From the NCBI RefSeq assembly GCF_022842045.1, contig NZ_JALHQI010000016.1, positions 1 to 47,520 on the forward strand: 47,520 nt of DNA. The letters are read 5' to 3'. The notes under the pieces are model-generated. The model ran no database searches. It had not been told where the DNA came from and saw only the letters and a list, made by a program, of their open reading frames with translations. The position numbers and the translations under genes are program-made. This DNA comes from Arenimonas sp. (lineage in GTDB: Bacteria; Pseudomonadota; Gammaproteobacteria; Xanthomonadales; Xanthomonadaceae). This document shows, piece after piece, positions 1-47,520 of this stretch (position 1 is the first letter of the stretch; each line of letters starts with the position of its first letter).

Positions 1-876
1 GCCGTGGCCGCGCCCGCCGGGGCTGCCGGCCAGCCCGCGCCGGGCGCGGCGTTCCGGGTCGATCCCTACGCCGGCTCGACCGTGCGTGAGGACGACACGC
101 TGGCCTTCGACGCCTACGACTTCGTGGTCGGCAAGGAGAGCAACGGCGACCTGCGGGCGCGCACCGTCGAGGGCCGCGTCACCCGCACGCTGTACAACAA
201 TCCCTCGGGCCGCTCCACGCTGGAGATCGCCCGCAACTACGAACAGGCGCTGCGCGGCCGCGGCCTGCGCATCGTGCACCAGTGCGCCGGCCGCGATGCC
301 TGCGGCGGCACCGGCAACCGCGAGGCCAACTGGAACAACGTGGCCGGTATGAACATCGGCGTCGGCGGCGACTTCCGCTACGTCGCCGCCGAGGGCGTGG
401 TCGGCAGCCGCCAGGTCAGCGTCGCGGTGATGGTGAACAAGCAGCGCACCTGGGTCACCGTGGTCGAGGGCGCGGCGATGCAGACCGGCCAGGTCGGCGT
501 GAACGCCGACGCGCTGGCGGCCGAGCTGGCCGAAGGCGGCAAGGTGCGCCTGGACGGCATCTATTTCGACACCGGCAAGGCCACGCTGAAGGCCGAATCG
601 CGCGCGGCGCTGGCCGAGGTGGCCGAACTGATGCGCCGCGACCCGTCGCTCAAGCTCGAGATCGTCGGCCACACCGATGGCGTCGGCGATGCCTCGGTGA
701 ACCTGCGCCTGAGCGAATCGCGCGCACTGGCCGTGCGCGCCGCGCTGGTGATCGACCACGGCGTCGCCGATCGCCGGCTCAAGGCCCGCGGCGCCGGCGA
801 AGCCGAGCCCGTGGCGCCGAACGACAGCGAGGCCGGCCGTGCGCTCAACCGCCGCGTCGAGCTGGTGAAGCAGTGA
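1..876 (+). CDS. OmpA-family outer membrane protein with peptidoglycan-binding C-terminus (5' partial)
   Basis: The reading frame is open from the first base and no signal peptide is seen, so the start lies upstream of the window; a GTG at base 4 has no ribosome binding site. About 290 residues are visible. The first ~170 resemble the DUF4892-type domain found in front of OmpA modules, with Cys residues around 94-100. Residues ~180-290 form an OmpA-like peptidoglycan-associated domain: an FDTGKATL-like strand, the GHTDGVG turn, NLRLSESRA with the Arg expected to contact diaminopimelate, and the terminal GRALNRRVEL. It probably ties the outer membrane to the cell wall. It is the first visible gene of an operon whose next start overlaps its stop. 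The OmpA domain is secure; the N-terminal domain name is less so. Confidence 0.85.
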   Translation, partial: AVAAPAGAAGQPAPGAAFRVDPYAGSTVREDDTLAFDAYDFVVGKESNGDLRARTVEGRVTRTLYNNPSGRSTLEIARNYEQALRGRGLRIVHQCAGRDACGGTGNREANWNNVAGMNIGVGGDFRYVAAEGVVGSRQVSVAVMVNKQRTWVTVVEGAAMQTGQVGVNADALAAELAEGGKVRLDGIYFDTGKATLKAESRAALAEVAELMRRDPSLKLEIVGHTDGVGDASVNLRLSESRALAVRAALVIDHGVADRRLKARGAGEAEPVAPNDSEAGRALNRRVELVKQ

Positions 877-1439
877 GGCCGGCCGTGTCCCGCCGCGGCG
901 TGGCCCGGTTGGCCGCCGGCCTGCTCGCTGCCGCCGCGATGTCGGCGCAGGCCGCGGAGCCGTCGGCTTGGTGCGACGCGCTGTTCCCGGTGGAAGACAT
1001 CGCCGCCGTGATCGGCGCCGATCGTGCCGCCGGCATCGCCCGTCGCGCCAGCAGCGTGGTGCCGGAGGACGACCGCCGCTGCAGTCGGATTTACAGCATC
1101 GGCGACGACCGTTTCTCCGACGAGCTGGTGCTCATGGTTTCTCCCGCGCGCGATGCCGCCAGCGCAGTGGCGACGGTCAACCGCATGGCCCGCGAAACCG
1201 GCGTGCGCCGCTTCGGCCTGTCTCGGCCGGAAGGCCTCGGCGCCTCGGCGGTGCACTTCCGCCAGCCCGATCCGCTGGCCTCGCACCGCATGGAGTTCAA
1301 CGTCAGCTTCGCGCTCGCCGATCGCGTGGTGGAGCTGCGCTACTTCAACGTGGACGACGCCAAGCCCAACAAGTTCCTCCAGGCCAGCAGCGAGCTGGAA
1401 GCCATTGCCCGGCGCGTCGCCGAACGGGGCCTGCCGTGA
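873..1439 (+). CDS. Exported protein of unknown function
   Basis: The GTG at 873 overlaps the upstream stop in a GTGA, which suggests translational coupling; GTG at 885 is an alternative start. The 188-residue product begins with a short basic stretch, a hydrophobic Ala/Leu core and an SAQAAEP cleavage-like site, so it is probably secreted to the periplasm. The mature part has two Cys (in SAWCDALF and DRRCSRIY) that could form a disulfide. I do not recognise the family. It sits between an OmpA-like gene and two more envelope genes with 4-nt overlaps, so an envelope role is likely by context only. Confidence 0.7.
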   Translation: MRPAVSRRGVARLAAGLLAAAAMSAQAAEPSAWCDALFPVEDIAAVIGADRAAGIARRASSVVPEDDRRCSRIYSIGDDRFSDELVLMVSPARDAASAVATVNRMARETGVRRFGLSRPEGLGASAVHFRQPDPLASHRMEFNVSFALADRVVELRYFNVDDAKPNKFLQASSELEAIARRVAERGLP

Positions 1440-2734
1440 ACGCGCGCGGCTGGGTGGCCGTGGGCGTGGCGGTGGTGATTGCCGGCGGCGTGCTGGCGGC
1501 CTCGGGCGTGATGCCGCTGCCTGGGCTGCGACCGCCGCCGATCGAGGTGGTGGAGTCGGGCAGCGACGCGGCGCGGGCGGCGGGCGAAGTGACCGCGCCG
1601 ACGCCGGTGGATCCGTTCGCGCCGGCCATCCCGATCGTCGAGTCCGGCAGTGAGGCAGCGCGCGACCTGGTCGGGGAAATGTACGTGCCGCTGCCGCCGA
1701 TGCACGACCCGTTCGAGCTGCCGTCCATCCCGGTGGTGGAAAGCGGCACCGACGAGGCCTGGATCGCGCACGGCGAGGAGATCATCAACGTCGCCGAGCA
1801 GGAGCGGCTGGCCGAGCGCCGGCGCCGGATCGAGCAGCTGTTCAGCGCCAACAGCGCGTTCCCGCCCAACCCCGAATCCGAGCTGGGCCGCTACCGGTTC
1901 GACCTCCGCATCCTGCAGCTGGTCGACTCCTCGCGCGGGCTCGACCGCCTCAACTACTACGTCAACAGCGCCGACAACAGCCAGCTGTTCCTGGCCACGG
2001 ATCTCGGCGACCTGATCCCGCCGGGCACCTTCGCCAACGGCGAACTGCACTTCGTGCTGCGCCAGGCCGACGGCGACACCCTGGCCTGCGGCAAGCACGC
2101 CGACATCGGCGACGCCTGCCTGATGCTGGGCGAGGACCTCGGCTCGGCCTTCGCCTGGTTCCGCGACATGAACCTGCACCGCCGCTTCCTCGACACCCTC
2201 CCGCGCGTGCCGCAAACCCTGGGCGAAGGCCCGGGCGGCAACGTGCAGGGCCTCCGCGGCAAAGGCGAGGACGGCTTCATGCAGATGTGGGTGGGCCGCA
2301 ACCCCAGCCCGATCGCCACGCAGATGCCCTTCCTGGGCGCCGGCGTGGGCGTGATGAAGGACTTCCGCATCCGCGCCAACCGCACCGTTCACCGTACGCG
2401 CTGGGAAGGCGGCGACATCGACGGCGGCGACCTGGTGATCGACCTGATCGAGCTGGCACCGGCGCGCATGGAGCGCGATACCTCGCTGTACCGCATCGTC
2501 ACCGCCTTCACCGCCCAAGGCCTGGAAGAGGCGATGGCGATCGGTAACCAGGTGCCCGACGTCGTCGCCCAGGCCACCGCGATCCGGGAGGCGCTGGACG
2601 CCTGCCCCGCGGGCCGCGCCGGCAGCGACTGCCGCAAGTTCCACCGCGAGCGCATGAAGGAGCTCGACCAGCGCATGCGCGACCAGGCCCTCGACTTCGG
2701 CCGCCGCCACGGGCTGCCGGTTGGCGAAGACTGA
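1436..2734 (+). CDS. Membrane-anchored protein with three VVESGSD repeats, unknown function
   Basis: The GTG at 1436 overlaps the preceding stop (GTGA), giving 432 residues. An N-terminal hydrophobic segment (about residues 5-28) should act as an uncleaved anchor or signal. It is followed by three imperfect repeats, each carrying [EP]VVESG[ST][DE] or IVESGSE and an acidic Gly-Glu end, at about residues 38-50, 67-80 and 101-115, then a charged helix (AERRRRIEQLF). The remaining ~300 residues contain two Cys pairs (LACGKHADIGDACLM and DACPAGRAGSDCR). I do not recognise a family. It shares an operon with the exported genes on both sides and probably faces the periplasm. Confidence 0.7.
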   Translation: MNARGWVAVGVAVVIAGGVLAASGVMPLPGLRPPPIEVVESGSDAARAAGEVTAPTPVDPFAPAIPIVESGSEAARDLVGEMYVPLPPMHDPFELPSIPVVESGTDEAWIAHGEEIINVAEQERLAERRRRIEQLFSANSAFPPNPESELGRYRFDLRILQLVDSSRGLDRLNYYVNSADNSQLFLATDLGDLIPPGTFANGELHFVLRQADGDTLACGKHADIGDACLMLGEDLGSAFAWFRDMNLHRRFLDTLPRVPQTLGEGPGGNVQGLRGKGEDGFMQMWVGRNPSPIATQMPFLGAGVGVMKDFRIRANRTVHRTRWEGGDIDGGDLVIDLIELAPARMERDTSLYRIVTAFTAQGLEEAMAIGNQVPDVVAQATAIREALDACPAGRAGSDCRKFHRERMKELDQRMRDQALDFGRRHGLPVGED

Positions 2735-2758
2735 CCCCCCGCACCAAGGAGACGCCGC

Positions 2759-3250
2759 ATGAAGACCCTGCCTTTCCTGCTGTCGGCCGCCACGGTTGGC
2801 CTGCTGGCCCTGCTGCCGCCCGCCGTCGAAGCCCAGGATCCGCCGCCGCCGCTCGACTGCCGCGCCGTCCAAGCCATCGGCACCGCGATGCGCGACGAGA
2901 TCCTGGCCGAGCTCAACGCCGGCCTCAGCGACGAGCCGATCGAGATCAGCCGCCGCAAGTCGATCTTCGTGCGCGAAGTGGTGGACATCCGCTTCGAGGG
3001 CTGCAAGCTGTTCGCCAAGGCCGCCGTCGAGCTCGAGCGCAAGGTGCGCCGCGATGCCGACGGCTATGCCTTCGTCACCGGCAACGTGGTTTCGATGCGA
3101 CTGCGTCCGACGCGCCAGGTGTGCCTGGACCGCAAGCCCAAGGTGCAGCGGATGGAGATGAGCCACACGCTCAACATCGGCGAGCGCGTCTACACCCGTG
3201 TCGCCAACAAGGTCTATCCGCCGGACCGCTGCTTCCCGGCCGAGGGCTAG
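2759..3250 (+). CDS. Secreted protein of unknown function
   Basis: This is the last gene of the first operon, 163 residues. An AGGAG box sits 7-8 bases before the ATG. A clear signal peptide (MKTLPFLLSAATVGLLALL, cleavage near VEAQD) precedes a Pro-rich stretch and a mature domain with four Cys (LDCRAV, EGCKLF, QVCLDR, DRCFPA), which suggests two disulfides in the periplasm. The family is not recognised. Its stop codon overlaps, on the opposite strand, the stop of tatD: the four bases CTAG at 3247-3250 serve both genes. Confidence 0.75.
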   Translation: MKTLPFLLSAATVGLLALLPPAVEAQDPPPPLDCRAVQAIGTAMRDEILAELNAGLSDEPIEISRRKSIFVREVVDIRFEGCKLFAKAAVELERKVRRDADGYAFVTGNVVSMRLRPTRQVCLDRKPKVQRMEMSHTLNIGERVYTRVANKVYPPDRCFPAEG

Positions 3251-4047
3251 CGGCGCGCGGCCGGCAGGCCGAAGAAGGACGCGGCGGTGGCCGTGGTGGC
3301 CGCGGCGGCCACGGCCACGTCCTCGCCGCGGTCGCGGGCCAGCTCCTCGATGATGTGGGCCAGGTACATCGGCTCGTTGCGGCGGTGGCTGGGCATCGGC
3401 TTCACGGTGCGCGGCAGCAGGTAGGGCGCGTCGGTCTCGACCATCAGGCGGTCGGCCGGGATGTCCTTCACGAACTCGCGCAGGTGCTGGCCCCGGCGTT
3501 CGTCGCACAGCCAGCCGGTGATGCCGATGTGCCAGTCCTGGTCGAGGTAGTCGAAGCACTCAGCGCGGGTGCCGGTGAAGCAGTGCACCACCACCGGGCC
3601 GAGCTGGCCCTCGAAGGCCTTCATGATCGCCATGAAGTCGCCGTGGGCGTCGCGCTGGTGCAGGAACAGGGGCAGTTTGGTTTCCGCGGCCAGTTCCAGC
3701 TGGCGCTCGAAGGCGCTGCGCTGCGCCGGGCGCGGCGAGAAATCACGGTGGTAATCGAGGCCGCACTCGCCGGCGGCCACGACTTCGGGCTCGGCCTGGA
3801 GCGCCCGCAGCTCGGCGATGCCCTCGGCCGTGCACTCGGTGGCGTGGTGCGGGTGGATGCCGGCGGTGGCCCAGAGCAGGCCCGGGTGCGCCTTGGCCAG
3901 TTCCAGCGCCCGCACCGCCCCGGCGCGGCTGGCGCCGGTGACCACCAGCCGCGTCACCCCGGCCAGCACCGCCCGCTGCAGCACGGCGTCCAGGTCGGCG
4001 TCGAAGCTTTCGTGGCCCAGGTTGGCGCCGATGTCGATCAATTCCAT
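3247..4047 (-). CDS. tatD: TatD-family metal-dependent DNase
   Basis: The 266-residue product matches the length and motif order of E. coli TatD, a Mg-dependent 3'-5' exonuclease of the amidohydrolase superfamily linked to repair of oxidative DNA damage. Visible motifs: a start region IDIGANL where the usual H-x-H is replaced by x-x-N as in TatD proper, GIHPHH, the metal-binding Glu in GECGLDYHR, HCFTGT, GITGWLCDERRG and ETDAPYLLPR. The ATG at 4047 has AGGA upstream; an in-frame ATG nine codons earlier is less well placed. It is convergent with the preceding secreted-protein gene and shares its stop-codon bases. Confidence 0.93.
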   Translation of the reverse strand: MELIDIGANLGHESFDADLDAVLQRAVLAGVTRLVVTGASRAGAVRALELAKAHPGLLWATAGIHPHHATECTAEGIAELRALQAEPEVVAAGECGLDYHRDFSPRPAQRSAFERQLELAAETKLPLFLHQRDAHGDFMAIMKAFEGQLGPVVVHCFTGTRAECFDYLDQDWHIGITGWLCDERRGQHLREFVKDIPADRLMVETDAPYLLPRTVKPMPSHRRNEPMYLAHIIEELARDRGEDVAVAAAATTATAASFFGLPAARR

Positions 4048-4124
4048 GAACGGATCCTGTTCGCGAGGCCGCAATTCTAGCCGCCGGGCGTCAACCGCGG
4101 GCCGCGGGCCGCGTTCTGGCGGGC

Positions 4125-5258
4125 ATGACCCGATCCGGCTGGCTTGCCTTCACGCTCACCCTTGGCCTGGGTGCCCTGTGCCTGCCGGGCACGGGCGCGG
4201 CGCGGCCCACGTACGACCTGCAGCCGGTGCGGCTGGCGGTGCAGGCGCTGGTGGGCGACTACGCCCTCGACGGTGCCTCGCTGCGGCTCGCCCGCGAGGG
4301 CCAGGTGCTGATGCAGGAAAGCTTCGGCGGCTACCGCGGCGACGAGCGCGTGGCCATCGCCTCGGCCAGCAAGTGGCTGTCGGCGCTGGTGCTGGGAAGG
4401 CTGGTCGAACGCGGCGTGCTGGCCTGGGACAGCCGCGTGGGCGACTACTTCCCGGACGCGCCGGCGCCGACCCGGGCCATCACGCTGGCCCAGCTGTTCT
4501 CCCACACCGCCGGCATGGACGTGGACGACGCGCCCTGCCTCTCGAACCGGCTGACCACGCTGCAGGACTGCGCACGGCAGATCCTCGGCACGCCCCTGGT
4601 GTACGCGCCGGGTACCGGCTTTGCCTATGGCGGCAATTCGATGCAGGTGGCCGGCGCGATGGCCGAGCGCGCGACCGGCGAGGGCTGGGACGCGCTGTTC
4701 ATCGCCGAAGTGGTGGCGCCCCTGGGACTGAGCGGCACCGACTGGAGCACGGCCAGTCTGCTGCCGGGCTATGTCCCCACCCCGAACCCGCGAATCGCCG
4801 GCGGCGCGCGCTCGACGCTGGATGACTATGGCCGGGTGGTGGACATGGCACTGGCGGCCGGACGCCACGGCCACCAGGTCTACCTGCGCGACGACACCAT
4901 CGCCGCAATGGCGATCGATCGCGCCGCAGGCCTCCCGGTCTATTTCTCGCCCGTCGGTGGCCGGGGCTACGGCTACGGCATCGGCCAGTGGGTGGAAGCC
5001 AAGGACGCGCGCGGCAACACGCTGCGCGTCTCCAGCCCCGGCGCCTTCGGCTTCACGCCCTGGGTGGACTGGCGCAACGGCAGCAACGGCGTGCTGCTGG
5101 TGCGCGGCAATGGCTCGGCGATGCGTGAAGACCTGACCGCGATCGAGCTGCTGGCACTGCAGCAGCTCGACTTCCAGCGCTACACCCAGTCGGTGAAGCG
5201 CACCGTGCGCCCGCAGGGACGCCGTCCAACGCTCGACGCGAGGCGTCGCGCTCTCTAG
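4125..5258 (+). CDS. Secreted serine hydrolase (beta-lactamase/esterase class C fold)
   Basis: The 377-residue protein has a signal peptide (hydrophobic residues ~5-22, cleavage near GAARP) and the penicillin-binding/class C beta-lactamase fold. The nucleophile motif SxxK is SASK at residues 80-83. The second-motif region is FAYGGNSM near residue 166, with the Tyr expected to act as base. LFSHTAGM and a Gly-rich segment near RGYGYGIGQW fit the family. Members include esterases, DD-peptidases and 6-aminohexanoate hydrolases, so the substrate cannot be fixed; a true beta-lactamase is not implied. It lies nine bases before hrpB on the same strand and may be co-transcribed with it. Confidence 0.85.
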   Translation: MTRSGWLAFTLTLGLGALCLPGTGAARPTYDLQPVRLAVQALVGDYALDGASLRLAREGQVLMQESFGGYRGDERVAIASASKWLSALVLGRLVERGVLAWDSRVGDYFPDAPAPTRAITLAQLFSHTAGMDVDDAPCLSNRLTTLQDCARQILGTPLVYAPGTGFAYGGNSMQVAGAMAERATGEGWDALFIAEVVAPLGLSGTDWSTASLLPGYVPTPNPRIAGGARSTLDDYGRVVDMALAAGRHGHQVYLRDDTIAAMAIDRAAGLPVYFSPVGGRGYGYGIGQWVEAKDARGNTLRVSSPGAFGFTPWVDWRNGSNGVLLVRGNGSAMREDLTAIELLALQQLDFQRYTQSVKRTVRPQGRRPTLDARRRAL

Positions 5259-5267
5259 CCTAGCGCG

Positions 5268-7769
5268 GTGAAACCCGCCGCCACCCGCCCCGACTTCCCG
5301 ATCGCCGGGCTGCTGCCGCAGCTGTTGGCCAGCCTTGAGGCGCACCCGCGCCTGGTGCTCGAGGCCCCGCCTGGTGCTGGCAAGACCACGCAGGTGCCGC
5401 TGGCCCTGCTGTCGGCCCCGTGGCGCGGTGACGGCCGCCTCCTGATGCTGGAACCGCGCCGCGTGGCCGCGCGCGCCGCCGCCGGCTTCATGGCGCGCCA
5501 GCTGGGCGAGGTGCCCGGCGAGACCGTGGGCTACCGCATCCGCTTCGAAGCCAAGGTCAGCGCGCGCACGCGCGTGGAAGTGGTGACCGAAGGCATCCTC
5601 ACCCGCATGATCCAGGACGATCCCACGCTCGAGGGCGTGGCCGCGATCGTGTTCGACGAATTCCACGAACGCCACCTCGCCGGCGACCTGGGCCTGGCGT
5701 TGGCGCTGGACGTGCAGTCGCAGCTGCGCGAGGACCTGCGCATCCTCGTGATGTCGGCGACGCTGGACGGCGAGAAGCTCGCCCGCTTCCTCGATGCGCC
5801 GCGGCTGACCAGCGCCGGCCGCAGTTTCCCGGTGGCGGTGTCGCATTTCCCGGCGCGGCGGGATGAACCGCTGATGGCGCAGCTGAAGCGCTGCGTGGTG
5901 GAGGCGGTGGCGAAGCATCCTGGAGACTTGCTGGTGTTCCTGCCGGGGCAGCGGGAGATTGGCGACGCCGCGCGACTGCTGGCCGAGGCCGCGATGCCGG
6001 ATGATCCGGCCGTGCTGCCGCTGCATGGCGACCTCCCCCTCGAAGCCCAATCCGCCGCCCTCGCCGAAGACCCCGCGGGCCGCCGCCGCATCGTCCTCGC
6101 CACCAACGTCGCCGAAAGCTCGGTCACCTTGCCGGGCGTGCGCGTAGTGATCGACGCCGGCCTGGCCCGCGAGCCGCGCTACGAGCCGAACTCCGGTTTC
6201 TCGCGGCTCGACACCGTCACCATCTCGCAGGCCTCGGCCGACCAGCGCGCAGGCCGCGCGGGCCGCGTCGCAGAGGGCTGGGCATATCGGCTGTGGCCGC
6301 AATCGCAGCGGCTCGAGCCGATGCGCACGCCCGAGATCGCCCAGGTCGAACTGGCCGGCCTCGCGCTCGAACTCGCCGCCTGGGGCGCCGCCGACCTGCG
6401 CTTCGTGGACGCGCCCCCGCCCGGCCCGCTGGCCGCCGCGCGCGAGCTGCTGCAGCGACTGGGCGCGCTCGATGACGGGCAGCGCATCACCGCGGTCGGC
6501 CGCGAGCTGATGGCGCTGGGCACGCACCCGCGCCTGGCCGCGATGCTGAAGGCACCGCGCGATGCCGCGGAGAAGGCCTTGGCCTGCGATCTAGCGGCGC
6601 TGGTGGAGGCCCGCGATCCCCTGCGGGGACGACGCGACGACATCGCCAGCCGCTGGCAGGCCCTCGCCGCGTTCCGCAAAGGCCGCGTGGGTCCCGACGC
6701 CAACCGCGGCGCCCTGGCCGCCATCGACAGCGCCGCCAAACAGTGGCGCCGCCGCCTGCGCGTGGATGCCGCGCCGCCCGACGACGCGCCGGCCCACCTG
6801 CTCGGCGACCTGCTCGCGCACGCCTTCCCCGACCGCATCGCCCGCCAGCACCCGGGCGAACCGCGCCGCTACCAGCTGGCGAACGGCCGCATGGCGCGGA
6901 TCTTCGACGACAGCGCCCTGTTCGGCGAACCCTGGATCGTGGCCAGCGAGCTTCGCTTCGAGGCCAAGGACTCGCTGGTGCTGCGCGGCGCCCCGGTGGA
7001 CGAAGCGCGCCTGCAGCGCGACTTCCCCGAACGCTTCTTCGAAGGCGACGTGGTGCGCTGGGACCCTGACGCCCGCGCCCTGGTCGCCCGGCGCGAGCGC
7101 CGCTTCGACCGCATCACCCTCGAATCCAAGCCCGCCGGCCGCCCCGACCCGGCGCTGGCCGCGCAGGCGCTCAGCGATGCCGTTGGCGAGCTCGGCCTGG
7201 ACGCGCTGCCGTGGACCGAAGGCCTCACCCAGTGGCGCGAGCGCGTGCGCTGCCTGCGCGAGTGGCTGCCCGAGCTGGGCCTGCCCGACCTGTCCGACGA
7301 GGCCCTGCTGGCCACCCGCGAGCAGTGGCTCAAGCCCGCCTTCGCCGGCAAGACCCGGCTCGACGCGCTCGACGAGGAGGCCCTGGGCGAGGCCCTGCGC
7401 TCCACGCTGGACTGGTCGCTGCGGCAGAAGCTCGACACCCTGGCCCCGCGCCGCATCACGGTGCCCTCGGGCATGGAGCGCGGCATCACCTACGAACACG
7501 GCCGGCCACCGGTGCTGGCGGTGAAGCTGCAGGAGCTGTTCGGCCTGGCCGACACCCCGCGCGTGGCCGAGGGCCGGGTGCCGCTGACCCTGCACCTGCT
7601 CTCGCCCGGCGGCAAACCGCTGCAGGTGACCCAGGACCTGCGCAGCTTCTGGGCCAACACCTACCCGGAAGTGCGCAAGGAAATGAAGGGCCGCTACCCG
7701 CGCCACCCCTGGCCCGATGATCCCTGGACCGCCACCGCCACCCACCGCGCCAAACCCCGCGGCACCTGA
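5268..7769 (+). CDS. hrpB: ATP-dependent helicase HrpB
   Basis: This 833-residue DEAH-type RNA helicase of the HrpB family starts at a GTG just after the previous stop. Motif I (APPGAGKTT) is at residues ~33-41, motif II is DEFH near 131, motif III is MSAT near 165, and the C-terminal helicase motifs (ATNVAESSVT and the QRAGRAGR arginine finger) follow. The C-terminal HrpB domain ends in the family's PRHPWPDDP-like tail. Length and motif order match HrpB of Escherichia and Xanthomonas, where it is a cytoplasmic helicase of incompletely known role. It is not the type III secretion regulator that shares the name. Confidence 0.95.
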   Translation: MKPAATRPDFPIAGLLPQLLASLEAHPRLVLEAPPGAGKTTQVPLALLSAPWRGDGRLLMLEPRRVAARAAAGFMARQLGEVPGETVGYRIRFEAKVSARTRVEVVTEGILTRMIQDDPTLEGVAAIVFDEFHERHLAGDLGLALALDVQSQLREDLRILVMSATLDGEKLARFLDAPRLTSAGRSFPVAVSHFPARRDEPLMAQLKRCVVEAVAKHPGDLLVFLPGQREIGDAARLLAEAAMPDDPAVLPLHGDLPLEAQSAALAEDPAGRRRIVLATNVAESSVTLPGVRVVIDAGLAREPRYEPNSGFSRLDTVTISQASADQRAGRAGRVAEGWAYRLWPQSQRLEPMRTPEIAQVELAGLALELAAWGAADLRFVDAPPPGPLAAARELLQRLGALDDGQRITAVGRELMALGTHPRLAAMLKAPRDAAEKALACDLAALVEARDPLRGRRDDIASRWQALAAFRKGRVGPDANRGALAAIDSAAKQWRRRLRVDAAPPDDAPAHLLGDLLAHAFPDRIARQHPGEPRRYQLANGRMARIFDDSALFGEPWIVASELRFEAKDSLVLRGAPVDEARLQRDFPERFFEGDVVRWDPDARALVARRERRFDRITLESKPAGRPDPALAAQALSDAVGELGLDALPWTEGLTQWRERVRCLREWLPELGLPDLSDEALLATREQWLKPAFAGKTRLDALDEEALGEALRSTLDWSLRQKLDTLAPRRITVPSGMERGITYEHGRPPVLAVKLQELFGLADTPRVAEGRVPLTLHLLSPGGKPLQVTQDLRSFWANTYPEVRKEMKGRYPRHPWPDDPWTATATHRAKPRGT

Positions 7770-7860
7770 GGCCTTCGAACGCGCGATGCGCCGTTCATAC
7801 GAATAGCGGTACGCTAACGACGCACTCGCGCTTCCCGCGCCCACCCCACGGAGACATGCC

Positions 7861-8280
7861 ATGAGCAAGACGAACAAGATCGTTTCGACCGCGCTGGCCA
7901 AGTTGAACGACGGCAGCGCGATGGCCAAGAAAGCCTGGAAGAATTCCGACCTCGCCGGCAAGGCCAGCGCCCTGGTCGGCGCCGGCGCGGGCCTGGCCGC
8001 GGTGAAGAAGGGCGGCGCGGCCGCGGTCAAGACCGTGCGCAAGCACCCGGTCGGGGCCGCCGTCACCGCCGCGACCCTGGCGGCCGTGGGCGCCGCGGTC
8101 TACATGGTCAACAAGAAGAAGAAAGCCGCGGCCGCCAAGCCCGCCGCGAAGAAGGCGAGCAAGCAGGTCGCCGCGAAGAAGGCCACCGCGCCGGCCAAGA
8201 AGGCCGCGGCGAAGAAGGCGCCCGCCAAGAAGGCCGCGGCCAAGAAGGCCCCGGCCAAGAAAGCCGCCGCCAAGAAGTAA
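7861..8280 (+). CDS. Histone H1-like protein with Lys/Ala-rich tail
   Basis: The 139-residue protein has GGAG upstream of its ATG. Its first ~75 residues carry Gly/Ala helices with a weakly hydrophobic stretch (VGAAVTAATLAAVGAAVYMV). The last ~60 residues are almost only Lys, Ala and Pro in tandem AKKA/PAKK repeats, like AlgP and bacterial H1-like nucleoid proteins. The tail should bind DNA or RNA without sequence preference. The repeats could change copy number by slippage. It ends just before a REP palindrome that may terminate its transcript. Whether the hydrophobic stretch is a membrane segment is uncertain. Confidence 0.75.
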   Translation: MSKTNKIVSTALAKLNDGSAMAKKAWKNSDLAGKASALVGAGAGLAAVKKGGAAAVKTVRKHPVGAAVTAATLAAVGAAVYMVNKKKKAAAAKPAAKKASKQVAAKKATAPAKKAAAKKAPAKKAAAKKAPAKKAAAKK

Positions 8281-8287
8281 GGCTCGA

Positions 8288-8352
8288 TGTAGGAGGGACT
8301 TCAGTCCCGAAGCTTTTCGGCGGGAAGCTTCGGGACTGAAGTCCCTCCTACA
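8288..8352. repeat. GTAG-headed REP palindrome, copy 1
   Basis: This 65-bp near-perfect inverted repeat starts with GTAGGAGGGACTTCAGTCCC and ends with its complement; the inner arms are GAAGCTT/AAGCTTC. Each half is itself a REP (GTAG head, then the small palindrome GGGACT-TC-AGTCCC), so the unit is a BIME-like pair. It lies between two convergent genes and probably acts as a bidirectional terminator. Related copies are at 18453, 23922, 27505 and 38420. Confidence 0.9.
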
Positions 8353-8373
8353 GTTCCTCCCACAACACTGCGA

Positions 8374-9129
8374 TCACTCGTCGGCGGTGCGGCCGGCCTT
8401 CAGCGAAATCGGCCAGCGCACCTCGCGCCGCCGCGCCGGATCACCCCAGGCCGACGCGAACTTCGAGCCGAATTCCGACACCGCATCGCGCCCGGTTTCC
8501 TTCAGGCAGCGCTGGCTGCTCGACCACGTGCGCAGATAGTCCAGGTACTGCCCCAGGTCCCACGCCACCGTCATCTCGAACCGCGGCGCATCGCTGATGG
8601 GCTCGAACGGGAAGGGCAGGTGCCGGTAGCCGTCGTCCACGTGCCGCCGCTCGGGGGGCCAGTAAGGGCCCAGGCGGCGTTCGTACAGGTCATCGAAGAC
8701 ATCGTCCACGCCGCGGTCCACCCGCGTGCGGCCGTAGCACCAGACCGCGATCACGCCGCCCGGGCGAAGCACCCGCTGCGCTTCGGCGCAGAAGCGCTCC
8801 TGGTTGAACCAGTGGTAGGCCTGCGCGGCGGTGACCAGGTCGACGCTGTGGTTGCGCAGCGCGCTGTGCTCGGCTGATTCCACCCGCCAGGTGATGCGCG
8901 GGTCGGACGGTGCCGCCGCGATTTGTGCTTCGCTGGGGTCGCTGGCATGCACGCGCTGGAAATGGTGCACCAAGGCCAGGCTGGCCTGGCCGTTGCCGCA
9001 GCCCACGTCCCAGGCCAGGTCGTGGTGCCGGCACTGATCGGACAGCCAGCCGAAGAGGCCAGGCGGATAGGTGGGACGGGCGCGGGCGTAGTCGGTGGCG
9101 TGTCCGGAGAAGTGGTCCTGGAAGGCCAT
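8374..9129 (-). CDS. Class I SAM-dependent methyltransferase
   Basis: The 251-residue product has a Rossmann methyltransferase core: AWDVGCGNGQAS (motif I, SAM binding) near residue 40, HASDPSEAQ (motif II), AQAYHWFN after strand 4, and RVLRPGGVIAVWCYG. This pattern fits the UbiE/Methyltransf_11 branch acting on small molecules such as the yeast Tmt1 or UbiE-like enzymes. The start at 9129 has GGAG about ten bases upstream; an in-frame ATG 12 codons earlier is possible. It lies 14 bases downstream of rluE on the same strand, so the two may be co-transcribed. The substrate is unknown. Confidence 0.85.
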   Translation of the reverse strand: MAFQDHFSGHATDYARARPTYPPGLFGWLSDQCRHHDLAWDVGCGNGQASLALVHHFQRVHASDPSEAQIAAAPSDPRITWRVESAEHSALRNHSVDLVTAAQAYHWFNQERFCAEAQRVLRPGGVIAVWCYGRTRVDRGVDDVFDDLYERRLGPYWPPERRHVDDGYRHLPFPFEPISDAPRFEMTVAWDLGQYLDYLRTWSSSQRCLKETGRDAVSEFGSKFASAWGDPARRREVRWPISLKAGRTADE

Positions 9130-9143
9130 GCCGCGCTCCTGGA

Positions 9144-9689
9144 TTACTGGGTGAGTTCCCGCCACTGGCCGGGCGGCAGGCCCTCGAGCCGATGCGGCCC
9201 GACCGCGATGCGCAGCAGGCGCAGGCAGGGCAGGCCGACCGCGGCCACCATGCGCCGCACCTGGCGGTTGCGGCCCTCGGTGATGGTGAGCTCGATCCAG
9301 CTGTCGGGCACGGTCTTGCGCGCGCGCACCGGCGGATGGCGCGGCCAGAGCCAGTCGGGCGCGCCGATCAGCACCTGCGCCTTGGCCGGCCGCGTGACGC
9401 CGTCGGCCAGGGTGACGCCGCTGCGCAGCTGGGCCAGGTGTTCGTCGCCGGCCACGCCTTCCACCTGCACCAGGTAGGTCTTGGGCCAGTGGAACTTGGG
9501 CGAGCTGATGCGGGCGATCAGCGGGCCGTCGTCGGAGAGCAGCAGCAGGCCCTCGGAGTCCTGGTCCAGGCGGCCGGCGGCGTAGACGTCGGGCGGCAGC
9601 GAGAACCCGGCCAGCGTCGGCCGCGGCGGCACCGTTTTATCGGTGAACTGGCAGAGCACGCCGTAGGGCTTGTTGAAGGCAATGAGCAT
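9144..9689 (-). CDS. rluE: 23S rRNA pseudouridine(2457) synthase
   Basis: The 181-residue product lacks the S4 domain, as expected for RluE. Motifs in order: FNKPYGVLCQFTD, the catalytic-Asp motif AAGRLDQDSEGLLLL, KTYLVQVEG, WLWPRHPPVR and EGRNRQVRRM. These match RluE of E. coli closely, more so than RluB/F or RsuA. It modifies U2457 of 23S rRNA in the cytoplasm. It is divergent from the ABC transporter gene at 9753; only 63 bases separate the starts. Confidence 0.93.
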   Translation of the reverse strand: MLIAFNKPYGVLCQFTDKTVPPRPTLAGFSLPPDVYAAGRLDQDSEGLLLLSDDGPLIARISSPKFHWPKTYLVQVEGVAGDEHLAQLRSGVTLADGVTRPAKAQVLIGAPDWLWPRHPPVRARKTVPDSWIELTITEGRNRQVRRMVAAVGLPCLRLLRIAVGPHRLEGLPPGQWRELTQ

Positions 9690-9752
9690 CGGTCCAGTGT
9701 AGCTCCGTGGGACACTGTGCGCTTGCCCCCGCCCCTGAATCCCGGAGATCGC

Positions 9753-11520
<1,768 letters not shown>

Positions 11521-11534
<14 letters not shown>

Positions 11535-11724
11535 GATCGTCGGCCATGTCGTGCTGGAAGTCGTCGTCGAGATCCTGATCAAGGGCCCCGGCTTCCTGAT
11601 CGCGCGCCAGTTCAAGCCGGGCATCGATCCCGACGGCAAGTGGTCGATCCTGTGCGGCCTCGTGTTCTGGCTGCTGGTGGGGGGATTGGGCTACCTGGCC
11701 TGGCGCGCCCTGGCCGCCGATTGA
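11521..11724 (+). CDS. Small membrane protein, unknown function
   Basis: This 67-residue ORF starts with an ATG inside the last codons of the ABC exporter gene, so it is probably translated by coupling. It has one convincing transmembrane helix (ILCGLVFWLLVGGLGYLAW, residues ~43-61) and a weaker amphipathic or hydrophobic N-terminal segment. No family is recognised. Codon use and GC match the neighbours. By context it may be an accessory to the exporter, but nothing in the sequence proves it. Confidence 0.6.
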
Positions 11725-11783
11725 ATGGCCCGGCGAGGGCTGGCACATTCCGGAGCCTGACAAACTCATGAGGGGTGCGCTGA

Positions 11784-12320
11784 ATGGCTTTCGGATTCCT
11801 GACCTGTGCGGCGCCGGACGAACACATCGCCTGGCTGCATGAGCACCCGGGCGCGGTGCACGCTTACCTGGACGGTGTGCCGCCGGAAGGCATCGCGACT
11901 GACGCGCTGCCAGCCTGGTGGCCGTCTGCGCCGCCGGCCATGCATACCTCCTGGGGCGTGAACCATCGCAACCCGGACCTGTACCACTGGATCCTCAACG
12001 GCAGCGCGGATCTGGTAACGGATGCGGGGGCGCTGTTCCAGGCTTGGTATGCGCCGGACCATCCGGCCAACATCCTGAAGCTGGACGGGCACAACGAGCG
12101 CTTCGCGGTGACCTCGGGCCAGCTGCCGGCGCTTGCGGCCCGAGCGCATTCGGTGACGGTGGACACCGTGCTCACCGCCTTCGTTGGTTGGTGCAAGGCG
12201 CAAGGCAAGTCCTGGGAAGACCTGGACGTCTATGCCTGCGAACCCTTCCTCTACGAGTTCCAGCCGTTGGCGGCCCAACTCGATGACGCCATCCGCGATG
12301 GCCATGGACTGATCTGGTAG
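11784..12320 (+). CDS. Conserved-looking protein, perhaps DUF1877-like
   Basis: The 178-residue cytoplasmic-looking protein has no signal peptide or membrane segment. It is Trp-rich in its first half, with an order of features (an early HEHPGAV helix, then WGVNHRNPDLYHWILNG, then a late YACEPFLYEFQPL segment) that recalls the YfbM/DUF1877 fold, where a W/H-x-L-x-G motif follows a short N-terminal helix. That likeness is weak and from memory. No catalytic motif is evident. It is the last gene of normal base composition before the cassette array. Confidence 0.6.
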   Translation: MAFGFLTCAAPDEHIAWLHEHPGAVHAYLDGVPPEGIATDALPAWWPSAPPAMHTSWGVNHRNPDLYHWILNGSADLVTDAGALFQAWYAPDHPANILKLDGHNERFAVTSGQLPALAARAHSVTVDTVLTAFVGWCKAQGKSWEDLDVYACEPFLYEFQPLAAQLDDAIRDGHGLIW

Positions 12321-12592
12321 CCACTGCGCGAACGGCAGGCTTGGCGCGGTGGTGGCTGCAAACGGGGGCTGGCGCGAGTGGCTGAGCAAGCCGGAAGGGG
12401 TGCGCTACGGCGCATGACTGCTCCAATATCCAATTAGGCGTTGGATCTCCGGTGTAAACGCAGATCCAGGGAGGGGATGCTGGAGGCGTAGGATTGGGAA
12501 ATCATTGAATGTGAGAACTTTTGGACTTGACCGTGGTGTGGGTGCGGGAGAAAGATTCCGGTTATGCCTCGCAATTGAGGTCCAATAGGAAG
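12321..12592. other. Left flank of the cassette array, with an attC 3'-end remnant
   Basis: No gene is visible in these ~270 bases. TTAGGCGTTGGAT at 12434-12446 resembles the 3' end of the array's attC sites (TTAGGCGTTAGGC in the site at 13539), with a GTTRRRY-type core GTTGGAT. It sits in a small dyad with ATCCAAT at 12428. A second dyad is GGATCT/AGATCC at 12443-12467. A possible promoter for the array is TTGACC at 12527 with a weak AAAGAT 18 bases later. No integrase gene or intact attI is recognisable. The interval may be a decayed cassette or the scar of a lost platform. Confidence 0.4.
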
Positions 12593-12603
12593 TTAGGTGG
12601 CTC

Positions 12604-13104
12604 ATGAATGTTCGAGGGAAAGCAACTCTAAGGTTTGTTGCTACCTACTGCTTGCTTTCCTTAGTGCTCTCTTCCTGTTCTCTTGGCCAGCATCCTTTTT
12701 TGATGGTTCAGGTTTGCGTCGAGGATGATGGCGGCTTGGAACTCTTCAAGCGAACATTGCGATCAATTGCGCTTGAAGAGAACATGCGCTACGTCGACCG
12801 TGGCGAAGCCTCAGAGAAAGAGCTGCAGCAACTTGACGCCCTCGACCGCCCAAGCGGAACTTTGGTGAACGTCGGTGTGATCGGAAGCGACGGTCATAGT
12901 CTCGGTGCCGGCAACCTGGGCCTCAATACTTACGACATTGCTGTAGGGTTCGCTCATGGCAGAGATGGTAGCGCAGGCGTCGAATTCTCCCATCGGGTCG
13001 TTGCACAACTTGAGCAGCATTGGGTTGTAACGCCGGTACCCAAGGACTCCGGTGCGCTTCCGAATCCCGGTTGCTCGCAGGCCGTGGCATCGCCACCTAA
13101 CTGA
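12604..13104 (+). CDS. Cassette 1: putative lipoprotein, unknown function
   Basis: The ATG lies 11 bases after the cassette boundary, as is usual for cassette genes. The 166-residue product has a signal sequence ending in a lipobox LSSC (Cys 25), so it is probably a membrane-anchored lipoprotein. The mature part is acidic (VEDDGG) with mixed helix and strand, and has only a few further Cys. The stop follows directly after the R'' core of the attC, so the protein ends in the cassette-typical Pro-Asn read from CCTAAC. No family recognised. Confidence 0.75.
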   Translation: MNVRGKATLRFVATYCLLSLVLSSCSLGQHPFLMVQVCVEDDGGLELFKRTLRSIALEENMRYVDRGEASEKELQQLDALDRPSGTLVNVGVIGSDGHSLGAGNLGLNTYDIAVGFAHGRDGSAGVEFSHRVVAQLEQHWVVTPVPKDSGALPNPGCSQAVASPPN

Positions 13105-13150
13105 TCATTCAAGCCGACGCCTTCGGCGCGGCTTAACTAAGGCGTTAGCC
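13095..13150 (+). repeat. attC site 1
   Basis: The R'' core ACCTAAC (13095-13101) and R' core GTTAGCC (13144-13150) flank an inner stem AAGCCG-A-CGCC / GGCG-CGGCTT with loop TTC. The single unpaired A in one arm corresponds to the extrahelical base that orients attC sites for the integrase. The inner stem recalls that of the aadA cassette attC of mobile integrons (from memory). Confidence 0.93.
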
Positions 13151-13159
13151 ACACAAATC

Positions 13160-13537
13160 ATGCGAAGCCATTCAGTGAATTGCCTGGCCTGTCGCGAATC
13201 GATCGCAGTCGGTCTGACTGACTACCTCCCGCCGCCTTGGCAAGACGCGCCTCAAATCACTTGCTCCAATTGTGGGACAGGCCAGTTTCTTTCACTGCGA
13301 ACTCGGTTCCTTGGCGGAGCAATCTGTTTCGCCATTCTTATGTGTGGCGCCGCGGCAGTCGGACTTGGCAGAAAGTACCAAATTATCTACAGCTCAGCGC
13401 ACTTTCCGGACGACTGGTTAGACTACACGCTCATTTTCTTTTCAATGCTGCTTTCGTACGCTGTATGGGTGTACTTCATTCGACGGTTTGGTGTCTGGGA
13501 AAAGTGGCATAAGGGTTCAAAGTACCACTGGCACTAG
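13160..13537 (+). CDS. Cassette 2: zinc-ribbon-like membrane protein, unknown function
   Basis: The frame is open upstream through the attC, but the ATG at 13160 is the first start inside the cassette. The 125-residue product has an N-terminal Cys pair CLAC, a second pair CSNCG about 25 residues later, and two transmembrane segments (FLGGAICFAILMCGAAAVGL and YTLIFFSMLLSYAVWVYFI). The Cys pairs could bind zinc on the cytoplasmic side. The tail is basic and aromatic. No family recognised; a small zinc-ribbon membrane protein is the best description. Confidence 0.7.
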   Translation: MRSHSVNCLACRESIAVGLTDYLPPPWQDAPQITCSNCGTGQFLSLRTRFLGGAICFAILMCGAAAVGLGRKYQIIYSSAHFPDDWLDYTLIFFSMLLSYAVWVYFIRRFGVWEKWHKGSKYHWH

Positions 13538-13538
13538 T

Positions 13539-13594
13539 GGCTAACTATTCATTCAAGCCGACGCCTTCGGCGCGGCTTAACTTAGGCGTTAGGC
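13539..13594 (+). repeat. attC site 2
   Basis: R'' core GGCTAAC (13539-13545), R' core GTTAGGC (13588-13594), and the same inner stem with the unpaired A as the other sites. GGCTAAC is the exact complement of the GTTAGCC with which this cassette begins. Confidence 0.93.
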
Positions 13595-13598
13595 TGCA

Positions 13599-13952
13599 GT
13601 GAAAGATCGTCGAACAACACTGCTTGTTGACCTCCTTGAGCTTCGCCGCCCACTTCCGGCGATTCTGGGAGAGCTGTCCGCACTTCCGTGGGACTGCGAC
13701 GAACTGTTGGTTACGCTCGGGCCCGAACATGTAGTCACAGTGCTCCAGCGCTATCTTTCGGGGGAGATCTCAAGCGCCGATGTTGAGGATTGGGCGGATG
13801 CGGTGGAGCTCCGGGATGGCATCAGTGCCGACCCTGACGATCCAGCAGCACAGGCAATTCACGAGCTCGCCAATCCGTTGATTACGCGGCCGCTTTCAAT
13901 GCATTCTGCGTCCACCCTGGTTGCCAGCCTCACGGGGCTGCAGCCTAACTAA
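13599..13952 (+). CDS. Cassette 3: small soluble protein, unknown function
   Basis: The start is a GTG at 13599, five bases after the R' core. The 117-residue product is acidic and mainly helical, with a segment YLSGEISSADVEDWADAVE near the middle. It resembles a group of small bacterial proteins with a [YL]L.G..[ST]...[VL][EQ].WA..[VI]E pattern that I have met as orphans near toxin or immunity genes; that link is weak. It has no signal peptide or membrane helix. It ends in Pro-Asn read from the R'' core. Confidence 0.7.
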   Translation: MKDRRTTLLVDLLELRRPLPAILGELSALPWDCDELLVTLGPEHVVTVLQRYLSGEISSADVEDWADAVELRDGISADPDDPAAQAIHELANPLITRPLSMHSASTLVASLTGLQPN

Positions 13953-13998
13953 TCATTCAAGCCGACGCCTTCGGCGCGGCTTAACTCAGGCGTTAGGC
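13943..13998 (+). repeat. attC site 3
   Basis: R'' core GCCTAAC (13943-13949) is a perfect RYYYAAC and R' core GTTAGGC (13992-13998) a near-perfect GTTRRRY. The inner stem is identical to the other sites; only the two short spacers differ. Confidence 0.94.
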
Positions 13999-14002
13999 GG
14001 AT

Positions 14003-14500
14003 ATGGCAAACCGTATTCCCCACAAGTTATTTGCCCTGCTTTTCTTATTGGGCGGCGTGTGGGCATGTTTTGCGGCAAACCTCTGGATATGGGCTATGCC
14101 TGGGGGGTGGGAGCAAGACTTGGCGGTCCCCGCATCGCTGGCTGCCCTAGTCACAGTTGCAGCTGGGGCTCTTTGGTTTTTTCAGCCGAGGCTCGGAATT
14201 GCGTTGGCCATCGCGACTATGATTCCACAGCCATTCTCCTTTGCTTACGGTTCCGTAGCCTATGCTTTTCACCTTTGGCCGAACTATCGCATTGAGCTAG
14301 ACATCATTGGTTCCCGTGACAACCTAGCGAACGTTTTTGTTCATGACTTCAGCTTTGTTCCGCAGTACATGTTGAGGACTGATGCTGATTATGTTGGTTT
14401 CGGTCTTGGGCTAGAGCTTGTTTCATTCTTAGCTTTGCTTGTGCTTCTACATCTATTTGCACTTTCTAGGCGACCTCTCTCTACTGGCTTGCCTAACTAA
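14003..14500 (+). CDS. Cassette 4: polytopic membrane protein, unknown function
   Basis: The ATG is four bases after the R' core, leaving no room for a normal ribosome binding site on the cassette side. The 165-residue product has about four hydrophobic segments: residues ~8-30, ~42-62, ~64-88 and ~136-155, with a soluble, Phe-rich loop (VFVHDFSFVPQYM) before the last. No family or catalytic motif recognised. It ends in Leu-Pro-Asn encoded by the attC R'' core. Confidence 0.7.
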   Translation: MANRIPHKLFALLFLLGGVWACFAANLWIWAMPGGWEQDLAVPASLAALVTVAAGALWFFQPRLGIALAIATMIPQPFSFAYGSVAYAFHLWPNYRIELDIIGSRDNLANVFVHDFSFVPQYMLRTDADYVGFGLGLELVSFLALLVLLHLFALSRRPLSTGLPN

Positions 14501-14546
14501 TCATTCAAGCCGACGCCTTCGGCGCGGCTTAACTAAGGCGTTAGGC
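14491..14546 (+). repeat. attC site 4
   Basis: R'' core GCCTAAC (14491-14497), R' core GTTAGGC (14540-14546), and an inner stem identical to the other sites. Confidence 0.94.
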
Positions 14547-14550
14547 GGGC

Positions 14551-14988
14551 ATGCTGAAATTACTGATCCTCGTCGCGGCAATATTCCTGGCGTCGAATTC
14601 CGCCAGTGCAACCACCTGCTGGCCGGAGGGAGGCCAGCGAGCGCAGGTTCGAGCGGCGTTCGATCAGTCCTCATTTGTATTCTCGGCGTACGTTCTTGAA
14701 GTTTCCAATAGCGGCGAGGCGCCCATTGCCAAAGTGAGTGTTCTGCAGGTCTGGAAGGGCGAGATTGAGGTTGGTCAGGTCGTTGAGACGACTGCGTCAG
14801 ATTCAGTTTACTTCATGGGTGACGGCGTCATTCCTCTGCCAGGAACTGCCCTTCTGATCTACTCCCCCTCGGAGCTGCCTCAATTTCTCCATGTGTGCTC
14901 TCGCACACGGCAGCTCGACTATGCTACTGGCGACATCCCGCTACTCAACAACTTTTCAAAGAAGCAGCGCTACAAGCTTGGCGGGTAG
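14551..14988 (+). CDS. Cassette 5: secreted protein with TIMP/NTR-like pattern
   Basis: The ATG is four bases after the R' core. The 145-residue product has a signal peptide (MLKLLILVAAIFLASNSASA, cleavage before TTCWPEGG) and then a pattern seen in bacterial tissue-inhibitor-of-metalloprotease/netrin-like domains: Cys at the mature N-terminus, DQSSFVFSAYVLEV, SVLQVWKGEIEVGQ, a later TALLIYS strand and a second Cys (VCSRT). Such domains are OB-fold secreted modules; the role in bacteria is unknown. The assignment rests on the pattern only. Confidence 0.7.
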   Translation: MLKLLILVAAIFLASNSASATTCWPEGGQRAQVRAAFDQSSFVFSAYVLEVSNSGEAPIAKVSVLQVWKGEIEVGQVVETTASDSVYFMGDGVIPLPGTALLIYSPSELPQFLHVCSRTRQLDYATGDIPLLNNFSKKQRYKLGG

Positions 14989-14991
14989 CCC

Positions 14992-15047
14992 GCCTAACAA
15001 ATCATTCAAGCCGACGCCTTCGGCGCGGCTTAACTAGGGCGTTAGGC
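14992..15047 (+). repeat. attC site 5
   Basis: R'' core GCCTAAC (14992-14998), R' core GTTAGGC (15041-15047), and an inner stem identical to the other sites. Confidence 0.94.
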
Positions 15048-15050
15048 CTC

Positions 15051-15305
15051 ATGAAGCACGCAACGCGGTGGTCCGGATTTTTCTTGCTGGCACTGGCAGG
15101 AGCATGCCTTGGGCAGCTCGCAGCGCTGCTAGTTGCCTCTGATTCCTGCCTCGATGCAGGCGGCAGTTTCCACTATGCTTCGGGCCTGTGTGACTTTAAG
15201 ACATCACATCCAGGCATAGACGTAAAAAGCGTTTGGCAACTTTGGCTTGGTCTCTTCTCTTTGGTGGCCGGCGCGCTCACAGTTTGGCGCTCGTTCAAGG
15301 CCTAA
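15051..15305 (+). CDS. Cassette 6: small two-helix membrane protein with a C-x3-GG-x-F motif
   Basis: The ATG at 15051 is three bases after the R' core; the longer open frame upstream only reads through attC. The 84-residue product has two transmembrane segments (residues ~8-28 and ~60-78) joined by a loop with DSCLDAGGSFHYASGLC. The CLDxGG-F/W-x-C pattern recurs in many small secreted or membrane proteins of unknown role and suggests a loop disulfide in the periplasm. The stop codon lies inside the final R'' core. Confidence 0.7.
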   Translation: MKHATRWSGFFLLALAGACLGQLAALLVASDSCLDAGGSFHYASGLCDFKTSHPGIDVKSVWQLWLGLFSLVAGALTVWRSFKA

Positions 15306-15355
15306 CGTGCTGCTGATCACCTGCCTGCTGTGCGTGGGGCTGCAGCACGCCAGGC
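15300..15355 (+). repeat. Degenerate or foreign last attC-like site at the right end of the array
   Basis: The last cassette ends with a normal R'' core GCCTAAC (15300-15306). Exactly 49 bases on, as in the other five sites, stands GCCAGGC (15349-15355), which differs from GTTAGGC only by TT to CC. The arms continue: GCCTAACGTGCTGC and GCAGCACGCCAGGC pair over 14 bases with two mismatches. The inner stem of the other attC sites is absent. It is either a decayed attC of another type or a stem-loop used as the landing site. Confidence 0.5.
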
Positions 15356-15371
15356 GCCGCTGAGGCCGCCC

Positions 15372-16265
15372 TTGAGAATCCTCCTGTTCGGCAACTCCGG
15401 TTCCGGCAAAAGCACCCTGGCCCGACGGCTGGGCGCGCAGCACGGGCTGCCCCACCTGGACCTCGACACCATCGTCTGGGAGCCGGGCCAGGTGGCGGTG
15501 CCGCGTACGACCGAGGCCGTCGCCGAAGCGCTGGCGAACTTCATCCAGGCCAACGACACCTGGGTCATCGAGGGTTGCTACGGCGAGCTGGTGCAGGCGG
15601 CGTCCGCGCACTGCACCGAACTGATCTTCCTCAACCCGGGGCTGTCGGCTTGCCTGGCCAACAACCGCCGCCGCCCGTGGGAGCCCCACAAGTACGATTC
15701 GAAGGAAGCCCAGGACGCGATGCTGGACAACCTGCAGGATTGGGTTGCCGGCTACTACACGCGCGAGGACGACTGGTCCTACCGCGCCCACCGCCGGGTA
15801 TTCGATGCGTTCACCGGCAACAAGCGCGAACGGTATGTCCGGGAGGCGCGGCCGGCCGACGTGGCCGACATGCAGCGGATCCGCCGGGCCGTGCGCGAGA
15901 ACCGCTTGTCCGATGCCGGCCGCGTCACCGATGCCGATTGCATCGCGGCCATGGATGCGCTCGGGAAGACCTGGCTCGCGGTGGACGGCGACGACGTCGT
16001 GGCGTTCGCCTCGGCCTATCGGACGGGCAACGTGTGGGCCCTGTTCGTCGACCCGGACCACGAAGGCCGCGGCTGGGGCCAGGCGCTGCACGCGCAGGCG
16101 GTCGATTGGTTGTGGTCGTTGGGGCACGAGCGCCTTTGGCTGACTACCGGCGCCGGTACCCGCGCAGAACGCTTCTACCTTTCCCGGGGCTGGCAGCCGC
16201 GGGGCGTGGACCCGGGCGGCGACCTTCGCCTGGAACTCGAGCGAGCCCGGACCTCGCCGCCATGA
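15372..16265 (+). CDS. P-loop kinase-like / GNAT acetyltransferase fusion
   Basis: A TTG at 15372 with GAGG upstream gives MRILLFGNSGSGKS, the usual start of this kinase group; a GTG at 15330 would begin inside the attC-like site. The 297-residue product has a P-loop domain in residues 1-~150 (GNSGSGKST Walker A, HLDLDTIVWEP, WVIEGCYGE) like adenylate/shikimate-kinase-like topology-modulation ATPases. Residues ~152-297 form a GNAT acetyltransferase (VREARPADV start, acetyl-CoA loop DHEGRGWG, FYLSRGWQPRG end). The frame is continuous, so a fusion is real. It is the first gene right of the array and has normal high GC. Confidence 0.85.
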   Translation: MRILLFGNSGSGKSTLARRLGAQHGLPHLDLDTIVWEPGQVAVPRTTEAVAEALANFIQANDTWVIEGCYGELVQAASAHCTELIFLNPGLSACLANNRRRPWEPHKYDSKEAQDAMLDNLQDWVAGYYTREDDWSYRAHRRVFDAFTGNKRERYVREARPADVADMQRIRRAVRENRLSDAGRVTDADCIAAMDALGKTWLAVDGDDVVAFASAYRTGNVWALFVDPDHEGRGWGQALHAQAVDWLWSLGHERLWLTTGAGTRAERFYLSRGWQPRGVDPGGDLRLELERARTSPP

Positions 16266-16723
16266 ATCAGTACGAGAAGAACATCCTCGCCCATATCGAG
16301 GCGCATGGCTGCAGCGTCACCTCCGTGTTCGATCCGGACCGGGAGGAGCCGCCCTTCTCCTACTCGATCGGCATCGCCCGCTCGGCCGGTGCGCCAGAGT
16401 TGATCGTCATCGGGCTGGAGTCGAAGCTGTGCCATTGGATGATCAACGAGTACAACAGGCGGGTTCGTGCCGGGGAAGCCTTCGTGCCGGGGGTGGATTA
16501 CCTCGGTTTCCTGCAGGGCTTTTCGGTACAGTTCGGGCCCGTCTCGCGGGAACACCGCGAGGAGTACATGCGCTCGGCGTGCTGGCTGCACGACGGGCCG
16601 GACTTCGAGGCGCTGCAGTTGATCTGGCCCAGCACCTCGGGTGTCTGGCCCTGGGATCCAAAAGCCACCGAAACCCTGCGCCAACGCCAACCCTTACTTT
16701 CCAAGCCCCCGGTGAACCCATGA
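16262..16723 (+). CDS. DUF4262 domain protein
   Basis: The ATG overlaps the previous stop (ATGA). The 153-residue product shows the DUF4262 pattern: an N-terminal helix, HGCSVTSVF, FSYSIGI, PELIVIGL, a helix with LCHWMINEYN, and a final acidic WPWDP segment. DUF4262 proteins are small cytoplasmic proteins of unknown function common in actinobacteria and proteobacteria. Together with its neighbours it forms a tight three-gene operon. Confidence 0.8.
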   Translation: MNQYEKNILAHIEAHGCSVTSVFDPDREEPPFSYSIGIARSAGAPELIVIGLESKLCHWMINEYNRRVRAGEAFVPGVDYLGFLQGFSVQFGPVSREHREEYMRSACWLHDGPDFEALQLIWPSTSGVWPWDPKATETLRQRQPLLSKPPVNP

Positions 16724-17079
16724 ACCACCAAGAAAAAATCGAGCGGATGTACCGCCACACCGACGCCCTCGGCATCAGCCGCGGCACCGCTGCGCCGCCG
16801 GCCTGGCGCCTGCTCTGGAAGATGGGCCTGGAGGTGCCGCCGCCGCTGTTCGCGCCCTTCCTGCCGATGGCGTTGGGCATGGGCGCGTTCTTCACGGTCG
16901 GCTGGGGGTTGCTGATGTGGCTGGGCTTCTGGTCGCACAAGGGCTTTCCGCTGTCGGCGGCGGTGCTGTCGGCGCTGGCCGCCGGAGCGATCTTCGGCGG
17001 CGTGATGGCGGCGGTGTATCGCCACCTGGCCCGGAAGCACGGGCTGCCTGCCTGGGCCGAGTACAGCGGCCTCCCCTGA
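16720..17079 (+). CDS. DUF6404-like membrane protein
   Basis: The ATG overlaps the DUF4262 stop (ATGA). The 119-residue product begins with a charged helix (HQEKIERMYRHTDALGISR), then RLLWKMGLEVPPPLFAPF and two transmembrane segments (residues ~48-67 and ~74-95), and ends with a short basic and aromatic tail. The order RxLWxxGxxxPPP(L/H)F followed by two helices is that of DUF6404-type proteins. Function unknown. Confidence 0.7.
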   Translation: MNHQEKIERMYRHTDALGISRGTAAPPAWRLLWKMGLEVPPPLFAPFLPMALGMGAFFTVGWGLLMWLGFWSHKGFPLSAAVLSALAAGAIFGGVMAAVYRHLARKHGLPAWAEYSGLP

Positions 17080-17162
17080 GCCGCCACTTCGGAGGTTTCC
17101 CGCTAGCCGGCCGGCCACGCGGGGATTGGCTACACTCGGCCCATCCCGCCCGAGGCCCCGCC

Positions 17163-18443
17163 ATGACCCTGCGTCCCTTCACGAAGACCCTGCTCGCCGC
17201 CGCGCTGGCCCTGGCCGCGCTGCCGGCCGCTGCCGACACCGTGCTGATCTCCGCCGCGCGCCTGCTCGACGTGCGCACCGGCCAGTGGATCGAAAACCCC
17301 GAGATCCTGGTGCGCGACGGCAAGATCGCCCGCATCACCCGCGGCCCCGGCGAGCCCGTCGCCGACGCGCGCCGCATCGACCTCGCCGGCCTGAGCCTGC
17401 TGCCCGGCCTGATCGACATGCACGTGCACCTCGACTCCGACCCCAGCTACGGCGGCTACACCGGCCTGCAGTTCACCGACCGCTTCTGGTCGATGCTGAC
17501 GGTGAAGCACGCGGGCGAAACGCTGGACGCCGGCTTCACCACCGTGCGAAACGTCGGCGCCGATGCCTGGAACGACGTCGGCCTGCGCCAGGCCGTGGAC
17601 GAGGGCAAGGTGCGCGGCCCGCGCGTGGTCAGCGGCGGCTACAGCTTCGGCGCCACCGGCGGGCACTGCGACAGCACCTACTTCCCGCCCTCGTTCGATT
17701 CGAAGAACCCCTACAACGCCGACAGCCCGGAAGAGGCGCGCAAGCGCGTGCGCGAGATCCGCAAGTACGGTGCGCAGGTGATCAAGGTCTGCGCCACCGG
17801 CGGCGTGTTCTCGCGCAACACCGAGCCGGGCCAGCAGCAGCTGAGCGAGGCCGAGATGCGCGCCGTGGTCGAGGAGGCGCACCAGTGGGGCCTGAAGGTC
17901 GCCGCGCACGCGCACGGCAGCAGCGGCATCAAGGCCGCCATCCGCGCCGGCGTGGACACCATCGAGCATGCCAGCCTGATCGACGACGAGGGCATCGCGC
18001 TGGCGATCAAGCACGGTGCCTGGCTGTCCATGGACATCTACAACACCGACTACACCCAGGCCGAGGGCAAGAAGAACGGCGTGCTCGAGGACAACCTGCG
18101 CAAGGACCGCGAAATCGCCGACCTGCAGCGCGAGAACTTCCGCCGCGCCCACGCCGCCGGCGCGAAGATGGTGTACGGCACCGACGCCGGCGTGCACCGC
18201 CACGGCGACAACGGCAAGCAGTTCGCGGTGATGGTGCGCTACGGCATGACGCCGCTGGAGGCGATCCGCTCGGCCACCGTGAATTCGGCCGAAGCGCTGG
18301 GCCGCAGCGACGTCGGCGTGGCGGAGGTGGGCCGCTGGGCCGACCTGGTGGCTGTGTCGGGCGATCCCACGAAGGACGTGACCCTGCTCGAAGCCATCCC
18401 CGTCGTCATCCAGGGCGGCGAAGTCGTCAAAGACACCCGCTGA
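17163..18443 (+). CDS. Secreted metal-dependent amidohydrolase (prolidase/imidazolonepropionase-like)
   Basis: The 426-residue product has a signal peptide (cleavage near PAAADT) and an amidohydrolase TIM barrel: the HxH pair in DMHVHLD near residue 87, the bridging Lys in VIKVCATGG, metal His in AAHAHG and TIEHAS, and the catalytic Asp in YGTDAGVHRHG. The PLEAIRSATVNSAEALG and DLVAVSGDP segments place it with the Xaa-Pro dipeptidase/imidazolonepropionase-like group (COG1228) common in Xanthomonadaceae. It probably cleaves dipeptides in the periplasm; the exact substrate is not visible. A REP follows its stop. Confidence 0.9.
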   Translation: MTLRPFTKTLLAAALALAALPAAADTVLISAARLLDVRTGQWIENPEILVRDGKIARITRGPGEPVADARRIDLAGLSLLPGLIDMHVHLDSDPSYGGYTGLQFTDRFWSMLTVKHAGETLDAGFTTVRNVGADAWNDVGLRQAVDEGKVRGPRVVSGGYSFGATGGHCDSTYFPPSFDSKNPYNADSPEEARKRVREIRKYGAQVIKVCATGGVFSRNTEPGQQQLSEAEMRAVVEEAHQWGLKVAAHAHGSSGIKAAIRAGVDTIEHASLIDDEGIALAIKHGAWLSMDIYNTDYTQAEGKKNGVLEDNLRKDREIADLQRENFRRAHAAGAKMVYGTDAGVHRHGDNGKQFAVMVRYGMTPLEAIRSATVNSAEALGRSDVGVAEVGRWADLVAVSGDPTKDVTLLEAIPVVIQGGEVVKDTR

Positions 18444-18452
18444 CCGCTCCCG

Positions 18453-18516
18453 GTAGGAAGGACTTCAGTCCCGAAGCTTTCCGGAGAAAAGCTTCGGGAC
18501 TGAAGTCCCTCCTACA
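18453..18516. repeat. GTAG-headed REP palindrome, copy 2
   Basis: Same 65-bp unit as at 8288, with one arm base changed (GGAAGGAC against GTCCCTCC). It lies between two convergent genes, the amidohydrolase and the S9 peptidase, and probably ends both transcripts. Confidence 0.9.
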
Positions 18517-18527
18517 GGCCGCGTGGC

Positions 18528-20675
18528 TCAGCGGAGGTGGCGGGTGAGGTGGGCCTGCAGCGCGGGGCTGGCGGGCTCGGGCTCGGCGCCGCCGATGGTT
18601 TCGTGCAGCAGGCGTTCCATCAGGAAGTAGTAGGCCTCGCGGGTCTTCTCGTCGGCGATGGCGTGGCCGGCGTCGGTGTCGACGAAGAAGGTGGCGTCCT
18701 TGCCCAGCGTGCGCAGGCGCGCGACGTAGTGGGTGACGCCGCGGATCGGCACGCGCTCGTCCTGGCCACCGGCGAGCACCAGCACCGGGCGGGTCAGCGC
18801 GGCGGCGTTCGCGCTCGGGGACTGCGCGGCCAGTCGCTGCATCTGCGCCGCGTCATCGGGGTCCACGCCCAGCGCGCGCATCGACGCCGCCATCGGGATG
18901 CCCGGGTGCATTTCCTGCCCCGCGCCCTGGTACTCGTGCACCACGCGGCCGAAGTCCGCCGGCGGCACGCCCGCTACCGCCGCCTTGAACAGCGACGGCT
19001 CGAAGGTCACGCCCAGCAGCGCCGAGTAGCCACCAAACGAGGCGCCGACGATCGCCACGCGCTCCGCGTCGCCGACGCCGTTCGCCAGCAGCCAGCGCGT
19101 GCCTTCGACGATGTCCTTCTGCACGCGCCCGTTGCCGAAATCGCCGCGCGACGCCAGCACGTAGTCCAGCCCCATGCCGGTCGAGCCGCGGAAGTTCGGC
19201 TGGAACACCGCGTAGCCGCGGTTGGCGAGCAGCTGCGCGTCATTGCTGAAATCCGGACGCACCAGGCTGAAGGGTCCGCCGTGCACGCTGACGACCAACG
19301 GCGCACGCGCTACGTCCACGCCCAGCGGCAGGGTCAAGAAGCCATGCAGTCGCCGCCCATCGGAGGCGGTCCACTGGATCGGCCACTTGCGCGACATCAC
19401 CGCTTCATCGGGTCGTTCCTGCGGATGGCCGCCGAAGACGAAGCCGGCCTCCTGCCGCAGCGGCTGCAGCGCCCCGTCGGCCGAGGCCAGCCACGCGCGC
19501 TCGCCGCGCAGCCGGTCGCCACGTTCGATCATCAGCCAGCGCTCGCCGCCGACCTGCACGCGCAGCGAGGCGCCGGTCAACGCGCCCCGCACGGCCGCAA
19601 GCCGCCTGTCGTCCTCCGGTGAACGCGCCAGCAGCTGCGGCACCGTGCTGTCGTAGCCGAGGAAGCGCGGCTCGCCGTCCGCCGGATCGAGCGCTACGTG
19701 GTTGAGGTCGGCTTCGCCGCGCGGATCCTGGTGCACGCGCGTCACGGCGCCGTCGGCGGCCACGTGCAGCAGGCCGGAGAGATCGGCGTCGACGTTGCCT
19801 ATCAGCCACTGGCCACCTCCGGACGAAGTGCCCAACAGTCGGCAGCGCCGCGGCACGGCGCAGGTCAGCACGGCACGCCCGGGCGAGGCCAGGCGATACA
19901 GCACGTGCGCCTCGCCTTCGGCGCGCATCAGCCAGGCGAGCTTGCCCGTGTCGTCGATCGCCGCATCCACGATCGGAAGCGAATCCTCGTGCAGCGGCGT
20001 TTCGCGCCCGCCGGGCTGCACGCGCAGCAGGCGCCAGCGCGGTGCATCGGCGGCATTGCGCGCCGGCCGTTCCACCACCAGCGCCGCATCACCGATCGCC
20101 GGATCGGGGCCAACGAATACGCGACGGCCCAGCCCGCCCAGCGTCGACAGTTCGCCATCGCCGCCCTGGCCATCCGCCGCAAGCACCGCCAACTGGCGCG
20201 AACCCGGCAGGAACAGCCAGCGCCCATCGCGCGACCAGACCAGCTCGTTGGCATCGGTGCGCGCCAGCCGCAGTCGCGGCTGGCCGTCCGGCAGCGCCTG
20301 GAGCCACACCCCGCGCCGGCCGCCATGCTCGCCGAGCCACGCGACCTGCCGGCCATCGGGCGCCAGCGCGAAGCCGTGCTCGCGCGGCTGCGACAGGAAC
20401 GCGGCCCGCGGCAGCTTCGGCGGTGCCGGTCGCGCGCGTTCCGCGGCGATGGCTCGGCGCAGGGCCGCAGCGTCGGAAGAAGCCGTGCTGGACGCGGAAG
20501 CCTTGCCGCCGTTCGAAGCAATGCTGCCCACCGTGGCCATCGCCAGCGGCATGGTCGGCGCAGCCGCCAGCACCGGGGCCGATGGCGACGTCGCCCCCCG
20601 CGGTCCCCCAGCCAACGGCGCGGTCATGGTTGCGACGCCCGACACGAGCAACGCGATTCGCAGCACCGCGATCAC
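18528..20675 (-). CDS. S9-family serine peptidase (prolyl oligopeptidase type)
   Basis: The 715-residue product has an N-terminal hydrophobic signal (residues ~3-22), a beta-propeller region (~100-430) and a C-terminal alpha/beta-hydrolase domain. The catalytic triad is visible: Ser in GASFGGYSALLG near 545, Asp in AGGQDERVPI near 639, His in TDAGHAIAD near 670. It resembles secreted acylaminoacyl- or dipeptidyl-peptidases of Xanthomonadaceae. Its ATG overlaps the permease stop by four bases. It is the last gene of the GntR/ABC operon, so it may process or degrade the same peptide the transporter handles; this is inference from order. Confidence 0.9.
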   Translation of the reverse strand: MIAVLRIALLVSGVATMTAPLAGGPRGATSPSAPVLAAAPTMPLAMATVGSIASNGGKASASSTASSDAAALRRAIAAERARPAPPKLPRAAFLSQPREHGFALAPDGRQVAWLGEHGGRRGVWLQALPDGQPRLRLARTDANELVWSRDGRWLFLPGSRQLAVLAADGQGGDGELSTLGGLGRRVFVGPDPAIGDAALVVERPARNAADAPRWRLLRVQPGGRETPLHEDSLPIVDAAIDDTGKLAWLMRAEGEAHVLYRLASPGRAVLTCAVPRRCRLLGTSSGGGQWLIGNVDADLSGLLHVAADGAVTRVHQDPRGEADLNHVALDPADGEPRFLGYDSTVPQLLARSPEDDRRLAAVRGALTGASLRVQVGGERWLMIERGDRLRGERAWLASADGALQPLRQEAGFVFGGHPQERPDEAVMSRKWPIQWTASDGRRLHGFLTLPLGVDVARAPLVVSVHGGPFSLVRPDFSNDAQLLANRGYAVFQPNFRGSTGMGLDYVLASRGDFGNGRVQKDIVEGTRWLLANGVGDAERVAIVGASFGGYSALLGVTFEPSLFKAAVAGVPPADFGRVVHEYQGAGQEMHPGIPMAASMRALGVDPDDAAQMQRLAAQSPSANAAALTRPVLVLAGGQDERVPIRGVTHYVARLRTLGKDATFFVDTDAGHAIADEKTREAYYFLMERLLHETIGGAEPEPASPALQAHLTRHLR

Positions 20676-22486
20676 GACGCCAGACCCTCCGTGCCCGCCA
20701 CCGGCAGCGTGACGTCCTCACGCAGCGGTGCCAGCCGCCACAGCGCCATCAGCGCGGGCAGGCCCACGACCGCGCAGGCCAGGCACCAGGCCAACTTCGC
20801 GCGCGGCGACAGCGACGTGCGCCGCACCCGCCACGCGCCCGCCGCCAGCGACACCAGCAGCAGGCCCAGCGCCACGCCGTTGACAACCATCGGCCGCGGC
20901 GGCGGCGCCAGCATCGCCTGCGCCTGCGGCGCCGACAGCACCGGCCGCACCGCCTCCAGCGACGTCTTGATCGCCGGCGACAGCCACCAGCTCTGCCAGG
21001 TGAACAACGGCCCGTAGCCCGTGCTGAGTTCGCGCCGCGCCACGTCGGTGACCACGCCCGCCTCGTCCACCTTCAGCAACTGCTGGAAGGAATCGCCCTT
21101 GCCGTTGTGGCGCAGGCGCGTCAGGGTGAACGACACCAGGTAGCCGTCCAGCAGCTCCATCACGTCCACGCGCTGCAGGTTGCCGGTGGGGCCGGGCAGC
21201 GGTACCCGCAGTCCGCCCGCGAGCAGGCCTTGGCCCTGCCGCATTGCGCGCGCATCGTGGAAGTACAGCGCGCGCTGGCTCATCACCGCCAGGCGTTCGC
21301 CGTCGTAGCGCACGGTGGCGATGAACTCGCCTTCCGGCAGCTGGATGCGAGGCAGCACGCGCTGCGTCTCCGCGTCGAACTGGTGCAGCGTGTCGCGGCC
21401 CGCCAGCAGGCCACCCTCGACCGGCAGCGGCGGCGTCGGGAAGCGGGCGTCGCCGTCCGCACCCAGTTCGCCCACGCGCTGGCGATCCGCCAGCCCATAG
21501 CCGACGAACTTGCCCAGGTCGTGGCTGAAGACCCAGCGGATGCGCCGCTGCTCGTCGTCGAACTCCATCGGCGCGCGGTTGGTGAGCTCGTGCCAGGCAG
21601 GCGACACCGGAATGCCCACGCCGAAGGTGGCGATTTCGGAAATCGCGGCCTGCTCGCGCCACAGCGGCGCATCGGGATGCGCGCTGTGGGCCAGGCCGGC
21701 GACGATCAGGTCGGGGCCCTCGGCGTTGTCGGCCTGCTTGGCGCTGCCGGCCGGGGCGCTGGCCAGGTTGTTCGGGTGCGTGCCCTGCGCGATCCACAGC
21801 AGCTCGGCGCCGAAGCCCGCGAGCACCAGCAGCAGCCACATCATCACCTGCATCGGCACGGCCAGCAGCCAGGCACCGGCGCCGCCGGGCAGGCGCTCGA
21901 CGTCGGGCTTGAACGCGGCCAGCACCAGCGCCAGCAGCCAGGCCAGCACCAGCGCCTGCAGCAGCAGCGCGCCCATGCCCGTCGCGTATGCCGCAGGCAG
22001 CAGCAGCAGGAACGCCAGCGGCGCCAGCGCCGCGCGCCGCGGCAGCAGGATCGCCGCCGCACCGGTGGCATAGCCCGCCAGCGTGAGCAGCAGCGCCGCG
22101 CCGCAAAGCAGCCAGTGGCGCAGGTCGAGCACGCGCGGCGTCATGGCGTCCTGCCACGCGGCGGTGGCCAGCAGCGGCAGCAGCACCGCCAGCGCCAGCA
22201 GCGCCGCGCCTGCGCCGAGCAGCGCCAGCGCGATGCGCCACGGCACCAGCGGGCGGTGCAGCAGGTTCAGCCACGCATTCGGACGCCGGTAGCCGCCCAT
22301 CTGGTACAGGCCCAGCAGCAGGCCGCTGAGCGCGTACACCGCCGCGAACGCGAGGTAGACCTCGTCGGGCTGCTGCGCCAGGTCGGCCACGCGGGTCAGG
22401 AACAGCAGGATCGCCTGGTGCGCGGCGGCGTAAACCAGCGCCCACGGCAGGAAGCGGCGCAGTTCGGCGTTGAACAAGTCTTTCAT
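20672..22486 (-). CDS. ABC transporter permease with large extracytoplasmic domain
   Basis: The 604-residue product starts MKDLFNAELRRF, typical of ABC-2 type permeases. About six transmembrane helices lie in residues ~15-240, then a ~280-residue soluble domain with beta-rich, propeller-like sequence (~250-540), then two more helices (~525-580). The gene follows an ABC ATPase gene by 14 bases and overlaps the peptidase start. The family is not named with certainty. It is assigned as the membrane partner of the ATPase by position and topology. Confidence 0.75.
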   Translation of the reverse strand: MKDLFNAELRRFLPWALVYAAAHQAILLFLTRVADLAQQPDEVYLAFAAVYALSGLLLGLYQMGGYRRPNAWLNLLHRPLVPWRIALALLGAGAALLALAVLLPLLATAAWQDAMTPRVLDLRHWLLCGAALLLTLAGYATGAAAILLPRRAALAPLAFLLLLPAAYATGMGALLLQALVLAWLLALVLAAFKPDVERLPGGAGAWLLAVPMQVMMWLLLVLAGFGAELLWIAQGTHPNNLASAPAGSAKQADNAEGPDLIVAGLAHSAHPDAPLWREQAAISEIATFGVGIPVSPAWHELTNRAPMEFDDEQRRIRWVFSHDLGKFVGYGLADRQRVGELGADGDARFPTPPLPVEGGLLAGRDTLHQFDAETQRVLPRIQLPEGEFIATVRYDGERLAVMSQRALYFHDARAMRQGQGLLAGGLRVPLPGPTGNLQRVDVMELLDGYLVSFTLTRLRHNGKGDSFQQLLKVDEAGVVTDVARRELSTGYGPLFTWQSWWLSPAIKTSLEAVRPVLSAPQAQAMLAPPPRPMVVNGVALGLLLVSLAAGAWRVRRTSLSPRAKLAWCLACAVVGLPALMALWRLAPLREDVTLPVAGTEGLAS

Positions 22487-22500
22487 CGGGTCGGGTCCGG

Positions 22501-23406
22501 TCAGGCGGCGGCGGGCGCAGCGTGGTTCTTGGCCAGGAAGCCATTGACCGCGCGGTCGAGGCCGACGGGCATGGCGTTGATCGAGCGGGCGCCGTGGGCG
22601 CGCAGGAACTCGGCGAAACCCTCGCCCTGGTCGAGCACCAGGTAGTGGTGCAGGCCGTCGATGCGCTGCACCTGCAGCAGGCCCGGCACGGTGCGCGGTT
22701 CCGGACCCTTGAACGGGATGTCGGCGACCCAGTAGGTGACGCGCGCGACGAAGTCCTCGGGCGCGGACATGGTGCGCAGCTCGCCTTGCTCGAGGATGAC
22801 CAGGTTGTCGGCCACGCGCTCGATCTCGTCCATCTGGTGCGAGCAGTAGATGACGGTGCAGTCGTCGCCGGTGTTGCTGGTCATCAGCGCTTCGAGGAAG
22901 GCGCGCTTGGCGACCACGTCCAGGCCCAGCGTGGGTTCGTCGAGCACCAGCAGCTCGGGGCCCTGGGCCAGCGCCAGCGCCAGGTTCAGGCCGGCGCGCT
23001 CGCCGCGCGAGAGTTCGCTGATCTTCTGCGTCGGCAGGACGTGGTAGTGGCCCAGCACTTCCTCGAACAGCGGCTGCTTCCAGCGCGCGTACAGGCGGCG
23101 CTGGGCGGCGGTCACTTCGTGCACGCGCATCCAGGCCGGCAGGGTGTGCTCTTCGTTGACGAAGCCGATGCGGCCGCGGTCGTCGGGCGTGAGGCGCTGG
23201 CTGTCGCGGCCGAGGATGCGCGCTTCGCCAGCGCTGGGCGCGAGGAAGCCGAGCAGGATGCGGAACAGGGTGGACTTGCCGGCGCCGTTGGCGCCGACGA
23301 TGGCGTGGATGTGGCCGCGCGGCACCTGCAGGTCCAGGTGGCGCAGCGCGAACTTGCCGCCGTAGCGTTTGCTGAGCGCGCGGGTTTCGATCACGAAGTC
23401 GGTCAT
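22501..23406 (-). CDS. ABC transporter ATP-binding protein
   Basis: The 301-residue ATPase has Walker A GANGAGKST near residue 39, a Q-loop-like position with GFVNEEHTLP, signature ELSRGERAG (LSxGE form), Walker B LLVLDEPTLGLD and the switch His in CSHQMDEIE. The ~70-residue C-terminal extension is typical of ATPases paired with YtrA-type GntR regulators. It sits 15 bases after gntR and 14 before the permease gene. It powers the transporter from the cytoplasmic face; the substrate is unknown (peptides or antimicrobial envelope stress by analogy). Confidence 0.92.
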   Translation of the reverse strand: MTDFVIETRALSKRYGGKFALRHLDLQVPRGHIHAIVGANGAGKSTLFRILLGFLAPSAGEARILGRDSQRLTPDDRGRIGFVNEEHTLPAWMRVHEVTAAQRRLYARWKQPLFEEVLGHYHVLPTQKISELSRGERAGLNLALALAQGPELLVLDEPTLGLDVVAKRAFLEALMTSNTGDDCTVIYCSHQMDEIERVADNLVILEQGELRTMSAPEDFVARVTYWVADIPFKGPEPRTVPGLLQVQRIDGLHHYLVLDQGEGFAEFLRAHGARSINAMPVGLDRAVNGFLAKNHAAPAAA

Positions 23407-23421
23407 GGGGGGCTCCGTGGC

Positions 23422-23832
23422 TCAGGCGGTCTTGCGCGGGGCGCAGGCCTGCAGCTCGGCGCCGAGGCGTTCGAGCACTTCATCGGCCGGCAGGTCCAGG
23501 GCCACCACGTCGTGGACGAAGCGGGTCACGGCGTCGTCGAAGCGCTTGTCTCGCTCGGCCTGGCTGAGCCGCTGGCGCGGCGCGGCCACGAACAGGCCCA
23601 GGCCCTGGCGCGACTCCAGCCAGCCCTCTGCGGTGAGTTCGGCGTAGGCCTTGGCGACGGTGTTGGGGTTGATGCCCAGCTGCTGGGCCAGGCCGCGCAC
23701 GCTGGGCAGCTGCATGCCGCGCGCCAGGTCGCCGGTGGCCACCTTCATGCGCACGCCGTCGACGATCTGCTTACTGATCGGGCGGGCGTCGCCGGTGGCG
23801 ATCTCGATCATCAGGGCCTGGGTGCGGGCCAT
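23422..23832 (-). CDS. GntR-family transcriptional regulator, YtrA subfamily
   Basis: The 136-residue protein is short, as in the YtrA subfamily: an N-terminal winged helix-turn-helix (PISKQIVDGVR, LPSVRGLAQQLGINPNTVAKAYAEL, RQGLGLFVA) followed by only ~60 residues of helical dimerisation domain. Such regulators repress their own ABC-transporter operon. The start at 23832 is 12 bases from a perfect dyad (see 23844). Upstream in-frame ATGs would place the operator inside the gene and are rejected. Confidence 0.92.
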   Translation of the reverse strand: MARTQALMIEIATGDARPISKQIVDGVRMKVATGDLARGMQLPSVRGLAQQLGINPNTVAKAYAELTAEGWLESRQGLGLFVAAPRQRLSQAERDKRFDDAVTRFVHDVVALDLPADEVLERLGAELQACAPRKTA

Positions 23833-23843
23833 GGGCGTCCTCG

Positions 23844-23892
23844 CTGTACTGTGTGTGCTAGTACAGTAAAGACAGCGATCCGACCCGGTCAA
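23844..23892 (-). promoter_or_regulatory. Promoter and YtrA-type operator of the GntR/ABC operon
   Basis: The dyad CTGTACT-N9-AGTACAG (23844-23866) is perfect over 7-base arms and lies directly before gntR. Upstream on the same strand stands TTGACC (23887-23892), then 16 bases, then TTTACT (23865-23870), a plausible sigma-70 promoter. The operator overlaps the -10 element and start site, as expected for self-repression. GTACT...AGTAC half-sites are characteristic of YtrA-type GntR proteins. Confidence 0.75.
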
Positions 23893-23921
23893 GCCCCCGG
23901 AAGTCACGGGTGCCGAAAAAA

Positions 23922-23986
23922 TGTAGGAGGGACTTCAGTCCCGAAGCTTTTCGCCGAAAAGCTTCGGGACTGAAGTCCCTCCTACA
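23922..23986. repeat. GTAG-headed REP palindrome, copy 3
   Basis: The same 65-bp unit as at 8288, with perfect outer arms. It lies downstream of the methyltransferase-like gene at 24013 and upstream of the gntR promoter, so it probably insulates the two. Confidence 0.9.
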
Positions 23987-24012
23987 GGGAGCGGTGAAGC
24001 AGGGGCGGCGGC

Positions 24013-24966
24013 TTACTGGGCCGGGGCCGCCTCGGCCTGGGGCTTCACGAAGCGCAGGGTCATGCGGTCGCTCTCGCCGATGGCGGCGTACTTGGCCTTG
24101 TCGGCCTCGTCGTGGCGGTTGCCCGGGGGCAGGGTCCAGACGCCGTTCGGGTGGTCCTTGGTGTCGGCGGGGTTGGCGTTGATCTCGCTCTTTTCGTCCA
24201 GCACGAAGCCGGCGGCGGTGGCGAGGCCGATCACGTAGTCCTCGGGCAGGTAGCCGCTCTCGACCACTTCCTCCAGCGTCTTGCCCGCGGCCGCGCGGTG
24301 CTCGACCACGCCCAGCACGCCGCCCGGGGCCAGCACGTCGTAGAAGCCCTTGAACATCGCCGCCTCGGTGCCGGCGCCGACCCAGTTGTGCACGTTGCGG
24401 AAGGTCAGCACCACGTCGGCCGAGCCCGGCTCGCCGAACACCGGCGCCTTCGGGTCGACTTCGATCACGCTGGCGTTGACGTAGACGTCGGCGCGCGCCG
24501 CCAGCTTCTCGCGGAACTTGGTGTTGGCATTGGTGTAGTACTCGGTCGCCCGCTCGCTGCCGGCCTTGGCCGGGTCGTTGAGCACGCCGATGTAGCGGCC
24601 CTTGCCCTGCGCCAGCGGGGCCAGGATCTCGGTGTACCAGCCGGCGCCCGGGCTGATCTCGATCACGGTCTGGCTGGGGCCGACGCCGAAGAACTCGAGG
24701 GTTTCGCGCGGGTGGCGGTACTGGTCGCGGGCGGCGTTGGCCGGGTCGCGCCAGTCGCCGGCCAGGATGGCGGCCATCGGGTCGGCCTCGCGGTCGCGGG
24801 CGTCGGCGTCGTCGACGGCGGGGGCGGTCTCGGCGGGCGCCGCATCGGCGGCGGCGGTATCGCCGTAGGTGGCGTCGGCCGGCGCGGCTTCATCGTTGGA
24901 CGCGCCGCAGCCCGCCAGCAGCACGGCGGACAGGGCGAGGGCGAGCGGGGCGAGTTTCGTGCGCAT
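24013..24966 (-). CDS. Methyltransferase-like lipoprotein
   Basis: The 317-residue product starts with a signal peptide ending in the lipobox LLAGC (Cys 20) and an Ala/Asp-rich linker (~20-60). A class I methyltransferase-like core follows: VIEISPGAGWYTEIL (SAM-binding motif I) near residue 100, DVVLTFRNVHNW, and LAPGGVLGVVEHR. This is the predicted-methyltransferase group of COG4798, often exported. An exported SAM enzyme has no obvious cofactor supply, so it may bind another ligand. A REP lies downstream. The fold is secure; the activity is not. Confidence 0.8.
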   Translation of the reverse strand: MRTKLAPLALALSAVLLAGCGASNDEAAPADATYGDTAAADAAPAETAPAVDDADARDREADPMAAILAGDWRDPANAARDQYRHPRETLEFFGVGPSQTVIEISPGAGWYTEILAPLAQGKGRYIGVLNDPAKAGSERATEYYTNANTKFREKLAARADVYVNASVIEVDPKAPVFGEPGSADVVLTFRNVHNWVGAGTEAAMFKGFYDVLAPGGVLGVVEHRAAAGKTLEEVVESGYLPEDYVIGLATAAGFVLDEKSEINANPADTKDHPNGVWTLPPGNRHDEADKAKYAAIGESDRMTLRFVKPQAEAAPAQ

Positions 24967-25030
24967 GCGGGTGGCTCCGGGGGTGTGTGGAAACAGCCGC
25001 CGACACTAGCACGCAAGCCTGTTAACGCCA

Positions 25031-25042
25031 TGTAGGAGGGAC
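25031..25042. repeat. REP fragment
   Basis: Only the head TGTAGGAGGGAC of the REP unit is left, 31 bases from the katG terminator stem. It looks like a decayed copy. Confidence 0.5.
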
Positions 25043-25107
25043 GAAAAGAAAGCGCCCCGCGGCGGCCGTGGGGCCGAACGCGGGGCGCAGGTCCGGAGGA
25101 GCGGACC
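25043..25107 (-). terminator. Rho-independent terminator of katG
   Basis: Reading away from katG on the minus strand, a small stem GGTCCG/CGGACC (25090-25107) is followed by a strong stem GCGCCCCGCG/CGCGGGGCGC (25052-25061 with 25079-25088) and then TTTCTTTT. This is the textbook order of stem and T tract. Confidence 0.85.
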
Positions 25108-25115
25108 GGACGGGC

Positions 25116-30339
<5,224 letters not shown>

Positions 30340-30380
30340 GGGCGCGTCGCGCGGACGCGCGCCGGGTGGGCCGGCGCGGC

Positions 30381-30872
30381 TCAGCGCACCTCGAAGGTGC
30401 GGGTTTCGACGACCCGGTCGTTGATGGCGATCTCCACCTGGTAGGCGCCAACCGGCCAGGGTTCGGGCTGGTTGATCGAGAAAGTGATGACGGTGGGGGT
30501 TTCCGGGCTGAGGCTCTGGCCGGCCTTGGCGACTTCGGTGCCGTCGGCGGCCAGCCAGCGCGCGGACAGCGTCAGCCCGTCGCTGCTGCCGACCGCGATC
30601 ACGGCCGCGTGGATCTTGTCGCCGGGCGCGAAGGTCGTCAGCGGTTCGCCGACCTGGCCTTCTTCATCCACGGCCTTGCCCAGGTTGACCGAGGTGATGC
30701 GGAAATCGCCGGTGGGCAGCGGCGGCAGCGCCGCGGGCGCCTCGGCCGCCTCGGTGGCGGCGTCGGTGGCCGCCGTGATCTGCGCATCGGTGGGGGCGGC
30801 CGGCTCATCGCCGCTACAGGCGGCCAGGGCCAGCGAGGCGAACAGGACGGCGGCGAACTGGGCGTGGCGCAT
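30381..30872 (-). CDS. Putative lipoprotein with a Bacterial-Ig-like exposed domain
   Basis: The 163-residue product has a lipobox LAAC (Cys 19), an Ala/Thr/Glu-rich linker to about residue 55, and a beta-rich domain ending in strands TVITFSINQPEPWPVGAYQVEI and RVVETRTFEV. The last part resembles a small Ig-like fold such as is seen in DUF4625 or BslA-like lipoproteins, but I cannot name it. It is probably outer-membrane-anchored. The start at 30872 is the only one giving a complete signal peptide. Confidence 0.75.
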   Translation of the reverse strand: MRHAQFAAVLFASLALAACSGDEPAAPTDAQITAATDAATEAAEAPAALPPLPTGDFRITSVNLGKAVDEEGQVGEPLTTFAPGDKIHAAVIAVGSSDGLTLSARWLAADGTEVAKAGQSLSPETPTVITFSINQPEPWPVGAYQVEIAINDRVVETRTFEVR

Positions 30873-30901
30873 GGCGGCTCCCGGGGGCGAGGGTCGGCGG
30901 G

Positions 30902-31729
30902 TTACTGGCGTGCGGTGCGCGGATTGCCAGGCAGCGGCAGGCCGGGCGTGGCGCGGAACGGGTTGATGTCGAGGCCGCCGCGGCGCGTGTAGCGCGCGTA
31001 CACGGCCAGGCGGGTCGGCGCGCAGTGCTGCATCAGGTCCATGAAGATGCGCTCGACGCACTGCTCGTGGAAATCGCTGTGGTTGCGGAACGACACCAGG
31101 TAGCGCAGCAGTCCGTCGCGGGCGATGCGCGGGCCGGCGTAGCGGATCTGCACGCTGGCCCAGTCGGGCTGGCCGGTGACCGGGCAGTTCGACTTGAGCA
31201 GGTGCGAAACCAGGATCTCGTCGGCCTTGAGCGCCGGATCGGAGCTGAGGAAATCGGGGCGCGGCGGGCCGTAGTGGCTGATCTCGATCGGCAGGTCGTC
31301 GATCAGGTCGCCTTCCAGGGTTTCGATCAGCGCGGTGTTGTTGGTGGACGCCGGCGTCAGCACGACGCTGACCGGCGCACCCGAGGCCTCGGACAGGTCG
31401 CGCACCAGCTGCGCGCGCAGCGCATCGGTGTCGGAGAAGCGCGCCTGCGCGTAGCTGCCGAGGTAGAGCTTGAAGCTCTTGGACTCGATGATGTTGGGCG
31501 ACGCGGCCTGCACGCGGAACTCGGCCAGCGCGACGCGCGGCTTGCCGCGGCCGTCGAGCCAGCTGAGCTCGTAGGCGTTCCAGAAATCGACGCCCACGAA
31601 CGGCAACTCCTCGCCCAGGCCCAGCGCCGCACGCTGGGTCGCGCGCGCGATCGGGAACAGCAGGCTGGGATCGTAGTCGTTGCCGTACTCGACGGCCTTG
31701 CCCAGCGGGCTCAATTCGGGGGAAGTCAT
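30902..31729 (-). CDS. queF: NADPH-dependent 7-cyano-7-deazaguanine reductase QueF
   Basis: The 275-residue product is the long, two-domain (YqcD-type, E. coli-like) QueF, a tunnelling-fold enzyme that reduces preQ0 to preQ1 in queuosine synthesis. Visible: PLGKAVEYG near the N-terminus, [12 protein letters not shown], the catalytic Cys in [15 protein letters not shown], the catalytic Asp/His region [10 protein letters not shown], and [16 protein letters not shown] at 31729 is the family start; an ATG three codons earlier is possible. Confidence 0.95.
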
Positions 31730-31755
31730 GGCGCGCATTCTCTCACGGCCCCGCC

Positions 31756-31785
31756 CTTGTGGGAGGGGCTGGCGTCCCTCCCCCG
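31756..31785. repeat. REP-like small palindrome between nrdB and queF
   Basis: GTGGGAGGG and CCCTCCCCC can pair around GCTGGCGT. It has the GTGG head of the REP family but a different core. It lies just after the nrdB stop and may end the nrdAB transcript. Confidence 0.5.
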
Positions 31786-31794
31786 AGGGGTTGG

Positions 31795-32850
31795 TCAGAA
31801 GGCGGCGTCGAACGCGACTTCACCCTGGACCCCCACCTGGTAGGCCGATACCCGGCGTTCGAAGAAGTTCGTCAACTCCTGCACGTCCTGAAGCTCCATG
31901 AACGGGAAGGGGTTGCGGGCCCCGAAGTGCCGCGGCAGCCCGAGCTGGGCCAGGCGCTGGTCGGCGCAGTACTCCAGGTACTGGCGCATGTCGCGCGGCG
32001 ACAGCCCCGCCACGCCGCCCGACAGCACGTCGTCGGCGAACAGGCACTCCACGTCCACGGCCTCGCACAGCATCGTGACGATCTGCGCCTTGAGCTCGTC
32101 GTCGAACAGGTCTGGCTCCTCCTCGCGCACCGTACGGATGACCTCGAACGCGAACGCCATGTGCCCGCTTTCGTCGCGGAAAACCCAGTTCGTGCCACCC
32201 GCCAGGCCATGCAGCAGCCCGCGCGAGCGCAGGTAGTACACATAGGCAAACGCCCCGAAGAAGAACAGCCCCTCGATGCAGGCGGCAAAACAAACCAGGT
32301 TCATCAAAAACTGGCGGCGATGAGCGCGGGTGTCGAGCCGCTGCAGGGCCTGCACGCTGTCCATCCACTTGAAGCAGAACTCGGCCTTGCGGCGGATGGA
32401 CGGGATGTTCTCGATCGCCGCGAAGGCCTTCGCGCGCGCCTCGGGCTCGGGCAGGTAGGTGTCGAGCAGCGTGAGGTAGAACTGCACGTGCAGCGCCTCC
32501 TCGTAGAGCTGCCGCGACAGGTACATCCTGGCCTCGGGCGCATTGATGTGCTGGTAGAGGTTGAGCACGAGGTTGTTCGAGACGATGGAGTCGCCGGTGG
32601 CGAAGAACGCCACCAGCCGCTCGACCAGGTGCCGCTCGGCCGGCCCGAGCTTGGTCTTGAGGTCCTGGGTGTCGAGCGAGAAATCCACTTCCTCGACGGT
32701 CCAGGTGTTGCGGATGGCGTCGCGGTACATCTCGAAGAACTGCGGGTAACGCATGGGGCGCAGCGTCAGATCGAATCCTGGGTTCAGGAGTCTGGGAACT
32801 AGTGAAGAGGAACTGGGATCTAGTGAAGAGCGGGGGACGGACGCGGTCAT
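31795..32850 (-). CDS. nrdB: Class I ribonucleotide reductase, small subunit
   Basis: The 351-residue ferritin-like protein houses the di-iron/tyrosyl radical centre that starts catalysis in NrdA. Ligands and radical are visible: Asp in TGDSIVSNN (~87), Glu and His in [10 protein letters not shown] (118, 121) with Tyr 125 four residues after His as the radical site, Glu in CIEGLFFF (193), and Glu/His in DESGHMAF (227, 230). The family sequence proper begins at [10 protein letters not shown]. Residues 7-19 ([13 protein letters not shown]) are encoded by the left inverted repeat of the four-helix-bundle element, so the extreme N-terminus was rebuilt by insertion. The start at 32850 is the best-placed ATG; another lies ten codons upstream. 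Confidence 0.94.
32794..32831 (+). repeat. Left inverted repeat of the four-helix-bundle element
   Basis: GGGAACTAGTGAAGAGGAAC followed by TGGGATCTAGTGAAGAGC. CTAGTGAAGAG occurs twice here (also in a direct arrangement), and the region encodes the Ser-rich NrdB N-terminus on the other strand. Confidence 0.8.
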
Positions 32851-32917
32851 GGGTGATTTCCTGATGGGTGGGTGCTGCATGGATCGGGAGGATTGGGGGT
32901 GGCTGCGGAGAAACTGG

Positions 32918-33310
32918 ATGCACTACCGGAAAGCGGTTGTGTGGGTAAAAGCGGTGCAATTGGCGGAATTGAGCTGTCGACTTTCCAAGCGACTTCCCCC
33001 GGAGGAGCGGTTTGGCGTCAGGTCACAGATCACCCGTGCTGCCGTGTCTGTCCCGAGCAACGTCGCGGAGGGCTGGACAAGAGAGTCGCGACGGGAGAAA
33101 GCCCAGTTTCTGGCAATCGCCCATGGCTCGCTGGGTGAGCTCCACACCCAGCTGCTCCTCTGCGGCCGGCTAGGCTGGCTGCCCTCCAGTGAAACCAGGC
33201 AGGTGATCGAATTGGCCTTCGAAGTCGGTCGAGTGCTGACCACCCTGAGAAAGGCATTACGCTCCACCCCGGCCTCGCCAAGACTCCCTGCCGCGCCCAC
33301 TAGTTCCTAG
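32918..33310 (+). CDS. Four-helix bundle protein (S23/IVP, Avd-like family)
   Basis: The ATG at 32918 has GGAG eight bases upstream and gives MHYRKAVVWVKAVQLAELSCRL, the usual family start; an ATG at 32879 is an alternative. The 130-residue product has the conserved core FGVRSQITRAAVSVPSNVAEG, SRREKAQFLAIAHGSLGEL and a long final helix, as in the proteins encoded in 23S rRNA intervening sequences and the Avd accessory proteins of diversity-generating retroelements. They form pentamers that bind nucleic acid. The last four residues and stop (PTSS, TAG) come from the right inverted repeat. The gene is antisense to nrdA/nrdB. Confidence 0.9.
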   Translation: MHYRKAVVWVKAVQLAELSCRLSKRLPPEERFGVRSQITRAAVSVPSNVAEGWTRESRREKAQFLAIAHGSLGELHTQLLLCGRLGWLPSSETRQVIELAFEVGRVLTTLRKALRSTPASPRLPAAPTSS

Positions 33311-33329
33311 TTCCTCTCAACTATTTCCC
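33298..33329 (-). repeat. Right inverted repeat of the four-helix-bundle element
   Basis: CACTAGTTCCTAGTTCCTCT then CAACTATTTCCC; the complement of the left repeat with a few mismatches. It contains the stop codon of the four-helix-bundle gene and ends six bases before the nrdA stop codon. Confidence 0.8.
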
Positions 33330-33335
33330 AAGAAA

Positions 33336-35735
33336 TCACTGACATGCCTCGCAGGACTCCGGATTCTCGAGCGAGCAAGAAACCACCGCCGCCGCGTCAG
33401 GGCCATTGACCGTGGTCTTGGCGATGCGCGTGGCCGGCCGGGAGCGCAGGTAATACGTGGTCTTGATCCCCTGTTTCCAGGCATACATGTACATCGACGA
33501 CAGCGCGCCGATGTTCGGGGACTCCATGAACAGGTTCAGCGACTGGCTCTGGTCGATGAAGGCGCCGCGATCGGCGGCCATGTCGATCAGCGAGCGCATC
33601 GGCACTTCCCAGACGGTGCGGTAGACGGCGCGCAGTTCGGCGGGGATCTCGCTGATGCCCTGCACCGAGCCTTCCGCCAGCTTGACGCGGTCGCGCATCT
33701 CCGGCGTCCACTGGCCCAGCTGCTTGAGCTCGCGCACCAGGTGCCGGTTCACCTGCAGGAAGTCGCCCGACAGCGTCTCGCGCTTGAACAGGTTGCTGAC
33801 CTGGGGCTCGATGCACTCGTAGCAGCCGGCGATGGATGCGATGGTGGCGGTGGGCGCGATCGCCACCAGCAGGGAGTTGCGCAGGCCGTGCTCGCGGATG
33901 CGCTCGCGCAGGGCGTCCCAGCGCTCGGGCGACCCGGGCTGCACGCCCCAGGCGTCGAACTGCAGTTCGCCATGCGCGGCCCGGGTCTCCTCGAAGTTCG
34001 GGTGGCGGCCGCGTTCCTGCGCCAGTTCGCAGCTCGCGTCCAGCGCGTGGAAGTAGATGTCCTCGGCGATGCGCGCCGATAGCGCGCGCGCCTCGGGCGC
34101 GTCGAAGGGCAGGCGCAGCCGGAAGAACACGTCCTGCAGGCCCATCACGCCCAGGCCGACCGGGCGCCAGCGCAGGTTGCCGCGGCGGGCGGTCTCGATC
34201 GGGTAGAAGTTCAGGTCGATCACGCGGTCGAGCTGGCGCACGGCCAGGCGCACGGTCTCGGCGAGCTTGTCGAAATCGAAGTCGACGCGGTCATCTTCCT
34301 CCCGCAGGTGCTGGCCCAGGTTGATCGAGCCGAGGTTGCAGACGGCGGTCTCGTCGCCCGACGTCACCTCCAGGATCTCGGTGCACAGGTTCGACAGGTG
34401 GATCACGTTGCCGGGCCGCGCGGTCTGGTTGCTGGCGCGGTTGCACTTGTCCTTGAACGTCATCCAGCCGTTGCCGGTCTGGGCCAGGGTGCGCATCATC
34501 TTCCCGTACAGGTCGCGCGCGCGCACGGTCTTGACCGCGCGGCCGCTCGCCTCGGCCTGTTCGTAAGCCACGTCGAAGGCCTTGCCGAACAGGTCGGTGA
34601 ACTGCGGCACCGCCTTGGGGTCGAACAGCGACCACTCGCCGTCGGCCTCGACCCGGCGCATGAACAGGTCCGGGATCCAGTTCGCCAGGTTGAGGTTGTG
34701 CGTTCGCCGCGCCTCGTCGCCGGTGTTGTCGCGCAGCTCCAGGAACTCCTCGACGTCGGCGTGCCAGGGCTCGAGGTAGACGCAGGCGGCTCCCTTCCTC
34801 TTCCCGCCCTGGTTGACCGCTGCGACCGACGAATCCAGCGTCTTCAGCCACGGCACGATGCCGTTGGAGTGGCCGTTGGTGCTGCGGATCAGCGAACCGC
34901 GCGAACGCACGCGGGTGAACGAGACGCCGATGCCGCCGCTGAACTTGCTCAGCATCGCCACGTCCGCGTACTTGCGGTAGATCGATTCCAGCGTGTCGTC
35001 GGGGGAGTCGAGCAGGAAGCAGCTCGAGAGCTGTTCGTGCGTGGTGCCGGCGTTGAACAGCGTCGGCGAGCTGGGCAGGTAGTCCAGCGACGCCATGCGG
35101 CGGTAAAGCGCCAGCGCCTCGGGCACGTCCTGGCTCAGCGCGCAGGCGATGCGCAGGAAGAACTGCTGCGGGGTCTCGATGACGGTGCGCTGGGTCGGGT
35201 GCCGCAGCAGGTAGCGGTCGTACAGCGTGCGCAGGCCGAAGTAGTCGAAGCGGCGGTCGAGCGTGGCGTCGAGCGCGTCGTTGAGCTTGCGCGCGTTGGC
35301 CTGGACGAAACCCAGCAGCCGGTCGTTGATCAGCCCGACCTCGTGGCCGCGGGCGACGGACTGCGAGAAGGCGTGGATCTCCTGGCCCGCGACCTCCTTG
35401 GCGATGAGGTCCGCCAGCAGGCGCGCACCGAGGCGGCCATACTCGGGCTCTTCGGCGGTGAGCAGCGCGGCGGTGCGGATCGACAGTTCGTCCAGCTCGC
35501 GCGTGCTGGCGCCGTCGTACAGGCCGGAGATGGTGCGGGTGGCGACGCGCATCGGATCGATCGCGTACAGGTCGTCGCACTGGCGCGCCACGGCGCGGAC
35601 GATCTTGTTCAGGTCCACCGGCTCGCGCCGGCCGTTGCGCTTGGTGACGGTCATGCCCAGCGCGGTGGCGGGCGGGGTGAGGGCGAACTGCGGCGCGGCG
35701 GCGTCGGCGGGCGCGGCCAGGGTTTCGGTGTTCAT
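33336..35735 (-). CDS. nrdA: Class I ribonucleotide reductase, large (catalytic) subunit
   Basis: The 799-residue enzyme reduces ribonucleoside diphosphates to deoxy forms. An N-terminal ATP-cone (TVTKRNGRREPVDLNKIVRA, ~residues 33-125) senses ATP/dATP. The active site shows the redox Cys in QLSSCFLLD and AVCNLGSINL, and the radical Cys and Glu in NLCTEIL. A C-terminal CxxC (PESCEACQ) is the shuttle pair re-reduced by thioredoxin or glutaredoxin. MNTETLA at 35735 has GGAG upstream; the longer frame reads into the leader. The gene is transcribed from the promoter at 36230 through a cobalamin riboswitch. Confidence 0.96.
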   Translation of the reverse strand: MNTETLAAPADAAAPQFALTPPATALGMTVTKRNGRREPVDLNKIVRAVARQCDDLYAIDPMRVATRTISGLYDGASTRELDELSIRTAALLTAEEPEYGRLGARLLADLIAKEVAGQEIHAFSQSVARGHEVGLINDRLLGFVQANARKLNDALDATLDRRFDYFGLRTLYDRYLLRHPTQRTVIETPQQFFLRIACALSQDVPEALALYRRMASLDYLPSSPTLFNAGTTHEQLSSCFLLDSPDDTLESIYRKYADVAMLSKFSGGIGVSFTRVRSRGSLIRSTNGHSNGIVPWLKTLDSSVAAVNQGGKRKGAACVYLEPWHADVEEFLELRDNTGDEARRTHNLNLANWIPDLFMRRVEADGEWSLFDPKAVPQFTDLFGKAFDVAYEQAEASGRAVKTVRARDLYGKMMRTLAQTGNGWMTFKDKCNRASNQTARPGNVIHLSNLCTEILEVTSGDETAVCNLGSINLGQHLREEDDRVDFDFDKLAETVRLAVRQLDRVIDLNFYPIETARRGNLRWRPVGLGVMGLQDVFFRLRLPFDAPEARALSARIAEDIYFHALDASCELAQERGRHPNFEETRAAHGELQFDAWGVQPGSPERWDALRERIREHGLRNSLLVAIAPTATIASIAGCYECIEPQVSNLFKRETLSGDFLQVNRHLVRELKQLGQWTPEMRDRVKLAEGSVQGISEIPAELRAVYRTVWEVPMRSLIDMAADRGAFIDQSQSLNLFMESPNIGALSSMYMYAWKQGIKTTYYLRSRPATRIAKTTVNGPDAAAVVSCSLENPESCEACQ

Positions 35736-35967
35736 GGTGTTCTCCGGTGCGTGGCGCACGGTCGCCGTCCCTCCCTCGGGGGCGGCGCGCGGAGACGGGC
35801 GACGGCGACGCGCAACGGCGTCGTCGCGGCCATGCCCCCGCGGGCATGCGAAGTCAGAACGGAGGATGGAATGCGGGTGTCGCAGGGACCGAGACGCGGC
35901 GCCACGACACCGGCGCCGCCTCCCCCCGGAGACCTCTGGGCCGGTCACCGCGCGGTGTGCTTCGCGC
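35736..35967 (-). promoter_or_regulatory. nrdA leader between riboswitch and start codon
   Basis: No gene is visible in these 232 bases. Two perfect hairpins stand out: GCGGCGCC/GGCGCCGC (35896-35919) and CATGCCC/GGGCATG (35831-35848). A third, CCGCGCG/CGCGCGG, follows the aptamer directly (35948-35969). One may be the expression platform of the riboswitch. None has a T tract, so control of translation or Rho access is more likely than intrinsic termination. Confidence 0.4.
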
Positions 35968-36227
35968 GGCTGTCGGCAGGTCTTCGGGCTCGTGGACGTG
36001 AGAGCAGGAGCTAGTGAAGAGGAACTAGGAACTAGTGGTGATGCCGCCCTACTAGTTCCTAGTTCCTCTTCACTAGCTCCTGCTCCCGCCTACTAGCCGT
36101 CGCTTCCCAGGCCCAAGCCCAGTGCCAAAAACGGCGTTCGTTTCCACATACCGCTGCGGGGCAGCGCCGGAGTCACACCGGCTTCCCTATTAACCCTTGC
36201 GCGTTGCCGCGGTCGGGACCGACGGCC
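35968..36227 (-). promoter_or_regulatory. Cobalamin riboswitch upstream of nrdA, carrying an inserted palindrome
   Basis: On the minus strand the order of conserved blocks is that of the btuB-type aptamer: P1 5' arm GGCCGTCGG, GTTAATAGGGAAGCCGGTG, GACTCCGGCGCTGCCCCGCA, GCGGTATG, CACTGGG, CTGGGAAG, then after an unusually long variable arm the B12 box GAGCCCGAAGACCTGCC and the P1 3' arm CCGACAGCC. It should bind adenosyl- or methylcobalamin and shut nrdAB down when B12 is plentiful, as known for class I RNR genes in streptomycetes. About 84 of its 260 bases are a palindromic element (36002-36085). Confidence 0.93.
36002..36085. repeat. ORF-less palindromic element (35-bp perfect inverted repeat) inside the riboswitch
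   Basis: The arms at 36002-36036 and 36051-36085 are perfect complements over 35 bases; each contains GAAGAGGAACTAGGAACTAG. A 14-base spacer separates them. The shared core matches the terminal repeats of the four-helix-bundle element at 32794, so this looks like a gene-less (MITE-like) derivative. It extends the variable arm between the CTGGGAAG and GAGCCCGAAGACC blocks of the aptamer. Confidence 0.9.
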
Positions 36228-36229
36228 AC

Positions 36230-36258
36230 AACATATCGGGTGCCGACGGCCAGGTCAA
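36230..36258 (-). promoter_or_regulatory. Sigma-70 promoter of nrdAB
   Basis: TTGACC (36253-36258), a 17-base spacer and TATGTT (36230-36235) on the minus strand. The expected start near 36223 falls at the 5' edge of the riboswitch P1 stem, which supports both calls. Confidence 0.8.
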
Positions 36259-36272
36259 CGCAATATGTGGTG

Positions 36273-36974
36273 TCAGTGCGCAGCCAGCGGCCGGCACTGC
36301 AGGTTCGCCGGCAGGTCCCGCTGCCGCGCCAGCCAGGCCGCCAGTTTCGCCATGGGAATGGAATGGCGCGGATAGGCATGGCGGCCGCGAACGACGTAGG
36401 CGGCGCCGTGCTCGCTGGCGAAGAACCGCTGGTAGTCCTCCAGCGGCGTGCGTGAGGCGCGCGCCAGCGCGGCGTCGTGGATCGGTTCCTTCAGGTCCAT
36501 CGCGCCGCAGGGCAGCCACCACACCGGCCGCGCGTCCACCAGGACGAGGTGCAGGAAGCCGCTGCGATCCTCGGCGAGGAAGCCGTTGGCGTAGCGCGGC
36601 ATCACGTGCCGGTCGCCGTCCGACATCAGAAGCATCAGCCGCGCCTTGCCGTACTGCGGTGAGGCCATCTGCATCAGGCCGTAGTGGCTGGTGGTCGCGC
36701 CATGGATGCGTGGCGGTAGCGACGGCCCGTGCAGGGTGTCGAGCACGCGCGCGCGGAACCAGGTCGGCGGCGGATCCATGCACAGCACGTCGGGCGAACT
36801 GCACTCGGCGAACTGCGGCAGTGCGCCCTGTGCTTCGAGCTCGACGACGGCCAGGCGGTAGGTCGCGGTCGCCGGATCGATCTCCGGGTACACGGTGGGC
36901 GGTGCGGCGTGGGCAAGGCCGGCGGCGACCAACAGCGGGGCGAGGGCGTGGCGGATCAGCGAATGGCGGGGCAT
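36273..36974 (-). CDS. Secreted protein of unknown function
   Basis: The 233-residue product has GGAG upstream of its ATG at 36974 and a signal peptide (hydrophobic ~8-22, cleavage near AHAAPP). The mature part contains four or more Cys (AECSSPDVLCMD, LPCGAM, LQCRPL) suggesting disulfides, and His/Trp-rich motifs (HYGLMQM, RHAYPRHSIPM). No family recognised. Its stop lies 15 bases before the nrdAB promoter, on the same strand, so read-through into nrdA is possible. Confidence 0.75.
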   Translation of the reverse strand: MPRHSLIRHALAPLLVAAGLAHAAPPTVYPEIDPATATYRLAVVELEAQGALPQFAECSSPDVLCMDPPPTWFRARVLDTLHGPSLPPRIHGATTSHYGLMQMASPQYGKARLMLLMSDGDRHVMPRYANGFLAEDRSGFLHLVLVDARPVWWLPCGAMDLKEPIHDAALARASRTPLEDYQRFFASEHGAAYVVRGRHAYPRHSIPMAKLAAWLARQRDLPANLQCRPLAAH

Positions 36975-37050
36975 GGCCGGGTCTCCGGAGGGGCTCAATG
37001 CCATGCAACGGCCCGGCCGCCATAACGGGGTTACGTCTGGACCATGCCCT

Positions 37051-37069
37051 TGTAGGAGGGACTTCAGTC
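37051..37069. repeat. Half REP overlapping the end of the M20 peptidase gene
   Basis: TGTAGGAGGGACTTCAGTC is the left half of the REP unit. It stops at the bases that encode the end of the peptidase (stop at 37064-37066), so the REP supplies that stop codon. Confidence 0.7.
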
Positions 37070-38365
37070 GACGGTGTGGAGGTAGTCGAGGGAGACCTGC
37101 AGCATCGCGCGGGTGCCCACCTTCAGCGCCTCTTCGTCGAGGAAGAACTCGGGCGAGTGGTTCGACGGGGCCTTGATCGGATCCTGGCCCCTGGGCGTGG
37201 CGCCGACGAAGAAGAAGAAGCCGGGCACCTGCCGTGCGAACAGCGAGAAGTCCTCGGCCCCCATCACCAAGTCCATCTCGACCACGTTGTCGCGGCCGAC
37301 CGCGGTCTCCAGGCTCGGCACCACGCGCGCAGTCAGCGCCGGGTGGTTGACCGTGACCGGGTTGCCCTTGGTGTCGGGCACCTGCGCGATCGCGGTGGCG
37401 CCGTGCGCCCTGGCCACGCTTTCCGCCACGTTCTTCAGGTCGGCGAACACCTGCGTCCGCATGCCTTCGTCGAAGGTGCGGATGGTGCCGACCAATTCCA
37501 CTTCGTCGGGGATGATGTTGAATCGGATGCCGCCGTGGATCGCGCCGAACGACACCACGACCGGCAGCTTCGAGATGTTCTGGCGCCGGCTGACGATGGT
37601 CTGCGCCGTGCCGATGATGTCGGCCGCGGCCACGATCGGGTCCACGCCGCCCCAGGGCCGCGAGCCGTGCGTCTGCCGGCCCTTCACCACGATGTTGAAG
37701 CGGTCAGACGCCGCCATCAGCGGGCCGCTGCGGTAGCCGACCTGCCCGGCGTTGAGCGTGCTGAACACGTGCAGGCCGAACACCGCCTCGGGCTTGAAGC
37801 GCTCGAACACGCCCTGGCGCAGCATTTCCTCGGCGCCGCCTTCCTCGCCGTCCGGCGGGCCTTCCTCGGCCGGCTGGAAGATGAAGAGCACCTCGCCCGG
37901 CAGCTCGGCCTTCATCGAGGCCAGCGCCTCGGCCACGCCCATCAGGATGCCGACGTGGGCGTCATGGCCGCAGGCGTGCATCACGCCGGTGGTCTGGCCG
38001 TTGAACTGCGTGGTCACCTTCGACTCGAAGGGCAGGCCGCTGCGTTCGGTGACCGGCAGCGCGTCCATGTCGGCGCGCAGGGCGATGCGCGGGCCGGGCT
38101 TGCCGCCGCGCAGCACGGCGGTGACGCCGGTGGTGGCGACGCCGGTGCGGATGTCCTCGAAGCCGAGCGCGCGCAGGTGGTCGGCCGCCAGCTTCGCGGT
38201 GCGCACCTCGCGGTTGCCCAGCTCGGGATGCTGGTGGATGTCGCGGCGCCAGGCCTGCACCTTGGCGTCCACGGTGGCGGCCAGTGCCTCGACATCGGGC
38301 GCCTGCGCGGCAGCGGGACCGCAGAGCGCGGCGGCGAGGGCGGTGACGAGCAGCAGTCGGTGCAT
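37064..38365 (-). CDS. Secreted M20-family metallopeptidase/amidohydrolase
   Basis: The 433-residue product has a signal peptide (cleavage near GPAAAQAP) and the M20D amidohydrolase pattern: WRRDIHQHPELGNRE, RADMDALPV, the metal-binding HACGHDAHVG near residue 130, QPAEEG with the catalytic Glu, GLHVF, a dimerisation domain in the middle (KGRQTHGSRPWGGVDPI) and the final metal His in SNHSPEF. It probably hydrolyses N-acyl amino acids or peptides in the periplasm. The stop codon is contributed by a half REP. Confidence 0.92.
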   Translation of the reverse strand: MHRLLLVTALAAALCGPAAAQAPDVEALAATVDAKVQAWRRDIHQHPELGNREVRTAKLAADHLRALGFEDIRTGVATTGVTAVLRGGKPGPRIALRADMDALPVTERSGLPFESKVTTQFNGQTTGVMHACGHDAHVGILMGVAEALASMKAELPGEVLFIFQPAEEGPPDGEEGGAEEMLRQGVFERFKPEAVFGLHVFSTLNAGQVGYRSGPLMAASDRFNIVVKGRQTHGSRPWGGVDPIVAAADIIGTAQTIVSRRQNISKLPVVVSFGAIHGGIRFNIIPDEVELVGTIRTFDEGMRTQVFADLKNVAESVARAHGATAIAQVPDTKGNPVTVNHPALTARVVPSLETAVGRDNVVEMDLVMGAEDFSLFARQVPGFFFFVGATPRGQDPIKAPSNHSPEFFLDEEALKVGTRAMLQVSLDYLHTVD

Positions 38366-38419
38366 GGTCTTCCCCTGGATGGTTGCGCCCGATGCTAACA
38401 AACCCTGGTCCAGGGAACG

Positions 38420-38482
38420 GTAGGAGGGACTTCAGTCCCGAAGCTTCTGGCCGAAGAGCTTCGGGACTGAAGTCCCTCCTAC
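38420..38482. repeat. GTAG-headed REP palindrome, copy 5, inside a coding end
   Basis: GTAGGAGGGACTTCAGTCCC to its complement, inner arms GAAGCTTC/GAGCTTC-like. The gene to its right ends inside it: the last residues of the membrane protein (about SVPKLFGQKLRD) are read from the palindrome. Confidence 0.9.
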
Positions 38483-39790
38483 CAGGAGCAGGGCGCTGGC
38501 GAGGGTGGCCAGCACGGGCCAGGCCAGGTAGCGGAACTCGGCGCTGCCGGAGGCCAGCGCCAGCGGCAGGGCGTAGGCCAGCGAGGACAGCGCGACCGTC
38601 GCCGCCAGCCCCGCGCCCGGCGAGCGGTTCGCGCGCATTGCGCCGGCCAGAGCCACGCCCACGCAGGCCAGCAGGTAGATCCACCCGGCGAAGAAGGGCG
38701 AATCAATCAACGCCTGCAGCGTCGCCAGCACGCGCGCATGCTGGGGATGCGCCTGCGGCGCCACCGGCGGGTTGTCGCCGTAGGCATGCAGGCCCGCCAT
38801 CATCACCTGGCCATCGGGCAGCGCGGCGCGGTCCCAGCCGAACAGCAGCTGCGCGAGGCGCGCGCGGTGCGCCAGGTAAGCCGCCGTGTGGTCGCGCGGC
38901 AGCGCCAGCACCAGCGCGTCGATCGCCGCACGCTGTTCGGGCGAATACGGCGCGTCGAAGCTGTGCCGCAGCTTGCCGGTCACGTAGATCGTCGTGTTCG
39001 AGTAGTCGGTGAAGTGCTGGCGCAGTTCGTCCAGCGTCAGCGTCGGGTCCACCAGCTCCGGCGGATACACCAGCCGGCCTTCGGCCAGCGACACCGCGGC
39101 GGCGTCCCACAGCGTCACCACCGACCACACCCGCTCGGTGTGGCGCACGCGGCCATCCTGGGCCGGCAGCGCGGCCAGCACGAACACGGCCACGGCCAGC
39201 ACCAGCGCGATCACGCCGGTCGGCAGCACGCGACGCCGCGCCGTCCAGGCCGGTGCGTAGCCCGCCACTTCGCGCCAGCCGATCCAGGCCAGCAGCGGCA
39301 GCGCGCCGGTGATGGCGTTGTGGCGGAAGGCGCAGGCGAACACCAGCGCCAGCACCGCGCCCGCGCGCCAGCCGCGGTGCGGCGCACGCAGGTCCTGCGC
39401 CAGCAGCGCCAGCGCCCAGGTGAAGCCGGCGAGCGTCCACAGGTCCTTCCATATGTGCGGCTGCATCGCCAGCAGCGGCGGCCACAGGCCCAGGAACAGC
39501 ACGACGAAGGCGCGCCCCGCGGCCGGCAGCCGCAGCGCGGAGGCGAACAGCGCCAGCGCCGACCACAGCAGCAACACCTGCAGCGCCAGCATCCCGCCCG
39601 GCCCTTCGACGACGCGGTCGCTGAGCTGCCAGATCATGGCCAGCAGCGGCGGATGCACGCTGTCGAACTGGTTGTTGCGCGCCTGCCACCACTGGTAGGC
39701 CGAGTCCCAGCTCATGTAGCCGGGCCAGAACACCCACAGCACCAGCGCCGCGCCAAGCGCCGCCGCCGCCCAGGGCGCCAGCCGCCTCAC
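38432..39790 (-). CDS. Polytopic membrane protein, possibly GT-C-like, unknown function
   Basis: The GTG at 39790 overlaps the zapE stop (GTGA), giving 452 residues; longer frames read back into zapE. About ten transmembrane segments are visible. An early loop carries GYMSWDSAYQWWQA and DSVHPPLLAMIW with Asp residues between the first helices, as in GT-C-fold membrane glycosyltransferases, which use an acidic loop residue. A 130-residue periplasmic loop (RVRHTERVW to HAYGDNPPV) precedes the last helices. The family is not named with certainty. The C-terminus GGTSVPKLFGQKLRD is REP-derived. Confidence 0.7.
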   Translation of the reverse strand: MRRLAPWAAAALGAALVLWVFWPGYMSWDSAYQWWQARNNQFDSVHPPLLAMIWQLSDRVVEGPGGMLALQVLLLWSALALFASALRLPAAGRAFVVLFLGLWPPLLAMQPHIWKDLWTLAGFTWALALLAQDLRAPHRGWRAGAVLALVFACAFRHNAITGALPLLAWIGWREVAGYAPAWTARRRVLPTGVIALVLAVAVFVLAALPAQDGRVRHTERVWSVVTLWDAAAVSLAEGRLVYPPELVDPTLTLDELRQHFTDYSNTTIYVTGKLRHSFDAPYSPEQRAAIDALVLALPRDHTAAYLAHRARLAQLLFGWDRAALPDGQVMMAGLHAYGDNPPVAPQAHPQHARVLATLQALIDSPFFAGWIYLLACVGVALAGAMRANRSPGAGLAATVALSSLAYALPLALASGSAEFRYLAWPVLATLASALLLVGGTSVPKLFGQKLRD

Positions 39791-40893
39791 GGGCGGTGCT
39801 CGCGGGCGAGGTATTCGGCGCTGCGCATCTCCACCAGGCGCGAGGCGGTGCGCTCGAACTCCTGGCGCAGCTTGTCGCCACCGTAGAGCCACATCGGCTC
39901 GGCCGCGGCGCTGAGCAGCAGGTTCACGTTGCGGTCGTAGAGCTCGTCCACCAGGTGCACGAAGCGGCGCGCGGCGTTGTCATGTGCCAGGTCGAAGACC
40001 GGCACGCCCGACACCAGCACGGTGTGGAAGCTGCGCGCGATCTCGATGTAGTCGGCGGCGGCGCGCGGCCCCTCGCACAGCGCGGCGAAATCGAACCAGG
40101 CGATGCCCTCGGCCAGCGCGCGCGCTTCGATCGCGCGCCCGTTCACCACCAGCGGGCCGTCCTCGCCGGGGCAGTCGGCGGCCAGCCGCGCGAAGTGCTC
40201 GGCCATACCGCGCTCGGCGGCGGCGTCGAGCGGCGTCAGGTAGGTCTGCGCGCGGGTGAGCTGGCGCAGCCGGTAGTCCTGCTTGCTGTCGAGGTGCACC
40301 ACCGTGCAGTGCGCTTCGATCAGGGCGATCGCGGGCAGGAAGCGCGCGCGCTGCAGGCCGTCCTTGTACAGGTGCTTCGGCGCCGTGTTCGAGGTGGTCA
40401 CCAGCACCACGCCGCGCGCGAACAGACGCTCGAGCAGGCGGCCCAGGATCATCGCGTCGGCGATGTCGGTGACGATGAACTCGTCGAGCACCAGCAGCTT
40501 CAATTCATCGGCCAGGCCATCGGCGACCACCGCCACGGTGTCGGCGGTGTCGGCCGGCAGCGCCTGCACGCGCGCGTTCACCTCGACCATGAAGCGGTGG
40601 AAGTGCCAGCGCCGGCGCGGCAGCTCGCCCAGGTGCTCGAACAGCAGGTCGTTGAGGAAGGTCTTGCCGCGGCCGACGCCGCCCCACAGGTACAGGCCCT
40701 GCACCGGCGCGGGCGGGCGAAGTTTCCAGAGCCATTGCTTCCAGCGCGGGTGGCGCTGGCGCGCGCGCAGCTGGCGGTGGATGCGGTCGAGTTCGACCAG
40801 GGCCTGGCCCTGGGCTTCGTCGGGCTGCCAGCGCCCGGCGTGGATACCGGCGGCGTAGGCGGCGGACGGGCGCTGCGCCGCCGCTTCAGCCAT
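39787..40893 (-). CDS. zapE: Cell division protein ZapE (AFG1-like ATPase)
   Basis: The 368-residue AAA-like ATPase has Walker A GGVGRGKTFLND near residue 71, RRWHFHRFM after it, Walker B LLVLDEFIVTDIADAM near 135-145, sensor TTSNTAP, and the C-terminal RFVHLVDELYDRNV typical of ZapE/AFG1. ZapE binds the Z-ring late in constriction. Its start overlaps the stop of the hydrolase gene by eight bases, and its stop overlaps the next start, so three minus-strand genes form an operon. Confidence 0.95.
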   Translation of the reverse strand: MAEAAAQRPSAAYAAGIHAGRWQPDEAQGQALVELDRIHRQLRARQRHPRWKQWLWKLRPPAPVQGLYLWGGVGRGKTFLNDLLFEHLGELPRRRWHFHRFMVEVNARVQALPADTADTVAVVADGLADELKLLVLDEFIVTDIADAMILGRLLERLFARGVVLVTTSNTAPKHLYKDGLQRARFLPAIALIEAHCTVVHLDSKQDYRLRQLTRAQTYLTPLDAAAERGMAEHFARLAADCPGEDGPLVVNGRAIEARALAEGIAWFDFAALCEGPRAAADYIEIARSFHTVLVSGVPVFDLAHDNAARRFVHLVDELYDRNVNLLLSAAAEPMWLYGGDKLRQEFERTASRLVEMRSAEYLAREHRP

Positions 40894-41557
40894 GGCGCGG
40901 CGGCGGCAGGTTCTTGCGCACGCCGTTCTTGATCGCGCCGCGCAGGTCCATCAGCCGCCGGTGGAAGAAGTGGCCGGTGTCGGGCATGCGCACCAGGGTC
41001 GGCTTTTCCTTCAGCGCATCGATCCAGTCGTAGACCTTCTGCGGATCGACGATGTCGTCGGCCTCGGGCATCACCACCAGCCACGGACAGGCCGGCGGCA
41101 TCACGCCGTCGAAGGCGCGCAGCCCGACCGGCGGCGCGATCGAGATCATCTGCTTCACCGGCAGCTGGCGCGCGCCCTGCAGCGCGACCCAGCTGCCGAA
41201 CGAGAAGCCGGCCAGCCACAGCGCGTCGTCGGGGCGCGCCTTGCGGACCCAGTCGGTGACGGCGAGCAGGTCGAGGATCTCGCCGCGGCCTTCGTCGAAG
41301 CTGCCCTCGGACTGGCCCACGCCGCGGAAGTTGAAGCGCACGGCAGCGATGCCGAGCTCGCTCAGCGCGCGGGCGGTCATGGTGACCACCTTGTTGTGCA
41401 GGGTGCCGCCGTCCGGCGGGTTCGGGTGGCAGACCACGGCCACGCCGGCGCGCTCCTGCCCGGGTTCGGGCAGGTCCACCATCACTTCCAGCCGGCCGGC
41501 GGGGCCGGTCAGGTGCAGCGGGCCGGATTCGCTTGGGAAGGCCGGGATGTCGTCCAT
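40886..41557 (-). CDS. Alpha/beta hydrolase (dienelactone-hydrolase/YfbB-like)
   Basis: The 223-residue cytoplasmic hydrolase has the oxyanion region CHPNPPDGGT, FNFRGVGQSEG, the nucleophile Ser in LAGFSFGSW near residue 125, a candidate Asp in PEADDIVDP and the His in DTGHFFHRR near 200. This is the COG2945 type of small alpha/beta hydrolase. The substrate is unknown. It is the first gene of the zapE operon. Confidence 0.9.
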   Translation of the reverse strand: MDDIPAFPSESGPLHLTGPAGRLEVMVDLPEPGQERAGVAVVCHPNPPDGGTLHNKVVTMTARALSELGIAAVRFNFRGVGQSEGSFDEGRGEILDLLAVTDWVRKARPDDALWLAGFSFGSWVALQGARQLPVKQMISIAPPVGLRAFDGVMPPACPWLVVMPEADDIVDPQKVYDWIDALKEKPTLVRMPDTGHFFHRRLMDLRGAIKNGVRKNLPPPRHG

Positions 41558-41574
41558 GGCGGCGATGATAGCCC

Positions 41575-43335
41575 TTAGCGGGCCAGGTCGAGGCCCAGCA
41601 GCACCGGATCGTGGTCCGAGGCCCGCCAGGGGTCTTCGTCGTCGTCCAGGGCGTAGCCGAAGCGCTCGGACTCGTCGGCGCTGTTGTGCCACTCGGCGGC
41701 GCCCCGCAGGCGGGCGGCCAGGCCGGCGTCCACCAGGGCGTGGTCGAGGCGGGCCGACAGGCCGGCCCAGACGTAGGAATAGGGTGCGTCGACGCCCGCG
41801 ACCTCGAAGGCATCGCGCCAGCCTCGGGCGTATAGCGCGCGCAGCGGGTCTTCCTGGGCATGGGCGTTGAGGTCGCCGATCACCAGCTGGCCGGTCGGCC
41901 GGGTGCCGGTGGGGTCGGTGGCCAGCCACGCGTGCAATGCCTCGGACGAAGCCACCCGGGTGGCGTTGAAGCAGGCCTGGCCGTCGCCCTGGTCGGCGTC
42001 GCCGGCGGGCGCCTCCGAGCGGCAGCCGCCCTTGGACTTGAAGTGGTTGGCCACGACGACGAACACCGGCCCGTTCTCGGCCTGGAAGGCCTGCGCCAGC
42101 GGCGCGCGGCTGGCCCGGTTGAACGGCGGCTCGAGCAGGGTCGCCGGCGCGCCGACCGTCCGGAACCGCGTGGCCCGGTAAACCAGCCCGACGCGGATGC
42201 TGCCTTCGCCCGGGCCTTCGCCCGCATCCACGACGCGCCAGTCGGCATGCGGCCCGGCGGCGTTGAGCGCGGCGACGAACTGCGCCACCGCCGAGTCCGG
42301 CCCGAAGCCATCGTTCTCCAGCTCCATCAGCGCCACCAGGTCCGGGTCCAGCGCCTGCACCGTGGCCACCAGCTTGGCCTGCTGGCGGGCGTGGTCGGCG
42401 GCGCGGGCGGCGCCACGCTCGGTCGGGAAGCCGCCGCCGCGGCCGTCGCCGTTGAAGAGGTTGAGCACGTTCAGCCCGACGATGCGGCGATCGCCCGGCA
42501 CGGTCGGTGCCGCCGGCCGCGGGGCTTGCGTGATGTCGCCCAACGGCGCGACCAGCTGCAGGCGATGGCTGCCGAAGCGCTGGTCGAGCACGCCGGTGGC
42601 GCCGGCGATCACGCTGCCGGTGCGCAGCGGGCGTTCGTCCGACAGCGGCTCGCGCAGGAACCAGGGCTCGCCCGGGTTCTGGGCCGACAGGCCGTCGTCG
42701 AGCCGCAGCATCACGTCGAAGTTCTGCTGCGCCAGCGCATCGGCCTCGGGGCCCGGCGCCGCGCGCTCGGTGGGCGCGAAGCGGCGCCCGTCGAAGCTCA
42801 CGACCAGCTCGCCGAAGCGCATGAGGCCGTCGTTGCCGGTCACCGTCATCGGCGCATCGATCTGCAGCAGCATGCCCTCGAAGGCTTCCCAGCCGTGCGG
42901 CACCGGCGCGGTGGCCACCCGCGTCGGCGCCATCGTGACGCCGCGCGCCAGCACCGTCGCCTCGACCTCGACCAGCGCGGTGAGGCTGGCGCCGTCCGGC
43001 CCGAGCTCCTTCACCGTGCCGGTGGCGCGCACGTGGTCGCCCACCGACAGCGCCACCGCCGGCTGGCCGCCCTGCACCAGGAACAGGCCTTCGGCCGTCA
43101 GCGGGTCACCGTCTTCCACGCGCGACTGGATGAACACGCCGCCGAATCCCTTGCCGAAATCGCCGACCACCACGCCCTCCACCGTCACCCGCTGGCCCGC
43201 AAGCGGGCTACGGTCGGTCGGCCCCTGCACGGCGCCGATGGCGACCACGGCCGAGCGGGCGGCGGGTTCGGGCTGGCCCGGGGTCTGGCAGCCGGCGGCC
43301 AGCACGCAAAGGACGGTCAACAGGGGCAGGCGCAT
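41575..43335 (-). CDS. ExeM/NucH-like extracellular nuclease lipoprotein
   Basis: The 586-residue product has a lipobox LAAGC (Cys 16). Residues ~30-270 contain OB-fold-like strands as in ExeM/NucH nucleases. Residues ~285-586 form an endonuclease/exonuclease/phosphatase domain: LNVLNLFNGDG, ALMELENDGFG (metal Glu), VVANHFKSKG, GDLNAHAQED (Asn/Asp), DHALVD and the final ASDHDPV His. These proteins degrade extracellular DNA at the surface or after secretion. It is followed on the minus strand by the zapE operon with a 17-base gap to the hydrolase start. Confidence 0.9.
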   Translation of the reverse strand: MRLPLLTVLCVLAAGCQTPGQPEPAARSAVVAIGAVQGPTDRSPLAGQRVTVEGVVVGDFGKGFGGVFIQSRVEDGDPLTAEGLFLVQGGQPAVALSVGDHVRATGTVKELGPDGASLTALVEVEATVLARGVTMAPTRVATAPVPHGWEAFEGMLLQIDAPMTVTGNDGLMRFGELVVSFDGRRFAPTERAAPGPEADALAQQNFDVMLRLDDGLSAQNPGEPWFLREPLSDERPLRTGSVIAGATGVLDQRFGSHRLQLVAPLGDITQAPRPAAPTVPGDRRIVGLNVLNLFNGDGRGGGFPTERGAARAADHARQQAKLVATVQALDPDLVALMELENDGFGPDSAVAQFVAALNAAGPHADWRVVDAGEGPGEGSIRVGLVYRATRFRTVGAPATLLEPPFNRASRAPLAQAFQAENGPVFVVVANHFKSKGGCRSEAPAGDADQGDGQACFNATRVASSEALHAWLATDPTGTRPTGQLVIGDLNAHAQEDPLRALYARGWRDAFEVAGVDAPYSYVWAGLSARLDHALVDAGLAARLRGAAEWHNSADESERFGYALDDDEDPWRASDHDPVLLGLDLAR

Positions 43336-43372
43336 CGGGGACTCCAGGGGGTGCGGACGCCAGAAACGACAA

Positions 43373-43390
43373 CGCCGCCCGGAGGCGGCG
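43373..43390 (-). terminator. Possible terminator of the cytochrome gene
   Basis: The perfect stem CGCCGCC/GGCGGCG with loop CGGA lies 25 bases after the cytochrome stop codon on the minus strand and is followed by TTGTCGTTT. The T tract is broken, so strength is uncertain. Confidence 0.55.
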
Positions 43391-43414
43391 CTGGCGGGAG
43401 GGCGGGGCCCAAGC

Positions 43415-43930
43415 TTACTTGAGGTTGTCGACCATCCACTGCACGGTGGCGATGACCTGCTCGTCCGTGAGGTTGGGGTTGCCGCCCTTGGCCGGCATGA
43501 TGCCCGCGCTGCCCTGGAAGCCTTCGATGGCGTGCTTGTTCATGGTGTCCATGCCCTGGGCGATGCGGGCGGTCCAGGCTGCGCGCTCCAGCTTCGGCGC
43601 GCCGCCGGCGCCCGAGGTGTGGCAGGCGCCGCAGAGGGCGTCGTAGATCACCTTGCCGTCGAGGGTGCCATCGTAGGCCACCTGGCCGGCCGAGGCGGCC
43701 GCCGCGGCCGCGGCGGCCGCGGCTTGCGCAGCCGCGCCGGTGGAGCCGGCGTACACGCCGCCGACCGGGCGGATGCGCTGCTCGGTGGCGCGCTCGGCGA
43801 CCGGGTTCGGTTCGGGCTCGAGCTGGCTGTTGACGTAGATGCCCAGGCCGATCAGGGCGAGCGTGATGCCCACCAGGACGGCGATGACCATCGCGAAGTT
43901 CTTGAGGAATACCAGATCGTGGTTGCGCAC
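43415..43930 (-). CDS. Membrane-anchored cytochrome c5-like protein
   Basis: The 171-residue product has one N-terminal transmembrane helix (FAMVIAVLVGITLALIGLGI), an Ala-rich linker (~60-82, GC-repeat coded) and a c-type haem domain: CGACH near residue 100, with the distal Met probably in AGIMPAKGGNP near 146. It resembles cytochrome c5/CycB-type electron carriers of Xanthomonadaceae that face the periplasm and feed terminal oxidases. It is divergent from the MASE1 sensor gene. Confidence 0.92.
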   Translation of the reverse strand: MRNHDLVFLKNFAMVIAVLVGITLALIGLGIYVNSQLEPEPNPVAERATEQRIRPVGGVYAGSTGAAAQAAAAAAAAAASAGQVAYDGTLDGKVIYDALCGACHTSGAGGAPKLERAAWTARIAQGMDTMNKHAIEGFQGSAGIMPAKGGNPNLTDEQVIATVQWMVDNLK

Positions 43931-44091
43931 AGTCGTACCTGACGGCGGGCCGCGGCCCGTGGAGGTGAAGGCGGCGATTATATCGGCCCGGCGCCATGCG
44001 CGGAAGGCGCCCGGCCAGGGCTTCCTTCACGCGGCTCTTCGGTAGCATGCTGGCCCCGGGCGGGACGGCCCGAGGGGAACAGGCGAAAGGG

Positions 44092-45672
44092 ATGGCGTTG
44101 CATCCGCTCAGATTGCTGCAGGACACGCCACCGGGACGGAACGCCGCCTGGGCCGGGATTGCCTTGGCCTCGATGCTGGTGTGGCTGGGGCTGGAGCAGC
44201 TGTCGGCCCAGCTCTGGTTCCTGCCCGCCGGCCTGCGCCTGGCGCTGCTGTGGCTGGTGCCGACGCGGCGCTGGGGTTGGCTGGCCGCGTCCGAGATCGC
44301 CGCCCAGGCCACCAAGTCGATGGTGATGGGCTATCCGCTGTTCTCGATGACCTTCGTCGGCGTCTGCATCGCGCCGTGGGTGATCTACGCCTCGGTGGTC
44401 TTCGTGGCGCGCGGGCCGCAGGCGGGCCAGGCCCTGGACACGCCGACCCGCATGCTGGGCTTCCTGCTCGCCGGCCTGGTCGGTGCGGCGGGCGTGTCGC
44501 CGCTGCTGTGGCTGTTCCTGGTGACGGTGCCGATGAGCGCCGTGGACAGCATCGCCAGCATGTTCACCTTCATGTACGGCGACATGATCGGCCAGCTGGT
44601 GCTGGCGCCGGTGCTGGTGGCGATCGCGCACGGCCGGATGTCGCCGCGGCGCCAGCCGTTCTGGCGCGACATGGCCGTGGTGCTGGTGGGTGCGCTGGGC
44701 CTCTTCCTGCTGCTGCAGGCCTTCGACGACCTGGCGATGTACGTGCTGCTGCTGGCGTTCGCGCCGCTGTTCTTCCTCGGTTTCCGCCACGGCTGGGAAG
44801 GCGCGGCGCTGGGCACGCTGGTGCTGGGCGTGGTGATCCAGGCGCTGGTGCAGGGCGGCCTGCTGTCGGTCAGCGTCACGATGCTGCAGTTGGTGCTCGC
44901 CGTGGTGGGCGCCGGAGCCCTCGTGCTCGGCGGGGCCAGCACCGCGCTGCGGCACAGCCACGAGGTGCTGGCGCAGCGGCACAAGGAGCTGGCCACCAAG
45001 AACGACGAGCTGGGTGCGCTGGCCGAGGAGTTGCGCCACGTCACCCAGCGCCTGGTGCGCATCGAGGAACAGGGCCAGCGCGAACTGGCCAGCGAGCTCG
45101 ACTACGAGCTCGGCCACGCCATCCACGCGCTGGGTACGCGCATCAGCCTGGCCTTCCGCGACGTGCGCGACGAGCAGGGCACGCGTTTCCTGGAGTCGCT
45201 GCGCGAGCAGGTGCGCGAGATCCAGGACAGCCTGCGGCGCGCGCTGCGCCAGCTGCGGCCGCCTATGCTCGACAGCCACGGACTGCGCCACGCGATCGAC
45301 AACGGGCCGCTGCGCGAGATGCTGGAGGACGGCAACATCGTGTTCGAGCCGCGCTTCACCGGGCCGGTGGACCAGCTCGACGACGATGCCCGAACCGCCG
45401 CCTACCGCATCTGCCAGGCCGCGGTGCGCGAGGCGGTGCGGCTCGACACGGTGCGCCGCTTCGCGCTGGACCTGGCGGTCAAGCCGCGCGAGGGCGGCGG
45501 ACAGGCGGTGTCGCTGGACCTCGACATCGAGTTCTCGCCCTACGCCCGCGCACTGCCGTCGCTGCAGCCGCTGCCGGCGATCTTCGATCGCGTCCTGGCC
45601 GAAAAGGGCCGCTACCAGCTCGAGCCGCTGGTGCACGGCCAGCGCCACCGCGTGACCTTCGACGCGGGATGA
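44092..45672 (+). CDS. MASE1-type membrane sensor with degenerate HisKA_3 kinase region
   Basis: The ATG at 44092 has AAAGG upstream; longer frames are less likely. The 526-residue product has about eight to ten transmembrane helices (residues ~18-285) in MASE1-like order, a coiled coil (~285-325), and a NarX/UhpB-type dimerisation region. The family's H-box [RE]xELHDxLG reads QRELASELDYELG: the phospho-acceptor His is Asp 337 and the next Asp is Tyr. No convincing N, G1 or G2 ATP-binding boxes follow. It is therefore probably a sensor or pseudo-kinase that works with a partner. No response regulator gene is adjacent in the window. Confidence 0.75.
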   Translation: MALHPLRLLQDTPPGRNAAWAGIALASMLVWLGLEQLSAQLWFLPAGLRLALLWLVPTRRWGWLAASEIAAQATKSMVMGYPLFSMTFVGVCIAPWVIYASVVFVARGPQAGQALDTPTRMLGFLLAGLVGAAGVSPLLWLFLVTVPMSAVDSIASMFTFMYGDMIGQLVLAPVLVAIAHGRMSPRRQPFWRDMAVVLVGALGLFLLLQAFDDLAMYVLLLAFAPLFFLGFRHGWEGAALGTLVLGVVIQALVQGGLLSVSVTMLQLVLAVVGAGALVLGGASTALRHSHEVLAQRHKELATKNDELGALAEELRHVTQRLVRIEEQGQRELASELDYELGHAIHALGTRISLAFRDVRDEQGTRFLESLREQVREIQDSLRRALRQLRPPMLDSHGLRHAIDNGPLREMLEDGNIVFEPRFTGPVDQLDDDARTAAYRICQAAVREAVRLDTVRRFALDLAVKPREGGGQAVSLDLDIEFSPYARALPSLQPLPAIFDRVLAEKGRYQLEPLVHGQRHRVTFDAG

Positions 45673-46562
45673 GAATGACGACCTTGATGCTCTTGCTCGC
45701 GATGCTGTCGCCAGCCGCGATGGCGTCCGATGCCCCGGCGGCGCCCGCGCGCCCCTTCATTGAGCGCAGCCTCGTCCTGGCACCGGAGCGCGTTGGCGAC
45801 CTGGCGCTCGTCGCGATGCAGGATTACCCCGGCAACCCGGCGGCGGGCGTGGGCATCCGCTACCAGCATCCCGAGTTCATGGGCGTGCGGCTCGACCTGT
45901 TCGTGTATCCGGCGGGACGCGTCGACCAGGACGCATTGCTGGAGCAAGGCATGGCCGGGGTGACGCGCGAGATCGAGGGGCAGGCGGCCAAGGGCCGCTA
46001 CACCGACCTCGCGTTCGACCCGATCCGCGACTTCGACCTGCGGCAGGTGGCCACGGATGGCTCGCTCGAGCCTGAAGGCGAAGGCGAAGTCGAAGTCGAC
46101 GCCGCTGAATCGGAGTCCTGGATCCAAGGGTTCCTGCTCGAGTACGCCGCCGACGCCGACGCCGACACCGGTCGGCTGATGGATGTCAGGCTTTCGATCG
46201 ATGGCCGGCCCCATCATTCGCGCGCTTTCCTGTTCTATCGCGGCCTGTATCTCTACAAGGGGCGCATCACCACGTCCATCCGCGAGATGCCGGGCGAGAA
46301 CTTCGAACGCTTCAGCCAGCACGCCATGGCACAACTGGTGCCGGCGATCGAGGTGAGGAACACGGGCGGATGCAGCGACCAGGTCATCCACGTCGATCCC
46401 AATGCCAACAGCGACGAAGGCCAGGCCGCCTTCCAGCGCGCCGTGATCGAGGCTTCGGTCCAGGCCACGCAGGAGAATTGCCGGGCGACGCTGGACGAGA
46501 ACGTGCCCGAGGGCATGCGCGCCGTGCCCTTGGCCTTCGACCCGGCGATGTGGCGCAGGTAG
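45669..46562 (+). CDS. Exported protein of unknown function
   Basis: The ATG overlaps the sensor stop (ATGA). The 297-residue product has a signal peptide (cleavage near AAMASDAP), a beta-rich domain with MGVRLDLFVYP and AFLFYRGLYLYKGRI, an acidic patch (EPEGEGEVEVDAAESES) near residue 140, and two Cys (GGCSDQ, ENCRAT) that could pair. No family recognised. Coupling to the sensor suggests a periplasmic partner, by context only. Confidence 0.75.
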   Translation: MRMTTLMLLLAMLSPAAMASDAPAAPARPFIERSLVLAPERVGDLALVAMQDYPGNPAAGVGIRYQHPEFMGVRLDLFVYPAGRVDQDALLEQGMAGVTREIEGQAAKGRYTDLAFDPIRDFDLRQVATDGSLEPEGEGEVEVDAAESESWIQGFLLEYAADADADTGRLMDVRLSIDGRPHHSRAFLFYRGLYLYKGRITTSIREMPGENFERFSQHAMAQLVPAIEVRNTGGCSDQVIHVDPNANSDEGQAAFQRAVIEASVQATQENCRATLDENVPEGMRAVPLAFDPAMWRR

Positions 46563-46749
46563 GCCTCGCCTGTCGTTCCGACGACATCAGTCCGGACACC
46601 ACGGGTGTCGGTGCCACACGGCTGGAAACGATTCAGCCAAGCGGAAAGCCTTTGCTGGCGCGGCATTGGGGCGACGCGGCCAAAACCGGATAACGCTTTT
46701 CAAACAAGCGCTTCATCCGCGGTTGTGAAAGCGGGGGCCAACCTCGCCC

Positions 46750-46764
46750 CACGTCCGGGACGTG
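46750..46764. promoter_or_regulatory. Short palindrome upstream of the BON-domain gene
   Basis: CACGTCC-G-GGACGTG is a perfect 15-base dyad about 80 bases before the ATG. It may be an operator. The rest of the 46563-46844 interval shows no gene. Confidence 0.3.
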
Positions 46765-46844
46765 CTGCTTCCCCCTAGCCCGCGACGAGGCCCAAGGCCG
46801 AACGCTGCCCCCGCAGCGACCCGTTCAAACAGGAGCCAAAGCCC

Positions 46845-47507
46845 ATGAACGCCATCAAATCTTCCCTGCTCGCCACCACCATCGCCCTCTCGCTGGGCGC
46901 GTCCGCCTGCGCCCAGCAGCCGAACGACGCCATGCCGGACGGTGCCACCGCGGCCCCGGCCAATGACGCCGCCACGGAGCGCAGCGTCGGCCAGACCATC
47001 GACGATGCCACCATCACCGCCTCGGTGAAGTCCCGCCTGCTGGCCGACGAGCGCACGAAGGGCTTCGACATCAACGTCGACACGATGCGCGGCACCGTCA
47101 AGCTGACCGGTGGCGCCGACAGCCTCGAGGCCAAGCTCGCCGCCGGCAAGATCGCCGGTGAAGCCGAGGGCGTGATCCTGGTCGACAACCAGCTGGTGGT
47201 TGCCGGCGAAGGCACCGAGATGCGCCAGGATGCCAACACCGCCACCGCCTCGGGCGAAGTGCGCGAGGCCCTGGATGAAGCCGGCGACGGCGTCGACGAC
47301 GCCTGGATCACCAGCAAGGTGAAGGCGCAGCTGCTGGCCGACACCGCGGTGAAGGGCACCCAGATCAACGTCGACACCAAGGCCAACGTGGTCACGCTGA
47401 CCGGCACGGCCGAGTCGGCCGCCGCCCGCGACATGGCCATCAAGCTGGCCGCCGGCACCAAGGGCGTGAAGAACGTGATCGCCGACCAGCTGCTGGTCAA
47501 GCAGTAA
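46845..47507 (+). CDS. OsmY-like protein with two BON domains
   Basis: The 220-residue product has AGGAG upstream of the ATG and a signal peptide with a possible lipobox (GASAC, Cys 22). Two BON domains follow, residues ~50-118 (TIDDATITASVKSRLLAD, GTVKLTGGADS) and ~145-218 (DDAWITSKVKAQLLAD, NVVTLTGTAES). BON modules bind lipid or membrane surfaces and proteins such as OsmY are made under osmotic or envelope stress in the periplasm. The gene ends just before the window edge. Confidence 0.92.
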   Translation: MNAIKSSLLATTIALSLGASACAQQPNDAMPDGATAAPANDAATERSVGQTIDDATITASVKSRLLADERTKGFDINVDTMRGTVKLTGGADSLEAKLAAGKIAGEAEGVILVDNQLVVAGEGTEMRQDANTATASGEVREALDEAGDGVDDAWITSKVKAQLLADTAVKGTQINVDTKANVVTLTGTAESAAARDMAIKLAAGTKGVKNVIADQLLVKQ

Positions 47508-47520
47508 GAACCGCCTGAAG

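Follow-up and report, generated by a model that had tools for sequence, protein, structure and literature searches.

An S23 gene between inverted heptad arms in the nrdAB operon of an Arenimonas genome, and a possible transposase-free partnership with dispersed hairpins

For decades, rRNA intervening sequences (IVSs) have been known to carry an unexplained open reading frame, that of the S23 proteins. In the 23S rRNA IVSs of Coxiella, Leptospira and Brucella (PMC4990558), a long stem of inverted repeats holds this frame in its loop. To our knowledge, the heptameric repeats of cyanobacteria and Xanthomonas have been described as without known function. In RAYT (TnpA-REP)/REPIN systems, a single gene is framed by a repeat whose other copies are scattered as inverted, hairpin-forming doublets, and the repeat type pairs with the gene type; features of REPINs are given in the accessible text of PMC3116915.

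According to excerpts of PMC4990558, the Coxiella S23p frame is preceded by tandem heptamers and the IVS is excised by RNase III; dispersal of IVS arms is not mentioned in these excerpts. TAACTGA heptamers are described in the accessible part of PMC4679880. The GGGNATC quadruplex repeats of Xanthomonas and Nostoc are of the same kind as those reported here, with 70 and 75 convergent inverted pairs in Xanthomonas; most of the Xanthomonas repeats occupied conserved positions in the two species compared, and as a rule they were not associated with mobile elements (PMC4692102, accessible text). This positional conservation is counted against spreading driven by S23. The terms "S23", "four helix" and "intervening" do not occur in that text, and the S23 partner is added here. 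Homology between PF05635 and Avd, a protein of diversity-generating retroelements (DGRs), has been noted before (excerpt of PMC10053308). Genes annotated 23S_rRNA_IVP were also reported in cas loci, often beside cas4 or cas6, which resembles the present case in that S23 lies among operon genes; repeats and their dispersal are not mentioned in the excerpts of that article (PMC3936711). The statement in the original prediction that such an arrangement was undescribed outside rRNA must accordingly be narrowed: S23 genes in cas loci had been reported, in those excerpts without the repeats. In the open-licence PMC literature, no paper was found that joins S23 to dispersed heptad hairpins.

The window, i.e. 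the whole analysed stretch of 47,520 nucleotides from Arenimonas sp. (contig NZ_JALHQI010000016.1), contained the following features:

31795..32850, minus strand, nrdB (ATG at 32850; named by NCBIfam)
32794..32831, plus strand, left arm of 7-bp units (GGAACTA GTGAAGA GGAACTG GGATCTA GTGAAGA)
32918..33310, plus strand, S23/IVP four-helix-bundle gene (130 aa from ATG 32918; PF05635)
33298..33330, minus strand, inverted right arm, which holds the S23 stop codon (reading frame end 33310)
33336..35741, minus strand, nrdA (start set at the methionine of MNTETLAAP, frame open to 35948; named by NCBIfam)
35958..36238, minus strand, cobalamin riboswitch upstream of nrdA (RF00174, 94.3 bits)
36004..36083, strand not assigned, gene-less hairpin of two inverted arms, between riboswitch model positions 151 and 152

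The PF05635 match at 32930-33241 scored 105.1-106.5 bits (curated cut-off 33.8) and the protein matched TIGR02436 (23S_rRNA_IVP) with 103.5 bits (cut-off 24). The first ATG of the reading frame is at 32753; ATG 32918 is the likelier start because the S23 proteins of relatives begin there. No other PF05635 match was found in the assembly. It is antisense to both neighbours. No rRNA sequence was matched in window positions 32500-36500, so the unit lies outside 23S rRNA. Protein family models yielded no transposase match and no Y1 (HUH) domain for the S23 protein, whose matches were PF05635 and a sub-threshold bAvd. Neither a sigma-70-like promoter nor a terminator was found at the unit, and no target duplication was recognised. 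A plus-strand four-helix-bundle gene between inverted repeats of about 32 bp, splitting nrdA from nrdB in antisense and lacking a transposase, had been predicted from this DNA, and this description held, as did its likeness to a 23S rRNA IVS set in a protein operon: the arms form an inverted-repeat stem, and an Azospirillum S23 gene lies in 23S rRNA with heptad-like arms. The window unit differs from rRNA IVSs in its place between protein genes and in the dispersal of its arms, and from RAYT/REPIN systems in that S23 has no Y1/HUH domain, the repeat is a 7-bp array and is statistically independent of Y1 transposases. As it has no transposase and is outside rRNA, it is neither a RAYT/REPIN system nor an rRNA IVS, and is filed here as a variant linking the two.

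The inverted arms (32793-32825 and 33298-33330) are 33 nt long, 85% complementary and 472 nt apart, and pair with each other in the predicted RNA fold of the unit (z -3.8). The left arm is translated on the minus strand as part of an N-terminal extension of NrdB (20 residues before LLNPG); at 32794-32850, an arm of the mobile type thus also encodes the N-terminus of NrdB. At another locus (L126), the heptads encode a 7-residue protein repeat (PLTPHSS).

Copies of the arm were searched in the window genome with the 16-mer GGAACTAGTGAAGAGG (up to 2 mismatches), which gave 52 matches versus 3 for the reversed control. The matches grouped into 25 clusters, of which 17 were convergent (plus, then minus) and none divergent. 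At the 16 sites inspected, short hairpins or hairpin parts made from the same arms were found, with a small loop; at its own locus, the S23 gene occupies the loop position of such a hairpin. The S23 gene is flanked by a repeat dispersed in its own genome, and the repeats are mostly inverted doublets that form hairpins, both as in RAYT/REPIN systems. In the original prediction, the same gene at the same place in all relatives, with no repeats elsewhere in the genome, would have marked an ordinary operon gene; the 52 matches are the opposite case. We read gene and arms together, with moderate confidence, as a partnership of gene and repeat that resembles RAYT/REPIN systems and works without a transposase.

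The gene-less hairpin in the cobalamin riboswitch (predicted fold -76.6 kcal/mol, z -15) sits in a peripheral loop, and the riboswitch keeps a score of 94 bits despite the insertion. The riboswitch was present in 9 of 9 relatives (G164, G103, G042, G147, G076, G180, G246, G128 and G196), and the hairpin of about 77 bp was absent from it in the same nine, which amounts to one apparent insertion with no intermediate. It appears to be the clearest sign of insertion. Rfam microRNA matches of the hairpin were far below cut-off and were taken as chance. One other explanation would make the unit an IVS-like RNA element: S23 would bind arm hairpins in transcripts and govern RNase III cleavage or stability of the surrounding mRNA or rRNA, and would spread no repeats, the dispersed hairpins having arisen by slippage and recombination and been kept as S23 regulatory sites. 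The position of S23 within operons and, at the Azospirillum locus, in 23S rRNA, where cleavage would be tolerable, the fold of the unit with paired arms, the high stability of the short hairpin and the published RNase III excision of the Coxiella IVS (PMC4990558, excerpts) would all fit. By itself, this explanation accounts neither for newly gained hairpins like the one in the riboswitch nor for dispersal as whole convergent pairs, and we regard it as possible but rather doubtful.

For comparison within the genus, nrdB was located in 13 of 27 genomes and the nrdA-nrdB junction was read in 10 relatives; the partial matches in G250 and G259 were left out. The empty junctions that the original prediction had proposed to look for were found in nine of the ten, which have no S23 there. 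Relatives without S23 have a short NrdB start (MTTAKLLDPG in G164, MQTSKLLDPG in G042). A possible arm remnant was seen in the nrdB start of G128. The junction of G164, the nearest relative, holds at the S23 site a different, imperfect inverted repeat of the TGATGAACAC type with about 25 nt per arm. G103 carries S23 at the same junction as the window genome, but with GGAAGTA heptads and a full hairpin on the right side; this arm sequence has 7 copies in G103 and occurs in 0 of 26 congeners. The S23 proteins of the window genome and G103 are 63% identical, and their nrdB DNA 86%. In G164, which lacks S23, 7 arm matches of the window-genome type remain. Four of its hairpin sites were read: two share flanks with window-genome sites that were read and two match none of those. 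The shared flanks indicate that part of the hairpin population predates the split of the two genomes.

Insertion sites in the Lysobacteraceae were compared using 141 PF05635 matches, of which 111 were fetched and, after removal of one fragment (L134), 110 loci analysed; L164-L169 were outside this analysis. Single linkage on flank similarity gave 16 site clusters, the genes of which were named via NCBIfam from one representative locus each. The largest cluster was accB-accC, with AT and TT heptads; the CY heptad cluster sits at carA-carB; nrdB-nrdA, including the window, was third-largest with 18 of the 110 loci from 13 genera. Among the smaller clusters, one is next to glyA and one next to ahcY. 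NrdB has an extended start at the arm position in all 18 loci of the nrdAB site. S23 and NrdB identities at this site were uncorrelated (rho 0.05, p 0.57; 153 non-independent pairs from 18 loci), which points to exchange, to more than one insertion or to highly uneven evolution. Together with the 63% S23 and 86% nrdB identities of the window genome and G103, this makes simple vertical descent of S23 at nrdAB appear doubtful. A freely mobile S23 unit was rejected, the 110 Lysobacteraceae loci falling into 16 clusters led by accBC, carAB and nrdAB; the earlier suggestion of a transmissible unit was thus not borne out for the gene. RAYT genes are likewise described as not freely mobile. What varies in location are the short hairpins made from the arms, and the mobile part appears to be mainly these, with the S23 gene at few operon sites.

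The link between heptads and S23 was assessed in 247 Lysobacteraceae genomes, 109 of which had PF05635 matches. Heptad patterns were derived from S23 arms and counted in all genomes; the registers counted overlap, and where no subtraction is stated the counts take in the S23 arms as well (median 2, maximum 8 matches per genome). The median was 114 matches in S23-positive and 0 in S23-negative genomes. At least 10 matches were present in 91/109 versus 21/138 genomes, and after subtraction of the own S23 loci in 86/109 versus 21/138 (p 1e-24); at least 50 matches, after the same subtraction, in 71/109 versus 9/138. Of the 26 mixed genera, 25 had a higher median for S23-positive than for S23-negative genomes and one had a tie, and the observed difference was reached in 0 of 5000 within-genus permutations. 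Exceptions, which count against the partnership, were 15 S23-negative genomes with at least 20 matches and 12 S23-positive genomes with fewer than 5 (13 after subtraction). Three genomes of one genus (G105, G223, G235; genus g45) have more than 170 heptad matches each and S23 was not found in them, perhaps after recent loss of the gene.

The association alone does not tell the direction of dependence between S23 and heptads. Another explanation is an indirect link, by which genomes where slippage-prone G-rich heptads build up would also be tolerant of S23, and streamlined genomes would lose the two together. Heptad copy number does vary, as is concluded from one locus (L018, about 870-1100) where a single hairpin holds a long GGAACTA/GGAAATA run, and the exceptions just listed go both ways. 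The higher S23-positive median in 25/26 mixed genera, the class-specific pairing reported below and the own-arm specificity of G103 speak against it, and such a link is judged improbable.

Y1_Tnp genes were found in the window genome (3) and in 170 of the 247 family genomes, so REP-associated Y1 or other transposases might have moved the hairpins, with S23 as a passenger that came to lie between two such hairpins. Frequent heptads were present in 73/85 S23-positive versus 13/85 S23-negative genomes with Y1, and in 18/24 versus 8/53 genomes without Y1, whereas Y1 had no effect within S23-positive (p 0.22) or S23-negative genomes (p 1.0). Heptads follow S23 in both Y1 classes alike, and Y1 (RAYT) transposase was rejected as the main driver. 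For the Y1 family, which was the one examined, and with heptad arms flanking S23 in many phyla, the passenger explanation has become very improbable.

On the S23 tree, four heptad classes at 84 classed loci required 3 changes, the minimum (shuffled mean 44.8); 26 of the 110 loci, including the window locus, had no clear class. Linkage of the arms to the gene, at sites that correspond to clades, is enough to explain this fit, which is not taken as independent proof. Genome-wide counts of the CY heptad (GGGACYS) would seem the better evidence of class specificity: after subtraction of own loci, at least 10 matches were found in 18/22 genomes with a CY-clade S23 versus 9/70 genomes with other fetched S23 loci (p 4e-9; 17 S23-positive genomes with no fetched locus were left out), and the value was reached in 0 of 10000 within-genus permutations (145 genomes, 19 genera). 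The 9/70 genomes that reach this count with no fetched CY S23 are counted against the partnership.

Flanks of S23 genes were analysed for periodicity and inverted arms. In the Lysobacteraceae, the best period was 7 in 92/110 and 14 in 11/110 flanks, versus 2/108 and 4/108 in control stretches 600 bp away; inverted arms scoring at least 12 were found in 99/110, versus 20% of shuffled pairings. A GTDB scan with 17 S23 proteins gave at least 593 stretches, of which the best 80 were analysed. Labels among these best 80 of at least 593 included Pseudomonadota, Bacteroidota, Planctomycetota, Acidobacteriota, Chloroflexota, Cyanobacteria, Clostridia, Patescibacteria, one archaeal bin and others. Period 7 was best in 45/80 and period 14 in 17/80 of them (control 600 bp away, 7/69 and 2/69), and inverted arms scoring at least 12 were present in 60/80, versus 2.1% of 1500 shuffled pairings. 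Two of these stretches (L259, L261) hold N runs, so that a lag-7 run of at least 14, seen in 37 of the best 80, is real in at most 35; as N runs favour period 3, they add nothing to the period-7/14 count. Three of the 80 (L191, L209, L226) have the same coordinates and equally long contigs as loci of the Lysobacteraceae set. Period 8 was best in 9 of the same 80 (L182-L261), so an octamer may be what is read in certain lineages of S23.

S23 was present in 30 plasmid records, from which 12 loci were read. Period 7 or 14 was found in 10/12 flanks versus 1/12 controls 600 bp away, and inverted arms scoring at least 12 in 11/12, versus 8.9% of shuffled pairings. On a Nostoc edaphicum plasmid (L172, 1186-1554), S23 lies antisense between nrdB and nrdA as in the window, in another phylum. 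Plasmids of Anabaena (L173) and Pseudanabaena (L181) carry S23 between cas6 and cas4 with heptad arrays; those of Pseudanabaena also occur in direct orientation. The Azospirillum gene in 23S rRNA (L180) was the one such case among 20 loci tested for rRNA. Inverted heptad arms around S23 are general. Arm dispersal outside the Lysobacteraceae is only partly shown: in 200-kb samples, own-arm sites numbered 2 in Bosea, 2 in Ramlibacter and 0 in both Sphingobacterium and a Rhizobiaceae genome, where arms of other loci averaged at most 0.08 sites per sample. These data also bear on the view that S23 is an ordinary operon gene beside simple-sequence or G-quadruplex regulatory repeats and has no functional link to them. 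Its constant place in 18 loci of 13 genera and the quadruplexes formed in vitro by Xanthomonas repeats (PMC4692102, accessible text) would agree with this, but inverted arms stand on both sides of most S23 loci versus few shuffled pairings, and heptad dispersal matches the gene's own class; of the explanations considered, it is given the least credence.

The S23 protein was predicted to fold with a pLDDT of 96. Its fold matched Xcc0516 (2GSC, five chains) and a Bacteroides S23 protein (2RLD). Weaker matches were to Avd, both by itself (4DWL) and within ribonucleoproteins of DGRs (8UB7, 8UB8). Xcc0516 has been described as a homopentameric toroid (PMC4990558, excerpts). S23 has the same fold as Avd, but scored 21.6 bits with NCBIfam DivGenRetAVD (cut-off 80), and the unit contains no reverse transcriptase. 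Protein family searches gave no catalytic domain in S23, which counts against the partnership.

The evidence for the architecture and for the S23-heptad association is strong. A causal role of S23 in the spread of hairpins is inferred from this association, from class specificity, from the riboswitch insertion and from analogy with RAYT/REPIN systems and Avd. In the partnership that we favour, the S23 protein, as a pentameric ring of the Avd fold, would recognise the hairpin of its own heptads, either in RNA or in single-stranded DNA, and aid the spread of such hairpins in trans. The chemistry would be provided by a host enzyme (reverse transcriptase, or replication and repair). The S23 copy itself would stay at few tolerated places (nrdB-nrdA, carA-carB, accB-accC or 23S rRNA) and be inherited or exchanged there. 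A wider proposal is put forward tentatively: S23 proteins could be trans-acting agents of transposase-free repeat propagation across bacteria, each lineage reading a 7-bp code of its own (with perhaps one heptad for every ring subunit) and spreading hairpins to intergenic, riboswitch and rRNA-loop sites via RNA or single-stranded DNA. A single phenomenon would then underlie rRNA IVSs, the heptanucleotide repeats of cyanobacteria and Xanthomonas and the occurrence of S23 in cas, nrd, car and acc operons.

The link between S23 and heptads gives the unexplained IVS protein and the repeats of no known function a partner each, and predicts that S23 recognises the hairpin of its own heptad class. 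If S23 does drive the spread, bacteria would propagate repeats without a known transposase. As S23 genes framed in this way occur in many bacterial groups, such a pairing of a protein with spreading hairpins may be widespread.
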